A DNA stretch of 64,000 nucleotides from Halobacterium salinarum DSM 3754 (lineage in GTDB: Archaea > Halobacteriota > Halobacteria > Halobacteriales > Halobacteriaceae), in NCBI RefSeq assembly GCF_008124605.1, contig NZ_VRYN01000001.1, positions 732,772 through 796,771 of the forward strand, given 5' to 3'. Positions 1 to 64,000 of the stretch are shown piece by piece. Position 1 is the stretch's first letter. Each line of letters begins with the position of its first letter. Made by a program: the position numbers and the translations under genes. The notes under the pieces were generated by a model. That model made no database searches, was not told the DNA's origin, and saw nothing but the letters and a program-made list of their open reading frames with translations.

Positions 1-422
1 AGCCCGATGGCGATGCCGGCCGCCCCCATGTCCGCCCCGTGGTCGGCCGAGAGGTCCATGAGCATCGTCATCGCCAGCGAGAACGCGCCGATCGTGGCCG
101 CGCCCTGTGCGACGCGCAACGCGAGCGCGCCGCCGAGCCCGAGGGGGGCCACAGCGAGCACGGCGTAGCCGAGGCTGCCGGCGGCGGCACCCGCGGCGAT
201 GAACGGGGTGCGGCGGCCGGCGCGGTCGCTTGCGGCCCCCCAGACGCCGGCGAACGCGACGAACGCGCCGAACTCGGCGGCGAGAAACCACCGGCTCGCG
301 GTCTCCGGGGCGGCTGCGCCGTAGGCTTCGACGAGGTCGGTCGCGCCCGGATAGACGAGCACCTGTGCGAACAGCACTGCGAACACGACCGAGGCTAAGG
401 CCGCGCGCTCCCGGGTGGCCAT
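1..422 (-). CDS. MFS transporter, N-terminal part (cut by window edge)
   Basis: On the minus strand an ATG at 422 opens a frame of about 140 residues that stays open to the left edge, so the C-terminal part is outside the window. The visible part is a run of hydrophobic helices. The loop after the second helix reads [10 protein letters not shown], which fits motif A of the major facilitator superfamily, so this is an inner-membrane secondary transporter; the substrate cannot be told. It is transcribed away from metX, with 170 bp between the two starts. Confidence 0.75.
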
Positions 423-556
423 TCGGCGAGGGTTGGGATCGAAGCATCAAGAGCGCGGCGGCTGTGGCGGAACCCGCCCCGGCGGCCGCCTCTCGTGTGG
501 CCCGCGGCGCGATGGCGGCGGCCCTTGCCGTGATTGCTGTGCATAATACGGTGGCG

Positions 557-571
557 AAAAATTACTATCAA
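557..571 (+). promoter_or_regulatory. Probable TATA/BRE promoter of metX
   Basis: An AT-rich element, AAATTACTATC, lies about 25-30 bp upstream of the metX ATG at 593 in otherwise GC-rich sequence. That spacing fits a leaderless haloarchaeal transcript starting at or near the ATG. Confidence 0.5.
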
Positions 572-592
572 GTATGCACCGACGGGGGACCG

Positions 593-1717
593 ATGCCGAC
601 CACTGAGCTCGACGGGTTCACCTTTGCCTGCGGTGACACCGTCGACAGCCTCACCGTCGCCTACCGCACGTACGGCGACTACACCGGCTCGAACGCGGTG
701 CTGGTCTGTCACGCGCTCACCGGCAGCCAGCACGTCCGCGGGCGCGCCGACGGCGACGATCGAGGCTGGTGGCCGGACATCGTCGGCCCCGGACGCCCCA
801 TCGACACCACCGAGTACTTCGTCGTCTGCGCGAACGTGCCCGGCTCCTGCCACGGGACCGACGGTCCGCCGGCCGACGGCCCCGGCGGCGACCCCTGGGG
901 CACCGCCTTCCCCCCCGTCACCGTCCCGGACTGGACACGCTGCCAGCGCCGCCTCCTCGACACCCTCGGCGTCGACCGCCTGCACGCCGTCGTCGGCGGG
1001 AGCGTCGGCGGCATGAACGCCCTCGACTGGGCGCGGCGCTACCCCGACGACGTACACCGGATCGCCGCCGTCGCCACCGCACCACGCCTCGACGCCCAAT
1101 GCCTCGGCTTGAACGCCATCGCACGCCGCGCCATCCGCGGCGACCCGAACTGGAACGACGGCGACTACTACGGCGGCGCACACCCCGACCGGGGACTGGC
1201 GCTCGCCAGACAGCTCGGCCACGTGATGTACCTCTCGAAGGCGTCGATGGCCGACAAGTTCGGTCGCCGGACCGCCACCACCGACACCGCCCTCCCCGCC
1301 GACCCCGCGGCCGAGTTCTTCGCCACCCGGGACGTCGAATCCTACCTCGACTACCAGGCCGACACGTTCGTGGCCCGCTTCGACGCCAACAGCTACCTCT
1401 ACCTGCTGCGCGCCATGGACGCCTACGACCTCGCGGCAGGGCTGCCCTCCGTCGCCGACGCGCTGGCGGCCTTCGACGGCGACGCGCTCGTGCTGTCGTT
1501 CACCGGGGACTGGCATTTCACCGCCGCACAGAGCGCGACCGTCGCCGACGCCTTCCGGGCGGGCGGTGCCGCCGGCGTCGCCCACCACGTCGTCGACTCC
1601 GACTACGGCCACGACGCGTTCCTCGTCGACTCCGCGGCCGTCGGCCCGCCGCTGGCGGACTTCCTCGCCGCCGGCACCGACGGGGCGGCGGTCACTGACG
1701 CCACCGGTGGTGTGTGA
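593..1717 (+). CDS. metX: Homoserine O-acetyltransferase
   Basis: A 374-residue alpha/beta-hydrolase of the MetX family, which transfers acetyl from acetyl-CoA to L-homoserine as the committed step to methionine. The nucleophile elbow GGSVGGM places Ser at about residue 137; the other catalytic residues fit Asp306 (FTGDW) and His340 (DYGHDAF). The start at 593 is chosen because it begins the conserved domain and sits one leaderless distance behind a TATA-like box; the longer frame to 230 has Arg-rich, unrelated sequence. The next gene, an O-acetylhomoserine sulfhydrylase, uses its product. Succinyl rather than acetyl specificity cannot be excluded from sequence alone. Confidence 0.9.
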
Positions 1718-1755
1718 CACTCCCGAAGCCCGGCAGCACCTGCAGGTGTCGGCGC

Positions 1756-1766
1756 GGTTTATACCA
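1756..1766 (+). promoter_or_regulatory. TATA box of the O-acetylhomoserine sulfhydrylase gene
   Basis: GGTTTATACCA is centred about 27 bp before the ATG at 1787, a textbook haloarchaeal TATA position for a leaderless transcript. The second methionine gene therefore has its own promoter rather than relying on metX. Confidence 0.7.
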
Positions 1767-1786
1767 CTGGTGCCGTACTCCCAGTC

Positions 1787-3082
1787 ATGGGCCACGACCA
1801 CGGACTCCACACCAACAGTGTACACGCCGGCCAGCGCGTCGACCCGGCCACGGGCGCTCGCGCGCCGCCGCTCTACCAGACCACGTCGTACGCCTTCGAG
1901 GACAGCGCCGACGCCGCCGGCCAGTTCGCCCTTGAGCGGGACGGCTACATCTACTCGCGGCTGATGAACCCCACCGTGGAGACCCTCCAGGACCGCCTCG
2001 CAGCCCTCGAAGGCGGCGTCGGCGCGGTCGCCACCGCGTCCGGAATGGCCGCCCTGGATCTCGCGACGTTCCTGCTGGCACGCGCCGGCGACTCCGTCGT
2101 CGCCGCCAGCGACCTCTACGGCGGCACCGTGACGTACCTCACGCACAGCGCCCAGCGCCGTGGCGTCGACACGACGTTCGTGGACGTCCTCGACTACGAC
2201 GCCTACGCCGACGCCATCGACGCCGACACCGCCTACGTGCTCGTCGAAACCGTCGGCAACCCCAGCCTGATCACGCCCGACCTCGAACGCATCGCCGACA
2301 TCGCCCACGAAAACGGCGTTCCCCTGCTGGTGGACAACACGTTCGCGACCCCCGCGCTGGCAACCCCGATCGACCACGGTGCCGACATCGTCTGGCACTC
2401 CACCACCAAATGGATCCACGGTGCCGGCACCACCGTCGGCGGCGCGCTCGTCGACGCCGGCAGCTTCGACTGGGACGCCCACGCCGCCGACTACCCCGAG
2501 ATCGCCCAGGAAAACCCCGCCTACCACGGCGTGACCTTCACCGATCGCTTCGGGGACGCCGCGTTCACGTACGCCGCCATCGCCCGCGGGCTGCGCGATC
2601 TGGGCAACCAGCAGTCGCCGTTCGACGCCTGGCAAACCCTCCAGAAGCTCGAAACGCTCCCGCTGCGCATGCAACAACACTGCCGGAACGCCCAGCTCGT
2701 CGCCGAACACCTCCGGGACCACCCCAACGTGTCGTGGGTCAACTACCCCGGACTGGCCGACCACGACACCCACGACAACGCAACCACCTACCTCGATTCG
2801 GGCTACGGAGGCATGCTCACGTTCGGCGTCGAGGACGGCTACGACGCCGCCCAAGCGGTCACCGAGGAGACCACGCTTGCCAGCCTGCTGGCGAACGTCG
2901 GCGACGCCAAAACGCTCGTGATCCATCCCGCCTCCACCACCCACCAGCAGCTCACCCCCGAAGCCCAGCGCGCCGGCGGTGTGCGCCCCGAGATGGTGCG
3001 GGTGTCGGTCGGCATCGAGGACCCCGCCGACATCGTCGCGGACCTCGAAACCGCCATCGAGGCCGCGGTCGGGTCGGCGTAG
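1787..3082 (+). CDS. metY: O-acetylhomoserine sulfhydrylase (PLP enzyme)
   Basis: A 431-residue member of the Cys/Met-metabolism PLP family. It most likely replaces the acetyl group of O-acetylhomoserine with sulfide to give homocysteine. The start (GLHTNSVHAGQ) and the PLP-lysine block STTKWIHG, Lys about 208, are typical, as is the NVGDAKTLVIHPAS segment near the C-terminus. Length fits sulfhydrylases (about 430) better than cystathionine gamma-synthases (about 380-400). It directly follows metX, which makes the substrate. A cystathionine gamma-synthase role is the main alternative. Confidence 0.9.
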   Translation: MGHDHGLHTNSVHAGQRVDPATGARAPPLYQTTSYAFEDSADAAGQFALERDGYIYSRLMNPTVETLQDRLAALEGGVGAVATASGMAALDLATFLLARAGDSVVAASDLYGGTVTYLTHSAQRRGVDTTFVDVLDYDAYADAIDADTAYVLVETVGNPSLITPDLERIADIAHENGVPLLVDNTFATPALATPIDHGADIVWHSTTKWIHGAGTTVGGALVDAGSFDWDAHAADYPEIAQENPAYHGVTFTDRFGDAAFTYAAIARGLRDLGNQQSPFDAWQTLQKLETLPLRMQQHCRNAQLVAEHLRDHPNVSWVNYPGLADHDTHDNATTYLDSGYGGMLTFGVEDGYDAAQAVTEETTLASLLANVGDAKTLVIHPASTTHQQLTPEAQRAGGVRPEMVRVSVGIEDPADIVADLETAIEAAVGSA

Positions 3083-3117
3083 CGCCGTCCCGCCACGCCG
3101 CCGTGGACTGACCACCA

Positions 3118-3128
3118 CCGCATAACAC
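3118..3128 (+). promoter_or_regulatory. TATA-like element before the FAD/FeS oxidoreductase
   Basis: CGCATAACACG lies about 27 bp upstream of the ATG at 3151, consistent with a leaderless start. Confidence 0.45.
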
Positions 3129-3150
3129 GCCACACCCCCTACGGTCGACG

Positions 3151-6189
<3,039 letters not shown>

Positions 6190-6198
6190 GCCCGGCGC

Positions 6199-6834
6199 TC
6201 ACGCGATGCCGTGGTCGTCGAGCACGCGCCCGAGCGCGTCCATCGACGAGACGGTGTGATCGCAGTGGGCGTCGACCCCCGGCTTCGGGTCGACCCCGAT
6301 CGCGGTGCCCGCGGCGTCCAGCATCGGCACGTCGTTTGCGCCGTCACCCACGGCCACCGCGGCCGCGGGCGTGGTCCCAGCCGCCTCGCAGGCGTCCCGG
6401 AGCGCGTCGTCTTTCGTGCCCTCGACCAGGGGGCCCTCGACCGCGCCGGTGAGCTCGCCGTCGGCGGCCACGAGGCGATTCCCGACTACGCTGTCGGCGG
6501 CCACGCCGGCGGCGTCGAACGCCGCGGCCACGCCCGGCTTGAAGCCGCCGGTCAACACCACGACCCGAACACCCCCATCGCGGAGCTTCGCCACCAGATC
6601 GCCCGCGCCGTCACGCAGGCGGACGCCGTCGTAGACAGCGGCGGCCGCCGATTCGGGCAGCCCCGCGACCAACTGGGCGCGCTCCCGGAGGCTGTCGGCG
6701 TACGACAGCTCCCCGCGCATCGCGCGCTCGGTGATGGCAGCCACCTCGTCGCCGACGCCCGCGCGCGCCGCGATCCGGTCGAGCATCTCCGACTCGGCCA
6801 GCGTGCCGTCGAAGTCGAACGCCACCAGTGTCAT
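6199..6834 (-). CDS. serB: Phosphoserine phosphatase
   Basis: A 211-residue HAD-family phosphatase. The N-terminal FDFDGTLAESE carries the nucleophile DxD, and GDGANDVPML near residue 170 is the metal-binding motif; both are typical of SerB, which makes L-serine from phosphoserine. The start at 6834 begins immediately before the catalytic motif and has a TATA-like GTTTATGC 24 bp upstream; a longer frame to 6906 adds unrelated residues. It sits beside serA on the opposite strand, so both ends of the serine pathway are divergently arranged here. Confidence 0.9.
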   Translation of the reverse strand: MTLVAFDFDGTLAESEMLDRIAARAGVGDEVAAITERAMRGELSYADSLRERAQLVAGLPESAAAAVYDGVRLRDGAGDLVAKLRDGGVRVVVLTGGFKPGVAAAFDAAGVAADSVVGNRLVAADGELTGAVEGPLVEGTKDDALRDACEAAGTTPAAAVAVGDGANDVPMLDAAGTAIGVDPKPGVDAHCDHTVSSMDALGRVLDDHGIA

Positions 6835-6954
6835 GCCCGGAGTTGCCCTGCGGCCAGCATAAACACCCCACATCCGGCAGTATTTCGGCGCCGACCAACA
6901 CAGCATCGTGCATCACTTTCGGGTGCGGGCTCCGGTAGCTCCCCACACACATGC

Positions 6955-6966
6955 GGAAACGCTTAT
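6955..6966 (+). promoter_or_regulatory. TATA box of serA
   Basis: ACGCTTATCGGC is centred about 28 bp before the serA ATG at 6991. The serB box (minus strand, about 6853-6862) lies within the same 157-bp divergent spacer. Confidence 0.55.
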
Positions 6967-6990
6967 CGGCGCGCGCGCTGACCCACTCAC

Positions 6991-8574
6991 ATGCGAGTTC
7001 TCGTCACCGACCCCATCGCGGACGCCGGCCTCGACCGGCTCCGGGACGCCGGCCACGAGGTCACAACCGCCTACGACGCCACGGGCGACGCGCTCTTAGA
7101 CGCCGTGGGCGACGCCCACGCGCTGATCGTGCGATCCGGCACCGCTGTCACCGACGCCGTCTTCGAGGCCGCCCCCGACCTCGTCATCGTCGCCCGTGCC
7201 GGCATCGGCGTCGACAACATCGACATCGACGCCGCCACCGACCACGGCGTCATGGTCGCCAACGCCCCCGCGGGGAACGTCCGCGCCGCCGCCGAGCACA
7301 CCGTCGCGCTGGCGTTCGCGGCCGCGCGCTCGATCCCGCAGGCCCACGCCCGCCTCGACGCCGGGTCGTGGGCGAAAGACGACTACCTCGGCACCGAACT
7401 CTCCGGCAAGACGCTCGGCGTCGTCGGCCTCGGACGCGTCGGCCAGGAGGTCGCCACGCGCCTCGACAGCCTCGGCATGGACCTCGTCGCCTACGACCCC
7501 TACATCGGCGAGGACCGGGCGGCACAGCTCGGCGCGGAGCTGGTCGACATCGAGACCTGCGTCGCGCGCGCGGATTTCCTCACGATCCACGTCCCACTCA
7601 CCGACGAGACCGACGGCCTCATCGGCGAGGCCGAACTCGCCCGGATGGACGGCGGCTACGTCATCAACGTCGCCCGCGGCGGCGTCGTCGACGAGGACGC
7701 GCTGGCCGACGCCGCCCAGGACGGCGTCATCGCGGGGGCCGCCCTCGACGTGTTCCGCACGGAGCCGCTCCCGGCGGCGTCCCCGCTCCACGACGCCGAC
7801 AGCATCATCACCACGCCACACCTGGGCGCGTCCACGAAGGCCGCCCAGGAGAACGTCGCCACCGACACCGCCGACCAGGTCGTCGCCGCGCTCGCCGGCG
7901 ATCCGGTGGTGAACGCGCTGAACGCGCCCAGCGCCGAGCGGTCGGCGTTCGACCGCATCCGCCCGTTCGTCGACCTCGCGGAGACCGCCGGCACCGTCGC
8001 CGCGGCGCTGTTCGACCCCCGCATCGAGCGCGTCGACGTCACGTATCAGGGCGAGGTCGCCGACGAGGACGTCGCACTCGTCACGGCGGCCGCCCAACAG
8101 GGCGCGTTCGCCGGCCTGGAGTGGCAGGTCAACGCGGTCAACGCCCCCCGGGTGGCCGAGGAGCGCGGCATCGCCGTGACGGAGACGAAAAACCACCGCA
8201 GCGAGGCCTACCAGAGCCTGGTCTCGGTCACGGTGGGCAACGACGACGCGGAGCTCACCGTCTCGGGCACGCTGTTCGCCGGCGACGACCCCCGGCTCGT
8301 GGAGATCGACGGGTTCCGCGTCGAGGCCGCCCCGAACGGCCACATGCTCGTCGCGCGCAACCACGACACGCCCGGCGTCATCGGGTTCATCGGCGGCGTC
8401 CTGGGCACCGCCGAGGTGAACATCGCGGGCATGTTCAACGCCCGCGAAGCCCGCGGCGGGGAGGCGCTCACCGTCTACAACCTCGACGCCGACGTGCCCG
8501 CGCGCGCCCTCGACGAACTCGCCGGCGACGACCGCATCGTCGACGTCACCAGCATCGAACTGAACGGCGAGTAG
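6991..8574 (+). CDS. serA: D-3-phosphoglycerate dehydrogenase
   Basis: A 527-residue long-form SerA that oxidises 3-phosphoglycerate to phosphohydroxypyruvate with NAD. The Rossmann motif VVGLGRVGQEVA lies near residue 145, the catalytic Arg in NVARGG near 229, and the catalytic His in TTPHLG near 277. An intervening ASB-type domain and a C-terminal ACT domain (about 455-527, HDTPGVIGFIGGVLG) are present; ACT domains commonly bind serine for feedback control. Only serB of the serine pathway is adjacent; no serC homologue is seen nearby. Confidence 0.93.
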   Translation: MRVLVTDPIADAGLDRLRDAGHEVTTAYDATGDALLDAVGDAHALIVRSGTAVTDAVFEAAPDLVIVARAGIGVDNIDIDAATDHGVMVANAPAGNVRAAAEHTVALAFAAARSIPQAHARLDAGSWAKDDYLGTELSGKTLGVVGLGRVGQEVATRLDSLGMDLVAYDPYIGEDRAAQLGAELVDIETCVARADFLTIHVPLTDETDGLIGEAELARMDGGYVINVARGGVVDEDALADAAQDGVIAGAALDVFRTEPLPAASPLHDADSIITTPHLGASTKAAQENVATDTADQVVAALAGDPVVNALNAPSAERSAFDRIRPFVDLAETAGTVAAALFDPRIERVDVTYQGEVADEDVALVTAAAQQGAFAGLEWQVNAVNAPRVAEERGIAVTETKNHRSEAYQSLVSVTVGNDDAELTVSGTLFAGDDPRLVEIDGFRVEAAPNGHMLVARNHDTPGVIGFIGGVLGTAEVNIAGMFNAREARGGEALTVYNLDADVPARALDELAGDDRIVDVTSIELNGE

Positions 8575-8635
8575 CCCACTCGGGCCGCCGACGGCCCACA
8601 CCAGCCGTTTTCCGGCTGGCCGCCCTCCGTGTGGT

Positions 8636-9079
8636 ATGGGTTCGATCAGCGACACGTTCATGGAGAACCGCGAGCGCGTCCAGCCCGACGACACCAACAA
8701 CTACGCCTCCGCCCACGGGGGCAACGTCGTCAAGTGGATGGACGAGATCGGCGCGATGGCGGCGATGCGCCACGCCGGCAAGACGTGTGTCACCGCCCGC
8801 ATCAACAGCCTCGACTTCGAGCGCCCCGTCCCACAGGGCGACATCTGCGTCATCCAGGCGTACGCCTACGACACCGGCCACACCAGCATCAAGGTGCGGC
8901 TGCGGGCGTTCCGCGAGGACCCGCGAAGCGGCGAGACCGAACCGACCACCGACTCCTACTTCGTGTTCGTGGCCGTCGACGACGACATGCAGCCGACCGC
9001 AGTCCCGGACCTCGACGTGGGCAGCGAGCGCTGCCGGGAACTCCGTGAGGCCGCCCTGGCGGGCGAACACGACGAGTAG
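8636..9079 (+). CDS. Acyl-CoA thioesterase, hotdog fold (YciA/BACH-like)
   Basis: A 147-residue single hotdog-domain protein. The segment HGGNVVKWMDEIGAMAA matches the hotdog central helix of the YciA/BACH acyl-CoA thioesterases (usual pattern GGxLxxxMD), and a second conserved block follows around SLDFERPVPQGD. It probably hydrolyses acyl-CoA to free acid and CoA in the cytoplasm; chain-length preference is unknown. It follows serA by 61 bp, with a weak TATA-like GTTTTCC at -27, so it may be transcribed alone. Confidence 0.8.
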   Translation: MGSISDTFMENRERVQPDDTNNYASAHGGNVVKWMDEIGAMAAMRHAGKTCVTARINSLDFERPVPQGDICVIQAYAYDTGHTSIKVRLRAFREDPRSGETEPTTDSYFVFVAVDDDMQPTAVPDLDVGSERCRELREAALAGEHDE

Positions 9080-9149
9080 CCGACTGCCGGGGGGTTGAAT
9101 CCTGCCGATTTCAGCGCCCTCAAATGCCCGCCAGTCCTCCACGACAACA

Positions 9150-10322
9150 GTGACATCTCCCAGCGACGACGGCCTCGTTCGTGGATACGCCGGGCGGCTG
9201 CTGGTCGCCATCTCCACCGGCTGGTTCGCGATTCAGGCCGGCCGCCTCGTCCTGTCGCCGATGCTGTCGGCGCTCACCGCGGACATCCACATCACCAACA
9301 CCAAGGCCGGGTTCGCGTTCACGACGCTGTGGGGGTTGTACGCGCTGTTGCAGTACCCGAGCGGCCGCCTCTCCGACGCCCTCTCGCGGAAGACGCTGCT
9401 GGTCACCGGGCTCGGGATGGCGTCGGGTGGGTTCGTCGTCCTCGCAACCGCGCGCTCGTACGCCGCGTTGCTCGTGGGGGCGGCCATCGTCGGCACCGGT
9501 GCAGGGCTCTACCCCACCGCCGCCCGCGCGCTCGTTGCGGACCTCTACTCGACCAAGCAGGGCCGGGCGTTCGGCCTGCACACAGCTTCCGGCGATCTCG
9601 GCGGGATGTCGGCCGCCGGCATCGCCGCGGTCGCGCTCGCGCTCCTCAGCTGGCGGTACGCGTTCGTCCCCATCGTCTGTCTCACCGCCGCCGTCGCCAT
9701 CGCGTTGCACGTCTGGAGCCGCGAATCGTACGTCTTCGAGCGCCGGTCGCTTGCCGTCCGCGACACCGCCGCCCGCCTCCTCTCGGGGACCCAGTTCCGG
9801 TGGATCCTGGTGGCGTACACGCTGTACGCGTTCACCTGGCAGGCCATCGCCGCGTTCCTGCCGACGTTTTTCACCGACGGCAAGGAGTTCGCGCCGGTGG
9901 TCGGCACCGTCGCCTTCGGCGCGCTGTTCGCCGTCGGCGCCATCGCCAAACCCACTGCAGGCACGCTGTCGGACACGATCTCCCGGCGCGCGCTCGCCGT
10001 TGGCGCGCTCGTGTTGGGCGCGGCCGCGCTCTCCGCGGTCGTGGTGGTGCCGTCCCCCGTGGCCGCCGTCGGTGCGGTGGTGGTGTTTGCGGCGGGACTG
10101 CTGGCGTTCCCGCCGGTGATGCAGTCGTATCTGATGGACGCGTTCCCCCCGGAGTCCGCCGGCGGCGACCTCGGCGCGATGCGGACCGTCTACATCGGGC
10201 TGGGCGCGCTCGGCCCGACGTACGTCGGCGCCGTGTCGACCGCCGCCAACTACGAGATCGCGTTCTGGGGGCTGGTCGGCGCGCTGATCGTGGCCGCCGT
10301 GATCATCGCGCGCGTCACCTGA
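9150..10322 (+). CDS. MFS transporter
   Basis: A 390-residue integral membrane protein with about 12 hydrophobic segments. The loop after helix 2 has SGRLSDALSRK, a major-facilitator motif A, and LGHT-type glycine-rich helices follow. The start is taken as GTG at 9150; no in-frame ATG precedes it and the first helix begins about 17 residues later. Substrate is unknown. It converges with thrC, the two stop codons being 3 bp apart. Confidence 0.82.
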   Translation: MTSPSDDGLVRGYAGRLLVAISTGWFAIQAGRLVLSPMLSALTADIHITNTKAGFAFTTLWGLYALLQYPSGRLSDALSRKTLLVTGLGMASGGFVVLATARSYAALLVGAAIVGTGAGLYPTAARALVADLYSTKQGRAFGLHTASGDLGGMSAAGIAAVALALLSWRYAFVPIVCLTAAVAIALHVWSRESYVFERRSLAVRDTAARLLSGTQFRWILVAYTLYAFTWQAIAAFLPTFFTDGKEFAPVVGTVAFGALFAVGAIAKPTAGTLSDTISRRALAVGALVLGAAALSAVVVVPSPVAAVGAVVVFAAGLLAFPPVMQSYLMDAFPPESAGGDLGAMRTVYIGLGALGPTYVGAVSTAANYEIAFWGLVGALIVAAVIIARVT

Positions 10323-10325
10323 CGC

Positions 10326-11573
10326 TCAGAGCGCGTCGAGGACGCCGTCGGCGTCCGCCGGCACCGGCGTGGTGTCGCCCCCGGCGGCGGCCGCGGCGGC
10401 CGGGTCTTTCAGCAGGTGGCCGGTGGTCAGACAGACCACGCGCTCGTCGGCGCTGATTTCGCCGCGCTCGCGGAGCGCCAGCAGGCCCGCGACGCTGGCC
10501 GCCGACGCCGGCTCCACCCCGATGCCGTCGCCGGCGAGCATGCGCTGGGCGTCCGTGATGCGGTCGTCGGAGACGGCGACGGCGGTGCCACCCGTCTCGT
10601 AGACGCCCGGCAGCGCTTTCGGCGCGTTCACGGGGTTTCCAATGCGGATGGCGGTCGCGCGCGTCTCGACGTCCGTCCAGCGCTCGGTGCGCCCGCGGCC
10701 CGCCTCGACGGCTTCGACCATCGGTGCCGCCCCCGCGGCCTGCACGCCGGTGAGCGCCGGCATCTCGTCGTCGGTCATCGCGCCCGCCGCGACGAGTTCG
10801 CGGAACGCCTTGTAGAGGGCCGCCGTGTTCCCGGCGTTCCCCACCGGGAGCACGATGCGGTCGGGCCACTCGCCGGTGGCCGTCCGGGACTGCTCAAGGA
10901 TCTCGAACGCGATGGTCTTCTGGCCCTCCAGGCGGAACGGGTTCAGGCTGTTCAGGAGGTACGCCTCCCCGCGGGCGGCGAGTTCGGCGACCACGTCCAG
11001 GCAGTCGTCGAAGTTGCCGTCGACCTCGCAGATGCGTGCGCCGTGCAGCGCCGCCTGCGCGATCTTCCCCGCCGCCACCTTGCCCGCGGGGAGCAACACC
11101 AACACGGGGGTGTCGGCGCGCCCGCCGTACGCCGCCAGCGCCGCCGAGGTGTTCCCCGTCGACGCGCACGCCAGCCGGTCGACGCCGAGGCGCTCGGCGA
11201 CCCGGACGCCCACGGTCATCCCGCGGTCCTTGAAGCTCCCCGTCGGGTTCATCCCCTCGTGTTTCACGCGGACGTCGGCCACGCCGGCCGCCGCCGCGAC
11301 GTCGGGTGCCTCGTACAGCGGCGTGTCGCCCTCCTGGACGGAGACGCCCGCGTCGACCGGGAGCGCGTCGGCGTACCGCCAGACCCCGCGCCCACTGAAC
11401 GCCTCGAATCCCGGGTAGTCGGCGTACCGCGCCTCCAGCAGGCCGCTGCACTCCGGGCACCGGTACACCACGTCCGCGAACGGTGCCAGCGTCCCACCAC
11501 ACTCCACGCACGCCAGCCAGACGTCGTCGGTCGCGCACGCCGGCGTCTCGCCCGCCAGCGAGAGGTCAGTCAT
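10326..11573 (-). CDS. thrC: Threonine synthase
   Basis: A 415-residue PLP enzyme that converts O-phosphohomoserine to threonine. The N-terminus carries a small zinc-ribbon-like segment (CVECGGTL, CPECSGLL, residues about 20-50) as in other archaeal ThrC proteins. NPTGSFKDRGM near residue 113 holds the PLP lysine, and LPVGNAGN provides the phosphate loop. The ATG at 11573 is preferred: a TATA-like GGTATTTGT lies about 27 bp upstream, and the longer frame to 11768 is basic and atypical. Homoserine thus feeds both ThrC and the MetX branch encoded nearby. Confidence 0.92.
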   Translation of the reverse strand: MTDLSLAGETPACATDDVWLACVECGGTLAPFADVVYRCPECSGLLEARYADYPGFEAFSGRGVWRYADALPVDAGVSVQEGDTPLYEAPDVAAAAGVADVRVKHEGMNPTGSFKDRGMTVGVRVAERLGVDRLACASTGNTSAALAAYGGRADTPVLVLLPAGKVAAGKIAQAALHGARICEVDGNFDDCLDVVAELAARGEAYLLNSLNPFRLEGQKTIAFEILEQSRTATGEWPDRIVLPVGNAGNTAALYKAFRELVAAGAMTDDEMPALTGVQAAGAAPMVEAVEAGRGRTERWTDVETRATAIRIGNPVNAPKALPGVYETGGTAVAVSDDRITDAQRMLAGDGIGVEPASAASVAGLLALRERGEISADERVVCLTTGHLLKDPAAAAAAGGDTTPVPADADGVLDAL

Positions 11574-11643
11574 GGCTCGGTTTCCGTGGGCGACCCACAA
11601 ATACCAGGCGGGTGGTGTGAGTATTGCCACCGACCTCCGGGGG

Positions 11644-11910
11644 TCAGTCCGACACCACGTCGCTGCGCCAGCCGGGGTCGTGGCCGCCGGCCAGCAGGTC
11701 AGCCCGACACGCCGGACAGTAATGCGGGGGTTTCGTGGCGCTCTCGGGGACGTAGACCGCGCCGCCACACGTCACACACGCGTCGTCGACGACGGTCACG
11801 CAGTCCGCACAGAGGTTGAAATCGTCGACTGTCAGCTCGCGCAGCCCGTCGAGTTGTTTGTCGAGGGTGTACTCGTCGATGACCGACTGACAGTTGTGGC
11901 ACGGTTGCAT
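11644..11910 (-). CDS. Small zinc-ribbon protein of unknown function
   Basis: An 88-residue protein with three CxxC pairs: CHNC near the N-terminus, CADC and CVTC in the middle, then CPAC, which would bind one or two zinc ions. It is acidic like its neighbours. No catalytic motif is visible. Such proteins often act in nucleic-acid or protein binding, but nothing here shows which. It lies between thrC and a YbjQ-like gene on the same strand with about 70 bp on either side. Confidence 0.65.
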   Translation of the reverse strand: MQPCHNCQSVIDEYTLDKQLDGLRELTVDDFNLCADCVTVVDDACVTCGGAVYVPESATKPPHYCPACRADLLAGGHDPGWRSDVVSD

Positions 11911-11979
11911 TGCGATACGTCTTGATGGTCGTTCTCATGGCACAAGAAGTTGTCCCCGACGGCGACACGGCACCCGCCC

Positions 11980-12294
11980 TCAGGCCAGCGTCACGGCGGT
12001 GCCGTACGCGATGACCTCCGAGCCGCCGTTCGCGATCTCCGAACTCTCCAAGCGCACGTTCACAACCGCGTCAGCGCCCATCGACCGCGCGTCCTCGGCC
12101 ATCCGATCCAGCGCGTCGTCGCGGGCGTCGGTCAACAGCTCCGAGTACGCCTTCAACTCGCCGCCGGTGATGTTCCGGATGCTCTGCGTGATGTCCCGGC
12201 CGACGTTCCGGGCTTTCACCGTGTTCCCGCGCGCGACGCCCAGCGACTCCGTGATCTCGCGCCCGGGCACGGTCTCGGTCGTAACGAACTCCAT
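11980..12294 (-). CDS. YbjQ/UPF0145 family protein
   Basis: A 104-residue protein that matches the heavy-metal-binding-like YbjQ/UPF0145 family: TVPGREITESLGVARGNTV at the start, then AxxMGADAVVNVR and a closing AYGTAVTL. The family forms small homo-oligomers whose role is not established. The ATG at 12294 is chosen because a T-rich TATA-like GGTTTTTGTTC lies about 27 bp upstream; the ORF extends nine codons further without support. Confidence 0.8.
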   Translation of the reverse strand: MEFVTTETVPGREITESLGVARGNTVKARNVGRDITQSIRNITGGELKAYSELLTDARDDALDRMAEDARSMGADAVVNVRLESSEIANGGSEVIAYGTAVTLA

Positions 12295-12363
12295 ACTCCG
12301 GGGTTTCGGCCGCTGGAACAAAAACCTCAGCCCCGCACGCAGCCACTGCGATCCGGCCCGGGC

Positions 12364-12852
12364 TCACCCGCCCACCGACGGCGTGACCCGGATGCCAGCC
12401 CGTCCGTTGAGCCCACGCACCACCGGATCACGCCGCCCCCCGTCGACCACCACCGCTTCCGCGACCCCGCCTGCGACCGCCGCCTCGGCCGCCACCACCG
12501 CCTCCGACACGCCGTCGGCGTCCGCCACCACCACCAGCGAGGCGTCCAACGCCCCGGCGATGGCGGCCGCCGCGCGGTCGACGTCTCCCGACACCACGGG
12601 CACGCACCCGGCGTCGCACTCCTCGGCCAGCACGGCCGCACTCACACACTCCCGGTCCCCCGCCAGGACGGCCGCCTCGTCGAGCGCCACGCCCGGTACG
12701 CCGACCGCCCGGAACGCCGCCAGCACGTCCTCCGCGGCCACTGCCCCGCCGCACACGACCACGACCGCCTCGCCGTTCGCCGCGAGATGCGCCACATCGG
12801 CCGCCGCCACTCCCGGATCGCCGGCCGCACTGAGCGCCACGACGACCGTCAT
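12364..12852 (-). pseudogene. Degenerate amino-acid kinase, relic of ArgB/LysZ (acetylglutamate or LysW-aminoadipate kinase)
   Basis: An intact 162-codon frame that looks like a shrunken haloarchaeal ArgB/LysZ. Residues about 20-37 (ADVAHLAANGEAVVVVCGG) and about 98-120 (DRAAAAIAGALDASLVVVAD) resemble two blocks of the kinase. The C-terminal DPVVRGLNG with VTPS resembles the family end. The normal protein has about 270-300 residues. The N-terminal phosphate loop with its lysine (KxGG) is replaced by ALSAAG, the NAD motif before DRAAAA is lost, and about 100 residues of the substrate-binding middle are missing. It lies 15 bp behind argH, where other haloarchaea carry the arg cluster that includes argB. 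It could still make a protein, but kinase activity is unlikely. Confidence 0.6.
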
Positions 12853-12867
12853 CCGCCCCGCCCCCAC

Positions 12868-14325
12868 TCACACATACCCCGACACCTCCGCGGCCAGCGC
12901 GTCCGCAGCGTCCGCCAGCGACGCCCGTTCGGCCGCCAGCGCCGCCTCGTCGGCGTCGATCCCGTCGCGCACGTCCGCCACGGCGGCCTCGACGGCCGCC
13001 GGTGCCGGGCCGCCCGCCGAATCCCTAGCGGCGACGCTCTCCACGGGATCCAGCGCGTCAGCCACCGCCGCCGGCTCCACGACCGCGGACAACGGCTCCC
13101 CGGTCACCGCCTCGGTCGCGGCCGCCACCGCGTCCAGGGTCGCCCCCTCGCCGCCGCGCTCGGCCGCCAGCGCCACGACCTCGTGGGCCGTCCGGAACGG
13201 CAGCCCCCCCGCCGCGAGCGCGTCCGCCACACCGGTCGCGGTCGAAAACCCCTCGCCCGCCGCGGCTTCGAGGTCGTCAGCGGGCCAGCCCGCGGTCGCC
13301 ACCACGCCCGCCGCCACCTCGACCGCGCTGGTCACGCCATCCACGGCGGTCCACGCGTGCCCGGTCGCACGCTGCAGGTCGCGGTTGTACGCCCGCGGCA
13401 GCCCCTGCAGCGTCGTCGCGAGGGCCTGCTGCGCGCCCACCGCGTCGCCCGCGGTCGCGCGCACCAACTCCATGGTGTCCGGGTTCTTCTTCTGGGGCAT
13501 GATCGACGACGTCGACGCGTAGTCGTCGCTCACCTCGACGAACCCGCGGTTCGCGAAGAACACCACGTCCGCGGCCAGCCCCGAACACGTCACCGCCACC
13601 GACGCCAGCGCGCTCACCGCCTCCAGCAGGAAATCACGGCTGGCGGCGGCGTCGGCCGCGTTCGCCACGACGCCGTCGAACCCCAGCAGGGCGGCCGTGC
13701 GCTCGCGGTCGACGCCGAAGGTGGTGCCGGCGAACGCCGCCGCGCCCAGCGGCGACTCGTTCGTGCGCCCGTAGGCGTCGCACAGCCGGCCGGTGTCACG
13801 GGCGAGCGTCCCCGCGTACGAGAGCGCCCAGTGCGCGACGGTCGTCGGCTGTGCGGGCTGCAGGTGCGTGAACCCCGGCATCACCGTCTCGGCCTCCGCC
13901 GCCGCGACGTCGGCCAGCGCACTCCGCAGCGCCACCACGGCCTCGACGGCGTCCAGCAGGTCCGCGCGCAGCCGGTACCGGATGCACGCCGCCACCTCGT
14001 CGTTGCGCGACCGCGCGGTGTGTAGCTTCCCGCCGTCACGCCCGACAGCCTCCACGACCGCCGTCTCGATGGCCTCGTGCACGTCCTCGCCCGGGGGAAG
14101 CGCGTCGAACCCCGCCGCCTCAACGTCGGCCAGCGCGCCCAGGATCGCCGCCGCCGCCTCGTCGCCGATAATATCCTGCTCGGCGAGCATCACGACGTGT
14201 GCGCGGTCCACCGCGAGGTCCGCCTCGAAGATGCGGCCGTCGCCGTCCATCGACGAGAGGAACGAGCGTGCGGGCCCGCCGCTGAACCGGTCGCGGCGCA
14301 CCACCGGATCGCCGCCCCCGGTCAT
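12868..14325 (-). CDS. argH: Argininosuccinate lyase
   Basis: A 485-residue member of the fumarase/aspartase superfamily that splits argininosuccinate into arginine and fumarate. The signature loop TSSIMPQKKNPD near residue 275 carries the catalytic serine; HTARSRNDEVA and TxxQxAQPTTVAHW blocks are also present. The ATG at 14325 overlaps the argG stop by ATGA, so the two are translationally coupled. The frame continues to 14613, but that part is the antisense shadow of argG. Confidence 0.93.
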   Translation of the reverse strand: MTGGGDPVVRRDRFSGGPARSFLSSMDGDGRIFEADLAVDRAHVVMLAEQDIIGDEAAAAILGALADVEAAGFDALPPGEDVHEAIETAVVEAVGRDGGKLHTARSRNDEVAACIRYRLRADLLDAVEAVVALRSALADVAAAEAETVMPGFTHLQPAQPTTVAHWALSYAGTLARDTGRLCDAYGRTNESPLGAAAFAGTTFGVDRERTAALLGFDGVVANAADAAASRDFLLEAVSALASVAVTCSGLAADVVFFANRGFVEVSDDYASTSSIMPQKKNPDTMELVRATAGDAVGAQQALATTLQGLPRAYNRDLQRATGHAWTAVDGVTSAVEVAAGVVATAGWPADDLEAAAGEGFSTATGVADALAAGGLPFRTAHEVVALAAERGGEGATLDAVAAATEAVTGEPLSAVVEPAAVADALDPVESVAARDSAGGPAPAAVEAAVADVRDGIDADEAALAAERASLADAADALAAEVSGYV

Positions 14326-15512
14326 TTGTTGCCGTCGAACGCCGCGTTCGCCAACCGCGACTGGAAGCCGTGGTACTTCGCGACCCCCGTGGCGTCGGCC
14401 TGCTCGATCCCCGCCACGGTCTCGGTGTTGAACGACGCCGCGTCCGCGGAGTACACCGCGTGCTCGCTCTCGCGGGCGATCGGGCGCGCCCGCCCGCCCT
14501 CGAAGGCGATGGTCACCGTGCCACTGACCGCCGACTGGGTTTCGTCCAGATACCCGTTCAGCGCGTCCATCAGCGGATGCTCGACGACCCCCTCGTAGGC
14601 CTTTTGCGCCCACTGCTGGCTCACCGCCGCGGTGAAATCCCGCTCGGCCTTCGTCAACACGAGCCCCTCCAAGGCCTTGTGGGCCGCCAGCAGCGTGGTC
14701 GCGGCCGGATGCTCGTAGTTCTCGCGGACTTTCAACCCCAGCATGCGGTCTTCGAGCATGTCCGTGCGGCCGACGCCGTAGCTCCCCGCGCGGTCGTTCA
14801 GCGCCTCGATGAGCGCCACCGGCTCCATCGCCGTCCCGTCGACGGCCACCGGCACCCCGGCCTCGAAGGTGATGTCGACGGTGCCCGTCTCACCGCTCGG
14901 CGCGTCGGTCCACGCGTAGATGTCCGCGGGCGGCTGGTAGTCGGGCTCCTCCAGGTGGCCGCCCTCCACGCTGCGACTCCAGAGGTTCGTGTCGATGCTC
15001 CACTCGCCCTCGTTGCCCGCCTCCACCGGGAGGTCGCGCTCGGCGGCGTACTCGATCTCCCACTCGCGGGTCAACCCGAGCTCGCGGACGGGCGCACACA
15101 CCTCGTGATCGCTGGCGCGCCACACCGCCTCGAAGCGCAACTGGTCGTTTCCCTTCCCCGTGCAGCCGTGGGCCAGCGCCGCACAGCCCTCGGCTTCGGC
15201 CACCGACAGGATGGCGTCGGCGATGATCGGGCGGGCAAGCGCGGTGCCGAGCGGATACCCCTGGTAGGTCGCGTTGGCACGCACGGCGTCGAAACACAGC
15301 GCGGCGAACTCGGCCGTGGCGTCGACGACGTGGTGCTCGACGCCCAGCGCGGCGGCGGTCTCCCGGGCCGCCGCGAACTCGGCGTCGGGCTGCCCGACGT
15401 CGACGGTGACGCCGATCACGTCGTCGTAGCCGTACTCCTCTTTCAACAGCGGGACACAGACTGTCGTGTCGAGCCCGCCCGAGAAGGCGAGCGCGACGGT
15501 TCCTGATGGCAT
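14322..15512 (-). CDS. argG: Argininosuccinate synthase
   Basis: A 396-residue enzyme that joins citrulline and aspartate with ATP hydrolysis to give argininosuccinate. The N-terminal AFSGGLDTTV is the PP-loop of this ATP pyrophosphatase family, and CTGKGNDQLRFE is the conserved substrate block. First gene of argG-argH-(kinase relic). A TATA-like CTATAGC lies on the minus strand around 15580, which would give a leader of about 40 nt; no better box is seen closer. Confidence 0.94.
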   Translation of the reverse strand: MPSGTVALAFSGGLDTTVCVPLLKEEYGYDDVIGVTVDVGQPDAEFAAARETAAALGVEHHVVDATAEFAALCFDAVRANATYQGYPLGTALARPIIADAILSVAEAEGCAALAHGCTGKGNDQLRFEAVWRASDHEVCAPVRELGLTREWEIEYAAERDLPVEAGNEGEWSIDTNLWSRSVEGGHLEEPDYQPPADIYAWTDAPSGETGTVDITFEAGVPVAVDGTAMEPVALIEALNDRAGSYGVGRTDMLEDRMLGLKVRENYEHPAATTLLAAHKALEGLVLTKAERDFTAAVSQQWAQKAYEGVVEHPLMDALNGYLDETQSAVSGTVTIAFEGGRARPIARESEHAVYSADAASFNTETVAGIEQADATGVAKYHGFQSRLANAAFDGNK

Positions 15513-15785
15513 TGTGTATGTAGCGTATCGCAGTGGTCGAACGGCGGTGCGGTCGACGACGAACGGTAGAACAGGGCTAGCTATAGGGGGTCACGGGGAC
15601 CCCGTCGTCGTCGGCGCTGCGACACGCCAGCCGCGGCGCTCCCGGCGGACAGCGGCGACCGCACGCTGGTGGGAGCCGGCGGCGTCATCTACCTCCGAGA
15701 AACGCAGCCACCGAGTTAAACGTTTCCTGGCAACTAGTCACATGGAAGTCGGTAGGCTCTTAGTCGTCGTCACGCAACCCCTCCC

Positions 15786-15980
15786 ATGCCCCGCGCACGC
15801 GGCGCGCTCGACACGGACTCGCTGGTGAAAATCGCCCTCGCGCTGGTCGTCGTCTGGCTCGCGATCGAAGTCCTCGATGCACTCCTCGGCGCGCTCACCG
15901 CCGCTCTCCGGCTCGCACGCCCACTCATCGCGCTCGTGATCGTCATCGTCGTTGCCCTCTGGCTGCTCGACGAACTGTAG
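15786..15980 (+). CDS. Small two-helix membrane protein
   Basis: A 64-residue protein with two hydrophobic stretches, about residues 14-34 and 44-63, separated by a short basic LRLARP turn; it would sit as a hairpin in the membrane. No functional motif is visible. Upstream, GAGTTAAACG around 15710-15720 could be a TATA element with a leader of about 40 nt. Similar tiny membrane proteins of unknown role are common in haloarchaea. Confidence 0.55.
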   Translation: MPRARGALDTDSLVKIALALVVVWLAIEVLDALLGALTAALRLARPLIALVIVIVVALWLLDEL

Positions 15981-16023
15981 GAACAACGTCAGGGCTTTCA
16001 CGATCCACGCCCGACGGACGGGC

Positions 16024-16551
16024 GTGTACAGCGTGAACGCGCCGGTTCCGCCCGCCGTCAACGAGATCGCGGCCGACCTCCGGCCCGCGCTCACCGAGTT
16101 CGATCGCGTCCGCCAGCGCCACGAACAGACGCTGCTGGTCAAGCGCGTGCCCGCCGACACCCGCAAGGAAGCGCTGGCGGCGTGGCAGACCGCCCAGGAC
16201 GCCCTCCAAGGCGCGCCCGCCGCCCAAGCCCGCATCTCGGAGATCGACACCTTCCAGAACCCGCCCAACGGCTCCAGTCCGGTCGTCTACCTCGCCGTCG
16301 AGAGCCCCGGCATCCACCACCTCCACGACCGCCTCTGTGACCCCTTCGACCCCGTTCCCGTGATGGAGGGCGGCGACGACTACGACCCCCACGTCACGCT
16401 GGCCCGCGACGCCGACGGGTTCCGCGGCCAGCGCGCCGTCGACGCCATCGACGGCCGCGCGGTCGGCCCCGTCACCTGGACCATCGACGAACTCTCCCTC
16501 TACGACGCCACCGTCGGCGAACCCGTCGACACCGTCTCGCTGCCGGCGTAA
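16024..16551 (+). CDS. 2'-5' RNA ligase/cyclic phosphodiesterase-like protein (2H family)
   Basis: A 175-residue protein of the 2H phosphoesterase superfamily. The second motif HVTLARD is clear near residue 128; the first is weaker, around RHEQTLLVKR. Such enzymes act on 2',3'-cyclic or 2'-5' RNA ends. The GTG at 16024 is chosen because YSVNAPVPPAV is the usual beginning of the domain. It is 43 bp downstream of the small membrane protein and could be cotranscribed with it; it converges with the XPD-like helicase, 6 bp apart. Confidence 0.75.
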   Translation: MYSVNAPVPPAVNEIAADLRPALTEFDRVRQRHEQTLLVKRVPADTRKEALAAWQTAQDALQGAPAAQARISEIDTFQNPPNGSSPVVYLAVESPGIHHLHDRLCDPFDPVPVMEGGDDYDPHVTLARDADGFRGQRAVDAIDGRAVGPVTWTIDELSLYDATVGEPVDTVSLPA

Positions 16552-16557
16552 CGCCGC

Positions 16558-18789
16558 CTACGGAGTCGGCGGATCGCCACCGTACGCCCCCAGATCGCCG
16601 TAGAAGTTCAACAACGAGAACCGCAGCTTCTCCGGATCGACGTCCACCATCTCCGCGCGCTCGCTCGGCGGGAACGTCGGGTTCACCGAATACTTCTGCA
16701 TCCCGGTGCGGCTCGCGGCCGTGTACCGCCGATCGACCAACATCCGCACGCCGAAGTCCTCCGGCGACCGAATCACGCGCCCCATCGCCTGGCGGGTCTT
16801 CCGCACGGTCGGGATCTCCACCGCGTACCGCCAGCCGGCGTCCTGGCGGTCGCTGCGAAGTCCCTGGTCGGCATCGCGGTCCGCGAACGCCTGGGCGTAC
16901 GCGTCCTGGACGGCCTCGGTCCGCGCGTCCAGATGCGGGTACGGGACGCCGACGACCGCGACCGTCCGCGCGTCGTCACCGTCGAAGCTCACGCCCTCGG
17001 CCAGGGTCCCCCACAGCGAGGTGAACAGCGCGCCGTCCCCGTCGGCGACGAACGCCTCCCGGAGGTCGTCAGCCGCCACCCCCGGTTCGTCCAGATACCG
17101 CGTGGCGTCGCAGTCCGCCAGCAGGTCGTGGTAGCGCTTCGCCTCGGCGTAACTCGGGAAGAAAAACAGACAGTTGCCCGGCGTGTACGCCGCGGCGTCC
17201 CGGAGCGCGCCCGCGACCGCCTGCTGGGTCGCGCGGTCCTCGCGGTTCGAGGAGAACAACGGCTCGGTGTCGACGGCGAACGTCCGGCGGCGATCCTCGG
17301 GGAACTGCAGCCCGAACGCCAACTCAACGGGGTCGTCCAACCCCAACACGTCGCCGATCACGTCGAAGGGCCGCAGCGTCGCACTCATCAGGACGCTTGC
17401 GTGCACGGCGTCGAACAGGTCGGTGGTCACCTCCCGCGGGATGCAGGTGTAGCGCTCGGCCCGCCCGTACACCGCCTCGGTGCGGTCGTCGCGGCGCACC
17501 GCCGCCGTCGGATACTGCCCGAACTCGCCGCCGCGCTCGACGTACGCCTCTACGAACTCGGCGGCGGCCAGCACGTGGCACTCCCGGCGGGTCGTCGCGT
17601 CGCCGTTCCGATACGCGTCCTCGTACTCCCCGTCCAGGTACTCCCCCAACCCCAGGGCGTCGGTGACGTCCTCGGTGATCCCCGGGCCGGTGTACGACTG
17701 GAGGAACGCCAGCGTCAGGTCGTCCCGGCGGTCGTCGTTGGCGACCGGCACGTCCACCCAGTTCGACTCCACCGCCGACTTCGTGTCCGCCGGTCCATCA
17801 CCGCCCGGACGCAGCGCGTCCTCGTAGGTCTCGACGAGCGCATCCCGGAACGCCCCGAGCACGCGCTCGGCGGCCGCTGCCCGCTGATCGCTCGTGTCCT
17901 GGAGCTCGTCCAGGGCGCTGTCGAGGGTCTGTTCGGTGAGCGTCTCGGCGGCGTGGTCGCGGGCGGCGTCCTCGATGTTGTGCGCCTCGTCGAACACCAC
18001 CACCACGTCCTCGGGGTCCCGGCCCAACCAGCGGAAGAACTGCGCCCGAATCCCCGGGTCCAACAGGTGGTGGTAGTTGCAGACCGCCAGATCCACGCCC
18101 TCGATGCCGTCCTTGAGGAGCTCGTACCCGCAGAACCCCGCCTCCTCGGCGTAGCCGTAGATGTCCTCCGGGGTGCGGACGTCGTCGTACAGCCACTGGT
18201 AGAACTCGTCGGTGTTCCCCACGAGGTTCTGGCGGTAGCGCTCGCAGACGTTGCCGTCCTGGAGGGCCGCCAACTCCGACTCGACGGCTTCCAGCTCGTC
18301 CATGACGGCCTGCCGGGCGTCGGCGGCCTCGGTGTCGCCGTCCTGTGCCTCGTCGAGCAGAGCGCGCTGGCGTTCTTCGAGCTGGCGTTTGTCCCGGGTG
18401 GCGTCCACGAGCTCGTGGGTGTTGTCCCGCAGCACCTGGCACTCCTCGTAGTCCACGTCGATGTGACACATCGACCCCTTGCCCTTGAACACGACCGCGC
18501 GGATGGGTTCGGTGGCGTGTATCTCGCGGGCCTCGCGCACGAACTGGCGCATCTGCTGGTGGACGTTGGTCGTGATGACGACCGTTTTGTCCTCGGCCTG
18601 GGCGTGCGACAGCGCCGGCGCGAGCGCGGCAAGGGTTTTGCCCGTTCCGCACGCCCCCTCGAACAACACGTTGGTGCCGCCGTCGAGCGCGTCCCGGATC
18701 GCGTCCATCGCGGCCCGCTGGTTGTCGTACGGCGACGGCTTCGGGAAGAACTGCATGTAGTCGGGGGTGTCGTCTCTGCGTGCGGCCAC
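16558..18789 (-). CDS. XPD/Rad3-like 5'-3' DNA helicase with Fe-S cluster domain
   Basis: A 743-residue SF2 helicase, longer than most archaeal XPD proteins (about 550-650). Walker A is GACGTGKTLAA near residue 45; the DEAH box is VVFDEAHNIEDAA near 265; motif VI is QAMGRVIRSPEDFG near 690. Four cysteines (KGSMC, EEC, NVC, GFC) in the first third fit the XPD 4Fe-4S cluster; between the second and third lies an insert of about 80 residues rich in Glu, Gln, Arg and Ala that looks coiled coil. It probably unwinds DNA during nucleotide excision repair or at stalled forks. A second family member lies at 38690-40483. Confidence 0.88.
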   Translation of the reverse strand: MAARRDDTPDYMQFFPKPSPYDNQRAAMDAIRDALDGGTNVLFEGACGTGKTLAALAPALSHAQAEDKTVVITTNVHQQMRQFVREAREIHATEPIRAVVFKGKGSMCHIDVDYEECQVLRDNTHELVDATRDKRQLEERQRALLDEAQDGDTEAADARQAVMDELEAVESELAALQDGNVCERYRQNLVGNTDEFYQWLYDDVRTPEDIYGYAEEAGFCGYELLKDGIEGVDLAVCNYHHLLDPGIRAQFFRWLGRDPEDVVVVFDEAHNIEDAARDHAAETLTEQTLDSALDELQDTSDQRAAAAERVLGAFRDALVETYEDALRPGGDGPADTKSAVESNWVDVPVANDDRRDDLTLAFLQSYTGPGITEDVTDALGLGEYLDGEYEDAYRNGDATTRRECHVLAAAEFVEAYVERGGEFGQYPTAAVRRDDRTEAVYGRAERYTCIPREVTTDLFDAVHASVLMSATLRPFDVIGDVLGLDDPVELAFGLQFPEDRRRTFAVDTEPLFSSNREDRATQQAVAGALRDAAAYTPGNCLFFFPSYAEAKRYHDLLADCDATRYLDEPGVAADDLREAFVADGDGALFTSLWGTLAEGVSFDGDDARTVAVVGVPYPHLDARTEAVQDAYAQAFADRDADQGLRSDRQDAGWRYAVEIPTVRKTRQAMGRVIRSPEDFGVRMLVDRRYTAASRTGMQKYSVNPTFPPSERAEMVDVDPEKLRFSLLNFYGDLGAYGGDPPTP

Positions 18790-18811
18790 GGTGTCCCGGA
18801 ATACGAACGGC

Positions 18812-18824
18812 TTGCAGTATAAAC
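18812..18824 (-). promoter_or_regulatory. TATA box of the XPD-like helicase gene
   Basis: Read on the minus strand, AGGTTTATACTGC is centred about 28 bp before the ATG at 18789, matching the haloarchaeal consensus closely. Confidence 0.7.
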
Positions 18825-18910
18825 CTCCGGCTCAGCGCGACGACCGCCACAAACGCCCTGTTTTAGGCCGACCAAAACACATATGATAGCACCGCTGCAT
18901 AGGGCCTGAT

Positions 18911-19054
18911 ATGCCAGTTACGCGGGACGCTGACGACGACACCGAAGACCGCCTCACCGCCCTCCAATCTTCGCCGGAGCGAACCGTATTCACCGAGGAT
19001 GGCAACGCCGACGGCTGGCTCTCGACGGACCTCACGGTAGACGTCGAACGCTAG
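18911..19054 (+). CDS. Small acidic haloarchaeal protein (DUF7331-like)
   Basis: A 47-codon frame encoding a very acidic peptide (TRDADDDTEDRL at the start; WLSTDLTVDVER at the end). A TATA-like CACATATGATAG lies about 27 bp upstream of the ATG. From memory this fits a family of roughly 50-residue haloarchaeal proteins of unknown function (DUF7331); that assignment was not checked. It is divergent from the helicase gene and converges with dpsA, 32 bp away. Confidence 0.6.
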   Translation: MPVTRDADDDTEDRLTALQSSPERTVFTEDGNADGWLSTDLTVDVER

Positions 19055-19086
19055 TCGCGAAAGAACAGTGGTGGGTTCTCGCCGGC

Positions 19087-19635
19087 TTACTCCAGGGCGC
19101 CCTGCGTGACGAGCGTGTCGTCCTCCAGGTAGTGCTCGATGTGGTGGGCGTCGTCTTCGAGCTCGATGAGCCCCTCACGGAGCATGTGTGCCGTCGCGTG
19201 GTCGCCGAGGTTCTCCGCGAGTTCGGTGTGTTCGCGGGTGGCCTCGATGATGTCCCCGTAGATCGCCATGTCGTTCGCCAGCGACGTCCGGATGTCGTAG
19301 ACGTCCTCGTCCTCGACGTCGACGGACGCCTCGGCCTGCAGTGTCTCGGGGCTGGCGTGGGGCACGCCACCAAGCGCTTGCACGCGCTCGGCGAGCTCGT
19401 CGGCGACCTCCTCGGCCGTCTCGGCGGCCTCACCGAGGAACAGGTGCAGGTCCCGGAACTCCGCCCCCTCCACGTTCCAGTGGTGCTTCTTGAGCTGGTG
19501 GTAGAGGACGTACACGTTCGCGAGATCGGCGTTCAGGGCGTCTACACACTGTTCGGCGCGGTCGGCGTCCATCCGCAGTGCGTCCGACCCTTCGACTTCA
19601 CCGGCGGTCGCTCGCGCGTTCTTTTGCGTGCTCAT
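19087..19635 (-). CDS. dpsA: DNA-protecting ferritin-like protein DpsA
   Basis: A 182-residue Dps protein, the length known for Halobacterium DpsA. Dps dodecamers oxidise and store iron and protect DNA against oxidative damage. The ferroxidase block QLKKHHWNVEG and RDLHLFLGE near residues 50-75 is conserved. The ATG at 19635 follows a TATA-like GCTTTAAGTG by about 28 bp; the frame upstream to 19863 is unsupported. An AT-rich imperfect palindrome further upstream (19685-19715) may be an operator. Confidence 0.95.
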   Translation of the reverse strand: MSTQKNARATAGEVEGSDALRMDADRAEQCVDALNADLANVYVLYHQLKKHHWNVEGAEFRDLHLFLGEAAETAEEVADELAERVQALGGVPHASPETLQAEASVDVEDEDVYDIRTSLANDMAIYGDIIEATREHTELAENLGDHATAHMLREGLIELEDDAHHIEHYLEDDTLVTQGALE

Positions 19636-19684
19636 AACGATTACACGTTGGACCGCCTGCCACTTAAAGCTTTCCGCTGCATCC

Positions 19685-19715
19685 AAATTTTGTTTGGCGT
19701 AGCAAAAACAAATTT
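19685..19715. promoter_or_regulatory. AT-rich imperfect inverted repeat upstream of dpsA
   Basis: AAATTTTGTTT and AAAACAAATTT form an imperfect palindrome around a short GC-rich centre, 50-80 bp upstream of the dpsA start and just beyond its TATA element. It is conspicuous in GC-rich surroundings and could bind a regulator such as a metal or redox sensor. It does not resemble the TTAGG-type Idr/SirR motif as I recall it. Binding is inference only. Confidence 0.4.
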
Positions 19716-19838
19716 CTTCGATAGCCGTTGTTATTCTCTGTGATTGCGTACTCGGGGCCACCCAAACACCACGCACAGCCGAGTGGGCCTCCCCACCGGC
19801 CGCAACGCTCACACGCCCCCACACACTACGCCACACCG

Positions 19839-20351
19839 ATGATCGCCGTCCTCGCGGACACACACAGCGACACCGACCACGCGCTCACCGGCCACGCCCG
19901 TCAGGCAGTCGCCGACGCCGACACCGTCGTGCACGCCGGCGACTTCACCACCGAATCGTCCCTGGACGCCTTCCACGACGCCGCCACCCGCCTCCACGCC
20001 GTCCACGGCAACGCCGACTCCCCCGCCGTCCGCGACCGCCTCCCGCCGGCCCGCACGATCACCACCGCCGGCCTCCGCATCGCGCTCACCCACCGCGAAC
20101 CCGGCGGCGACACGGCGCTGTCGCTGTTCGGCCGCGAACGAGGCGCCGACATCGTCGTCTCCGGGCACACCCACACCCCGACGCTCACCACCACGCCCAC
20201 AGCCGTCCTCCTCAACCCCGGTAGCCACGCCGACCCACGCGGCTCCCCGGCTGCACACGCGACTCTCCACCCAACCGACCACGGCGTCCGCATTGCGATC
20301 TCCACCCGCGACGGCGACACCATCCGCTCGACCCACGTCTCACGCGACTAG
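19839..20351 (+). CDS. YfcE/MJ0936-type metallophosphoesterase
   Basis: A 170-residue calcineurin-like phosphodiesterase. The metal-binding motifs are all present: DTHSD at residue 7, HAGDFT about 32-37, VHGNAD about 56, THRE about 86, and SGHTHTP near 108. Members hydrolyse phosphodiesters in vitro; the natural substrate is unknown. The ATG at 19839 starts directly at the first strand of the fold; the upstream frame is unsupported. It converges with the HTH gene that follows. Confidence 0.85.
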   Translation: MIAVLADTHSDTDHALTGHARQAVADADTVVHAGDFTTESSLDAFHDAATRLHAVHGNADSPAVRDRLPPARTITTAGLRIALTHREPGGDTALSLFGRERGADIVVSGHTHTPTLTTTPTAVLLNPGSHADPRGSPAAHATLHPTDHGVRIAISTRDGDTIRSTHVSRD

Positions 20352-20401
20352 CCTCGCACACTCGTCTACAGGCCCTTCAAGACGAGTGCCACGGGGTGGG
20401 T

Positions 20402-21034
20402 TCACCAGGCCGCCCTCGCCTTTGCGATCACGGCACCGACACCAAGCCCCACAACCAGCAGCCCACCACCGGCCACCACCGCCTCGCGAAGCCCATACCG
20501 CGCCACCTGCATCAGCGTCCACACGGCGTCCCAACTCGTGGCCGCCCCCGGAGCCGCCTGCGCCGCCGCACCGGTCCCGATCTGTACGCCGCTTGCACCG
20601 CCACCGCCGACGTGTTGCACCGCAACGGTCGCCAGACTCACCGCGCCGATCCCGCCGAACAACCCCGACAGCGCCGCCCGAACGCTCTCGCCGTCCTCTT
20701 CGCTGCCCGCGAACAACACCACCGGCGTGTCGCGCGCCCCGTACACGCTCATCTCCCGTCCCTTCGAGGAATACCGCGTGTCACACTCCTGGACCAACGC
20801 CGCGCCTTCGAGGCGATCGAGATGGTACTGGATGTTCTGCAGGGAGGTCTCCATGTCCGCGGCGAGTTCCGACGGCGTCGATGGCGTGTCGTGGACGGCC
20901 GCGTAGATGTCCCGCGCCGTCTCGGACCCCAGCGCCGACAGCAGCTGGTCCGCATCGTCGGAATCAACCCCGACAACCCGTGGGCCATCACTGGACGCCG
21001 ACGGCTCCGACGCCGATGGGAGGAGCCCGGTCAT
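20402..21034 (-). CDS. Winged-helix (ArsR-like) regulator with C-terminal membrane segments
   Basis: A 210-residue protein. Residues about 28-95 form a winged helix-turn-helix (LLSALGSETARDIYAAVHDTP, then ELAADMETSLQNIQYHLDRL), typical of ArsR-like haloarchaeal regulators. After a Gly/Ala-rich section there are two hydrophobic segments, one near 125-140 and a clear one at 185-205 (VVAGGGLLVVGLGVGAVIA). That suggests a DNA-binding domain tethered to the membrane. Target and signal are unknown. Confidence 0.7.
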   Translation of the reverse strand: MTGLLPSASEPSASSDGPRVVGVDSDDADQLLSALGSETARDIYAAVHDTPSTPSELAADMETSLQNIQYHLDRLEGAALVQECDTRYSSKGREMSVYGARDTPVVLFAGSEEDGESVRAALSGLFGGIGAVSLATVAVQHVGGGGASGVQIGTGAAAQAAPGAATSWDAVWTLMQVARYGLREAVVAGGGLLVVGLGVGAVIAKARAAW

Positions 21035-21112
21035 TACGAAACAGTATCACCAATCTATGATTAATGTTTTGTTACCTTGCGTGTGTATTCTTCCCGACGA
21101 CCCGAAACCACT

Positions 21113-21271
21113 ATGCCACACGCCATGCATCACTCCCTCATGGCCTCGCTCGGACCCGTCTTCTACGTCTTCGCGGCTGCGCTCCTGCTGTTCGTGTTCT
21201 TCACCTTCCTGTTCATCCGGCGCACCGTCGCCAGTTTCCGCGACGGCGTCGAGAACAGCAACCGGGATTAG
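21113..21271 (+). CDS. Single-helix small membrane protein
   Basis: A 52-residue protein with one hydrophobic helix (PVFYVFAAALLLFVFFTFLF, about residues 15-35) followed by a basic RRTVASFRDGV and an acidic tail. The ATG at 21113 is used because it gives the compact conserved form; an upstream in-frame start at 21077 would add 12 residues. Function unknown; the divergent neighbour is the membrane-anchored HTH protein, and its stop overlaps the threonine aldolase stop on the other strand. Confidence 0.5.
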   Translation: MPHAMHHSLMASLGPVFYVFAAALLLFVFFTFLFIRRTVASFRDGVENSNRD

Positions 21272-22284
21272 ACGACCTCCCCCGCCGCCGACACCACCGC
21301 CGCGATGTCCGCGCCCCCGATGTCGCGGTGCGTGCAGAACCGGACCGTGTACTCGCCGTCCGCCGTCCCCAGCACGCCCTCTTTCTCACAGCCCGCCAGG
21401 AACGCCGTGGCGGTCACGTCCGCGTCCCGGGTGTCCACGAGCACGATGTTCGTGTCCGGTTCGGCCGCCGTCACCCCCGGGAGCGCGTCGAGGTCCTCGG
21501 CCAGCCGACGCGCGTTCTCGTGGTCCTCGTGGACTCGGTGGCGGTTCTCCAGGGCGCACACGCCCGCCGCCGCGACCATGCCTGCCTGCTGCATCCCACC
21601 CCCGTACATCTTCTGCACGCGTCGGGCCGACGCCACGAACGACTCGCTTCCCGCCAGCACTGCCCCCATGGGTGCGCCCAGCCCCGTCGACAGACACACC
21701 GCCACCGAATCCACCGGCGAAAGCAGCGTCGCCGCATCGACGCCCAGCGCGGTCGCAGCGCTGAACACCCGCGTCCCGTCGACGTGCACCGGCACGTCGT
21801 GCTCGTGGGCGGTCTCCACGGCAGCCGCGAACGCGTCGACGGGCGCCACGACCCCGCCGTTCGCCCCGTGTGCGATCTCCACGCACGCCAGCCCGACCTC
21901 CGGCCGGTGCCCACCCCCCGCCGTGATCTCGGCGGCCACCTGCTCCGCGGTCGGACAGCCGGTTTCGCCGCCGTCGAACGCGCGCGCCTGCAGCCCAGCG
22001 TGTTGTGCCAGCCCGCCACTCCCCCGCCTGTAGCTGTGGCTGGCCCGCTCGACGAGCACGCTCTGCCCGCGGGCGGTGTGTACTTGCGCCCCGATCTGGT
22101 TGGCCATCGTCCGGCTCGGCACGAACACGGCCGCCGCCATGCCCACGGCGTCCGCCGCCGTCGCCTCCACCGCTGCCACAGCCGGGTCGTCGCCGTGCTC
22201 GCCGTGCTCGACCGGCGCCTGGGCCGCCGCCTCCCGCATCGCCTCGGTCGGCGTGGCGACCGTGTCGCTGCGAAGATCGATCAT
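21268..22284 (-). CDS. L-threonine aldolase homologue lacking the PLP lysine
   Basis: A 338-residue fold-type I PLP-family protein, matching threonine aldolase in length and layout: start IDLRSDTVATPT, HVDGTRVFSAATALG near 170, MYGGGMQQAGMVAAAG near 225. In active enzymes the sequence SKGLxAP provides the Schiff-base lysine; here codon 200 is ACG and the motif reads STGLGAP. The block after SHSY also departs from what I recall of the family (RRG instead of an acidic residue). The frame is intact and otherwise well conserved. It may be a catalytically dead or altered protein; if active it would cleave threonine to glycine and acetaldehyde. Confidence 0.75.
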   Translation of the reverse strand: MIDLRSDTVATPTEAMREAAAQAPVEHGEHGDDPAVAAVEATAADAVGMAAAVFVPSRTMANQIGAQVHTARGQSVLVERASHSYRRGSGGLAQHAGLQARAFDGGETGCPTAEQVAAEITAGGGHRPEVGLACVEIAHGANGGVVAPVDAFAAAVETAHEHDVPVHVDGTRVFSAATALGVDAATLLSPVDSVAVCLSTGLGAPMGAVLAGSESFVASARRVQKMYGGGMQQAGMVAAAGVCALENRHRVHEDHENARRLAEDLDALPGVTAAEPDTNIVLVDTRDADVTATAFLAGCEKEGVLGTADGEYTVRFCTHRDIGGADIAAVVSAAGEVV

Positions 22285-22370
22285 ATCGGGACATCCACCC
22301 CCAGGGGGAAAAGTCATCCTGCCAGTTACGTTCCGAAACATCCAACAGGCAGTTCCGACCACGTGACAGC

Positions 22371-23480
22371 ATGGATTCACGCATCCGCCAGCACGCAGCG
22401 GTCATCGTCGACCGATGCATCGACCTGCAGCCCGACGAGAACGTCGTGGTGAGCCTGCCGCCGGTCGCCGAGGACCTCCGCGTCGCCCTCTACGAGAAGA
22501 TCGGTGAAGTCGGCGCGAACCCCGTGATGCTCGCCCGTGGTGACCGCGGCATCGGCACGGACCGCGCGGCGCGCGCGTACCTCCAGGCGATCGACGCCGA
22601 GGACCTCTCCACGCCCGAACACCTCCTGCAGCTCTACGAGCACGCCGACGCCGCCGTCGTGGGCCGACCACACCGCAACGTCACCGAACAGAGCGACGTG
22701 TCCACGGAGCTGGGGGCGGCGTTCGCGGAAGCCCACCGCGACGTGCTCAACGCCCGGCTGTCGACGAAGTGGTGTCTCACCCAGTACCCCGCCCCGGCCG
22801 ACGCCCAACTCGCGGGCATGTCGACGGCCGCCTACGAGGACTTCGTCTACGACGCCGTGAACAAAGACTGGGACGCCGTCGAGGACCACCAACAGCAGAT
22901 GGTGGACATCCTGAACCCCGCCGAGGAAGTCCGCATCGTCTCCGGGGACACCACCGACGTCACGATGAGCGTCGCGGACATGACGACGCTGAACGACTGC
23001 GGGTCGAACAACCTGCCCGCCGGCGAGGTGTTCACCGCACCCGTTCCGGACTCCGTGGAGGGGGAGGTCGTCTTCGACAAGCCGGTGTACCATCAGGCCC
23101 GCGAGATCCAGGGCGCAGCGCTGACCTTCGAGGACGGCGAAGTCGTGTCGTTCAGCGCCGAGCAAAACGAGGACGTGCTCGCGGCCATCCTGGACACCGA
23201 CGACGGCGCACGGCGGCTGGGCGAGCTGGGGATCGGGATGAACCGGGACATCGACCGGTTCACGTACAACATGCTGTTCGACGAGAAGATGGGCGACACC
23301 GTCCACATGGCCCTCGGGCGCGCGTACCCCGAGACGGTCGGCGAGGGCGTCGAGCAAAACGACTCCGCGAAGCACGTCGACATGATCGTGGACATGAGCG
23401 AGGACTCGTTCATCGAGGTCGACGGCGAGATCGTCCAGCGCAACGGGACGTTCGTCTTCGAGGACGGCTTCGACGCGTAA
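22371..23480 (+). CDS. M29 family aminopeptidase (AmpS/aminopeptidase T-like)
   Basis: A 369-residue metallopeptidase of the M29 family. Expected metal ligands and catalytic residues can be placed: Glu in NLPAGEVFTAP near residue 220, Glu in GELGIGMN near 285, His in GDTVHMALG near 310, and His/Asp in KHVDMIVDM near 340. It would remove N-terminal residues from peptides in the cytoplasm. The start at 22371 opens the conserved domain (RIRQHAAVIVDRC); the longer frame upstream is antisense to the aldolase gene. Confidence 0.85.
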   Translation: MDSRIRQHAAVIVDRCIDLQPDENVVVSLPPVAEDLRVALYEKIGEVGANPVMLARGDRGIGTDRAARAYLQAIDAEDLSTPEHLLQLYEHADAAVVGRPHRNVTEQSDVSTELGAAFAEAHRDVLNARLSTKWCLTQYPAPADAQLAGMSTAAYEDFVYDAVNKDWDAVEDHQQQMVDILNPAEEVRIVSGDTTDVTMSVADMTTLNDCGSNNLPAGEVFTAPVPDSVEGEVVFDKPVYHQAREIQGAALTFEDGEVVSFSAEQNEDVLAAILDTDDGARRLGELGIGMNRDIDRFTYNMLFDEKMGDTVHMALGRAYPETVGEGVEQNDSAKHVDMIVDMSEDSFIEVDGEIVQRNGTFVFEDGFDA

Positions 23481-23569
23481 GCGGGCGGTCCCCCGAGGCC
23501 GGTTCCGATGTCGTCCGGCTCGCACGGTGGCCGACTGCCATAGCCGTGTTCTATGGTATCATTTGACAT

Positions 23570-23588
23570 CATTGATTTTAATATGTTT
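23570..23588 (+). promoter_or_regulatory. AT-rich promoter of the small zinc protein
   Basis: GATTTTAATATG lies about 27-35 bp before the GTG at 23608 in a strikingly AT-rich 60-bp stretch (23555-23605), fitting a strong TATA box and a leaderless transcript. Confidence 0.5.
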
Positions 23589-23607
23589 GGGAATATATCA
23601 ATTATCC

Positions 23608-23757
23608 GTGCCTAAGCTCGATTGTCCGGACTGCGGTCGCTCCATCGCGATGCACGAACTCGAAACCCGGACGGTCGCACAGACCGCCGGCTTTGAAACG
23701 AGCTATCGCTGCCCGTTCTGTCGCACCGACTTCCAGGAAGTCACGCAGCTCATGTAA
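23608..23757 (+). CDS. Tiny zinc-ribbon protein
   Basis: A 49-codon frame starting with GTG. It holds CPDCG near the start and CPFC near the end, a classic four-cysteine zinc ribbon, followed by an acidic/aromatic end. The GTG is chosen because it begins the ribbon domain and has an AT-rich TATA box at the leaderless distance. Function unknown; small zinc-finger proteins are abundant in haloarchaea. Confidence 0.65.
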   Translation: MPKLDCPDCGRSIAMHELETRTVAQTAGFETSYRCPFCRTDFQEVTQLM

Positions 23758-23811
23758 CCGCCGCTGGCGGTGCTCGTTCTCAGTGCCACGCCCCGCCGCC
23801 AGCCGACGCCA

Positions 23812-23886
23812 CGGGCACGAGGGGATTCGAACCCCCGACATTTCGGTTAGAAGCCGAACGCTCTGTCCGGACTGAGCTACGCGCCC
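23812..23886 (-). tRNA. tRNA-Arg (UCU)
   Basis: A 75-nt tRNA on the minus strand. The acceptor arm pairs GGGCGCG with CGTGCCC (one G-U), the anticodon loop is CTTCTAA, giving anticodon UCU, and the T loop has GGTTCGAATCC. The anticodon stem is TTCGG/CCGAA, no intron is present, and no CCA is encoded. A T-rich TATA-like element (minus strand GATTTTTACG, about 23912-23921) lies about 30 bp upstream. Confidence 0.95.
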
Positions 23887-23999
23887 GCATCCGGCAGTAC
23901 CACCGGGTGGCGTAAAAATCGACTGGATGACAGCCACGGCTCACACGCCCGGCAGCCACACCGAAGCACACACGTGGCGGGGTCGCTTGCAGTCTACCA

Positions 24000-24572
24000 A
24001 TGAGAGTCATCGGGACCGTGGGCATGCCGGGCTCCGGGAAAAGCGAGGCCGCGACGGTGGCCGCCAACGCCGGCATCCCCGTGCTCGTCATGGGTGACGT
24101 GATCCGGCAGGAGTGTCGCGACCGGGGCCTGGATCCCGCCCAACACCACGGCCGCATCGCGCAAGCGCTCCGCGACGAACACGGCCCGGGCGCGATCGCC
24201 CACCAGTCACTCCCCATCATCGAGGACCACCTCACCGACGCCACGACGGTCCTCGTCGACGGGATCCGCTCGGACGTGGAAGTGACCACGTTCCGCGACG
24301 CGTTCGGCGACGACTTCACGCTCGTGCACGTCTCCGCCCCCCGAGAGTTACGCAAAGCCCGTATCGAGGACCGCGACCGACCCGGCGATACCGACGGCGA
24401 ACCCCTCGACGCCCGCGAGGACCGCGAACGCGGCTTCGGAATGGACGACGCCATCGACCTGGCCGACGTCCGCATCGAGAACACCGACAGCCTCGACGCG
24501 TTCCACGACGCGGTCCGAGACCTGCTCGCCGCCGACACACCCCACACTGAGGTGCCCGACAACCATGACTGA
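24000..24572 (+). CDS. UPF0200 dephospho-CoA-kinase-like P-loop protein
   Basis: A 190-residue P-loop NTPase. The N-terminal GMPGSGKSEAA is the Walker A motif; VMGDVIRQE and LVDGIRSDVE follow, as in archaeal UPF0200 proteins related to adenylate and dephospho-CoA kinases. The exact substrate is not established. Its end overlaps the next gene by 8 bp, so the two are probably cotranscribed and coupled; the UPF0200-UPF0201 pairing is common in archaea. Confidence 0.85.
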   Translation: MRVIGTVGMPGSGKSEAATVAANAGIPVLVMGDVIRQECRDRGLDPAQHHGRIAQALRDEHGPGAIAHQSLPIIEDHLTDATTVLVDGIRSDVEVTTFRDAFGDDFTLVHVSAPRELRKARIEDRDRPGDTDGEPLDAREDRERGFGMDDAIDLADVRIENTDSLDAFHDAVRDLLAADTPHTEVPDNHD

Positions 24573-24981
24573 CACCACCGACGTGACCGTCCGCGTGACC
24601 GCGCCCGTCTACCCCACCGAACCCGACGACCGTGTGGCCGACGCCATCCTCCGGCTGTTCCCCGACGCCACGGTCACCGTCGAGGACGACCGTGCGGTCG
24701 CCGAGACCGACACGACGGCGTCGTTCCGCGAGCAGCTGTTCGACCAGCGCATCCTCGACACGGCGCGCGAACAGTTCCAGGCCTCCCAGACGGACGCCGG
24801 GTTCAGCTTCGACCTCAAAAAGCAGGCGGCGTTCAACGGCACGGTCAACTTCGCCGTCGGGAACCCCGACGAGCTCGGCGACCTCCACGTCGAGGTCACG
24901 GTCGCCGAGCCGGCCGTCCAACAGTTCATCGACCACCTCGCACCCCCCACCGACGGCGGCGAGCCCCTCGAAGACCCCTGA
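24565..24981 (+). CDS. UPF0201 family protein
   Basis: A 138-residue acidic protein with the UPF0201 pattern: VTAPVYPTEPDDRVADAILR at the start, then FREQLFDQRILDTARE, and LKKQAAFNGTVNF near residue 90. The family resembles an RNA-binding fold related to ribosomal L5-type proteins, but its role is not known. It overlaps the end of the UPF0200 gene and so is the second gene of a two-gene operon, converging with the permease gene that follows. Confidence 0.8.
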   Translation: MTDTTDVTVRVTAPVYPTEPDDRVADAILRLFPDATVTVEDDRAVAETDTTASFREQLFDQRILDTAREQFQASQTDAGFSFDLKKQAAFNGTVNFAVGNPDELGDLHVEVTVAEPAVQQFIDHLAPPTDGGEPLEDP

Positions 24982-24987
24982 CCGCGG

Positions 24988-26004
24988 TCACACGAGCAAC
25001 ACGGCGATCGCGGCCGAGATGAACACCACTTTTGCGGCGATGTTGACGGCGATGACCTTCGACCCGAAGCGCGCCCCCCAGATGCCGTACTGGAACGGGA
25101 TCGAGCGCTTGAACGTCGACACCGCGAACGACACGATCCCCCCGACGAGCATCGTGGCGACCGCCTCGCCCGCGGTGAACTCCCCGGGGACGTGTGGCGC
25201 GATGAAGATCGCGCCGGTCGTGGTGTCGACGGCGAACGTCGCGACCGCCGGCACCGCGACCCCGGGCAGCCCGAGCACCGACGTGAGCGGCTCCGCGGCG
25301 GCCGTGAACGCGGTCACGTCGTAGGTCTCGGTGAGGAAGACGACCGCCGCGTACACCACCGCCAACCGGGGCACGAGGGTTTTCAGCTTCCCACCGGTCT
25401 TCGTGAGCGCGCCGGCGACGGTCTCCCGCGTCGACTCGTCGGCGGCGTCCTCACCCGGCATCGTCACCCCGGCGTCCGACGCCGACGCGACGTCGTCCTC
25501 GGACAACACCACCGCACCCGCGAGCACGCCCGCGGCCGTGATCCCGAGGCTCACGGCGGCGCGCGCGCCGACGTACATCAGCCCCAGGCGGAGCCCCAGA
25601 ATCGGGAGCAACACCGGCGCGTAGAACGTGAAGATGTGTTGCACGAAGCCGAAGAACGTGTTGATGGTGATGGCGACGAGCGTCGCCCGATCGCTGAGCA
25701 CGCCGGCGTCCCGGTACTCCTTGAGCATGCCGTAGCCCGCCGTCGGGGACGCGGTCGTGGCCAGGATCGCGGTGCCGACCTCGTCGGGCAGGTTCGCGGG
25801 ACCGGTCAGCGGCGTGGCGAACCGCGCAACGTAATCAACCGCGCCGAACGCCACGGCGAGGTTCGCCAGTGTCAGTCCCACCGCGATCGCGGCAGCCACG
25901 CCCACCACTCGGGGTGCGACCGCCCACAGCAGCGCCACCAGTTGCACGCCGCCCGCTTCGTGACTCGTGGAGTTACTGGTGTCGGTTTCGGCGACGCACG
26001 CCAC
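24988..26004 (-). CDS. Membrane protein with nucleoside-recognition (Gate) domains
   Basis: A 338-residue integral membrane protein with about eight hydrophobic segments. Both halves fit the Gate/nucleoside-recognition permease family: VGTAILATTASPTAGYGML near residue 75 and a related TFAVDTTTGAIFIAPHV near 260. A charged acidic loop (SEDDVASASDAG to ADEST) separates the halves. The start is assigned to GTG at 26004, 14 bp behind the upstream gene; no ATG is available and a later GTG (GGVQLVALLW) is possible. Substrate unknown; lies in an operon with two MgtE-like genes. Confidence 0.7.
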   Translation of the reverse strand: MACVAETDTSNSTSHEAGGVQLVALLWAVAPRVVGVAAAIAVGLTLANLAVAFGAVDYVARFATPLTGPANLPDEVGTAILATTASPTAGYGMLKEYRDAGVLSDRATLVAITINTFFGFVQHIFTFYAPVLLPILGLRLGLMYVGARAAVSLGITAAGVLAGAVVLSEDDVASASDAGVTMPGEDAADESTRETVAGALTKTGGKLKTLVPRLAVVYAAVVFLTETYDVTAFTAAAEPLTSVLGLPGVAVPAVATFAVDTTTGAIFIAPHVPGEFTAGEAVATMLVGGIVSFAVSTFKRSIPFQYGIWGARFGSKVIAVNIAAKVVFISAAIAVLLV

Positions 26005-26017
26005 CTGCTGACGGCGC

Positions 26018-26575
26018 TCACACGAGCACCTCGACCGCGCCGAACAACACGACCACACCCAGCACGTCACAGGTGTTCGTGACCACTGGAATCACCACGT
26101 CGTCGGGGTCCAGTTCGAACCGGTAGGCGGCGTACGTCGCCAGCAGCGTGACCGCGACCGCAAGCACCGCAAGCGACGCGCCCGCCACCGCCGCCACGGC
26201 GATGACAACGTCCACCGGGAGGCGAACGCTGCCGGTGGCCGCTGCCACCCCCCACGCGCCAGCGCCCACCACGGGGAACACCGTGATCGCCAGCATCACG
26301 GTCGCAACGACGTTCCCCGCCAGGTCGTCGTCGCCGGGATCGAACGACAGCGTCCCCAAGTGGAACGCCGTCGACAGCCGGGACGCCAGAATGCTCCCGA
26401 GGTTCCCCGCCGTTCCGATCGTCACCGGCACCAACACCAGCAGCGACGGATACTGCAGCAGCGTCGCCTCAAACGTTCCGAGCACGAGCCCGCTGCCGAC
26501 CTCCACGACCGTCAGCGCGAGCAGGATCGGGAGGCTGGCACGCGTGATCGCCCGCACCGACCACGTCCGGGGCAC
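26018..26575 (-). CDS. MgtE-type cation transporter domain protein, second half
   Basis: A 185-residue membrane protein consisting of a single MgtE (SLC41-like) membrane domain with about five helices: LVLVPVTIGTAGNLGSILASR near residue 50 and DPDDVVIPVVTNTCDVLG near 160 are its cation-pore motifs. It lacks the cytoplasmic N and CBS domains of bacterial MgtE. The start is GTG, directly after the stop of the preceding MgtE half gene, so the two are tightly coupled. Confidence 0.82.
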   Translation of the reverse strand: MPRTWSVRAITRASLPILLALTVVEVGSGLVLGTFEATLLQYPSLLVLVPVTIGTAGNLGSILASRLSTAFHLGTLSFDPGDDDLAGNVVATVMLAITVFPVVGAGAWGVAAATGSVRLPVDVVIAVAAVAGASLAVLAVAVTLLATYAAYRFELDPDDVVIPVVTNTCDVLGVVVLFGAVEVLV

Positions 26576-27148
26576 TCACACACCCCCCACGATCAGCCGC
26601 ACCGCAAGCACTAGGAACGCCAACCCGAACAGGTCCCCGGTGGTCGTCACCAGCGGCCCGACCAGCGTGTCCGGGTTGTAGCCGCGCCGATACCCCGCGA
26701 ACACGACCGCTACCACCGCGCCCGTGAGCGCCACGCCGGACAACAACCCCGCGACGAGCGCGACCCCGACCAGCGTCGCCAGCCCAGCCACCGGCCGCCC
26801 AAGCGCCGTCAGCACGCCGAACGCGACGGCGGCCGCGAACCCGCTCGCAAGCAGGCCGTTCCCCATCGCTGCCCCGACGGCCGCCCGCAGTCGCCGGTCC
26901 CCGGCGGCGACGTGTGGCTCGATTATGCCCTGGTGGAGGCCGGTGGCCAGGCGCGCGCCGAACGACGCGTACACGTTCCCCCGTGTCGCCAGCAACGCCG
27001 GCACCACCACAAGCAGCCCGTCGACGGCCTCCAGTTGCGCACGCATCCCGCCCAGGACCGCGCCCGCAAACAGCCCGCCCAGGACGCTTGCCGCCAGCGC
27101 TGGCGCGGCCTCACGGTAGGCGGTGGCAGCCACGCGCCGAACGCTCAT
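26576..27148 (-). CDS. MgtE-type cation transporter domain protein, first half
   Basis: A 190-residue membrane protein with one MgtE/SLC41 domain: VVVPALLATRGNVYASFGARLAT near residue 45 and NPDTLVGPLVTTTGDLFGL near 165 mirror the pore motifs of the next gene. The ATG at 27148 has a strong TATA-like GTTTTTATACGC about 26 bp upstream, so a three-gene operon (MgtE half, MgtE half, Gate protein) starts here. Two such halves probably assemble as a heterodimer transporting Mg2+ or another divalent cation. Confidence 0.82.
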   Translation of the reverse strand: MSVRRVAATAYREAAPALAASVLGGLFAGAVLGGMRAQLEAVDGLLVVVPALLATRGNVYASFGARLATGLHQGIIEPHVAAGDRRLRAAVGAAMGNGLLASGFAAAVAFGVLTALGRPVAGLATLVGVALVAGLLSGVALTGAVVAVVFAGYRRGYNPDTLVGPLVTTTGDLFGLAFLVLAVRLIVGGV

Positions 27149-27197
27149 ACTCCCCGAATCGAGGCCCGCGCGTATAAAAACCCGGACGCACGCCGCC

Positions 27198-28580
27198 TCA
27201 GAACATGCCGCCGAACCCGCCACCGCCGCCACCGCCCTGCTGTTGCATCTTCGACATCATGCGCTGCATGTCCCCGTCACCCATGCCCTGGAACTGCTGC
27301 ATCGTCTGCGCCATCATCTTATGCTGGTCGAGCAGCTCCCGAACGCGGTCCTCGGGCTGCCCGGACCCGCGCGCGATGCGGCGGATCTGTGACGCCCCCA
27401 CCGAGCGCGGGTCGGCCATCTCCGCCTCGGTCATCGAATCCATGATGACCTCGAAGCCCCGCATGCGCTCCTGGGTGACGTCCATCGCGTCGTCGGGGAG
27501 CTCGTCCATCAACCCACCCCCCATGCCGGGGATCATGTCCATCACCTGATCCAGTGGCCCCATGTTGTCCATCGCCTGCATCTGCTTTTGCATGTCGTGG
27601 AGGGTGAACTCCCCCTTCATGAGGTCCTCGGGGTCCCAGTCCTCGTCGTCGTCCTGGGTTTCCTCCATCGCGCGCTCCACGCGCTCGGTGAGCTGCTTGA
27701 GATCCCCCATCCCCAGCAACCGCGAGATGAACGAATCCGGCTCGAAGCGCTCGATGTCCTGGACGGTCTCCCCGGAGCCCAGGAACGCGATGGTGGAGTC
27801 GGTCTCGTTCACGGCCGTCAGCGACCCGCCGCCCTTCGCGGTTCCGTCGAGCTTCGTGATCGCAACCCCGTCGATGCCGACCGACGCGTCGAACTGCCGG
27901 GCCTGCTGTTTGGCGCCCTGCCCGATCGCGGCGTCCAACACCAGCAGGCTCCGGTCCGGCTCGACGACGCCCTCGATCTCCTCGATCTCCGCGATGAGGT
28001 CGTCCTCCAGCGCGTGGCGGCCCGCCGTGTCCACGATATGCACGTCGGCGTCCGCCGTCGCTGCAAGCCCGTCGCGGGCGATCTGCACGGGATCGTCGCT
28101 GTCCGGCTCCCCGTAGAAATCGACCTCCGCGCGGTCGGCCATCTCCGCGGCCTGCTCGTAGGCCCCCGGCCGGAACGTGTCCGTCTGCACGATCGCCGGC
28201 CGCAGCCCCTTCTTCGAGAACCACCACGCCATCTTCGCGGCCGTGGTCGTCTTCCCCGACCCCTGCAGGCCCGCCAGCATGATCGTCTGCTCCTCCAGGG
28301 GGATCGGCGTCGAATCACCCACGAGCCCGACGAGTTCCTCGTAGACGATGCGCAACACGTGATCGCGGGCGCTCGTTCCGCCCGGCGGCTCCTCCTCAAG
28401 CGACCGCTCCGTGATCGACTCGGAGAGATCCATCACGAGGTCCACGTCGACGTCGGCCTGCAGCAAGGAGCGCTGAATCTCCTTGACGACCTTGTCGACG
28501 TCCTCCTCGGAGATGCGGGACTTCCCGCGGAGCGTGTCCAGGGTGCCCCGCAGCGAGCTCCCAAGGTCGTCGAGTACCAT
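27198..28580 (-). CDS. ffh: Signal recognition particle protein SRP54
   Basis: A 460-residue SRP GTPase that binds SRP RNA and signal peptides. The N domain ([19 protein letters not shown]) is followed by the G domain with [13 protein letters not shown] near residue 108, DTAGRH near 187 and [10 protein letters not shown] near 245, then a methionine-rich M domain ([28 protein letters not shown]). The C-terminus is Met/Gln and glycine rich ([15 protein letters not shown]). A TATA-like CTTAGG lies about 28-34 bp upstream of the ATG. It is near, but transcribed separately from, its receptor gene ftsY. Confidence 0.96.
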
Positions 28581-28701
28581 GATTGGTCGCGACTACGCGA
28601 CCGCCCCCTAAGAGCCTTGTTCCACGCAGCGCCACCGCGTATGGCAGCTGGCACCCTCGACTAGGGGAACGCTCAACCCGCCGGCGGGCGTATGGGCGTG
28701 C

Positions 28702-29130
28702 ATGCCACCCGTCTACGCCACCCGCGCGCTCGTTGCCGTGCTCTGTGAGCTCGCGGCCGACGCCGACCCCGACTCGGTGTCCGTCCGCCTCGCAGCGACG
28801 CCCGCCCGGGATCTCGACGCCGGCGACGAGACACACACCCTCGACCCCGACACACCAGTGCTGTCGGACTTCTATTTCCCCAGCGCCGGCGACGCGCTCA
28901 CCAGCGTGTTCGGCGTCGACCTCGCCGCCCCCGCCGGCCAGACCGCCGGCCGGTTCGTCTCACACCCCAAGGGCGACCACACTGTCACCCTCGCCGACGA
29001 CCTCCACGCGCAGCTCCTCGTTGGGGTTCCACCATGGGAGCCCGGCGAAGTCCGCGCCCACAACCGCCACGGCACGCGCCGGGAGTTCGTCGTCGTGGAC
29101 GCCGACCCGCCGGCCGCCGACGCGCCCTAA
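28702..29130 (+). CDS. Conserved hypothetical protein
   Basis: A 142-residue acidic protein without a recognised motif. It contains a regular pattern of short hydrophobic strands, suggesting a beta-rich fold (ETHTLDPDTPVLSDFYF, KGDHTVTLADDLHAQLLVG, RREFVVVDADPP), and no cysteines that could bind metal. It lies between the divergent ffh and the convergent ftsY and overlaps the ftsY stop by four bases. Codon use and base composition are like its neighbours, so it looks like a real gene, but I cannot name a function. Confidence 0.6.
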   Translation: MPPVYATRALVAVLCELAADADPDSVSVRLAATPARDLDAGDETHTLDPDTPVLSDFYFPSAGDALTSVFGVDLAAPAGQTAGRFVSHPKGDHTVTLADDLHAQLLVGVPPWEPGEVRAHNRHGTRREFVVVDADPPAADAP

Positions 29131-30248
29131 TCGTCGGACGCAGCCAGCAGGTCGTCGACGAGCGCGTCCGGATCGAACGGCTCCAAGTCCTCGTACGCCT
29201 GTCCAGTTCCCAAAAAGAGGATCGGCTTCCCGGTGACGTGGGACACGGAGATCGCGGCCCCGCCCTGGCTGTCCGCGTCCGCCATCGTCAGGATCGTGCC
29301 GTCGACCGCCGACGCCTCGTCGAACTCGCGGGCGCGATTCACGGCGTCCTGGCCCGCGACCGCCTCGTCGACGAACACCGTGACGTCCGGATCGACGACC
29401 CGGTCGAGCTTCTCCAGTTGACTCATCAAGTCGTCGGAGGTGTGCAGCCGGCCCGCGGTGTCACCCAACACGACGTCCACGTCGTTGGCGTCCGCGTACT
29501 CCACGGCGTCGTAGACGACCGCCGTCGGATCGCCGCCCTGCTCGTGGGTGATGCATTTCACGCCGAGCGCCTCGGCGTGTTCCTCGATCTGCTGGTTCGC
29601 CCCCGCACGGTAGGTGTCGCCGTTCGCCAGCACCGACGAGAACCCCTCCGATTCGAGGTACCGCGCCAGCTTCGCGATCGTCGTGGTCTTGCCCACGCCG
29701 TTGACGCCCGTGAACACGATCGTCACCGGCTTCGATGCGGACTCGATTTCGTCCACGAGATCGAACTGCCCCACGTCGATCACCGACAACAGCGCCTCAC
29801 GCAGCGCGTCCTCGATGAGCGTGTCCGTCGACTCGGTGAACTTCCGCTCCTCGCCGACGAGATCCCCCCGGATCTGATCCAGGATCTCCTCCACGACGCT
29901 CATCTCCACGTCGCTCTCCAGGAGCGCGAACTCCAGTTCGCGAAGCGGCGCCTCCAGATCCGCCTCGTCGATGACGACGCGGCCGCGAGCCATCGACGCC
30001 GCCCGGCTCACGAACCCGGCCGACGACTCCTCGTCGTCGGCGTCGGGCTGCTCGCCCGCCGGCTCAGTCGCCGGTGCCGCGGCATCCGCGGTCGCCGGCG
30101 CGTCTTCGGGAGCGCTGTCCGCGGCGGCTGCCTCCGTGTCCGCCGCCTCGTCGTCCGGCTGGTCGGCAAGCTCTTCGGCGTTCTCCTCGGCGACCTCCTC
30201 GGCGTCCTCCCGAAAATTCGAGAGTTTGTCCTTCAACCCGTCGAACAT
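29127..30248 (-). CDS. ftsY: SRP receptor FtsY
   Basis: A 373-residue GTPase that docks SRP-ribosome complexes at the membrane. The N-terminal 80 residues are very acidic and Ala-rich (a low-complexity A domain). The NG domain begins around residue 90; GVNGVGKTTTIAKLA near 180, DTAGRLHT near 262 and TMADADSQGGAAISV near 320 are the GTPase motifs. It starts 7 bp behind prefoldin alpha and is cotranscribed with it. Confidence 0.95.
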   Translation of the reverse strand: MFDGLKDKLSNFREDAEEVAEENAEELADQPDDEAADTEAAAADSAPEDAPATADAAAPATEPAGEQPDADDEESSAGFVSRAASMARGRVVIDEADLEAPLRELEFALLESDVEMSVVEEILDQIRGDLVGEERKFTESTDTLIEDALREALLSVIDVGQFDLVDEIESASKPVTIVFTGVNGVGKTTTIAKLARYLESEGFSSVLANGDTYRAGANQQIEEHAEALGVKCITHEQGGDPTAVVYDAVEYADANDVDVVLGDTAGRLHTSDDLMSQLEKLDRVVDPDVTVFVDEAVAGQDAVNRAREFDEASAVDGTILTMADADSQGGAAISVSHVTGKPILFLGTGQAYEDLEPFDPDALVDDLLAASDD

Positions 30249-30255
30249 GCTGACC

Positions 30256-30720
30256 TTACTGCTCGCCGTCCTGGGGCTGCTGTTGGGCCTGCATCTGCTG
30301 TTGCATCATCTGCTGTTGGGCTTGCTGGGCCTGCTGTTCGAGCTGCTCGGCCTCCTCGCTGAGGTCAGCGATCTCGGCCTGCACGTCGTCGATGCGGCCG
30401 TCGATGGTGGCCTTCTTCTCGTCGAGCACGCTCGCCGCGGCGTCGCTGTCCTGCTCCGCGGCGTACCCGCCGCCGAGGCTCACAACGACCTCGTCCATGT
30501 CCTTGACCTCGGCACGAACGTACGCGTCGCCGCCCAGCGGCACCTGCACGGTCGCGCCCGTCTCCAGCACGTCGAGGGCCTCTTTGGCCTCCTCGATCTC
30601 CGTTTGCTCCTGGCGCAGCGACGCCACGTCGGCTTCGAGCTCCTCGACCTCCTCCTCGATTGCTTGAATCTCCTGGGACAACTGCTGTAGCTGCTGTTGA
30701 CCGCCGCCTCCAAGACTCAT
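30256..30720 (-). CDS. pfdA: Prefoldin alpha subunit
   Basis: A 154-residue coiled-coil chaperone subunit. Two long helices (about 5-60 and 95-145) flank a beta hairpin (TGATVQVPLGGDAYVRAEV), the classic prefoldin alpha layout; the C-terminal helix ends in a Gln/Met-rich tail (QQQMMQQQMQAQQQ). Prefoldin hexamers hand unfolded proteins to the thermosome. A GAAGATACTTCC element about 28-34 bp before the ATG at 30720 is the likely promoter of pfdA-ftsY. Confidence 0.93.
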   Translation of the reverse strand: MSLGGGGQQQLQQLSQEIQAIEEEVEELEADVASLRQEQTEIEEAKEALDVLETGATVQVPLGGDAYVRAEVKDMDEVVVSLGGGYAAEQDSDAAASVLDEKKATIDGRIDDVQAEIADLSEEAEQLEQQAQQAQQQMMQQQMQAQQQPQDGEQ

Positions 30721-30862
30721 GTCACTCACTGCGGCAGCAAGGGGGAAGTATCTTCCCTTCCCAGCCACGCCGCTGAGCGAGCACCGCAGCCACGAAAAAG
30801 CCGTCAATCGGGCGTCTGGCCTCCCGCGTGGAGGACCGCACAGGTGGGCAACGAAGGCGTTC
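30721..30862. other. Intergenic gap between eif6 and pfdA
   Basis: 142 bp that hold the pfdA promoter and a small hairpin (CCTCC/GGAGG, 30820-30834). In many archaea the gene for ribosomal protein L18a/LX sits between eif6 and pfdA; in all three minus-strand frames here I see no LX-like sequence. Confidence 0.5.
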
Positions 30863-31525
30863 TTACTCGATGTAGCCGAGCGTGTCCTCGATCCGGCCGA
30901 TCTCCGGCCCCGTCGTGTCGTCACCGACGAGGTAGCCGTCGTCGGCCGCCACGAGCCCGGAGCCGACCAGCGGCGCCCCGTAGTTCACGGTGCCGACGTC
31001 GGCGTACACGCCCAGCGTCTCCTCGATGCGCTCCAGCTCCGCGTCCGTCGCCTTCGGATGACAGAGCACGCCGTCAGTGGTCGCGACGGCGGCCGTGCCC
31101 ACGGTGTCGACGCCCGCGAGCTGGCCCCGCGTCGCCGACACGTCGAGGGTCTCCTCGACGGCCGCGACGGCGTCGTCCGAGAGCCCGCTGTGGACGTACG
31201 CGCCGTCGTCGTTGGCGACAACGACGTTCCCGGCGGCGTTGACCGCGCCGGGAAGCTCGCCGACGGTGACGCCGGCGGCCTCGATGCGGTCGCGCTCCCG
31301 CTCCCGGATCCGGTTGCTCACAAGCAGCCCGCTGCTGTTCCCCGCTGCCAGCGACCCGACAGTCGAGGACCCGCCGACGGTGGTCTGTACGGCGGGCACA
31401 CCCAGCTCGTCGGCGATCGAGTCGACGAAGTCGTCGTCGAGGTCCGGGCGAACGAGCACACAGCTCTCGGTGGCGCGAGCGAATACGCCGATGTACGCGG
31501 ACCCACGGAACGCAGCGCGTAGCAA
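30863..31525 (-). CDS. eif6: Translation initiation factor 6
   Basis: A 220-residue protein with the five-fold pentein repeats of eIF6/aIF6 (each about 45 residues with a GN/AND type turn: [43 protein letters not shown]). aIF6 binds the large ribosomal subunit and prevents premature joining. The start codon appears to be TTG at 31525, since [19 protein letters not shown] is the usual N-terminus. It lies 5 bp behind rpl31e in the operon rpl39e-rpl31e-eif6. Confidence 0.93.
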
Positions 31526-31530
31526 GCTTG

Positions 31531-31809
31531 TCAGCCTTCGTAGTCGGCTTCCACGACTGTCTCGCCGTCCTCGGCGAAGCTCCCAGCGTGCACACGGAGC
31601 TTCCGGGGCGGGTTGTTGTTGCCCTCGCTCCAGACGGCGTCGTTGATCGAGGGGTCCAGGCGGACCGCGTCCTCGTCGACGGCGAACTGCTTTGCGAGGT
31701 GCTGGCGGATGATGTTCATCGCTTCGCCGGCGCGCTCGTGACTCGGCACCTTCGTCACGTCACGCAGCGGCACCGTTACGAAGCGGTCATCGAATTCGCT
31801 GGCGCTCAT
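31531..31809 (-). CDS. rpl31e: Ribosomal protein L31e
   Basis: A 92-residue large-subunit protein. [21 protein letters not shown] and the following [10 protein letters not shown] block are characteristic. Its start overlaps the rpl39e stop by one base, so the two are translationally coupled. Confidence 0.95.
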
Positions 31810-31961
31810 TATTCGTCGGTGTCGTTACGCCGCCAGTTGCGGCGCTTCGGGTTGCGCTGGACGTCTCGGTTCGTCTTCATCATGACCCACGCGGGGACGC
31901 GGCTGTTCTGGCGCTCCAGTTTGGCCAGCCGCTTTTTCGAGGCCTTCGACTTCTTACCCAT
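31809..31961 (-). CDS. rpl39e: Ribosomal protein L39e
   Basis: A 50-residue, very basic protein of the exact family length: [19 protein letters not shown] at the start and a basic [11 protein letters not shown] end, typical of L39e, which lines the peptide exit tunnel. First gene of rpl39e-rpl31e-eif6. A TATA-like ACGTTTTAACG lies about 28 bp upstream of its ATG. Confidence 0.95.
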
Positions 31962-32096
31962 AGTGGACGCGAGTACCACCGCCGTCGTTAAAACGTTGTT
32001 CTTCTGTCGGTGCGCTCGGCCGGCGTCGCGCAGGCGGCTCACACGCACGCGGCCGGGTGCGGAGGCCTTAACCCCGCGGCTCGCCAACCACGCCGT

Positions 32097-32888
32097 ATGA
32101 CAGACCGCAGCGAGGACGCCGACGGCGAGCCCGCGCCCGAAGACGCCGCCGGGCTCGACGACGACGCCCTCGATCACGAGTTCTCCGAGGGCGCGGGCTT
32201 CGACGACCCCTACGCGGGCTTCGACCTCGACCCGCCGGAACTGGACGTCGACCCCGACACGGTCGACCCCGTGGACAGCCGCGTGGTCGCGGACACCCTC
32301 GACGAGCGCACCCTCGACAACGACGCCGTCGACGCCGACGAACTCATCGACGTCGGGTTGAGCTACATGGGCATCAACCGCAACGAGCAGGCCGTCGACA
32401 CCTTCGAGCGCGCCGCCCAGTACACCGACGACGACAACCGCGAACAGGAGGCCTGGGTGAACAAGGGTATTGCGCACGGCGAACTCGAGGAGTGGGACGC
32501 CGCCGTCGGCGCACACCGGGAGGCGCTGTTCGTCGCCGACGACGGGGACTTCGAGGCGGCCGCCCACACCAACCTGGCGTACGCGCTCTGGGAGTTCGGC
32601 GAGGACGAACAGGCCTACGAGCACGCCGAGGAGGCGGTCCGCGTGGACAAGCGCCTGCCACAGGCGTGGTACAACCTGGGGTTCATCGAGAACGAGCGCG
32701 ACCGCCCCGAGCAGGCGCTCGACGCCCTGGACAACGCGATCCGCCTGGGCTTCCAGCAGGCCGACGTCTACGAGGAGAAAACCCGCGCGCTCGAGGCACT
32801 CGGCCGCGACGAGGAGGCCGCGAAGGTCGCCGAGCAGGCCGACGAGATCCGCAGCCAGCAGGAACGCGAACTCGTCGACGAGCGATGA
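32097..32888 (+). CDS. TPR-repeat protein
   Basis: A 263-residue acidic protein. After an acidic N-terminal 75 residues come about five tetratricopeptide repeats (for example [59 protein letters not shown]). It is likely a cytoplasmic protein-protein interaction scaffold. Its stop overlaps the start of the DUF424 gene (ATGA), so the two are coupled. Partner unknown. Confidence 0.8.
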
Positions 32889-33193
32889 CCACTCCGTCGC
32901 CGTTGGTGATGCGGGAGCGACACACCGACCGGGGGCTGCTGGTTGCGGCCTGCGACCGTGACGTGCTCGGGGAGACCTACGACAACGGCGGCACCGAGTT
33001 CACCGTCACCGAGTCCTTCTACGACGGCGAGGCCGCCGACGCAGACGCCGTCCGGGCGGCGCTGGCTCGCGCCACCATCGGGAACGTGGTCGGTGACACC
33101 GCCGTCGGCATCGCCATCGACGCGGGACACGTCGAGGCTGCCAACGTGCTCGAACTGGAGGGCACGGTCCACGCCCAGTTCATGCAGTTCTGA
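32885..33193 (+). CDS. DUF424 family protein
   Basis: A 102-residue protein. [21 protein letters not shown] at the start, then [10 protein letters not shown] and [19 protein letters not shown], match the archaeal DUF424 family. This family has been suggested to act with RNA or translation, but no function is shown here. Starts on the TPR gene stop codon. Confidence 0.8.
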
Positions 33194-33262
33194 GCACCCC
33201 AGTCGCGGCCGGATTTCGGCCCACCGAAGAACAGTAGTGGCCCGGCTCCCTACACCGTTTCA

Positions 33263-34510
33263 ATGGAAGCCACCGAACAGGGCCCGATAGACGTCGAGGC
33301 CGTGCGCGCCGACTTCCCGATCCTCGAACGGGAGGTCGCGGGCGGCGAGGATCTCGTCTACCTCGACAACGCCGCCACCTCACACACCCCTGAGCCAGTC
33401 GTCGACGCCATCGCGGACTACTACCGCCGGTACAACTCGAACGTCCACCGCGGCCTCCACGAACTCAGTCAGGAGGCGTCCGTCGCCTACGAGGACGCCC
33501 ACGACAAACTCGCCGCGTTCGTCGGCGGCGAGGACCGCGAGGAGATGGTGTTCACCAAAAACACCACCGAAGCCGAGAACCTCGTGGCGTTCGCGTGGGG
33601 ACTGAACGAGCTCGGCCCCGGCGACGAGGTCGTGCTCACGCAGATGGAGCACCACGCCAGCCTCGTGACCTGGCAGCAGGTCGCCGATGAAACCGGCGCC
33701 GAGGTGAAATACATCCCCATCACCGACGACGGCTACCTCGACATGGACGCCGCCGCGGACATGATCACCGACGACACCGCCCTCGTGAACGCCGTCCACA
33801 TCTCGAACACTCTGGGCACGGTCAATCCCGTGGGCGAGCTCGCGGACATCGCCCACGACCACGGCGCCTACATCTTCGTCGACGGCGCGCAGGCCGCGCC
33901 GACCCGCGCTGTCGACGTCCAGGAGATCGACGCCGACTTCTACGCGTTCTCCGGACACAAGATGCTCGGCCCGACGGGCATCGGCTGCCTCTACGGCAAG
34001 CGCCACCTGCTCGCGGAGATGGAGCCGTTCCTCTACGGCGGCGACATGATCGAGCGCGTCTCCTACGAGGACGCCACGTGGAACGACCCGCCCTGGAAGT
34101 TCGAAGCCGGGACCCCGGTCATCGCCCAGGGCATCGCGCTCGCCGAAGCCGTCGACTACCTCCAGGACATCGGCATGGACGCCATCCGAGCCCACGAGGA
34201 GGCGCTCACCGAGTACGCCTACGACCAACTCACGATGACCGACGACGTCGACGTGTACGGCCCGCCGGGCGACGACCGCGGCGCGGTCGTGTCGTTCAAC
34301 GTCGACGGCATCCACGCCCACGATCTGTCCTCGATCCTGAACGACTACGGCGTGGCGATCCGTGCCGGCGACCACTGCACGCAGCCGCTGCACGACACCC
34401 TCGGCGTCCCAGCGTCGGCCCGCGCGTCGTTCTACCTCTACAACACCCGCGACGAGGTCGACGCCCTGGTTGCGGCGGTCGACGAAGCCCGCCAGATCTT
34501 CGCGCCCTGA
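33263..34510 (+). CDS. sufS: Cysteine desulfurase (SufS type)
   Basis: A 415-residue PLP enzyme that takes sulfur from cysteine for Fe-S clusters. The N-terminal segment YLDNAATSHTPEPVV, the PLP lysine in FYAFSGHKMLGPTGIG near residue 233, and the short active-site loop RAGDHCTQPLH with the catalytic Cys near 373 all fit group II (SufS) enzymes. The gene next to it encodes the SufU scaffold. It starts about 70 bp after the DUF424 stop. Confidence 0.94.
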   Translation: MEATEQGPIDVEAVRADFPILEREVAGGEDLVYLDNAATSHTPEPVVDAIADYYRRYNSNVHRGLHELSQEASVAYEDAHDKLAAFVGGEDREEMVFTKNTTEAENLVAFAWGLNELGPGDEVVLTQMEHHASLVTWQQVADETGAEVKYIPITDDGYLDMDAAADMITDDTALVNAVHISNTLGTVNPVGELADIAHDHGAYIFVDGAQAAPTRAVDVQEIDADFYAFSGHKMLGPTGIGCLYGKRHLLAEMEPFLYGGDMIERVSYEDATWNDPPWKFEAGTPVIAQGIALAEAVDYLQDIGMDAIRAHEEALTEYAYDQLTMTDDVDVYGPPGDDRGAVVSFNVDGIHAHDLSSILNDYGVAIRAGDHCTQPLHDTLGVPASARASFYLYNTRDEVDALVAAVDEARQIFAP

Positions 34511-34528
34511 TCGGTCAGCGCCACGGAA

Positions 34529-34541
34529 CGTTTTTACGCCG
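34529..34541 (+). promoter_or_regulatory. TATA box of the SufU gene
   Basis: ACGTTTTTACGCC is centred about 28 bp before the ATG at 34564, so sufU has its own promoter as well as possible read-through from sufS. Confidence 0.6.
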
Positions 34542-34563
34542 TTCTGCCCTACCAGCAAGCAAT

Positions 34564-34992
34564 ATGAGCATGGGTTCGGACATGTACCGACAGCAGATCC
34601 TGGATCACTACCGCAACCCCCGCAACCAGGGCGAGCTCCCCGAGCCGTCGTTCACCCACGAAGGATACAACCCCTCGTGTGGGGACGAACTCGAATTCGA
34701 CGTTGCCCTCGACGACGACGGCGAAACGATCGCTCACGTGGCGTTCCGCGGCGACGGCTGCGCGATCAGTCAGGCCTCCGCCAGCATGCTCTCGGAGGAA
34801 CTCCCGGGCATGACGCTCGCGGAGGTCGACGCCCTCGACCGGGATGACATCCTGGACATGCTCGGCGTCGAGGTGACGCCGATGCGCATCAAGTGTGCGG
34901 TGCTCTCGGAGAAGGTCGTCCAGGACGGCGCGGAGATCTACACGGGCGACGGCGACGAGGCCGACCGGACGACCACCGAAGACGACGCCTGA
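34564..34992 (+). CDS. sufU: Fe-S cluster scaffold/sulfur-transfer protein SufU (IscU-like)
   Basis: A 142-residue IscU/SufU protein. The three conserved cysteines are in NPSCGDEL near residue 40, DGCAISQAS near 65, and MRIKCAVLSE near 110; the insert before the last one (GVEVTPMRIK) is of the SufU type rather than the shorter IscU. It accepts sulfur from SufS. It converges with radA. Confidence 0.9.
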   Translation: MSMGSDMYRQQILDHYRNPRNQGELPEPSFTHEGYNPSCGDELEFDVALDDDGETIAHVAFRGDGCAISQASASMLSEELPGMTLAEVDALDRDDILDMLGVEVTPMRIKCAVLSEKVVQDGAEIYTGDGDEADRTTTEDDA

Positions 34993-35005
34993 GACCGCGG
35001 GCCGC

Positions 35006-36037
35006 TTATTCGGGCTTCAGGCCCTCGTCCTGTACCCGCATCACGGCTTCGCCGTCCGCGAGGTTCGGCGCGTCGACGAGCTTCACGATGCGCTTGTCGT
35101 TTTTCGACTTCCGGAGATACATCCGGAACGTCGACTTGTGCCCGAGGATGTTGCCCCCGATGGGTTTCGTGGGGTCGCCGAAGAACGCGTCCGGGTTCGA
35201 CTGCACCTGGTTGGTGACCAGCACCGCGGCGTTGTAGAGGTTCCCGACTTTTTCGAGGTCGTGGAGGTGTTTGTTGAGCTTCTGCTGTCGGTCCGCGAGC
35301 TCGCCGCGGCCGACGTACTCGGCGCGGAAATGCGCGGTCAGCGAGTCGACGGTGAGCATCCGCACCGGCCAGTCGCCGTCCTCGTGTTCGCTGGCGATCT
35401 CCTTGGCCTTCTCCGCCAGCAGCATCTGGTGGTTGGAGTTGAAGCCTTTCGCGACGTGGATCTTGTCCAGGAACGCGTCCACGAGCTCCGTGAGGGTGTC
35501 CTCGTCGTCGGTGCTGCCCTCGATCTCGTGGGCCTCCATCGCCGCTTGGAGTGTTTCGTCGGAGAGGCCACGCACCATGTCGTCGATGCGCTCGGGGCGG
35601 AAGGTGTCCTCGGAGTCGATGAACACCGCGCGGCCGTGGAGGCCGCCGTATTCGGTCGGGAGCTGGACGTTCACCGCGAGCTGGTGGGTGACCTGGGATT
35701 TCCCCGCGCCGAACTCGCCGTACACTTCGGTGATCGACTGGGTTTCGACGCCGCCCCCCAGGAGGTCGTCGACTTCGGGGATGTTCCAGGTGAGCTTCCC
35801 GATCTGCTCTCGGCGCTCCAAGACGGTCGCGCCGGTCTCGAAGCCGCCCACGTCGGCGGCCTCGCGTGCGGCCTGGATGACGTCCGCAGCGGTGCTTTCG
35901 CCGATGTCGGCGGTGTTCGAGAGTTCGGCGCTGTTCGCGACTGCGAGGCTCTGGAACGCGTCAAAGCCGTTGTCGCGGAGCTTCTCTGCGGTTGCCGGGC
36001 CGACGCCGGGCAGCTCTTCGAGATCGGATTCAGGCAT
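35006..36037 (-). CDS. radA: DNA recombinase RadA
   Basis: A 343-residue RecA/Rad51-family recombinase. The N-terminal helix-hairpin-helix domain ([20 protein letters not shown]) precedes the ATPase core with Walker [14 protein letters not shown] near residue 107 and Walker [16 protein letters not shown] near 225; the tail has [19 protein letters not shown]. It forms filaments on single-stranded DNA for homologous recombination. No intein interrupts it. The ATG at 36037 has a TATA-like CTTTATGCG about 28 bp upstream. Confidence 0.97.
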
Positions 36038-36164
36038 GTATCTCCTGGTTGTGCCGCCCCACGCATAAAGTCTCGTATACAGCACACTGAAAGTGAAACT
36101 GGTCGCCGCACTCGGCCGCCGCCGTGACGGGGTACTTAACAGCCTGCGAGCGCTATCCCGGCCC

Positions 36165-37268
36165 ATGACCGACGCAGGCAGCAGTTTCTGCCCCGAGTGC
36201 GGCGACCCCGTTGACTCGGCCGGCGGTGACGGGGCGACGCGCCGCGAGCAGTCGCTGTGCGACTCCTGCTACTTCGCGGCGTTCGATCTCGTGGACGCCC
36301 CCGACACCATCGAGGTGATGGTGTGTGCCCGCTGTGGGGCCGTCCACCGCGGGAACCGCTGGGTGGACATCGGCGCCGACGACTACGTCGACGTCGCCGT
36401 CGCGGAGACGACCGAGGCGCTCGGCGTCCACCTTGAGGCCGAGGACGTCGACTGGGAGGTCCGCCCGGAGAAACTCGACGACAACACCGTCCGGATGCAC
36501 GCGACGTTCACCGGCGTCGTGCGGGACACCCACCGCACCGAGCAGGTCGCCGTCACGGTGAAAGTGAGCCGCCAGACCTGCCAGCGCTGCGGCCGCATCG
36601 CCGGGGAGTCCTATGCCTCGACGGTGCAGGTGCGGGCGGTCGGCCGGGACCCCACAAGCGAGGAGACCGACCGCGCCGCCGAGCTCGCCCACCGCATCGT
36701 CGCCGACATGGAGGCCACCGGCGACCGGGAGGCGTTCGTCACCGAGATCGGCGACGCCGAATCCGGCACCGACATCAAACTCTCCACGACCAAGATCGGG
36801 CTGAAACTCGCCCGCAAGCTCGTCGAGGAGTTCGGCGGCGACTTCGAGGACCACGAGACGCTCATCACCGAGGACGACGACGGCAACGAGGTCTACCGCG
36901 TCACCTACGCCGTCCGGCTGCCCGAGTTCGTTCCCGGGGATGTCGTGGACATCGCCGCCGACGACGGCGGCCCGGTGCTCGTGCAGTCCAACCACGGCAA
37001 CCTCAAGGGCGTTCGCGTGACCACGGGCGAACCCTACGAGGCGAGCTTCGAGGACGGCGACAGCCCGGACGCCCGCAAACTGGGCGCCGTCGCGGACGCC
37101 ACCGAGGCGACGGTCGTCACCGTCGAAGACGACGCGGCCATCCAGATCCTCGACCCCGACACCTACGAGGCCCAGACCGTGGCCCGCCCCGACTACGTCG
37201 ACCCCGACGCGTCGACGGTCCCGGCGCTCAAATCCCGCGCGGGCCTCCACGTCCTCCCCGATGCGTAG
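36165..37268 (+). CDS. nmd3: Nmd3-like ribosome export/biogenesis protein
   Basis: A 367-residue protein with the N-terminal zinc region of Nmd3: [22 protein letters not shown], and later TCQRCGR. The central and C-terminal beta-rich part ([19 protein letters not shown]) follows the family. In eukaryotes Nmd3 is an export adapter of the 60S subunit; in archaea a role in large-subunit maturation is assumed. A TATA-like GTACTTAACAG lies about 28 bp upstream. It overlaps taw2 by 8 bp. Confidence 0.88.
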
Positions 37269-38301
37269 CCTCGCCGTCGTCGTCCCGAAACCCGACAGCC
37301 AGACCGCCATCGACGGGCTGGAGGACGAAGGCGTCTACGACGACCGCCGGAAAGTCCGAGAACACGACGCCGACCACGTCGAACTCCCGGTCACCGCGGA
37401 GCCCGACGCGGTTCCGTTTGAGCGCGCCATCGCCCAAGCAGACCCCGATCCTCGCGCCCCCGACCTCGGCGACCGCCTGCGCGAGCGCGGCTGGTCGGCC
37501 GCCGAGCGCGAGCGCGCCCCCTCGTCGTGGGCGGTCCTCGGCAGCGTGATCCTGGCGGACTTCACCGACTGCCCCCGGCCCGGTGAGGTCGGGGCCGCGC
37601 TGCTGGAGCTCCACCGCGAAGCCGACACCGTCCTCGACCGCGGCGACGGCGTCGCCGGCGAACACCGGACCCCGGACGTCTCGGTCGTCGCCGGGGACGG
37701 CGACACCGAAACCGTCCACGTCGAGCACGGCACTCGGTACGCGCTGGATCTCGCTGCTGTCATGTTCTCGCCGGGGAACAAGGCCGAACGCGCACGCATG
37801 GGCGACGCCACCGGCCCCGGCGAGCGCGTGCTGGACATGTTCGCGGGCGTCGGCTACTTCGCGCTCCCGATGGCCCGCGCCGGCGCGACCGTCACCGCCG
37901 TCGAGAAAAACCCCACCGCGTTCCGCTTCCTGGCGGAGAACGCCCAACTCAACGACGTCGCCGAGACGCTCGACACCATTCTCGGGGACTGCCGCGAGGT
38001 CGACGCGCCCGCCGACCGGATCGTCATGGGGTATTACGACGCGCTCGGCGGCGGTCCCGTCGGCGACGCCGCGTCCACCCCCGGCTATCTGGACGCGGCC
38101 CTCGACAACCTCGTTTCCGGCGGCGTCCTCCACGCCCACAGCGCGGTTCCGGAGGCGGAACTCTGGGAGCGCCCGCTCTCGCGGCTCCGCGCCGGCTGCC
38201 AGCGCGCCGGCCGCCCCGCCCCCACGGTGTTGGACACGCGGCGCGTCAAATCACACAGCGAAGGCGTCTTCCACGTCGCCATCGACGCCCGCGTTCCCTA
38301 G
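37261..38301 (+). CDS. taw2: tRNA-Phe wyosine enzyme Taw2 (SAM-dependent aminocarboxypropyltransferase)
   Basis: A 346-residue class I SAM-binding protein of the Trm5/Tyw2 family. The SAM motif is VLDMFAGVGYFALPMA near residue 195. At the position where Trm5 methyltransferases have an NLP motif this protein has RIVMGYYDALGG, as in Tyw2/Taw2, which transfers the 3-amino-3-carboxypropyl group of SAM to tRNA-Phe position 37. The N-terminal half is the usual tRNA-binding part. Its 8-bp overlap with nmd3 indicates cotranscription. Confidence 0.85.
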   Translation: MRSLAVVVPKPDSQTAIDGLEDEGVYDDRRKVREHDADHVELPVTAEPDAVPFERAIAQADPDPRAPDLGDRLRERGWSAAERERAPSSWAVLGSVILADFTDCPRPGEVGAALLELHREADTVLDRGDGVAGEHRTPDVSVVAGDGDTETVHVEHGTRYALDLAAVMFSPGNKAERARMGDATGPGERVLDMFAGVGYFALPMARAGATVTAVEKNPTAFRFLAENAQLNDVAETLDTILGDCREVDAPADRIVMGYYDALGGGPVGDAASTPGYLDAALDNLVSGGVLHAHSAVPEAELWERPLSRLRAGCQRAGRPAPTVLDTRRVKSHSEGVFHVAIDARVP

Positions 38302-38534
38302 TCGCCGTCGTTTCTCGGAACCACACGCCCGTGGTACGCGAGGTGTGCGCCCGCCAGCAGCGACGCCACCCCGAGCCCCCGCACCCGCCACGCCGTCGTC
38401 GGCCCGGGCGTGAACTCCGCGTCCAGGCCGACGTCGTAGGCTGTCGCCGCCCAGTCGAGCAGCCGGTTCGCGCCGAACAGGTGCAGCAACCCGGACGCGA
38501 GCAGTCCAACACCGAGCAGTCGTGTTCGGAGCAC
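38298..38534 (-). CDS. Small membrane protein of unknown function
   Basis: About 78 residues if started at GTG 38534 (VLRTRLLGVGLLASGLLHL); a TTG at 38594 would lengthen it by 20 residues. There are hydrophobic segments at the N-terminus and near the C-terminus (VRGLGVASLLAGAHLAYHG), so it is probably an integral membrane protein with two to three helices. Its stop overlaps the taw2 stop on the other strand. No function can be assigned. Confidence 0.5.
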   Translation of the reverse strand: MLRTRLLGVGLLASGLLHLFGANRLLDWAATAYDVGLDAEFTPGPTTAWRVRGLGVASLLAGAHLAYHGRVVPRNDGD

Positions 38535-38605
38535 ACCGCCGCGTTCACGTGGCTCCGACGAAAGCCCACCGGTACGCCTACCCGTCGCCGGCAACAGGTG
38601 TGTGC

Positions 38606-38689
38606 ATGGACCGCAACCAGTACCGCGCGATCGTCCTCACGATCCTGCTGCTCGGGTCGTCGGTCGCGTACGCCGTCTCGCTGCTCTGA
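38606..38689 (+). CDS. 27-residue single-helix microprotein (tentative)
   Basis: ATG at 38606 opens 27 codons: a hydrophilic MDRNQYR start followed by one hydrophobic helix (AIVLTILLLGSSVAYAVSLL), ending one base before the helicase stop on the other strand. Micropeptides with this pattern occur in haloarchaea as I recall. It is too short for statistics, so it remains tentative; the clean polar head and helix argue against chance. Confidence 0.4.
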   Translation: MDRNQYRAIVLTILLLGSSVAYAVSLL

Positions 38690-40483
38690 TCACTCGGTGT
38701 TCCAGACGTCCGCGACCGGCGATCCCTCGCTGTCCCGGTCGTCGCGGCTCGCCGCCCGATCGGGCTGTGTCTCGCCGGTCGACCCGCGGCCACCGGTGTC
38801 CGTTGAACGGGTGGCGGCCTCGACCTGCTCGACGCCGGCAGTCGTCTCCCCCAGCGCGGCCGCCGGGTCCGGCTCGGCGAGGTCGGGCGTCGTCATCGCG
38901 TCCACCTGCGCCGCGAACCACGGCGGCATGTCCCCACGGGCGCGCTCGAAGACGTCCAGAACGCTCGAATCCGCGATGTAGGTCGCGCCGTAGTCGTCGG
39001 GCGCACGCACCACCCGGCCGCAGGCCTGAATGATCGTCTGCAGCGCCGTCCGGTAGTACCACGCCCACTGGCCGTCCGCGAGACGGGCGGCCACCCGGGA
39101 GTCGTTCGTGTTCAGAAACGGCGCCTTGCACAGCACCTGCCAGCGCCCCAGGTCGTGGGCCAGATCCAGGGCTTCCTCCATTTTCACGGCGACGAACACC
39201 TCGGGGTCGTCGCTTGCCTTCCAGCGCTCCAGTTCGGCATCCCGGGTGTCGGCGTCGTGGGTGCGCACACGGTCGCCGACACCGGCGTCCGCGAGACGCG
39301 CCGCCAGGTTCTCCGCGATGTCGTAGCTGTGGGCGTGAACGATGCCCTTCTCGTCGGGATGGGTCGCCATCACGCGGACGACGGTGTCCGCCAGCTTCGG
39401 CAGCGTCTGCGCGCGGTTCTCGTAGGTCATCTTCCCCTGGGTCACGTCGTACAGCGGCCGGTTCGCCACGGGGAACGTGTGCTCGACGTCGACCAGCGCG
39501 ACGGTCGACGGATCGAGACCGACGCTCCGACAGAACGCCGCCTTGTTCAGGATCGTCGCCGACAGCAACGCGTGCTTGTTCGCGCGGTCCCAGACCGTGT
39601 GCGACAGATACCGCTCGGGGTCCATGGGTTTGATCGTGACCCCCTCCTCGTCGGCGTCGACCACCCACGTCGTCGCCGATTCGGGGTCCCGGTAGTCCTC
39701 GATGAACCAGTCCAACTCGGCGATGAGCTCCTGCAAGCGGTCCCGGCGCGCCACCGCCTCCGTGGTGAGCTCGTCCTGCCCGAGCAGCTCGTCTTTCACG
39801 CCCTCACAGACCCCCTGGAGGTGGTCGGCGAAATCAGCCGTCCGCTCGGGGTCGCCGTCGAGGCCGCTCGGAACCCGGACGTCCTGCCAGACGGGCACCC
39901 GCTGCTCGTCGAGGTCGATAGTCGCGTACATCTCCGCCCACTCGGCGAGCCCATGGGCTTCGTCGATGACACACACGTCGCGCTTCCGGAACACCTCCGA
40001 CCCGGCGGTGCGCATGAAGTACGCCAGCGTCATCGCGGCGAACGCCCGCGAGGACGCGATGGCGCGGTCCGCGAAGTACGGACACCGGTGTTTCACCGCG
40101 CAGTCGTAGCCGCGCTCGCGGGCGCACGGCGCGCGGTCCACGGGCGTCGCCTCCTCGCCGGGGAGGATGCACGTGTAGTTCGACTTCCCCCGGATGAGCT
40201 TGAACTCCTCCAGCAGGTCGTCGGCGGCCACGTCGTCGAGCTGGCTCACCTGCGGCGTGGTGTAGTAGGCCCCCACGGCGTCGCTGGGGTCGGCGTCGGC
40301 GGCCCGCCGCGCACACCCCATGATGGCCCGCGCGAGCAGGCTCTTGCCGCTGCCAGTGGGTGCCCGCACCAACACCACGTCGTTGCCGGCGTCGAACGCC
40401 GCCTGGATGTCCGCCAGCGCCTGCCGCTGGGCGCCCCGGAACTCCGGCGCGGGGAACTCCTCGACGACGCGACCCGGTTGCAC
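38690..40483 (-). CDS. Rad3/DinG-type DNA helicase with Cys cluster
   Basis: A 597-residue SF2 helicase: Walker A VRAPTGSGKSLLARA near residue 45, DEAH box VCVIDEAHGLAEWAE near 175, motif VI QACGRVVRAPDDYG near 490. Four cysteines between motifs I and II (YTC, APC, YDC, HRC, residues about 108-135) fit an XPD/DinG-type 4Fe-4S cluster. The C-terminal 80 residues are acidic and Thr/Ser rich, probably disordered. It is distinct from the longer XPD-like protein at 16558-18789 and probably acts in repair or in unwinding special structures. Confidence 0.85.
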   Translation of the reverse strand: MQPGRVVEEFPAPEFRGAQRQALADIQAAFDAGNDVVLVRAPTGSGKSLLARAIMGCARRAADADPSDAVGAYYTTPQVSQLDDVAADDLLEEFKLIRGKSNYTCILPGEEATPVDRAPCARERGYDCAVKHRCPYFADRAIASSRAFAAMTLAYFMRTAGSEVFRKRDVCVIDEAHGLAEWAEMYATIDLDEQRVPVWQDVRVPSGLDGDPERTADFADHLQGVCEGVKDELLGQDELTTEAVARRDRLQELIAELDWFIEDYRDPESATTWVVDADEEGVTIKPMDPERYLSHTVWDRANKHALLSATILNKAAFCRSVGLDPSTVALVDVEHTFPVANRPLYDVTQGKMTYENRAQTLPKLADTVVRVMATHPDEKGIVHAHSYDIAENLAARLADAGVGDRVRTHDADTRDAELERWKASDDPEVFVAVKMEEALDLAHDLGRWQVLCKAPFLNTNDSRVAARLADGQWAWYYRTALQTIIQACGRVVRAPDDYGATYIADSSVLDVFERARGDMPPWFAAQVDAMTTPDLAEPDPAAALGETTAGVEQVEAATRSTDTGGRGSTGETQPDRAASRDDRDSEGSPVADVWNTE

Positions 40484-40514
40484 GCACGACGCGAGGGCTG
40501 CCGCGCGGAAAACC

Positions 40515-40715
40515 TCATCCCTTCAGCGCCTCCACGTCGGCGGCCGTCGGCGCGTCGGGCAGCGCCTCGATACAGTCGAAACACAGGAAGTGCTCCGTGC
40601 CGTCGTCGAACTCCAGCGTCATCCCGCCCGTGCGGACCGGCTCGCTCGCCCAGATGTTCGCGATGCCGCCGGCCAGCCGCACGTCGTCGCCGCAGGCGTC
40701 ACAGGCCTCGCTCAT
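40515..40715 (-). CDS. Small zinc-finger protein
   Basis: A 66-residue protein with CDACGDD at the N-terminus and FLCFDCIEAL in the second half, giving a CxxC...CxxC zinc site around a segment GGMTLEFDDGTEHF. It matches a common haloarchaeal family of unknown role as far as I recall. It lies 31 bp upstream of the helicase gene on the same strand and may be cotranscribed. Confidence 0.65.
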   Translation of the reverse strand: MSEACDACGDDVRLAGGIANIWASEPVRTGGMTLEFDDGTEHFLCFDCIEALPDAPTAADVEALKG

Positions 40716-40757
40716 ACGCTGCCTTCGCGTGCCGGAGGGATACCAGGTTCGCCGCCG

Positions 40758-41876
40758 CTACCGCTGTGCGCCCACCGCCATCCGGAGCGCGACCGCAGCG
40801 ATGGCGGCACCGCAGTCCGCGGTCCCCACCAGCCCGTCAAGCGCCCGAACTGCCACAGCCGCCGTGCTCGGCGTTCGCATCGCGGCCGCGTCGTCGTCGA
40901 GCGCCGCGCGCTCCACGCAGTCGGCGACCCGGCGGACGCGCGCACACTGCCGGCGCGCGTCGTGCGCGCTCGGCACCCGGCTCGACCCGCCGACCGCCTC
41001 CACGAGCGCGTCCGTCGCGGCGTCCACGCTCGCACACGCGTCCTCGCTCACCCCACGAAGCACCCGCGCAACGTCGTCGTCCAGGCTCCCGGCGGCGCGC
41101 TCCCCGACCGCCGCAACGTCGCCCGCACGAGCAGTGGCGCGCTCCAGCGCCCGCGCCGCCGCAACGCAGCCGGCCACCTGGGGCCGTGACACCGCAAGCG
41201 CGTCCAGCGTCGACCGCTGTGCCAGCCCGCGGTTCCCGTACCGCTCGATCAGCCGCACGGTGCGATCGGCCGTATGGCACCGGTCTTCCACGCGCTCGAT
41301 CACGCCGCCGCCGGACTCGGTGACGGCGTCGATCGCGGCCTCGTGGGCCGCCAACGCGTTGAACCGCAGCCGCATGAGCGACCGCCGGATGGAGACGTCA
41401 GCCGCGTCAAACAGCCCCCGGACAGCCACGTGGTCGGCCGACGACGCAGCCACGTCAACCCCGGGGAGGGTGCGCGCCCGGTCGATCACTGCGTCCCGCT
41501 GGGCGGCTGTCGGGCCAGCAGTGCCACTCCCGTCGCCGTCACCACGGGCCGACTGCGGTGCCGACACCGCCACCTCCGCCGCCGGCGGCGGCGACGCCGC
41601 CACCCCACTCACGTCGATCTCCTCGAACCCGGCGACGTACGCGGCGTCCAACGCGTCCGCCGCCGCCCGTGGCGGAGCGTCCGACGGCACCGGCACACGG
41701 GTCGACGCCAGCGGGCTGTCGGCCGCCTCACCCCACCGCACGACGAGCGACCCGTCGCTGTGTGGGTAGAGATACGCCGTGTCGCCCGCGCTCACGCCGT
41801 GCTCGGTGGCCCACCACCCCGGCAGCGACACCGTGTACGTGCCGCCGCCGACCTGCTGGATCTTGCGCGTTTCCAC
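40758..41876 (-). CDS. phoU: PhoU-like phosphate uptake regulator with AbrB domain
   Basis: A 372-residue protein. Residues 1-48 form an AbrB/SpoVT-type swapped-hairpin DNA-binding domain (TRKIQQVGGGTYTVSLPGWW), and the remainder is Ala-rich and helical, fitting two PhoU-like three-helix bundles (about 150-245 and 260-370). Last gene of the pst operon. Such proteins are thought to restrain Pst transport and, through the AbrB part, perhaps to regulate pst transcription. The PhoU part is divergent, so the assignment rests on the AbrB domain and the context. Confidence 0.78.
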   Translation of the reverse strand: METRKIQQVGGGTYTVSLPGWWATEHGVSAGDTAYLYPHSDGSLVVRWGEAADSPLASTRVPVPSDAPPRAAADALDAAYVAGFEEIDVSGVAASPPPAAEVAVSAPQSARGDGDGSGTAGPTAAQRDAVIDRARTLPGVDVAASSADHVAVRGLFDAADVSIRRSLMRLRFNALAAHEAAIDAVTESGGGVIERVEDRCHTADRTVRLIERYGNRGLAQRSTLDALAVSRPQVAGCVAAARALERATARAGDVAAVGERAAGSLDDDVARVLRGVSEDACASVDAATDALVEAVGGSSRVPSAHDARRQCARVRRVADCVERAALDDDAAAMRTPSTAAVAVRALDGLVGTADCGAAIAAVALRMAVGAQR

Positions 41877-41961
41877 GCGCTACACCCCCGACCGGACGCC
41901 GCGAGCGGTCGCCCTGTGGCCGCCCGGCTGCGGCCGCCAACTGAACCGATCCATCCGTCGG

Positions 41962-43002
41962 CTACCCGAACTTCCCGGCGACGTAATCCTCGACGCGCTG
42001 GCTCTGGGGGTTCTGGAAGATCGCGTCGGTTGCGTCGTACTCCGCGAGCCGCCCGCCGGTGAGAAACACCGCCGTCTGGTCGCTGATGCGGGCGGCCTGC
42101 TGCATGTTGTGCGTGACCACCACGACGGTGTACTCCTCGGCGAGCTCCTCGATGAGGTCCTCGATCTTCGCCGTCGCCACCGGATCCAGGGCCGACGCCG
42201 GCTCGTCCATCAGGATCACGTCCGGATCGACGGCCAGACACCGCGCGATACAGAGGCGCTGCTGTTGGCCCCCGGACAGCCCCAACGCGTTGTCGCCCAG
42301 GCGGTCGCTGACCTCGTCCCACAGCGCCGCGCGCCGCAGCGCCCGCTCGACGAGGTCGCGCTCCGCGTCCCGGTCGTCGCGCCCGAGCAGCCGCGCAAGC
42401 AGCCCCGTTTCGAGGTCACCATGCTTCCGGGGCCCGTAGGAGATGTTGTCCCTGATCGACTTCGGGAACGGGTTGGGCTCCTGGAACACCATCCCCACCT
42501 GCCGGCGCAGCTCCACGAGGTTCACGCCGTCACCGTAGACGTCCCTGTCGTCGAGAGCCACCCTCCCTTCGACGCGCGCCCCCCTGATCCGGTCGTTCAT
42601 GCGGTTCAAACACCGCAGGAACGTCGACTTCCCGCAGCCCGACGGCCCGATGAGCGCGGTCACGCTCTCGGCGGGGATGTCCAGGGAGACCGACTCCAAC
42701 GCCCGCTCCTCGCCGTAGTACGTATCCAGGTCGGACACGCTGACCTTCGCGTCCCCGTCGAACTCGTAGTCGGTCCACGCGTCCTGCAACTGTTCGTCGC
42801 TCTCGCCGACCGTTCTGGCGACCGCCGGTTCGTCGCCGTCGACCCCACCGGGCCCGCCAGGCGGGCCCGCGATACCGCCCGTCTTCGACGAGACGGCGGC
42901 CGCGGCTGCGTCTGTGCTGCCCGCCGCCGCCGCCGCGGTGGCGTCGTCGGCTCCCGAACGGTCGTCGCTGCGTCGTGGCTCCGATTGTGGTGTGTCACTC
43001 AT
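41962..43002 (-). CDS. pstB: Phosphate ABC transporter, ATP-binding protein PstB
   Basis: A 346-residue ABC ATPase. After an acidic, Ala/Gly-rich extension of about 90 residues, not part of the usual 250-residue PstB, come Walker [18 protein letters not shown] near residue 130, the signature [16 protein letters not shown] near 245, and Walker [26 protein letters not shown] is typical for PstB. Its start overlaps the stop of pstA by 8 bp. Confidence 0.94.
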
Positions 43003-44599
43003 GATGTAGCTTCCTCCTGAAGTACCGACGGCTGGCGATGCCGACCGCGTACAACCCGATCACTACCGCCAGCAAGACCAGTGCAGTCCCCCAGCCGAAC
43101 GCCGCCGTGGTGAACTCGTCTTTGGGGAACACGCCCGCGGTGATCGTCGTGTACAGCTGGTAGGGGAGCGCGCTGGCGGGCGCCAACAGCGCGTCGTTGG
43201 TCACGAACGGCGGCTGGGCCATCAGCGAGAAGCTGCCCAGCACGTCCGGCGTGTTCGACGGGTACGGTGCCCCACCGAACACCAACAACAGCGGCGCGGT
43301 CTCGCCCGCGATGCGCCCCACCCCGAGGATCACGCCCGTGATCGTGCCCGGCATCGCAGCCGGCACGACGACGCTCCGGATCGTCTGCCATTTCGTCACG
43401 CCCAGCGCGGCGCTGGCGTCGCGGTGCGCGTCGGGCACCGCCAGCAACGCCTCCCGACAGGTCAGCAACACCAGCGGCAACAGCATACACCCCAACACCA
43501 ACTGGCCGACCAGGATCGAGTTCCCGCCGCTGAGCCGCGGCACCAGGAACGCCAACCCGAACAGGCCGAACACGATGCTGGGCGTGCTCCACAACCCGTT
43601 CGTGGCGACCTCGACGAGTTGCGTGAACCGACCGCGCTCGGCGTACTCGGTGAGGAACACCGCCGCCCCGATGCCCAACGGCACCGCGGCCACGACCGCA
43701 CCGAACACCAGCCAGAGGGTGCCCACGAGCGCCGGGAACACCCCCGGAATGGTGACGTAGAGGCCGCCGGTCTGGTTGGTCACGAACGGCAGCGTCGGCC
43801 ACGGCACGGCGGCGTCGACGAACGGCAGCCCGAGCGTGCCACCGGTCAGGCTCGCGCCCGTCAGCACGGGCGTTATCCCCTTCAACACGACGAACCCGAC
43901 GAGCAACACCAACACGGAAAGCGTCCCGACGACCACCGCACCGACCAGCGCGTACGCCCCCGCTTGCCGCCCCTCAGCGCCGAAGCCAGCGTGTGCGCTC
44001 GCGCCGCTCCACGCCGCCAGCAACGCACCGCCGACAGCCACCACCGGCACGATCTCCGTGCCCGGGAACACCGCCGACGACCACGCCGGTGCCCACGTCC
44101 AGCCACCACCGCCGCCGCTGGCCGCGATCGCACCGCCCCACCCCACGATCACGGCCGCGGCCGGCAGCGTCGCACCGGCGTCCTCGCGGGGCAACACGGT
44201 CGCCAGCGCCCCCGCCACGCCACCCACCACGGCGACGGGCAGCCACGCGTCCCCACCGCCGACGGCGACCGTCGTGGCGACCCCACCGCTGACCGCCCAC
44301 AGCATGCCGACGACACAGCCGGCGGCCAGACTGGTCGCACGGGAGGGCGTGGTTTCGATGTATCCGAGCCGCGACCCGGCGCCCAACACCGCGATCCCGC
44401 AGCCAGCGACGGCCAGCCCGCCGCCCAACAGCGTGGCGACCGGGATCCCGACCACAGCCCCGCCGGGCGCAACCCACTGCATGAGACACGCCACGGCCAG
44501 GACGACGGTCGCAGCCGTCACCCCGAGCACGGTGCGCGAGGTGACCGCACCCACCACCGACTCCCCGGTGGCCAGTGTGGTCTTCGTCGCGGTCCCCAT
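42995..44599 (-). CDS. pstA: Phosphate ABC transporter permease PstA with long N-terminal membrane extension
   Basis: A 534-residue membrane protein. Residues about 270-525 are the PstA permease domain with the EAA loop around [20 protein letters not shown] near 440. Residues 1-215 carry about six extra hydrophobic segments with Gly/Ala-rich stretches, absent from the usual PstA of about 290 residues. No start codon near 220 shows a promoter or ribosome site, and the composition is uniform, so a fusion is more likely than a mis-called start. It overlaps pstC by one base. Confidence 0.9.
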
Positions 44600-45714
44600 C
44601 AGGTCTCACCCCCGAGCTTGCGGTGCATCCGCCACTCGACGTACTGTGACCCGACGCTCAACGCCATCACGGTCACGAACAACACGACGCCACCGGCGAA
44701 CAGCGCACTCATGTGGACGCCGCTGGCGTTCCCGCCCTCGAAGGCGATGACCGTCGTCAGCGTCTCCCCGTACTGTGAGAACACGTCGAACACCGGCGAC
44801 GGGAACCCCTTCGTGTGCGTGAGCATCACCGTCGCCGCCATCGTCTCCCCCATGGCACGTCCGACACCCAACAGCACGCCCGCGGACACCCCCGACAACC
44901 CCGCCGGCAGTGTCACGCTCTTGGTCGTCTGCCACGGCGTCGACCCCATCGCCAGCGCCCCGCTTTTGACCGACTCCGGGACCGCAGCCAGCGCGTCCTC
45001 GGAGATGGTGACGACCGTCGGCAACGCCATCACGCCGATCATCGCGCCCGCGGCGAGATACGACCCGATCGTCGGCGTGCGGAACTCCGCGTAGAAATAC
45101 TGGTTCAACACCGTCAACCCGATGAACCCGTACGTGATCGACGGGATCCCCGCCATCAACTCGATCCCGGGCTTCACCACGTCACGCACCCGCGGGGGCG
45201 CGATCTCGCTGATGAACACTGCGCCCGCGATCCCGACGGGCGTCGCGATCACCGTCGCGATGCACGTCGTGATCGCGGTCCCGACGAGCATCGGCGCAAG
45301 CGAGTACACGCCGCCGTCGCGGGCCGCCCACAGCGGGTCCGCGGTGCGCCCCAGCAACCCAACGCCCATGTGCTCGACGGCCGGCACCGACCGCACGAGC
45401 AAGAACGCAACGATCAACGCCAACACGCCGACGGTTCCGACCGTCATCAGAAACGTCACCGCCTTGCCGGTGGCGGCCTGCTCGCGTCGCCACCCCACGA
45501 CTGTCGTCGCCAGGAACACGCCCGCCGGGAAGACGGTCCACTGCGATCCCACCAGGAACGCCACGAACGCCGCCCCTAGCGACCCGCAGATCACGGCCTG
45601 CACGGCAACGGCCGTGTCACCGGTCCGGGAGCGGTACTCGCGCGCCGACCGCGCCACACCCACAACCGGATCCGTGACGCGGGCCGCCACGGTCCGCTTG
45701 ACGCGCCGCATCAT
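44599..45714 (-). CDS. pstC: Phosphate ABC transporter permease PstC
   Basis: A 371-residue membrane permease, partner of PstA. The permease domain with EAA loop ESVKSGALAMGSTPWQTTKS near residue 240 is clear. A basic N-terminal tail precedes the first helix (RVKRTVAARVTDPVVG), and there are two extra helices before the ABC-2 core, longer than the usual PstC N-terminus. It starts 43 bp behind pstS. Confidence 0.93.
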   Translation of the reverse strand: MMRRVKRTVAARVTDPVVGVARSAREYRSRTGDTAVAVQAVICGSLGAAFVAFLVGSQWTVFPAGVFLATTVVGWRREQAATGKAVTFLMTVGTVGVLALIVAFLLVRSVPAVEHMGVGLLGRTADPLWAARDGGVYSLAPMLVGTAITTCIATVIATPVGIAGAVFISEIAPPRVRDVVKPGIELMAGIPSITYGFIGLTVLNQYFYAEFRTPTIGSYLAAGAMIGVMALPTVVTISEDALAAVPESVKSGALAMGSTPWQTTKSVTLPAGLSGVSAGVLLGVGRAMGETMAATVMLTHTKGFPSPVFDVFSQYGETLTTVIAFEGGNASGVHMSALFAGGVVLFVTVMALSVGSQYVEWRMHRKLGGET

Positions 45715-45757
45715 GGCTGGCGCCTCCGAGCCGCCGTGCCGTGCCGGCCGCTCCGGT

Positions 45758-46897
45758 TCACGTCTGGTAGTTCGACGCCGCGACCTTCTCGCGCTCCGTC
45801 GACAGCCGGGACTCGGGCAACGCGAAGTAGTCGTTGCTCGTCACGAACTTCTCCTGGCCGAACTCGCTCAACAGGAAGTTGATGAACGCGGCCTCCTTCC
45901 GCGAGGTGTCCTGCCACGTGTACGCGTGGAGGTCACGCGACAACGGGTACTCCTCGGCGCCCAGGTTCTCCCCGTAGGCGTACGTCGTCCCGTCGATCTC
46001 CAGGTCAAGCGGCGGGGTGTCGCCGTCCGGCTGCACGAACGCCAACGCGATGTACGCGATGGCGTTGTCCGCCTGCCCGATGGCCTGCTGGAGTTGCTGG
46101 TTCTGGCCGTAGCGCTGGTCGGGACTGATCGCCGCCTCGGGATCGCCGAACACGTTCGCCCGGAACGACGTGTCCGTGCCCGACCCCTCTGCGCGCCCCA
46201 GCGCCAGGATGTCGCGGTCCGGGCCGCCCAGCTCCGACCAGTTCGTGATCTCCTGGCGGTAGATCCCGCGCAACTCCTCGATGGTGATGGTTTCGACGCC
46301 GCCGTCAACGACCTCACGGCTGGCAACGATCGGCTGCCCGTCGACGCCCACGACGTGGTCGACGAACCCATCCAGGGTGTCGCTGTCCGCGTCCGGCAGC
46401 TCGTCGGCGGCGGACGCCGACGCGTCACCGATATCGACGCGGTCCTCCATGACGCCCTCGATGCCGGTGCCGGAGTGGCTCAACGCGATGCTCACCCGGA
46501 ACGGCGGGCTCGACCGTTCCCCACCGGCCTCGTAGCCGTACTCCGACGCGAAATAATCAGCGAGCCGCATCTCCGTGTCGTACTCGCTGGCCCACTCCTC
46601 GGGCCAGTAATCCTCGTCGCCGGCCTCGGGGTTCGAGTTCCAGTAGCTCGATCCCTCGTTGGTGATCGGGAACACCGTCGAGGAGCCGTCACCGGTCAAC
46701 ACGCTGGTGTCGAGCTGGCTGGACTGGCTTGCCGTCTCGTCGCCGTCCTGGCTGGCCGCCTCCGTGCCGTCGCCCCCGCTGCCGTCGGTGCTGTTGGCGC
46801 AGCCGGCAAGCGCCGCGACACCCGCAGTACCGGTTGCGGCCACGAACGCTCGCCGAGACACTGGTCCGCTGGCCCCGTCGTCTGGGTCTGAGTGCAT
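45758..46897 (-). CDS. pstS: Phosphate ABC transporter, substrate-binding lipoprotein PstS
   Basis: A 379-residue exported binding protein. The N-terminus has a twin-arginine signal SRRAFVAATGTAGVAALAGC with a lipobox cysteine at about residue 34, so it is exported folded by Tat and anchored by lipid, as is usual in haloarchaea. The rest is a Thr/Ser/Gly/Asp-rich linker and a PBP-like phosphate-binding domain (GDGSSTVFPITNEGS, ALSHSGTGIE, LALGRAEGSGTDTSFR). ATG 46897 is preferred over one five codons upstream, because the TATA box suits it with a short leader. Confidence 0.94.
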   Translation of the reverse strand: MHSDPDDGASGPVSRRAFVAATGTAGVAALAGCANSTDGSGGDGTEAASQDGDETASQSSQLDTSVLTGDGSSTVFPITNEGSSYWNSNPEAGDEDYWPEEWASEYDTEMRLADYFASEYGYEAGGERSSPPFRVSIALSHSGTGIEGVMEDRVDIGDASASAADELPDADSDTLDGFVDHVVGVDGQPIVASREVVDGGVETITIEELRGIYRQEITNWSELGGPDRDILALGRAEGSGTDTSFRANVFGDPEAAISPDQRYGQNQQLQQAIGQADNAIAYIALAFVQPDGDTPPLDLEIDGTTYAYGENLGAEEYPLSRDLHAYTWQDTSRKEAAFINFLLSEFGQEKFVTSNDYFALPESRLSTEREKVAASNYQT

Positions 46898-46929
46898 CGC
46901 TTGGAATGCCACCCGGAACCAGTAAACCC

Positions 46930-46943
46930 GTTTATAATATGGC
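46930..46943 (-). promoter_or_regulatory. TATA box of the pst operon
   Basis: Read on the minus strand, CATATTATAAACGG lies 33-46 bp before the pstS ATG, giving a short leader of about 10-15 nt. A second TATA-like TATATA at about 46983-46989 and a perfect 7-bp inverted repeat (ACTGGTG, 46991-46997; CACCAGT, 47002-47008) lie further upstream and could provide a second start or operator for the phosphate response. Confidence 0.6.
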
Positions 46944-47051
46944 TACGTGGTGGCTGCCATCCCTCCATAGGACTGTGTGTGCTATATATCACTGGTGAGA
47001 CCACCAGTCAGCCGGCTGAACACTTAACCAGGTGACGCCCCAATCGAACCT

Positions 47052-47954
47052 ATGGGAGTTCTTGTCACGGGAGCGACCGGGTTCATCGGCGGCCGCCTCA
47101 CCCCGGCGCTGGCCGGTGCCGGCTACGACATCCGGGCGCTCGTCCGCGACGCCGACGGCTACGACCCCGACACCAGCGTCGACGTGGCCGAGGGCGACCT
47201 GCTCGACCCCGCGTCGCTGGCGGGCGTCTTCGACGGCATCGACACCGCCTACTATCTCGTGCATTCGATGCGCGCCGGCGACGACTTCGCGGAGCGCGAC
47301 CGCCGCGCCGCCCGCAACTTCGCCGCCGCCGCCGACGCCGCGGGGGTCGACCGCGTGATCTACCTCGGCGGCCTCGGCGAGGAGGGCACCGACCTCTCGG
47401 ATCACCTCGAATCACGCCGCGAAGTCGAAGCCGTGCTCGCCGGTGCGGCCTTCGACCTCACGACGCTTCGCGCAGCCGTCGTCGTGGGCGCGGGCAGCGC
47501 CAGCTTCGAGTTGGTGTTCCAGCTCGTCGACCGCCTCCCCGTGATGATCACGCCCAAGTGGGTGCAGACGCCCTGCCAGCCCATCGCCGTCGCGGACGTG
47601 ATCGCGTACCTGCGTGGCGTGCTCGAAACGCCGGCGACCGCCGGCAACACGTACGAGATCGGCGGCCCCGACGTGCTCTCGTACAAGTCGATGCTCGAAC
47701 GAACCGCCACACTTGCGGGGCAGCGCCTCTTGCTCGTTCCCGTGCCAGTGTTGACGCCGACGCTCTCGACGTACTGGGTTGACCTCGTGACCGACGTGCC
47801 CCGGAGCGTCGCCCATCCCCTGATCCACGGCCTCAAACATCCGGTCGTGGTCACCGACGACCGCATCCAGGACCTCGTCGACGTGTCGCTGACGCCGTTC
47901 GACGACGCCGCCGCGAACGCGCTGCGCGAGCGCGGGGTGGCCGCCGATGAGTGA
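47052..47954 (+). CDS. NAD(P)-binding epimerase/NmrA-like protein
   Basis: A 300-residue Rossmann protein: VTGATGFIGGRLTPAL at the start binds NAD(P). It lacks a clear YxxxK catalytic pair, so it is of the atypical SDR type (NmrA or complex I NDUFA9-like). It may act as a redox or assembly protein at the membrane; no reaction can be assigned. A TATA-like CACTTAACC lies about 27 bp upstream. Its stop overlaps the next gene by 8 bp. Confidence 0.8.
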   Translation: MGVLVTGATGFIGGRLTPALAGAGYDIRALVRDADGYDPDTSVDVAEGDLLDPASLAGVFDGIDTAYYLVHSMRAGDDFAERDRRAARNFAAAADAAGVDRVIYLGGLGEEGTDLSDHLESRREVEAVLAGAAFDLTTLRAAVVVGAGSASFELVFQLVDRLPVMITPKWVQTPCQPIAVADVIAYLRGVLETPATAGNTYEIGGPDVLSYKSMLERTATLAGQRLLLVPVPVLTPTLSTYWVDLVTDVPRSVAHPLIHGLKHPVVVTDDRIQDLVDVSLTPFDDAAANALRERGVAADE

Positions 47955-48696
47955 CTCCCGCGACCCCCCGCCCAGCGACTACCAGGAACCCACATCCACC
48001 GCCCACGCCGCCGGCGGCGTCTACGGCGAAACCTGGGTGTACGAGAGCATCGTCGGTGCCATCCCCGGGATCGACATCTCAGACCGGCTGGCGGTCCTCA
48101 TCCAGTTCGTGCTGTTCGAAGTCGGCGTCCTCGTGACCGCCGCCGTCTACGACCTCCCCGGCGCGATCCTCCCCGGCACGGCCGCCGTGCTGGTGGCGGC
48201 CGCCGGCAGCGCGTTCATGCTCGACATCGGTGCCCGCGCCCGCGGCCCGGGTGTCCCCGCCAGATACCGCCAACTGCTGTTCGCGTCCAGCATCGAAGTC
48301 GTCCTCGGCGTGGTGTCGTACGTGCTCCTCATGACGTACCTGTTCGTCTGGGACCCCCGCGACGGCGCGACGCTGGTCGCCGGCCTGCTCGGCGAGCAAC
48401 CCCCAGTGATCCCGTCGGCACTCGCGTTGCTCGTGCTTTGGGACGTGTGTTACCGCATCGGGACCGGCTGGTGGGCGGCCGTCGTCGCGCTGTGGCGGTC
48501 GCTCACCCAATCCCTCCAGCCCGCCACCGCCTCCCGCATGGCCGGTGTGGACAAACGCACGCTCGGGTTCGGAACCGCCCAAGCGGTCCTGCTCCCGTTC
48601 GTCTGGGGGCATCCGCTGCTGGTCTTCGCCGTCGCCGGTCACGTCGTTGCGGTCATCGTCGTGACCACCGTCTCGCTGTCCGTCCTCAGGAACTAG
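47947..48696 (+). CDS. Membrane protein with about six helices, unknown function
   Basis: A 249-residue protein. After a hydrophilic head of about 50 residues come about six hydrophobic segments (LIQFVLFEVGVLVTAAVYDL, ILPGTAAVLVAAAGSAFML, SSIEVVLGVVSYVLLMTYLF and others). No motif is recognised. It is coupled by overlap to the epimerase-like gene and probably works with it at the membrane. Confidence 0.65.
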   Translation: MSDSRDPPPSDYQEPTSTAHAAGGVYGETWVYESIVGAIPGIDISDRLAVLIQFVLFEVGVLVTAAVYDLPGAILPGTAAVLVAAAGSAFMLDIGARARGPGVPARYRQLLFASSIEVVLGVVSYVLLMTYLFVWDPRDGATLVAGLLGEQPPVIPSALALLVLWDVCYRIGTGWWAAVVALWRSLTQSLQPATASRMAGVDKRTLGFGTAQAVLLPFVWGHPLLVFAVAGHVVAVIVVTTVSLSVLRN

Positions 48697-48863
48697 TCGC
48701 TCATCGCTTTGAACTGCGCGAGCAACTCCTCGGTCGACTCGTCGGTGGTGAACTCCACGTCGCCGTCGTACGCCGCCCGCTCGTCGTCGTCCGCGGAGAC
48801 GTCGACGCTATGTTTCGCCTCCCTGCGCTCGTGTTCCGCCTCGTCGTAGGCACCCATTGACAT
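48693..48863 (-). CDS. Small acidic protein (DUF5786-like)
   Basis: A 56-residue protein with a highly charged sequence (SMGAYDEAEHERREAKHSVD, then DDERAAYDGDVEFTTDESTEELLAQF). From memory it fits the haloarchaeal DUF5786 family; function unknown. The ATG at 48863 begins the conserved part. Its stop overlaps the previous gene's stop on the other strand. Confidence 0.65.
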   Translation of the reverse strand: MSMGAYDEAEHERREAKHSVDVSADDDERAAYDGDVEFTTDESTEELLAQFKAMSD

Positions 48864-48939
48864 GGTAGATGTGTACACGGTAGTTCTTCGCTCTCACATT
48901 TCAAACTATCGGTCATTGCGGTGTGTTGTCACACACTGC

Positions 48940-49221
48940 TCAAAACGAGACCGGATCGCTGCCCTCAACGCCCATCGGATCCGGGTCACGGTCGGTGTAC
49001 CCGATCCTGCCGACCGCCGCCGCCGGCAGCGCCCCATACACCGCAAACGTCGCCTCGGTGGCGGACGCGAACTCGTCCACGCCGGTGCGCGCGATCACCG
49101 TTCTGAGATCCTCCCCGCCGGCGGACTCCAGTTCCACGTCCCCACACGCGGCCGCGATCGCCGACGCGCTGGCCGGATACTCCTGTGCGTGCAATACGTC
49201 CGCGGCCTGTTTGAACGTCAT
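48940..49221 (-). CDS. Conserved haloarchaeal protein (DUF5789-like)
   Basis: A 93-residue acidic protein with a helical pattern (TFKQAADVLHAQEYPASASA, then ATEATFAVYGALPAAAVGRIGY), resembling the haloarchaeal DUF5789 family as I recall it. The ATG at 49221 is preferred to that at 49233 because the TATA-like GAATACTC (about 49250-49257) then fits a near-leaderless start. Function unknown. Confidence 0.6.
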   Translation of the reverse strand: MTFKQAADVLHAQEYPASASAIAAACGDVELESAGGEDLRTVIARTGVDEFASATEATFAVYGALPAAAVGRIGYTDRDPDPMGVEGSDPVSF

Positions 49222-49331
49222 GATTGTACACATCGGGCTCGCTCCACAAGAGTATTCTGGGTGGTCGATCATGAACGTTCGTCCGCTGCACCGACCACGA
49301 CGTTTAGGTGCCGCGCCCACCGCCTATCCGT

Positions 49332-50135
49332 ATGGTTCACGCGGATCTCCACGTCCACACCACCAACTCCGATGGCACACTCACCATCGACGCCGTCCCC
49401 GACGCCGCCCACGACGCGGGCGTCACCGCCGTCGCGATCACCGACCACGACCGCCTCCACCCCGCCCTCGACGCCCCGGTCACCGTCCGCGACGACATCA
49501 CTGTCATCCACGGGATCGAACTCCGCGTCGACACCGGCCCCCAACGCGTCGACCTCCTCGGCTACGGCGTCCACGGCACCGACGCCCTCACCGCCGAATG
49601 CGACCGCATCCAGCGCGACCGCCGCGACCGCGGCCGCCGCATCATCGACCGCGTCGAAGCCAGACTCGGCGTCTCACTCCCGCTGGAACCGCGGCCCGGC
49701 CTCGGCCGCCCCCACATCGCGCGCGCCATCACCGCCCACCCCGACACCGACTACGACACCATGGACGCCGTCTTCGACAGCCTCATCGGCAACGACGGCC
49801 CCTGCTTTGTCGCCCGCGACGTCCCCGACTTCGAAACCGGCGTCGACCTCCTCACCGACGCCTGCGGCCTCGTCGGCCTCGCGCACCCGCTTCGATACGA
49901 CGACCCACAGCACGCGCTTGCGCTCTGTGCGGCCCTCGACGCCGTCGAAGCCCACTACCCCTACGACCGCCCCGTCGGCACCGCCCCCGACGACGGCGCT
50001 GCACTCGTCGCCGACGCCATCGACACCCACGACCTCATCCCCACCGGCGGCACCGACGCCCACGACCACACGCTCGGCACCGCCGGCCTCGACCGCGACG
50101 CCTACGCCGCCGTCCGCACACGCCTCGCCGACTAA
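49332..50135 (+). CDS. PHP-domain phosphoesterase
   Basis: A 267-residue metal-dependent phosphoesterase of the PHP superfamily. The metal ligands are visible: DLHVHTTNSDG at the start, AITDHD near residue 42, GIELRVD near 66, GLAHPLR near 190, and GGTDAHDH near 242. Likely a nucleotide or histidinol-phosphate-like phosphatase; the substrate cannot be told. A TATA-like ACGTTTAGG lies about 30 bp before the ATG at 49332. Confidence 0.85.
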   Translation: MVHADLHVHTTNSDGTLTIDAVPDAAHDAGVTAVAITDHDRLHPALDAPVTVRDDITVIHGIELRVDTGPQRVDLLGYGVHGTDALTAECDRIQRDRRDRGRRIIDRVEARLGVSLPLEPRPGLGRPHIARAITAHPDTDYDTMDAVFDSLIGNDGPCFVARDVPDFETGVDLLTDACGLVGLAHPLRYDDPQHALALCAALDAVEAHYPYDRPVGTAPDDGAALVADAIDTHDLIPTGGTDAHDHTLGTAGLDRDAYAAVRTRLAD

Positions 50136-50194
50136 CACCCGCCAGTCGTGTCACTGTCGTGGGGTTCAGGTGGCTCCAGCCCCAACGATCCTTC

Positions 50195-50356
50195 ATGCAG
50201 TGTCACTACTGCGACCGGGACGCCGACCTCACCGTCGAGAAAAGCGGCCTCAAAGTCGGCGTCTGCGAGCAGCACTTCCAACAGCGCCTGGAAGACATCT
50301 CCGACAGCGACGCGCTCCAGCAGCTCCGCGACCAACTCGAGATCGAGCGGTCGTAA
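50195..50356 (+). CDS. Small zinc-binding protein (DUF6757-like)
   Basis: A 53-residue protein with MQCHYCDRDADL at the start and VGVCEQHFQQRLE, giving a C-x2-C...C-x2-H zinc site, followed by an amphipathic helix (DALQQLRDQLEIE). It matches a small haloarchaeal family that I recall as DUF6757. It may be cotranscribed with the PHP gene 59 bp upstream. Confidence 0.65.
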   Translation: MQCHYCDRDADLTVEKSGLKVGVCEQHFQQRLEDISDSDALQQLRDQLEIERS

Positions 50357-50363
50357 CCCCGCC

Positions 50364-51243
<880 letters not shown>

Positions 51244-51249
51244 CCACCC

Positions 51250-51630
51250 ATGGCACCAACACACGACCACCCACCGCGGCTGGTGTTCGACGACGACTGC
51301 GGGTTCTGCACGTGGTGCGCGAACGTCGCCGCCCGCCACGGCGACGTGGCCCTCGTCGGATTCACCGAGCTGTCCCCCGATCAGCGCGCGCGGCTGCCCG
51401 AGGACTACGAGAACTGCGCGCACCTGCTCACCGACGACGCCGTCTACTCCTGTGGGGAAGCCATCGAGCGCACGCTCGCCCACGACGTCCCGGCGCTCCA
51501 GCCGGTGTTCGGCGCGCTCGGCTCGGTGCCCGGGTATGCATCGCTTCGCGAACGCCTCTACCGAGCGGGCGCTGACCGCCGGGCGCTGCTCGGCAACATC
51601 GTGCGCGACGACCCGCCGGCGCGGGACTGA
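51250..51630 (+). CDS. DCC-family thiol-disulfide protein (DUF393)
   Basis: A 126-residue protein. VFDDDCGFCTWCANVAARH near the start is the DCC motif of the DUF393 thioredoxin-like family, with a CxxC pair. It starts 6 bp after the cupin stop, so the two are cotranscribed. Likely a thiol-disulfide oxidoreductase, partner unknown. Confidence 0.82.
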   Translation: MAPTHDHPPRLVFDDDCGFCTWCANVAARHGDVALVGFTELSPDQRARLPEDYENCAHLLTDDAVYSCGEAIERTLAHDVPALQPVFGALGSVPGYASLRERLYRAGADRRALLGNIVRDDPPARD

Positions 51631-51636
51631 TCGCGC

Positions 51637-52800
51637 CTACTGGTAGGCCTGCATGCCCGTGAGGTCCTCGCCGAGAATCAGCGTGTGGATGTCGTGGGTG
51701 CCCTCGTACGTGTAGACGGTCTCCATGTTCGCCATGTGGCGCATCGGCGGGTAATCCGTCGTGATGCCGTTCCCGCCCAGCATCTCGCGGGCGACACGCG
51801 CCTGATCGCGGGCCATCCGGACGTTGTTGCGCTTGGCCATCGAAACGTGCTGTGGCCGGAGGTCACCGCGCTCCTTGAGCCCGGCCAGCCGGTGGGCGAG
51901 CAACTGACTCGTGGTGATCTGTGTCGCCATCTCCGCGAGCTTGTCCTGTTGCATCTGGAACCCCCCGATCGGCTGGTCGAACTGCTCGCGGTCGGTGGCG
52001 TACTCCCGTGCGGTCTCGAAGCAGTTGCGGGCCGCACCCACTGCCCCCCACGCGATGCCGTAGCGGGCCTGCGTCAGACAGGACAACGGCCCCTTCATCC
52101 CCTCGACGCCGGGCAGCCGGCTCTCCGCCGGCACGCGGACGTTCCGGAGGCTGATCTCGCCGGTGATCGACGCGCGCAGCGAGAGCTTCTCGTCGATCTC
52201 GTTGGTGGTGACGCCGTCGCGGTCCGTCTCCACGAGGAACCCCCGGACCGGCGTGCCGTCCTCGCCGTGGTCCCTGGCCCACACGACCGCCACGTCCGCG
52301 ATCGGCGAGTTCGTGATCCACGTCTTCGACCCGTTCAGGACGTACTCGTCGCCGTCCGGCTCCGCCGTTGTCTCCATCGCCGACGGGTTCGAGCCGTGTT
52401 CGGGCTCGGTCAACCCGAAACACCCCACCGCCTCCCCCGCACCCAGGGCCGGCAGCCATCGCTCCTTTTGCGCCTCGCTGCCGAACGCGTGAATCGGATA
52501 CATCACGAGCGCCCCCTGGACGCTCGCCATCGACCGCAGCCCCGAATCACACGCCTCCAACTCCTGCATCAGGAGGCCGTAGGCCGTCTCCGACACGTTC
52601 GGCAGCCCGTAGCCGTCGAGGTTCGGCGCGTAAAACCCCATCTCGCCCATCTCCGGGATGAGCTCCGTCGGGAACGTCCCGTCCAAGTAGTGCTCGCCGA
52701 TGTCGTCCTGCACGTGCTCGTCGACGAACTCCCGCGCCGTGTCCCGGATCAAGCGCTCCTCGCTGTCGAGGTCCGCCTCCAACCCCACGTAGTCGAGCAT
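51637..52800 (-). CDS. Acyl-CoA dehydrogenase (glutaryl-CoA dehydrogenase-like)
   Basis: A 387-residue FAD enzyme. CFGLTEPEHGSNPSAMETTA near residue 125 and TWITNSPIADVAVVWA near 155 are FAD/substrate motifs, and VYTYEGTHDIHTLILG near 365 carries the catalytic glutamate in the position seen in glutaryl-CoA and isovaleryl-CoA dehydrogenases. It oxidises an acyl-CoA at the alpha-beta bond and passes electrons to ETF. The chain specificity cannot be told. A TATA-like GGTTTTTTTACG lies about 27 bp upstream of the ATG. Confidence 0.9.
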   Translation of the reverse strand: MLDYVGLEADLDSEERLIRDTAREFVDEHVQDDIGEHYLDGTFPTELIPEMGEMGFYAPNLDGYGLPNVSETAYGLLMQELEACDSGLRSMASVQGALVMYPIHAFGSEAQKERWLPALGAGEAVGCFGLTEPEHGSNPSAMETTAEPDGDEYVLNGSKTWITNSPIADVAVVWARDHGEDGTPVRGFLVETDRDGVTTNEIDEKLSLRASITGEISLRNVRVPAESRLPGVEGMKGPLSCLTQARYGIAWGAVGAARNCFETAREYATDREQFDQPIGGFQMQQDKLAEMATQITTSQLLAHRLAGLKERGDLRPQHVSMAKRNNVRMARDQARVAREMLGGNGITTDYPPMRHMANMETVYTYEGTHDIHTLILGEDLTGMQAYQ

Positions 52801-52836
52801 ACGTGGTACTCAGACCCAATGCGTAAAAAAACCCTG

Positions 52837-53532
52837 CTAGTTTTTGGCTCCGCCGTCTGCGCCCCGCCCGAGCCGCCGTGTGAAGTTCTCGAACAGCCGC
52901 TTGGTCTCGCACGCCGCCGCGTACGCCCCCGGCGTGATCCCCGCCAGCACTGCGTCCCGGCGCGCCTCCGAGACGTCCTTCTCGGTGGCGATGCGCTCGG
53001 CGGTCTCCGTGTCGTACTCCGGATGGAACTGCACGCCGACCGACTGCCCCACGCGAAACGCGTGGATGCCGTAGTCGTTCTCCGCCAGCAGCGTCGCCGC
53101 CGCCGGCAACTCCGTGACCACGTCGCCGTGGGTGGTGAACGCGGTCATCGACTCCGGCAGCCCCTCGAAGAGCGGGTCGTCGGCGACGCGCTCGACGGTT
53201 CGGTATCCCAACTCGAACCCCGACATGTCCTCGACGGTCCCCCCAAGCGCCTCGGCGAGCACCTGATGCCCGAAACACACGCCCAACACCGGCACCCCCG
53301 CAGCGTGCACGTCCTCGACGTAGTCACACAGCGCCTCGATCCACGGCTCGTCCCAGTAGACCGACGACTTCGACCCGGTGACCACCACCCCATCGAACTC
53401 CGTGTGCCCCGGCACCCGCCCGCCCTTCGCGTGGAACTCCACCAGCTCAGCGTCCAACTCCCGGCGGAAGTTCCGCGCCGTCTCACCCGGCTCGTGTGCG
53501 GCGTTCACCAACGCAATGCGCGGCCGATCCAT
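52837..53532 (-). CDS. Class I glutamine amidotransferase-like protein
   Basis: A 231-residue GATase1 domain protein. The catalytic cysteine is in GVCFGHQVLAEAL near residue 90 and the catalytic histidine in GVQFHPEYD near 175. As a stand-alone domain related to the GMP synthase amidotransferase it might deaminate glutamine or gamma-glutamyl compounds. The start at 53532 opens the domain (RIALVNAAHEP); the frame upstream to 53631 is unsupported. Confidence 0.82.
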   Translation of the reverse strand: MDRPRIALVNAAHEPGETARNFRRELDAELVEFHAKGGRVPGHTEFDGVVVTGSKSSVYWDEPWIEALCDYVEDVHAAGVPVLGVCFGHQVLAEALGGTVEDMSGFELGYRTVERVADDPLFEGLPESMTAFTTHGDVVTELPAAATLLAENDYGIHAFRVGQSVGVQFHPEYDTETAERIATEKDVSEARRDAVLAGITPGAYAAACETKRLFENFTRRLGRGADGGAKN

Positions 53533-53617
53533 GCCCACAGCTATGCGGCGTCCACGCAAGCCCGTTTCGACACCGTGTCGAACCATCTTTGACGCCGCCC
53601 CACCACGCCCCGGACGA

Positions 53618-54799
53618 ATGCGCGCCATCAAGGACAGCGTCCACGACTACATCGAAGCCGACGGCGTCGCGGCGGCGCTGCTCGACACCGAACCCGTCCA
53701 GCGGCTCCGCCACATCAAGCAACTCTCCACCATCCGCCTCGTCTACCCGTCGGCCAACCACACCCGCTTCGAGCACTCCCTGGGCGTCTACCACCTCGCC
53801 GACCGCGCGCTCGCCCACCTCGACATCTCCGGCACGCGCGCGGACACCGTCCGTGCCGCCGCCCTCCTCCACGACATCGGCCACGGCCCCTACGGCCACC
53901 AGACCGAGGGCATCATCCAGCGCCGCCTCGACCGCCACCACGACGACGTCGCCCACCTCGTCTCCAACGGCGAGCCCGGTGCCGTGCTCGCGGCCCACGG
54001 TCTCGACCCCGACCGAGTCGCCGCCCTCGTCGCCGGACACGGCAAACTCGGCCAACTCGTCGCCGGGGAACTCGACGTCGATCGCATGGACTACCTGGTG
54101 CGGGACGCCCACCACACCGGCGTCCCCTACGGCACCATCGACCACGGTCGGCTGCTGCGCGCGCTCACGTTCCGGGACGGCGACCTCGTGCTCGCCGAGG
54201 GCAACGTCGCCACCGCCGAGAGCGTGCTCGTCGGGCGCGCGCTCATGAACGCCACCGTCTACCGCCACCACGTCTCCCGCATCGCGGGCGCGATGCTCGA
54301 CCGCGCGAGCGCCCGCCTGCTCGACACCACTGACCTCGACGCCGAGACGTTCGCGCGGTTCACCGACGCCGACCTCCTCGCCGTGCTCCGGGACTGCCCC
54401 GCGACCCAGGACGCCGCCCGCCGCATCCGCAACCGCGACCTCTACAAGCGCGCCGTCTGGACCGAACGCGACGCCGTCCCCGACGACGTTGCCACCGCCG
54501 ACTACCGGACCGTCCGCGACCTCGAATCCCAGGTCGCCGACGCTGCCGGCGTCCCCGCCACCGCCGTCGTCATCGACACGCCCGGCGCGCCCTCGATGCC
54601 GGAGTCCTCGGTCCGGGTCACCGTCAACGGCGACACCCGCCGGCTCGACGAACAGAGCCCGCTCGTCGACGGCATGCTCGCCTCCCAGCGCGCCCAGTGG
54701 CGCTTCGGCGTCTACACCCCGGACGACCACGTCCCCGCGGTTGCGGCGGCCGCCGAACGCACGCTCGGGCTCGGCCCCATCGACGATCCGCCAGCGTAA
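53618..54799 (+). CDS. HD-domain phosphohydrolase
   Basis: A 393-residue HD-superfamily protein. The metal ligands are visible: TRFEHSLGV near residue 51, LLHDIGHGPYGHQTEG near 88 and DVDRMDYLVRDAHHTGV near 155. This layout matches the dGTPase/SAMHD1-like group (YdhJ type), so it probably hydrolyses nucleotide or nucleic-acid phosphoesters. The start at 53618 is preferred to the longer frame because the conserved sequence begins there. Confidence 0.85.
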   Translation: MRAIKDSVHDYIEADGVAAALLDTEPVQRLRHIKQLSTIRLVYPSANHTRFEHSLGVYHLADRALAHLDISGTRADTVRAAALLHDIGHGPYGHQTEGIIQRRLDRHHDDVAHLVSNGEPGAVLAAHGLDPDRVAALVAGHGKLGQLVAGELDVDRMDYLVRDAHHTGVPYGTIDHGRLLRALTFRDGDLVLAEGNVATAESVLVGRALMNATVYRHHVSRIAGAMLDRASARLLDTTDLDAETFARFTDADLLAVLRDCPATQDAARRIRNRDLYKRAVWTERDAVPDDVATADYRTVRDLESQVADAAGVPATAVVIDTPGAPSMPESSVRVTVNGDTRRLDEQSPLVDGMLASQRAQWRFGVYTPDDHVPAVAAAAERTLGLGPIDDPPA

Positions 54800-54814
54800 C
54801 CCACCCCCGACGGA

Positions 54815-54825
54815 ACGCTTTTCCC
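54815..54825 (+). promoter_or_regulatory. TATA-like element before the pheST leader
   Basis: ACGCTTTTCCC is centred about 27 bp before the ATG at 54848, so a transcript starting at the leader peptide ATG would be leaderless for that peptide and carry about 155 nt ahead of pheS. Confidence 0.5.
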
Positions 54826-54847
54826 CACCGCCCCCGTCGCCCCGAAC

Positions 54848-54928
54848 ATGGTGCCCGAACCCCAGATCCGATGCATGAGGCCCGAAACAGCGCCGCATCC
54901 CGGGTTCGGATTCTTCTTCGACGCCTAA
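54848..54928 (+). CDS. Putative phenylalanine leader peptide of pheST
   Basis: A 26-codon frame between the HD-domain gene and pheS. Its last nine residues read PGFGFFFDA, four phenylalanines in six positions, encoded by TTC codons just before the stop at 54926-54928. A TATA-like box at -27 makes the ATG a good leaderless start; an in-frame ATG at 54875 would give 17 residues. Downstream lie three hairpins. Phe-rich leader peptides regulate pheST and pheA by attenuation in bacteria; a matching arrangement is inferred here. The peptide itself is probably only a sensor of Phe-tRNA supply. Confidence 0.6.
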   Translation: MVPEPQIRCMRPETAPHPGFGFFFDA

Positions 54929-54962
54929 CGCGTCGTTGCCCCACCGACAGGGGACCGCTGTC
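54919..54962 (+). promoter_or_regulatory. Attenuator-like hairpins before pheS
   Basis: Hairpin A pairs CGACGC (54919-54924) with GCGTCG (54930-54935), and its five-base loop CTAAC contains the leader stop codon. Hairpin B pairs CCCC (54939-54942) with GGGG (54950-54953). Hairpin C pairs GACAG (54946-54950) with CTGTC (54958-54962). B and C share bases 54946-54953 and so exclude each other. No U-run follows C, so the switch, if real, may act on transcription by an archaeal mechanism or on translation of pheS. Confidence 0.5.
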
Positions 54963-55003
54963 GTTCGGAACCGATAACTGACTGCCACGCACGCCTACAC
55001 GAC

Positions 55004-56512
55004 ATGCAACTCCCAACACAACAGGTCGCGGTGCTCGACGCAGCGAGCACCGACGACCCCCAACGCATCGAGGCCCTCGCGGCGGACACCGACTACCCGC
55101 CGGAGACGATCGCCGGCGCGGCCCTCGCCCTCGAAGCCGAGGGCTTGGTCGCCGTCACCGAGACCACCACGACGACGGTCTCGCTCACCGACGAAGGCCA
55201 CGCCTACGCCACGGACGGACTCCCGGAGGTCCGCCTCTACCGGGCCGCCCTCGACGCGGGTGCCGACGACACTCCCGTCGAGATGGGCCACGTCATCGGC
55301 GCTGCCGGACTCGACGGCGCTCAAGTCGACATCGCGTTGTCGAACTACGCCCGGAAGGGATACGGCACCATCGATTCGGGCGCACTCGCCGCTGACCCCG
55401 ACGCAAACCCCGACGACGATCCCGAAGCGAACGCCCTCGCCACGCTCGCCGCCGGCGACACCCTCGCCGACGACGCCGTCCTCGATCAGCTCGCCAGCCG
55501 TGATCTCGTGACCGTCAGCGAGCGCACGGTGCGCTCAGTGACGCTCACCGAGGCCGGCGTCACGGAACTGATGGCCGGCGTCGAAGCCACCGACGAGGTC
55601 GGCGCACTCACCCCCGAGTTGCTCGCGTCCGGCGAGTGGGCGGACGTCGAGTTCGCGGACTACAACGTCGCCGCCGACGCCGCCGCCCACACACCCGGGA
55701 AGCCCCACGTCCTCCGGCAGGCCGCCGAACGCGTCACTGACGTCCTCGTCGGGATGGGGTTCCAGGAGATGGACGGCCCCCACGTCGACGCCGACTTCTA
55801 CATCAACGACTGCCTGTTCATGCCACAGGACCACCCCGCCCGGAACCACTGGGACCGGTTCGCGCTCTCGAACCCCGCGCGGATCGACGAACTGCCCGAC
55901 GCCCTCGTCGAGCGCGTCGAACGCGCGCACCGCGAGGGAGCCGGTGACGACGGCGACGGCTACCACTCGCCGTGGGACGAGGACTTCGCGCGTGCGCTCG
56001 CGCTCCGCGGACACACGACGAGTCTCACCGCCCGCCACCTCGCCGGCCTCGCGGACGCGGACGTCGAGGCCCCCGCCCGCTACTTCAGCGTCGAAAAGGC
56101 CTACCGCAACGACACTCTCGACGCCACCCACCTCCTGGAGTTCTTCCAGATCGAAGGCTGGGTGCTGGCCGACGACCTCTCGGTGCGGGACCTCATGGGG
56201 ACGTTCCGGGAGTTCTACAGCCAGTTCGGCATCCACGACCTCCAGTTCAAGCCCACGTACAACCCCTACACGGAGCCCAGCTTCGAACTGTTCGGCCGCC
56301 ACCCCGAGACCGGGGAGCTCATCGAGATCGGGAACTCCGGCATCTTCCGCCCGGAGATGCTCGACCCGCTGGACGTCGACGGCGACGTGATGGCGTGGGG
56401 GTTGGCCCTCGAACGCCTGCTCATGCTGATGACCGGCTTCGAGGACATCCGGGACGTCCACGGGACGCTGTGTGACGTTGGGTTCCTGCGGAACGCGGAG
56501 GTGGTGTACTGA
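55004..56512 (+). CDS. pheS: Phenylalanyl-tRNA synthetase alpha subunit
   Basis: A 502-residue class II synthetase subunit of the archaeal/eukaryotic type. The N-terminal 200 residues contain winged-helix domains that bind tRNA; the catalytic core begins around residue 240, with motif 2 RYFSVEKAYRND and motif 3 near GIFRPEMLDPLD and VMAWGLALERLLML. It charges tRNA-Phe together with PheT, and its stop overlaps the pheT start (TGATG). A weak TATA-like CCGATAACTG lies at about -27, so an internal promoter is possible besides the leader transcript. Confidence 0.96.
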   Translation: MQLPTQQVAVLDAASTDDPQRIEALAADTDYPPETIAGAALALEAEGLVAVTETTTTTVSLTDEGHAYATDGLPEVRLYRAALDAGADDTPVEMGHVIGAAGLDGAQVDIALSNYARKGYGTIDSGALAADPDANPDDDPEANALATLAAGDTLADDAVLDQLASRDLVTVSERTVRSVTLTEAGVTELMAGVEATDEVGALTPELLASGEWADVEFADYNVAADAAAHTPGKPHVLRQAAERVTDVLVGMGFQEMDGPHVDADFYINDCLFMPQDHPARNHWDRFALSNPARIDELPDALVERVERAHREGAGDDGDGYHSPWDEDFARALALRGHTTSLTARHLAGLADADVEAPARYFSVEKAYRNDTLDATHLLEFFQIEGWVLADDLSVRDLMGTFREFYSQFGIHDLQFKPTYNPYTEPSFELFGRHPETGELIEIGNSGIFRPEMLDPLDVDGDVMAWGLALERLLMLMTGFEDIRDVHGTLCDVGFLRNAEVVY

Positions 56513-58215
56513 TGCCCGTCGTCGACATCGACCCCGACGAACTCCGCCGGCTCACCGGCCACCGCAGCAAGGACGACGACGAGCTCCGCCAGGACCTCTT
56601 CGGGCTCGGCATCGAATACGAGGGCGAAACCGAGGACGGCGAGTTCAAACTCGAGTTCGAAGCCGACCGCCTCGACCGCCTCTCCGTCGAGGGCATCGCG
56701 CGCAGTCTGCGCTACCACGCCGGCGACGACCGCGGGGTCGACATCCCGGACACCAACGCCCCGGAGTGGGCGATCGACGTCACCGACGTCCCCGCGGATC
56801 GCCCGTACGTCACCGGCGCCGTGATCCGGGGCGTCGACCTCGACGCGGACGCCCTGGACTCGCTCATCCAGCTCCAGGAGAAACTGCACGCCACGATGGG
56901 CCGCAAGCGAGCGAAGGGCGCCATCGGCATCCACGACCTCGCGATGCTCAAAGGCGACACCGTCGACGGCGACGGCACCGCCGCACGCTCGCTCACGTAC
57001 ACGGGCATCGACCCCGACGGCGACACGTTCGTCCCGCTCGACGACGACGCCGAACGCACGCCCGCCGACGTGCTCACCGAACACCCCACCGGCGAGACGT
57101 ACGCCGACCTCCTGGCCGACCACGACACCTACCCAGCGATCTACGACGACATCGGGCTGTTCAGCTTCCCGCCGGTCATCAACGGCCGCCGCACCGAGGT
57201 CACCACCGACTCCCGGGAGCTGTTCGTCGAACTCACCGGCACCGACCAGTGGACCATCGACCGGATGTGCGCCATCATCTGTTACGCGCTGGACGCCCGT
57301 GGGGCGACCATCGAGGACGTCACCGTCGACTACCCCGACCGCGAGCTCCACCGCCCCGACTTCGCGGTCCGCACCAAACACGTCAGCCACGACCGGATCG
57401 AGACGCTGCTCGGCGTCGAGTTCACCACCGAGGCGGTCGTCGATCTCGCCGAACGCGCCGGCCTCGACGCCACCCCGACCGACGACGGCTACGACGTCGA
57501 AATCCCGCCCTACCGCGTCGACGTCCGCCACCCCGTCGACGTCGTCGACGACCTCGGGCGCGCGTACGACTTCAACGACCTCACGCCCCGCTATCCCGAC
57601 GTCAACACCATCGGCGGCCGCACCGAATCCTCGCGCCTCGAACGCTCGGTGCGACAGGCGCTCGTCGGGCTCGGGTTCGAGGACCTCCTGAACTTCAACA
57701 TGACCAGCGAGGCCGAGAACTTCGACCGCATGCGGCTGACCCCCGACCACGACGCGGTCGGCGCGGCCCAGCCGGCCACCATCGCCGAACCCTACAGCCA
57801 GGACTTCACGATCCTTCGCACGTGGGCGCTGCCCTCGCTGGCGATGGTTCTGGAGACGAACACCCACCACGCGTATCCGCAGGACCTCGCCGAAGTCGGG
57901 TTCGCCGCCCACGCCGACGGCGACACCCAGACCGGGGTCGCCGAACGCCGCACCGTCGCCGCCGTGCTGGCCCGCAACGACGCCTCCTACGAGGACGCCA
58001 AGGCCCGCCTCCAGGCGCTTTGCGACGAGTTCGCGGTCGCCCTCGAAACGCCGCCCACCACCCATCCGTCGTTCATCGACGGGCGCGCCGCCACCATCGA
58101 GATCGACGGCCAGCCGGCCGGCGTCATCGGTGAACTCCACCCCGGCGTCATCGTCGAACACGACGTCGAAGTGCCGGTCGCCGGCTTCGAGTTCGAACTC
58201 GACGCGCTCCGTTAG
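56512..58215 (+). CDS. pheT: Phenylalanyl-tRNA synthetase beta subunit
   Basis: A 567-residue subunit. The N-terminal part has the B3/B4 editing domain (LQEKLHATMGRKRAKGAIGIHD near residue 120), B5 domains follow around 270-345 (IPPYRVDVRHPVDVVDDLGRA), and a catalytic-like class II fold completes the protein. The start at 56512 overlaps the pheS stop, so the two subunits are produced in coupled amounts. Confidence 0.96.
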   Translation: MPVVDIDPDELRRLTGHRSKDDDELRQDLFGLGIEYEGETEDGEFKLEFEADRLDRLSVEGIARSLRYHAGDDRGVDIPDTNAPEWAIDVTDVPADRPYVTGAVIRGVDLDADALDSLIQLQEKLHATMGRKRAKGAIGIHDLAMLKGDTVDGDGTAARSLTYTGIDPDGDTFVPLDDDAERTPADVLTEHPTGETYADLLADHDTYPAIYDDIGLFSFPPVINGRRTEVTTDSRELFVELTGTDQWTIDRMCAIICYALDARGATIEDVTVDYPDRELHRPDFAVRTKHVSHDRIETLLGVEFTTEAVVDLAERAGLDATPTDDGYDVEIPPYRVDVRHPVDVVDDLGRAYDFNDLTPRYPDVNTIGGRTESSRLERSVRQALVGLGFEDLLNFNMTSEAENFDRMRLTPDHDAVGAAQPATIAEPYSQDFTILRTWALPSLAMVLETNTHHAYPQDLAEVGFAAHADGDTQTGVAERRTVAAVLARNDASYEDAKARLQALCDEFAVALETPPTTHPSFIDGRAATIEIDGQPAGVIGELHPGVIVEHDVEVPVAGFEFELDALR

Positions 58216-59265
58216 CTACAGGTCCGCACCGACGGCGTCCTCGACGCTGTCGAACCCGTCGCGTTCGAGCAACGACACCAACCCCTCGTTGATCCGTTTT
58301 GCAACCCACGGCCCCTCGTACACCAACGCCGTGTACAACTGCACCACGCTTGCGCCCGCGCGGATCTTCTCGTAGGCGTCCTCGGCCGTCGCGACGCCCC
58401 CAACGCCCACGACCGGCTGGTCGGTGCGCTCCGCGACGAACCGCACCTGCTCGGTCGCGCGCTCACGGATCGGCGCTCCGGACAGCCCGCCCTGCTCGCC
58501 GGCGTGTGGGTGGCTCAACGATTCCGGGCGCTCGGTCGTCGTGTTCGTCGCAACGATCCCGTCGAGATCGAGGTCGTTGGCCAACTCGACGGCGTCAGCC
58601 ACCGCGTCCTGGTGGAGGTCCGGGGACAGCTTCACCAACAACGGGCTGGCACCAGCGTCCTGCAAGGCCTCCAAGATCGCCGCCAGCTGGTCGCGGCCCT
58701 GCAACTCCCGGAGACCGGGGGTGTTCGGGCTGGAGACGTTCACGACGACGTAGTCGACGGCGTCGCCGACACGGCTGAACGTGTACGTGTAGTCGTCGGG
58801 GGCGTCCGCCAGCGGCGTGGTCTTGGATTTCCCGATGTTCACGCCCACCGGAACGTCGGGCAGTGGCTCGGCGTCCAACCGCGCCCCTACGGTGTCCGCG
58901 CCCTCGTTGTTGAACCCCATTCGGTTCACCAGCGCGTTGTCATCCGGCAGGCGAAACAGCCGTGGCCGGTCGTTCCCCGGCTGTCGCTCGGCGGTCACCG
59001 CGCCCACCTCGATATGCCCGAACCCCAGCCCGGCAAGCGCGCGCGGTATCTCGGCGTTCTTATCGAAGCCGGCGGCCATGCCCACGGGGTTCGGGAACGT
59101 CTGCCCGAAGGCATCGACCGACAGTCGCGGATCGGTGACGGTGAACTGTTTCGCGTACGCACGGTGTGCGCCCACGCGTTGTGCAACCCGGAGGGCACTC
59201 GTGGTTATCTCGTGTGTGGTCTCCGGTGGGAGTCCGAACAGTGCGGATTTTAGCAGTCCATACAT
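58216..59265 (-). CDS. pyrD: Dihydroorotate dehydrogenase, class 2
   Basis: A 349-residue FMN enzyme of the quinone-linked class 2. NPVGMAAGFDKNAE near residue 62, VNVSSPNTPGLRELQ near 185 with the class 2 catalytic serine, and LVKLSPDL near 222 are conserved; VGVGGVATAEDAYEKIRAGA binds FMN phosphate. It oxidises dihydroorotate to orotate in pyrimidine synthesis. ATG 59265 starts the conserved domain, but a TATA box around 59409-59418 suggests a transcript start near 59388, leaving either a 120-nt leader or an extended N-terminus. Confidence 0.92.
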   Translation of the reverse strand: MYGLLKSALFGLPPETTHEITTSALRVAQRVGAHRAYAKQFTVTDPRLSVDAFGQTFPNPVGMAAGFDKNAEIPRALAGLGFGHIEVGAVTAERQPGNDRPRLFRLPDDNALVNRMGFNNEGADTVGARLDAEPLPDVPVGVNIGKSKTTPLADAPDDYTYTFSRVGDAVDYVVVNVSSPNTPGLRELQGRDQLAAILEALQDAGASPLLVKLSPDLHQDAVADAVELANDLDLDGIVATNTTTERPESLSHPHAGEQGGLSGAPIRERATEQVRFVAERTDQPVVGVGGVATAEDAYEKIRAGASVVQLYTALVYEGPWVAKRINEGLVSLLERDGFDSVEDAVGADL

Positions 59266-59408
59266 TGGGGGCGTTCTCACCGTCGTCTGCGTCGGCGACT
59301 TGGTTGAATGCTTCGCCTCCCGTGTCTCCGGGTGGGGCTGGCCGACGCCCGTCGATCCTGTTGCGTTGTGGCCACGCATCCCCCCGCCGCGTGCCGATCA
59401 TTCCGGCC

Positions 59409-59418
59409 TGCTTATAAG
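59409..59418 (-). promoter_or_regulatory. TATA box on the minus strand before pyrD
   Basis: Read on the minus strand, CGCTTATAAG is a strong TATA-like element about 145-155 bp before the pyrD ATG at 59265. It implies a leader of about 120 nt or use of the upstream ATG at 59379. Confidence 0.5.
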
Positions 59419-59439
59419 CGAACGCCAAGAATCGCCGAC

Positions 59440-59449
59440 ATATTTATCC
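59440..59449 (+). promoter_or_regulatory. TATA box of the MC1-like gene
   Basis: ATATTTATCC is centred about 38 bp before the ATG at 59483, giving a transcript with a leader of roughly 10-15 nt. Confidence 0.55.
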
Positions 59450-59482
59450 TCCGGCCTTGTGTTTGCATCCCACGAAGAAACC

Positions 59483-59794
59483 ATGGTACGTGAGGACGGC
59501 AAGCGGAACTTCGCACTCCGCACCGACGACGGGACCGAGCCCAGTGTCTTCAGTGGAAACACGCCGCGACAGGCAGCACTCAAAGCGGCGCGTCGCCTCG
59601 ACGATGTCGGTGAGTCGGAGTCCGAGGCCGACCGCAACCGAATCGAACTCCGGGAGAAGGGGACCGACAAGATCCACATCTACGAAGCGTGGGCGTGGGA
59701 GGAAACCGCTCCCGACGACAAACCCGACTGGATGCCGGGCGACATCACCAAGGCAAACGTCTCCAAGCAGGGCATCGACCACCGCGAGACGTAG
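59483..59794 (+). CDS. MC1-type non-histone chromosomal protein
   Basis: A 103-residue protein matching MC1, the DNA-bending chromosomal protein of methanogens and haloarchaea: RNFALRTDDGTEPSVFSGNT, then TPRQAALKAARRL near residue 30, IELREKGTDKIHIYEAW near 62 and DKPDWMPGDITKANVSKQGI at the C-terminus. MC1 binds and kinks DNA as a monomer. Unlike methanogen MC1 it is less basic, with an acidic GESESEADR insert, typical of a halophile. It lies between pyrD and the rRNA promoter region. Confidence 0.85.
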   Translation: MVREDGKRNFALRTDDGTEPSVFSGNTPRQAALKAARRLDDVGESESEADRNRIELREKGTDKIHIYEAWAWEETAPDDKPDWMPGDITKANVSKQGIDHRET

Positions 59795-59966
59795 CTCCGG
59801 CGAAACTGCTTACAACGCCCCAACCCAACACGCACCCGCGTGGGTACCACTCGGCCCGACCGAACGCACTCGCGCGGGATGACCGGCCGACCTCCGCCTA
59901 CGCAATACGCTGTGGCGTGTGTCCCTGGTGTGGGCCGCCATCACGAAGCGCTGCTGGTTCGACGGT

Positions 59967-60010
59967 GTTTTATGTACCCCACCACTCGGATGAGATGCGA
60001 ACGACGTGAG
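59967..60010 (+). promoter_or_regulatory. rRNA promoter-like copy 0
   Basis: GTTTTATGTACCCC followed by CGGATGAGATGCGAACGACG resembles the downstream half of the tandem rRNA promoter units, but has a different TATA part. The 170 bp before it hold no gene that I can see. Confidence 0.5.
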
Positions 60011-60084
60011 GTGGCTCGGTGCACCCGACGCCACTGATTGACGCCCCCTCGTCCCGTTCGGACGGAACCCGACTGGGTTCAGTC

Positions 60085-60134
60085 CGATGCCCTTAAGTAC
60101 AACAGGGTACTTCGGTGGAATGCGAACGACAATG
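60085..60134 (+). promoter_or_regulatory. rRNA tandem promoter unit 1
   Basis: A 50-bp unit: CGATGCCCTTAAGTACAAC, a spacer, then TGCGAACGACAATG. CCTTAAGTA is the TATA element. A hairpin GAACCC/GGGTTC lies just upstream. Confidence 0.8.
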
Positions 60135-60205
60135 GGGCCGCCCGGTTACACGGGTGGCCGACGCATGACTCCGCCGATCGGTTCGGCGTTCGGCCGAACT
60201 CGATT

Positions 60206-60255
60206 CGATGCCCTTAAGTAATAACGGGTGTTCTGATGAGATGCGAACGACAATG
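60206..60255 (+). promoter_or_regulatory. rRNA tandem promoter unit 2
   Basis: The same 50-bp unit as unit 1, with CGATGCCCTTAAGTAATAAC and ATGCGAACGACAATG. The inverted repeat GTTCGGCCGAAC lies just upstream. Confidence 0.8.
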
Positions 60256-60337
60256 AGGCTATCCGGTTCGTCCGGGTGGCTGATGCATCTCTTCGACGCT
60301 CTCCATGGTGTCGGTCTCACTCTCAGTGAGTGTGATC

Positions 60338-60387
60338 CGATGCCCTTAAGTAATAACGGGCGTTACGAGGAATTGCGAACGACAATG
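60338..60387 (+). promoter_or_regulatory. rRNA tandem promoter unit 3
   Basis: The 50-bp unit again: CGATGCCCTTAAGTAATAAC, then TTGCGAACGACAATG. Upstream is a CACTC/GAGTG hairpin. Confidence 0.8.
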
Positions 60388-60470
60388 TGGCTGCCTGGTT
60401 CTCCCAGGTGGTTAACGCGTGTTCCTCGCCGCCCTGGTGGGCAAACGTCACGCTCGATTCGAGCGTGATT

Positions 60471-60514
60471 CGATGCCCTTAAGTAATAACGGGGCGTTCG
60501 GGGAAATGCGAACG
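60471..60514 (+). promoter_or_regulatory. rRNA tandem promoter unit 4 (proximal)
   Basis: CGATGCCCTTAAGTAATAAC and AATGCGAACG, without the ACAATG end of the other units; the copy closest to 16S. A perfect hairpin CACGCTCG/CGAGCGTG (60449-60467) precedes it. Confidence 0.8.
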
Positions 60515-60625
60515 TCGTCTTGGACTGATCGGAGTCCGATGGGTTTATGACCCGTCGAACTCTACGATCTGGTCCGAAGGAATGAGGATTCCACACCTGC
60601 GGTCCGCCGTAAAGATGGAATCTGA

Positions 60626-60644
60626 TGTTAGCCTTGATGGTTTG
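60626..60644 (+). other. 16S pre-rRNA processing stem, 5' half
   Basis: TGTTAGCCTTGATGGTTTG is perfectly complementary over 19 nt to 62291-62309 behind the 16S gene. This long helix enclosing 16S is where archaeal splicing endonuclease cuts through a bulge-helix-bulge motif. Confidence 0.85.
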
Positions 60645-60660
60645 GTGACATCCAACTGGC

Positions 60661-60749
60661 CACGACGATACGTCGTGTGCTAAGGGACACATTACGTGTC
60701 CCCGCCAAACCAAGACTTGATAGTCTTGGTCGCTGGGAACCATCCCAGC
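60661..60749 (+). repeat. Four-hairpin ladder before 16S
   Basis: Four perfect stem-loops follow each other: CACGACG/CGTCGTG (60661-60677), GGGACAC/GTGTCCC (60684-60702), CCAAGACT/AGTCTTGG (60710-60729) and GCTGGGA/TCCCAGC (60732-60749). Together they fill the leader between the processing stem and the 16S 5' end. Confidence 0.7.
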
Positions 60750-60751
60750 AA

Positions 60752-62224
<1,473 letters not shown>

Positions 62225-62235
62225 AACGTCCGAGA

Positions 62236-62328
62236 CTGGAGCGACGCTCCAGCTCACCGAACGACGCCGTCGTGCCCAGTTGGGCACTTACAAACCATCA
62301 AGGCTAACATACCCTCCCAATCGGGAGG
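62236..62328 (+). repeat. Hairpins between 16S and tRNA-Ala
   Basis: Stem-loops CTGGAGC/GCTCCAG (62236-62252), ACGAC/GTCGT (62261-62273), TGCCCA/TGGGCA (62273-62286) and CCTCCC/GGGAGG (62313-62328) surround the 3' half of the 16S processing stem. Confidence 0.6.
62291..62309 (+). other. 16S pre-rRNA processing stem, 3' half
   Basis: CAAACCATCAAGGCTAACA pairs with 60626-60644 over 19 nt without mismatch, closing the long 16S helix. Confidence 0.85.
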
Positions 62329-62329
62329 T

Positions 62330-62401
62330 GGGCCCATAGCTCAGTGGTAGAGTGCCTCCTTTGCAAGGAGGATGCCCTGGGTTCGAATCCCAGTGGGTCC
62401 A
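62330..62401 (+). tRNA. tRNA-Ala (UGC) in the rRNA spacer
   Basis: A 72-nt tRNA. GGGCCCA pairs with TGGGTCC, the discriminator is A, the anticodon loop is TTTGCAA, and the T loop has GGTTCGAATCC. A tRNA-Ala(UGC) in the 16S-23S spacer is the usual euryarchaeal arrangement. No intron and no encoded CCA. Confidence 0.97.
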
Positions 62402-62425
62402 TCCCGTTCGGGGTTCATCTTGGAT

Positions 62426-62474
62426 CGTGTCCCTTAAGTGGGAGACGGGGCAACGATGAATCGCGACGAAGACT
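62426..62474 (+). promoter_or_regulatory. Internal promoter-like copy in the 16S-23S spacer
   Basis: CGTGTCCCTTAAGTGGGAGA followed by ATGAATCGCGACGAAG aligns with the upstream rRNA promoter units (CCCTTAAGTA, then ATGAGATGCGAACGA) with similar spacing. It could start extra 23S transcripts. Confidence 0.55.
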
Positions 62475-62584
62475 GATGCACCACTCCGCGAAAGTGCGAG
62501 TGGGAAGGGTCGATGCACGCTCCCTGTTCACCTAGGGACGTGCGATGACGGCCGTGTGTAAGTGCAATCCAGGCGCTCACTGGA

Positions 62585-62745
62585 CTCGACCACCGTGGTC
62601 GAGTACCGACTGTTAGTCACATCCGTGACTTAACAGCGCTCACCCATTGTGTGGTGAGCATTCATCGTCGTTGGCTGTTTACAGCCAACATCTCGACCAC
62701 TTCGTGTGGTTGAGTACCATATTCGTCGACTGCTTTGCAGTCGAC
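62585..62745 (+). repeat. Six-hairpin ladder before 23S
   Basis: Six inverted repeats in 160 nt: CTCGACCAC/GTGGTCGAG (62585-62603), CTGTTAGTCAC/GTGACTTAACAG (62610-62636, one bulge), GCTCACC/GGTGAGC (62638-62659), GTTGGCTGT/ACAGCCAAC (62670-62689), CTCGACCAC/GTGGTTGAG (62692-62714), GTCGACTGC/GCAGTCGAC (62725-62745). The first and fifth share the same left arm. The spacer 62402-62584 holds the internal promoter-like copy and no gene. Confidence 0.75.
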
Positions 62746-62752
62746 AACCAAC

Positions 62753-64000
62753 GTGGCTACTGTGCCACCTGGTGGATAGCTCGGCTCGGATGCCGACGAA
62801 GGACGTGCCAAGCTGCGATAAGCCTGAGGGAGCCGCACGGAGGCTAAGAACTCAGGATCTCCTAATGGGAATCCCTATAACAATTGCCTTGCGCAATGGG
62901 GAACGGCCGGAATTGAAGCATCTCAGTACGGCCAGGAAGAGAAATCGAATGAGACGCCGTTAGTAATGGCGAATGAACGCGGCACAGTCCAAACCGAAGC
63001 CTTCGGGCAATGTGGTGTTCGGACTGACTTTCATCGTTTGACCGTTCGTGTGAAGTCTCCTGAAACGGAGCGCGATACAGGGTGACAGCCCCGTATCACG
63101 GACCAGTACGACGTGCGTCAGCTCCAGAGTAGCGGGGGTTGGAAATCCCTCGTGAATGTGGCAGGCATCGACTGCCAAGACTAAGTACTCTCCGAGACCG
63201 ATAGTGAACAAGTAGTGTGAACGAACGCTGAAAAGCACCCCACAAAGGGGGGTGAAATAGGGCTTGAAATCAGGTGGCGATGGAGCGACGGGGCATAAAA
63301 GGCCTCTCTGGGAACGACTTGAGTGCAAACTCATGGTAGGACCTGAGAGGAGCCGATGTTCCGTCGTACGTTTTGAAAAACGAGCCAGGGAGTGTGCCTG
63401 TTTGACGAGTCTAACCGGAGTATCCGGGAAGGCGTAGGGAAACCAATATGGCCGCAGCATTGCGAGGGCCACCGTGTTCAAGCGCGGGGAGTCAAACGGG
63501 CACGACCCGAAACCCGGTGATCTACGCGTGGGCAAGGTGAAGCATGGCGAAAGCCATGTGGAGGCCTGTTAGGGTTGGTGTCTTTCAACACCCTCCCGTG
63601 ACCTACGTGTAGGGGTGAAAGGCCCATCGAACCGGGCAACAGCTGGTTCCAACCGAAACATGTCGAAGCATGACCTCTGCCGAGGTAGTTCGTGGGGTAG
63701 AGCGACCGATTGGGGAGTTCAACTCCGAGAGGAGTTGTCTCCCCTGTCAAACTCCAAACCTACGGACGCCGTCGACGCAGGGAATCCGGTGTGCGGGGTA
63801 AGCCTGTGCACCGTGAGGGAGACAACCCAGAGTTAGGTTAAGGTCCCAAAGTGCGAGCTAAGTGCGATTGAAGGTGGTCTCGAGCCCTAGACAGCCGGGA
63901 GGTGAGCTTAGAAGCAGCTACCCTCTAAGAAAAGCGTAACAGCTTACCGGCCGAGGTTCGAGGCGCCCAAAATGATCGGGGCTCAAGTTCGCCACCGAGA
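62753..64000 (+). rRNA. 23S ribosomal RNA, 5' part (cut by window edge)
   Basis: The 5' end is placed at TGGCTACTGTGCCACCTGG by comparison with the Haloarcula 23S start as I remember it, so it may be off by a few bases. ATAAGCCTGAGGGAGCC, AATGGGGAACGGCC and TGAACGCGGC-type blocks of domain I follow. The gene continues beyond the right edge; about 1,250 nt are visible. Confidence 0.95.

Follow-up and report, generated by a model that had tools for sequence, protein, structure and literature searches.

The pheST operon of Halobacterium salinarum DSM 3754 was found to be preceded by a short leader ORF ending in a cluster of phenylalanine codons, and we interpret this leader, with a probability of about three in four, as a cis-acting, ribosome-mediated sensor of Phe-tRNA charging for pheST that probably works by attenuation. 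The ORF, its cognate codons, a helix inside the ORF (H1), a second element found after the stop codon in relatives (H2), and the spacing and conservation of these parts can be read directly from the sequences analyzed.

In the window (the whole stretch of 64,000 nucleotides that was analyzed), 204 bp separate the stop of the upstream ORF (54799) from the pheS ATG (55004), and the leader ORF lies inside this interval at 54848-54928 (+). It contains 26 codons encoding the peptide MVPEPQIRCMRPETAPHPGFGFFFDA followed by a stop, with the Phe codons at 54905-54907 and 54911-54919 (+). A previous reading made from the letters of the window (the sequence-only reading) had described a 26-codon frame with a Phe-rich end between an HD-domain gene and pheS, and this frame was reproduced exactly. 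The leader is followed by pheS (55004-56512, +), the alpha subunit of phenylalanyl-tRNA synthetase according to the ORF list and homologous named pheS loci, and by pheT (56512-58215, +), the beta subunit, whose start overlaps pheS and whose name comes from the operon context and the sequence rather than from a separate search. In a DNA pattern search, the GFGFFF codon pattern occurs only once in the genome. The leader peptide matched no known protein or leader family in Pfam or NCBIfam at E-values up to 10, and the leader RNA likewise matched no known Rfam family, with no hit to the covariance models (leader and T-box families included) in the window region or in the leaders of six relatives. 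As judged from its sequence, the leader shares with bacterial leader-peptide attenuators of the trp/phe type a small reading frame ahead of the operon in which the cognate codons are clustered.

The leader is present throughout much of the class Halobacteria, where it takes the form of an ORF of 24-28 codons that ends in GFGFFFA and is placed before pheS as on a leaderless mRNA. All thirteen genomes of the same genus, Halobacterium, carry it upstream of pheS as MASEPHAGR...PGFGFFFA and variants, and six of the seven genera of the family have it. Counted over related genomes and not as independent events, the leader occurs at about 65 of the 80 named pheS loci from haloarchaea and can be recognised in roughly 36 of another 60 genomes, picked so as to cover many families, with a few doubtful cases among them. 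The GFGFFF DNA pattern was found in 170 of the 392 genomes of the order, compared with about 14 hits for a reversed control pattern. The peptides range from 24 to 48 amino acids in length across relatives, and their conserved parts are the N-terminal M-A-[SP]-E-[SP] and the C-terminal GFGFFFA; in these comparisons the conservation of the leader peptide is far beyond chance. The sequence-only reading had named a lack of conserved Phe codons in related genomes as a point against it; the GFGFFF tail is class-wide, and this check did not refute the reading. The leader is missing from Halarchaeum, part of Halorubrum and several deep or small-genome lineages. Stages of decay were also observed. In four Halorubrum-type loci (L127, L137, L182 and L220) the Phe run decays to DAFEPFFD or DAFRPFFA, with H1 kept and both of its arms changed. 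In L227 (f4 g34) the leader is decaying and has lost its stop codon, so that reading runs through H2, and in its sister L177 (f4 g34) the leader is lost and the 3' half of H2 is retained.

Helix H1 is formed between codons 3-5 of the leader (xCC GAA YCC) and the GGR TTC GGN codons that encode the first Gly-Phe-Gly. In the window, the 5' arm CCGAACCC (54855-54862, +; codons 3-5) pairs with the 3' arm GGGTTCGG (54902-54909, +), which contains the first Phe codon, and both arms covary across relatives. The third base of the Gly codon, which is silent, changes with the first base of codon 5, the combinations being C-G in 40 leaders, T-A in 35, T-G in 16 and C-A in none; this position is paired in 91 of 92 cases, against a mean of 75 and a maximum of 83 after shuffling. 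Complete 9/9 pairing was found in 106 of 144 distinct leaders, whereas shuffled partners gave 60 on average and 72 at most. In Halorubrum both arms are replaced (CTCGAACGC/GCGTTCGAG) and the peptide becomes MALERA..DAFEPFFD, and in two f4 genomes (L178 and L216) the helix, as read from the sequence, appears to have moved by one base, with the usual SEP/PES residues changed to PNA. Because the H1 arms covary, and change residues in Halorubrum, L178 and L216, the conserved N-terminus of the leader is best explained by RNA structure and not by the peptide. Although H1 loops can be anything between 35 and 104 nt long, the distance from the 3' arm to the stop stays nearly fixed, the arm ending 16 nt before the stop in 99 of 137 loci and 13 nt before it in a further 26.

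Element H2 is a hairpin just past the leader stop, found in nearly all relatives with the leader; its internal loop (5' side GG-Y-GGA, 3' side GAAACC) is nearly invariant, and its upper stem varies. Over 52 sequences, 83.5% of the cells are paired against 63.6% in shuffles, and the covariation score is 0.49 against 0.15 when shuffled; sliding one arm destroys the signal. The GG of H2 lies 7-13 nt after the first base of the stop codon in most loci. A covariance model of H2, run without using the ORF, matched in 34 of 99 genomes, mostly once per genome, and at all thirty of the loci retrieved a leader starting with ATG is open in frame, ends Phe-rich and is followed by pheS. Since these hits were found without the ORF, the in-frame leader at each of them provides independent, indirect support for the predicted translation. 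In the window itself the model finds no H2 near pheS, and the best match elsewhere (37663-37722, 21 bits) lies within apparent coding sequence and was taken as chance. The spacer between leader and pheS is about 34 bases shorter in this species than in the closest relative, and the post-stop spacer at 54929-54963 (+), the site of H2 in relatives, is here occupied by species-specific hairpins. H2 is thus, from the search and the shorter spacer, lost in the window's own species.

These species-specific hairpins are those that the sequence-only reading had proposed as the switch, namely A (54919-54935), B (54939-54953) and C (54946-54962), with A acting on the choice between B and C; B, C and the 3' arm of A fall in the post-stop spacer. 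All three can be drawn at these places and B and C do share bases. They are absent from sister species, and the folding of this region is no better than that of dinucleotide shuffles (z = 0.09 for 54911-55003 and z = 0.54 for 54929-54980), so that they were abandoned as the switch; the conserved structures are H1, which had been overlooked, and H2, which is lost in this species and had not been named. A classical 2:3 antiterminator, in which the 3' arm of H1 (GGRTTCGG) would pair with CGAAACC of H2, was also set aside, as the pairing is perfect only in some Halobacterium and has a fixed central mismatch outside them. The proposal of an attenuator in front of an archaeal pheST is partly supported, and is right about the kind of mechanism: what stands is the leaderless-type ORF with cognate codons, present class-wide with the spacing that control by ribosome position would require. 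Its detailed hairpins do not stand, and no terminator of the bacterial type was seen.

Promoter P1 lies at 54811-54822 (+), positions -37 to -26 from the leader ATG, and consists of a BRE-like CGGAAC and a TATA-like GCTTTT (54817-54822, +); as noted from the sequence before, the TATA-like box stands one leaderless distance ahead of the ATG, ending 26 bases upstream. In 120 of 128 loci, the first base of the T run within the TATA box stands at -30 or -29 relative to the leader ATG. This is the usual place of a haloarchaeal promoter for a transcript that starts at the start codon, and a leaderless leader mRNA is therefore predicted. Leaderless transcripts make up 72% of the protein-coding transcripts in the data reported for Haloferax volcanii (PMC4983044). 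A second promoter-like box, P2 (CGGAAC-CGATAAC; 54966-54978, +), which the sequence-only reading did not mention, includes a TATA-like stretch that spans roughly -31 to -26 relative to the pheS ATG, and some pheS transcription could start from it without passing through the leader. This promoter-like box, RGAACCGNTAAC, is conserved about 30-47 nt before pheS in the window and in all pheS upstream regions, and it is kept even where the leader is lost. In the published start-site map of Haloferax volcanii, no start is listed at the place equivalent to P2 (PMC4983044).

Published data on Haloferax volcanii show transcription through a uORF in the pheS 5'-UTR. By differential RNA-seq, Babski et al. 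2016 listed 16 uORFs in 5'-UTRs of 150-250 nt (PMC4983044, Table 2), among them a 26-aa uORF (pI 5.9, 2772 Da) before pheS (HVO_2948), for which the table gives no additional pheS start. We equated this uORF with the Phe leader by its gene and by its length and pI as tabulated; the Haloferax leaders in our collection are mostly 26 aa long, and five have a pI of 5.9 and masses of 2792-2850 Da. The uORF table gives size, pI and mass, and that section of the paper makes no mention of cognate codons, RNA structures or attenuation (PMC4983044). A single pheS transcript start downstream of 54962, named by the sequence-only reading as a point against it, is contradicted in Haloferax volcanii by the start reported there at the uORF (PMC4983044).

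The spacing of H1 and H2 around the Phe codons and the stop fits a switch set by the position of the ribosome. We folded 115 loci with the ribosome footprint blocked: with the ribosome on the Phe codons, H1 has a value of 0.00 and the lower stem of H2 about 0.4, and with the ribosome at the stop codon H1 has 0.62 and H2 0.04. This two-state pattern was kept for four footprint sizes, the longest rear footprint lowering H1 at the stop to 0.34, and a ribosome at the leader stop would cover the start of H2 with its front footprint. No conserved direct pairing competition between H1 and H2 was found. As the result for switching is based on footprint geometry and thermodynamic folding, it is consistent with such a design and is not proof of switching. 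From these observations we infer the following course of leader translation, pausing on the Phe codons, switching and output. RNA polymerase would start at P1, placing the leader AUG at or next to the 5' end of the mRNA, and a ribosome would initiate on this leaderless ORF. With ample Phe-tRNA it would reach the stop, H1 would close behind it and its front would cover the 5' arm of H2; with scarce Phe-tRNA it would halt on the Phe codons, holding H1 open and leaving H2 free to fold. Depending on the state, more or less pheST mRNA would be made from P1, most likely because transcription is attenuated in one of them and released in the other.

A second leader was found before trpS2. In 30 of 31 loci (the trpS2 leader loci include L292-L295 and L322-L381), trpS2 is preceded by a leader with W-R-W or close variants at leaderless-type spacing; that of the window's genome, MQSAPCGWRWRVRGADSFAAAA, lies before trpS2 outside the window (G000:C1, about 583,100-583,300). 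The Trp codons sit in the loop of a hairpin GTCCGCTCYC/GRGAGCGGAC, which changes to GTCCACTTCC/GGAAGTGGAC or GTCGGCTCTC/GAGAGCCGAC with the pairing kept by covariation. The Trp-leader pattern was found in 77 of the 392 genomes with no control hits, and all thirty loci inspected lead into a tryptophanyl-tRNA synthetase gene; in L365 the leader precedes a more distant homologue of this synthetase (30% identity). A 23-aa uORF is also listed before the tryptophan-tRNA ligase gene HVO_A0127 in the Haloferax volcanii uORF table (PMC4983044). That two leaders without relation to each other both carry codons matching the synthetase behind them is difficult to account for unless charged tRNA is being sensed. 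H2 was not seen at the trpS2 leaders. A pyrimidine-rich stretch, GCTCMCTCGCTTTCTC, is conserved about 50-70 nt after the Trp leader stop and before trpS2, and in L338 the leader ORF stops before the 3' arm of the hairpin (MESTSHATNHWWCP, then stop), yet both arms are kept. A simple codon-run search for His- and Trp-run leaders was uninformative, and one candidate ending in WWWW (L265) was set aside by eye as a likely tRNA-antisense artefact.

The output step in this reading is putative. No hairpin-plus-U-run terminator was found between the leader and pheS, and no U run follows the leader stop in the sequences examined; the T runs counted lie within the Phe codons. Because an intrinsic terminator was tested for and not found, we did not file the leader in the bacterial attenuator family, and for the same reason we infer the output step. 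It is perhaps termination by the archaeal factor FttA, which depends on U-rich RNA located 30-36 nt back from the RNA 3' end and not on a hairpin-U terminator (PMC11616081). Given this distance, a halted ribosome could mask the FttA site, and the Phe codons could supply the U-rich loading site. Among the second to fourth Phe codons TTT has a share of 22%, compared with 4% in pheS, third-base T occurs 32, 63 and 27 times at the second, third and fourth Phe positions against about 6 each, and where Val replaces Phe the codon is GTT in 10 of 13 cases. The remaining leader body is also rich in third-base T (322 against 101 expected, about 3-fold), so that the T enrichment in the Phe codons is only suggestive of an FttA site; Halobacterium leaders have UUCUUCUUC, without a U run. 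A haloarchaeal class of attenuators (pheST with Phe, trpS2 with Trp), in which the leaderless ORF senses, FttA is the effector and a halted ribosome covers the U-rich loading site, is put forward tentatively, at odds well short of even.

Other explanations were weighed against the charging sensor. The ribosome position might act after transcription, on mRNA stability or on access to the pheS start, with termination unchanged. The lack of a hairpin-plus-U-run terminator and the full long 5'-UTR reported on the pheS mRNA of Haloferax volcanii (PMC4983044) speak for this, but about 100-200 nt lie between the leader and the pheS start, for which no pairing with H1 or H2 can be seen, and a missing hairpin-U terminator would not count against FttA-type termination, which uses U-rich RNA (PMC11616081); we regard this alternative as unlikely. 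It is quite improbable that H2 is the real switch, as a binding site for a protein or tRNA (PheRS, or tRNA-Phe in T-box fashion), with the ORF setting only spacing or folding. A nearly invariant internal loop on a variable stem is what a binding site would look like, but this explanation leaves the Phe codons, and the Trp codons of trpS2 where no H2 is seen, unexplained, and no Rfam family, the T-box included, matches in the window region or at the leaders of six relatives.

A conserved small protein of 24-28 aa with its own function, standing before pheS by happenstance, would account for the conservation at both ends of the peptide, and the 26-aa uORF of Haloferax volcanii is listed as a possible small protein in the uORF section of the published study (PMC4983044). 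Against it, H1 accounts for the N-terminal residues and the silent Gly base follows codon 5, Halorubrum keeps the CTCGAACGC/GCGTTCGAG pairing while the peptide changes, the apparent shift of H1 in L178 and L216 alters residues, the length differs between leaders by as much as 24 to 48 aa, and the peptide has no match in Pfam or NCBIfam; we consider a small protein highly improbable. Chance formation of the ORF and hairpins in one genome holds for A, B and C, which fold no better than shuffles, but it is already refuted for the ORF, H1 and H2 by class-wide conservation with covariation, and as an account of the leader it deserves almost no credence.

Ribosome-mediated attenuators are well known in bacteria, among them the leader peptides PheM of E. 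coli pheST and PheL of pheA, and the trp leader. The haloarchaeal leader resembles them in having a short ORF with a run of cognate codons before the same pheST operon and RNA helices placed so that the position of the ribosome would decide which one forms, and its early hairpin around the leader is similar to the 1:2 pause hairpin of the E. coli trp leader. It differs in being archaeal and in that the ORF is on a predicted leaderless mRNA, H1 is contained in the ORF and includes the first Phe codon in one arm (3'), no intrinsic terminator comes after the leader, and an element with a conserved internal loop, H2, follows the stop codon. In Rho-dependent attenuation of the tnaC type, a halted ribosome and a loading site for the termination factor are combined with nascent-chain arrest; here a halted ribosome could similarly mask a termination-factor site, with the U-rich Phe codons as candidate for FttA loading, whereas the leader would respond to a shortage of charged tRNA and the role of FttA is putative. 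T-box riboswitches also control aminoacyl-tRNA synthetase genes by charging, and a string resembling the T-box, GAGGGTGGACGCG, can be picked out by eye in one relative, but no specifier loop was identified, there is no Rfam hit, and the host is an archaeon with a coding ORF carrying cognate codons. Within the archaea, the leaders resemble the two tabulated Haloferax volcanii uORFs, of 26 aa before pheS and 23 aa before the tryptophan-tRNA ligase gene (PMC4983044).

Literature searches on archaeal attenuation, and on leuA-Halobacteria, a haloarchaeal RNA motif, returned nothing relevant. A 2021 paper dealing with transcription in archaea states that no archaeal case of attenuation or antitermination at the level of transcription is known (PMC8448881). 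If the reading of the leader as an attenuator with FttA as its effector is true, attenuation would become known from an archaeon for the first time.
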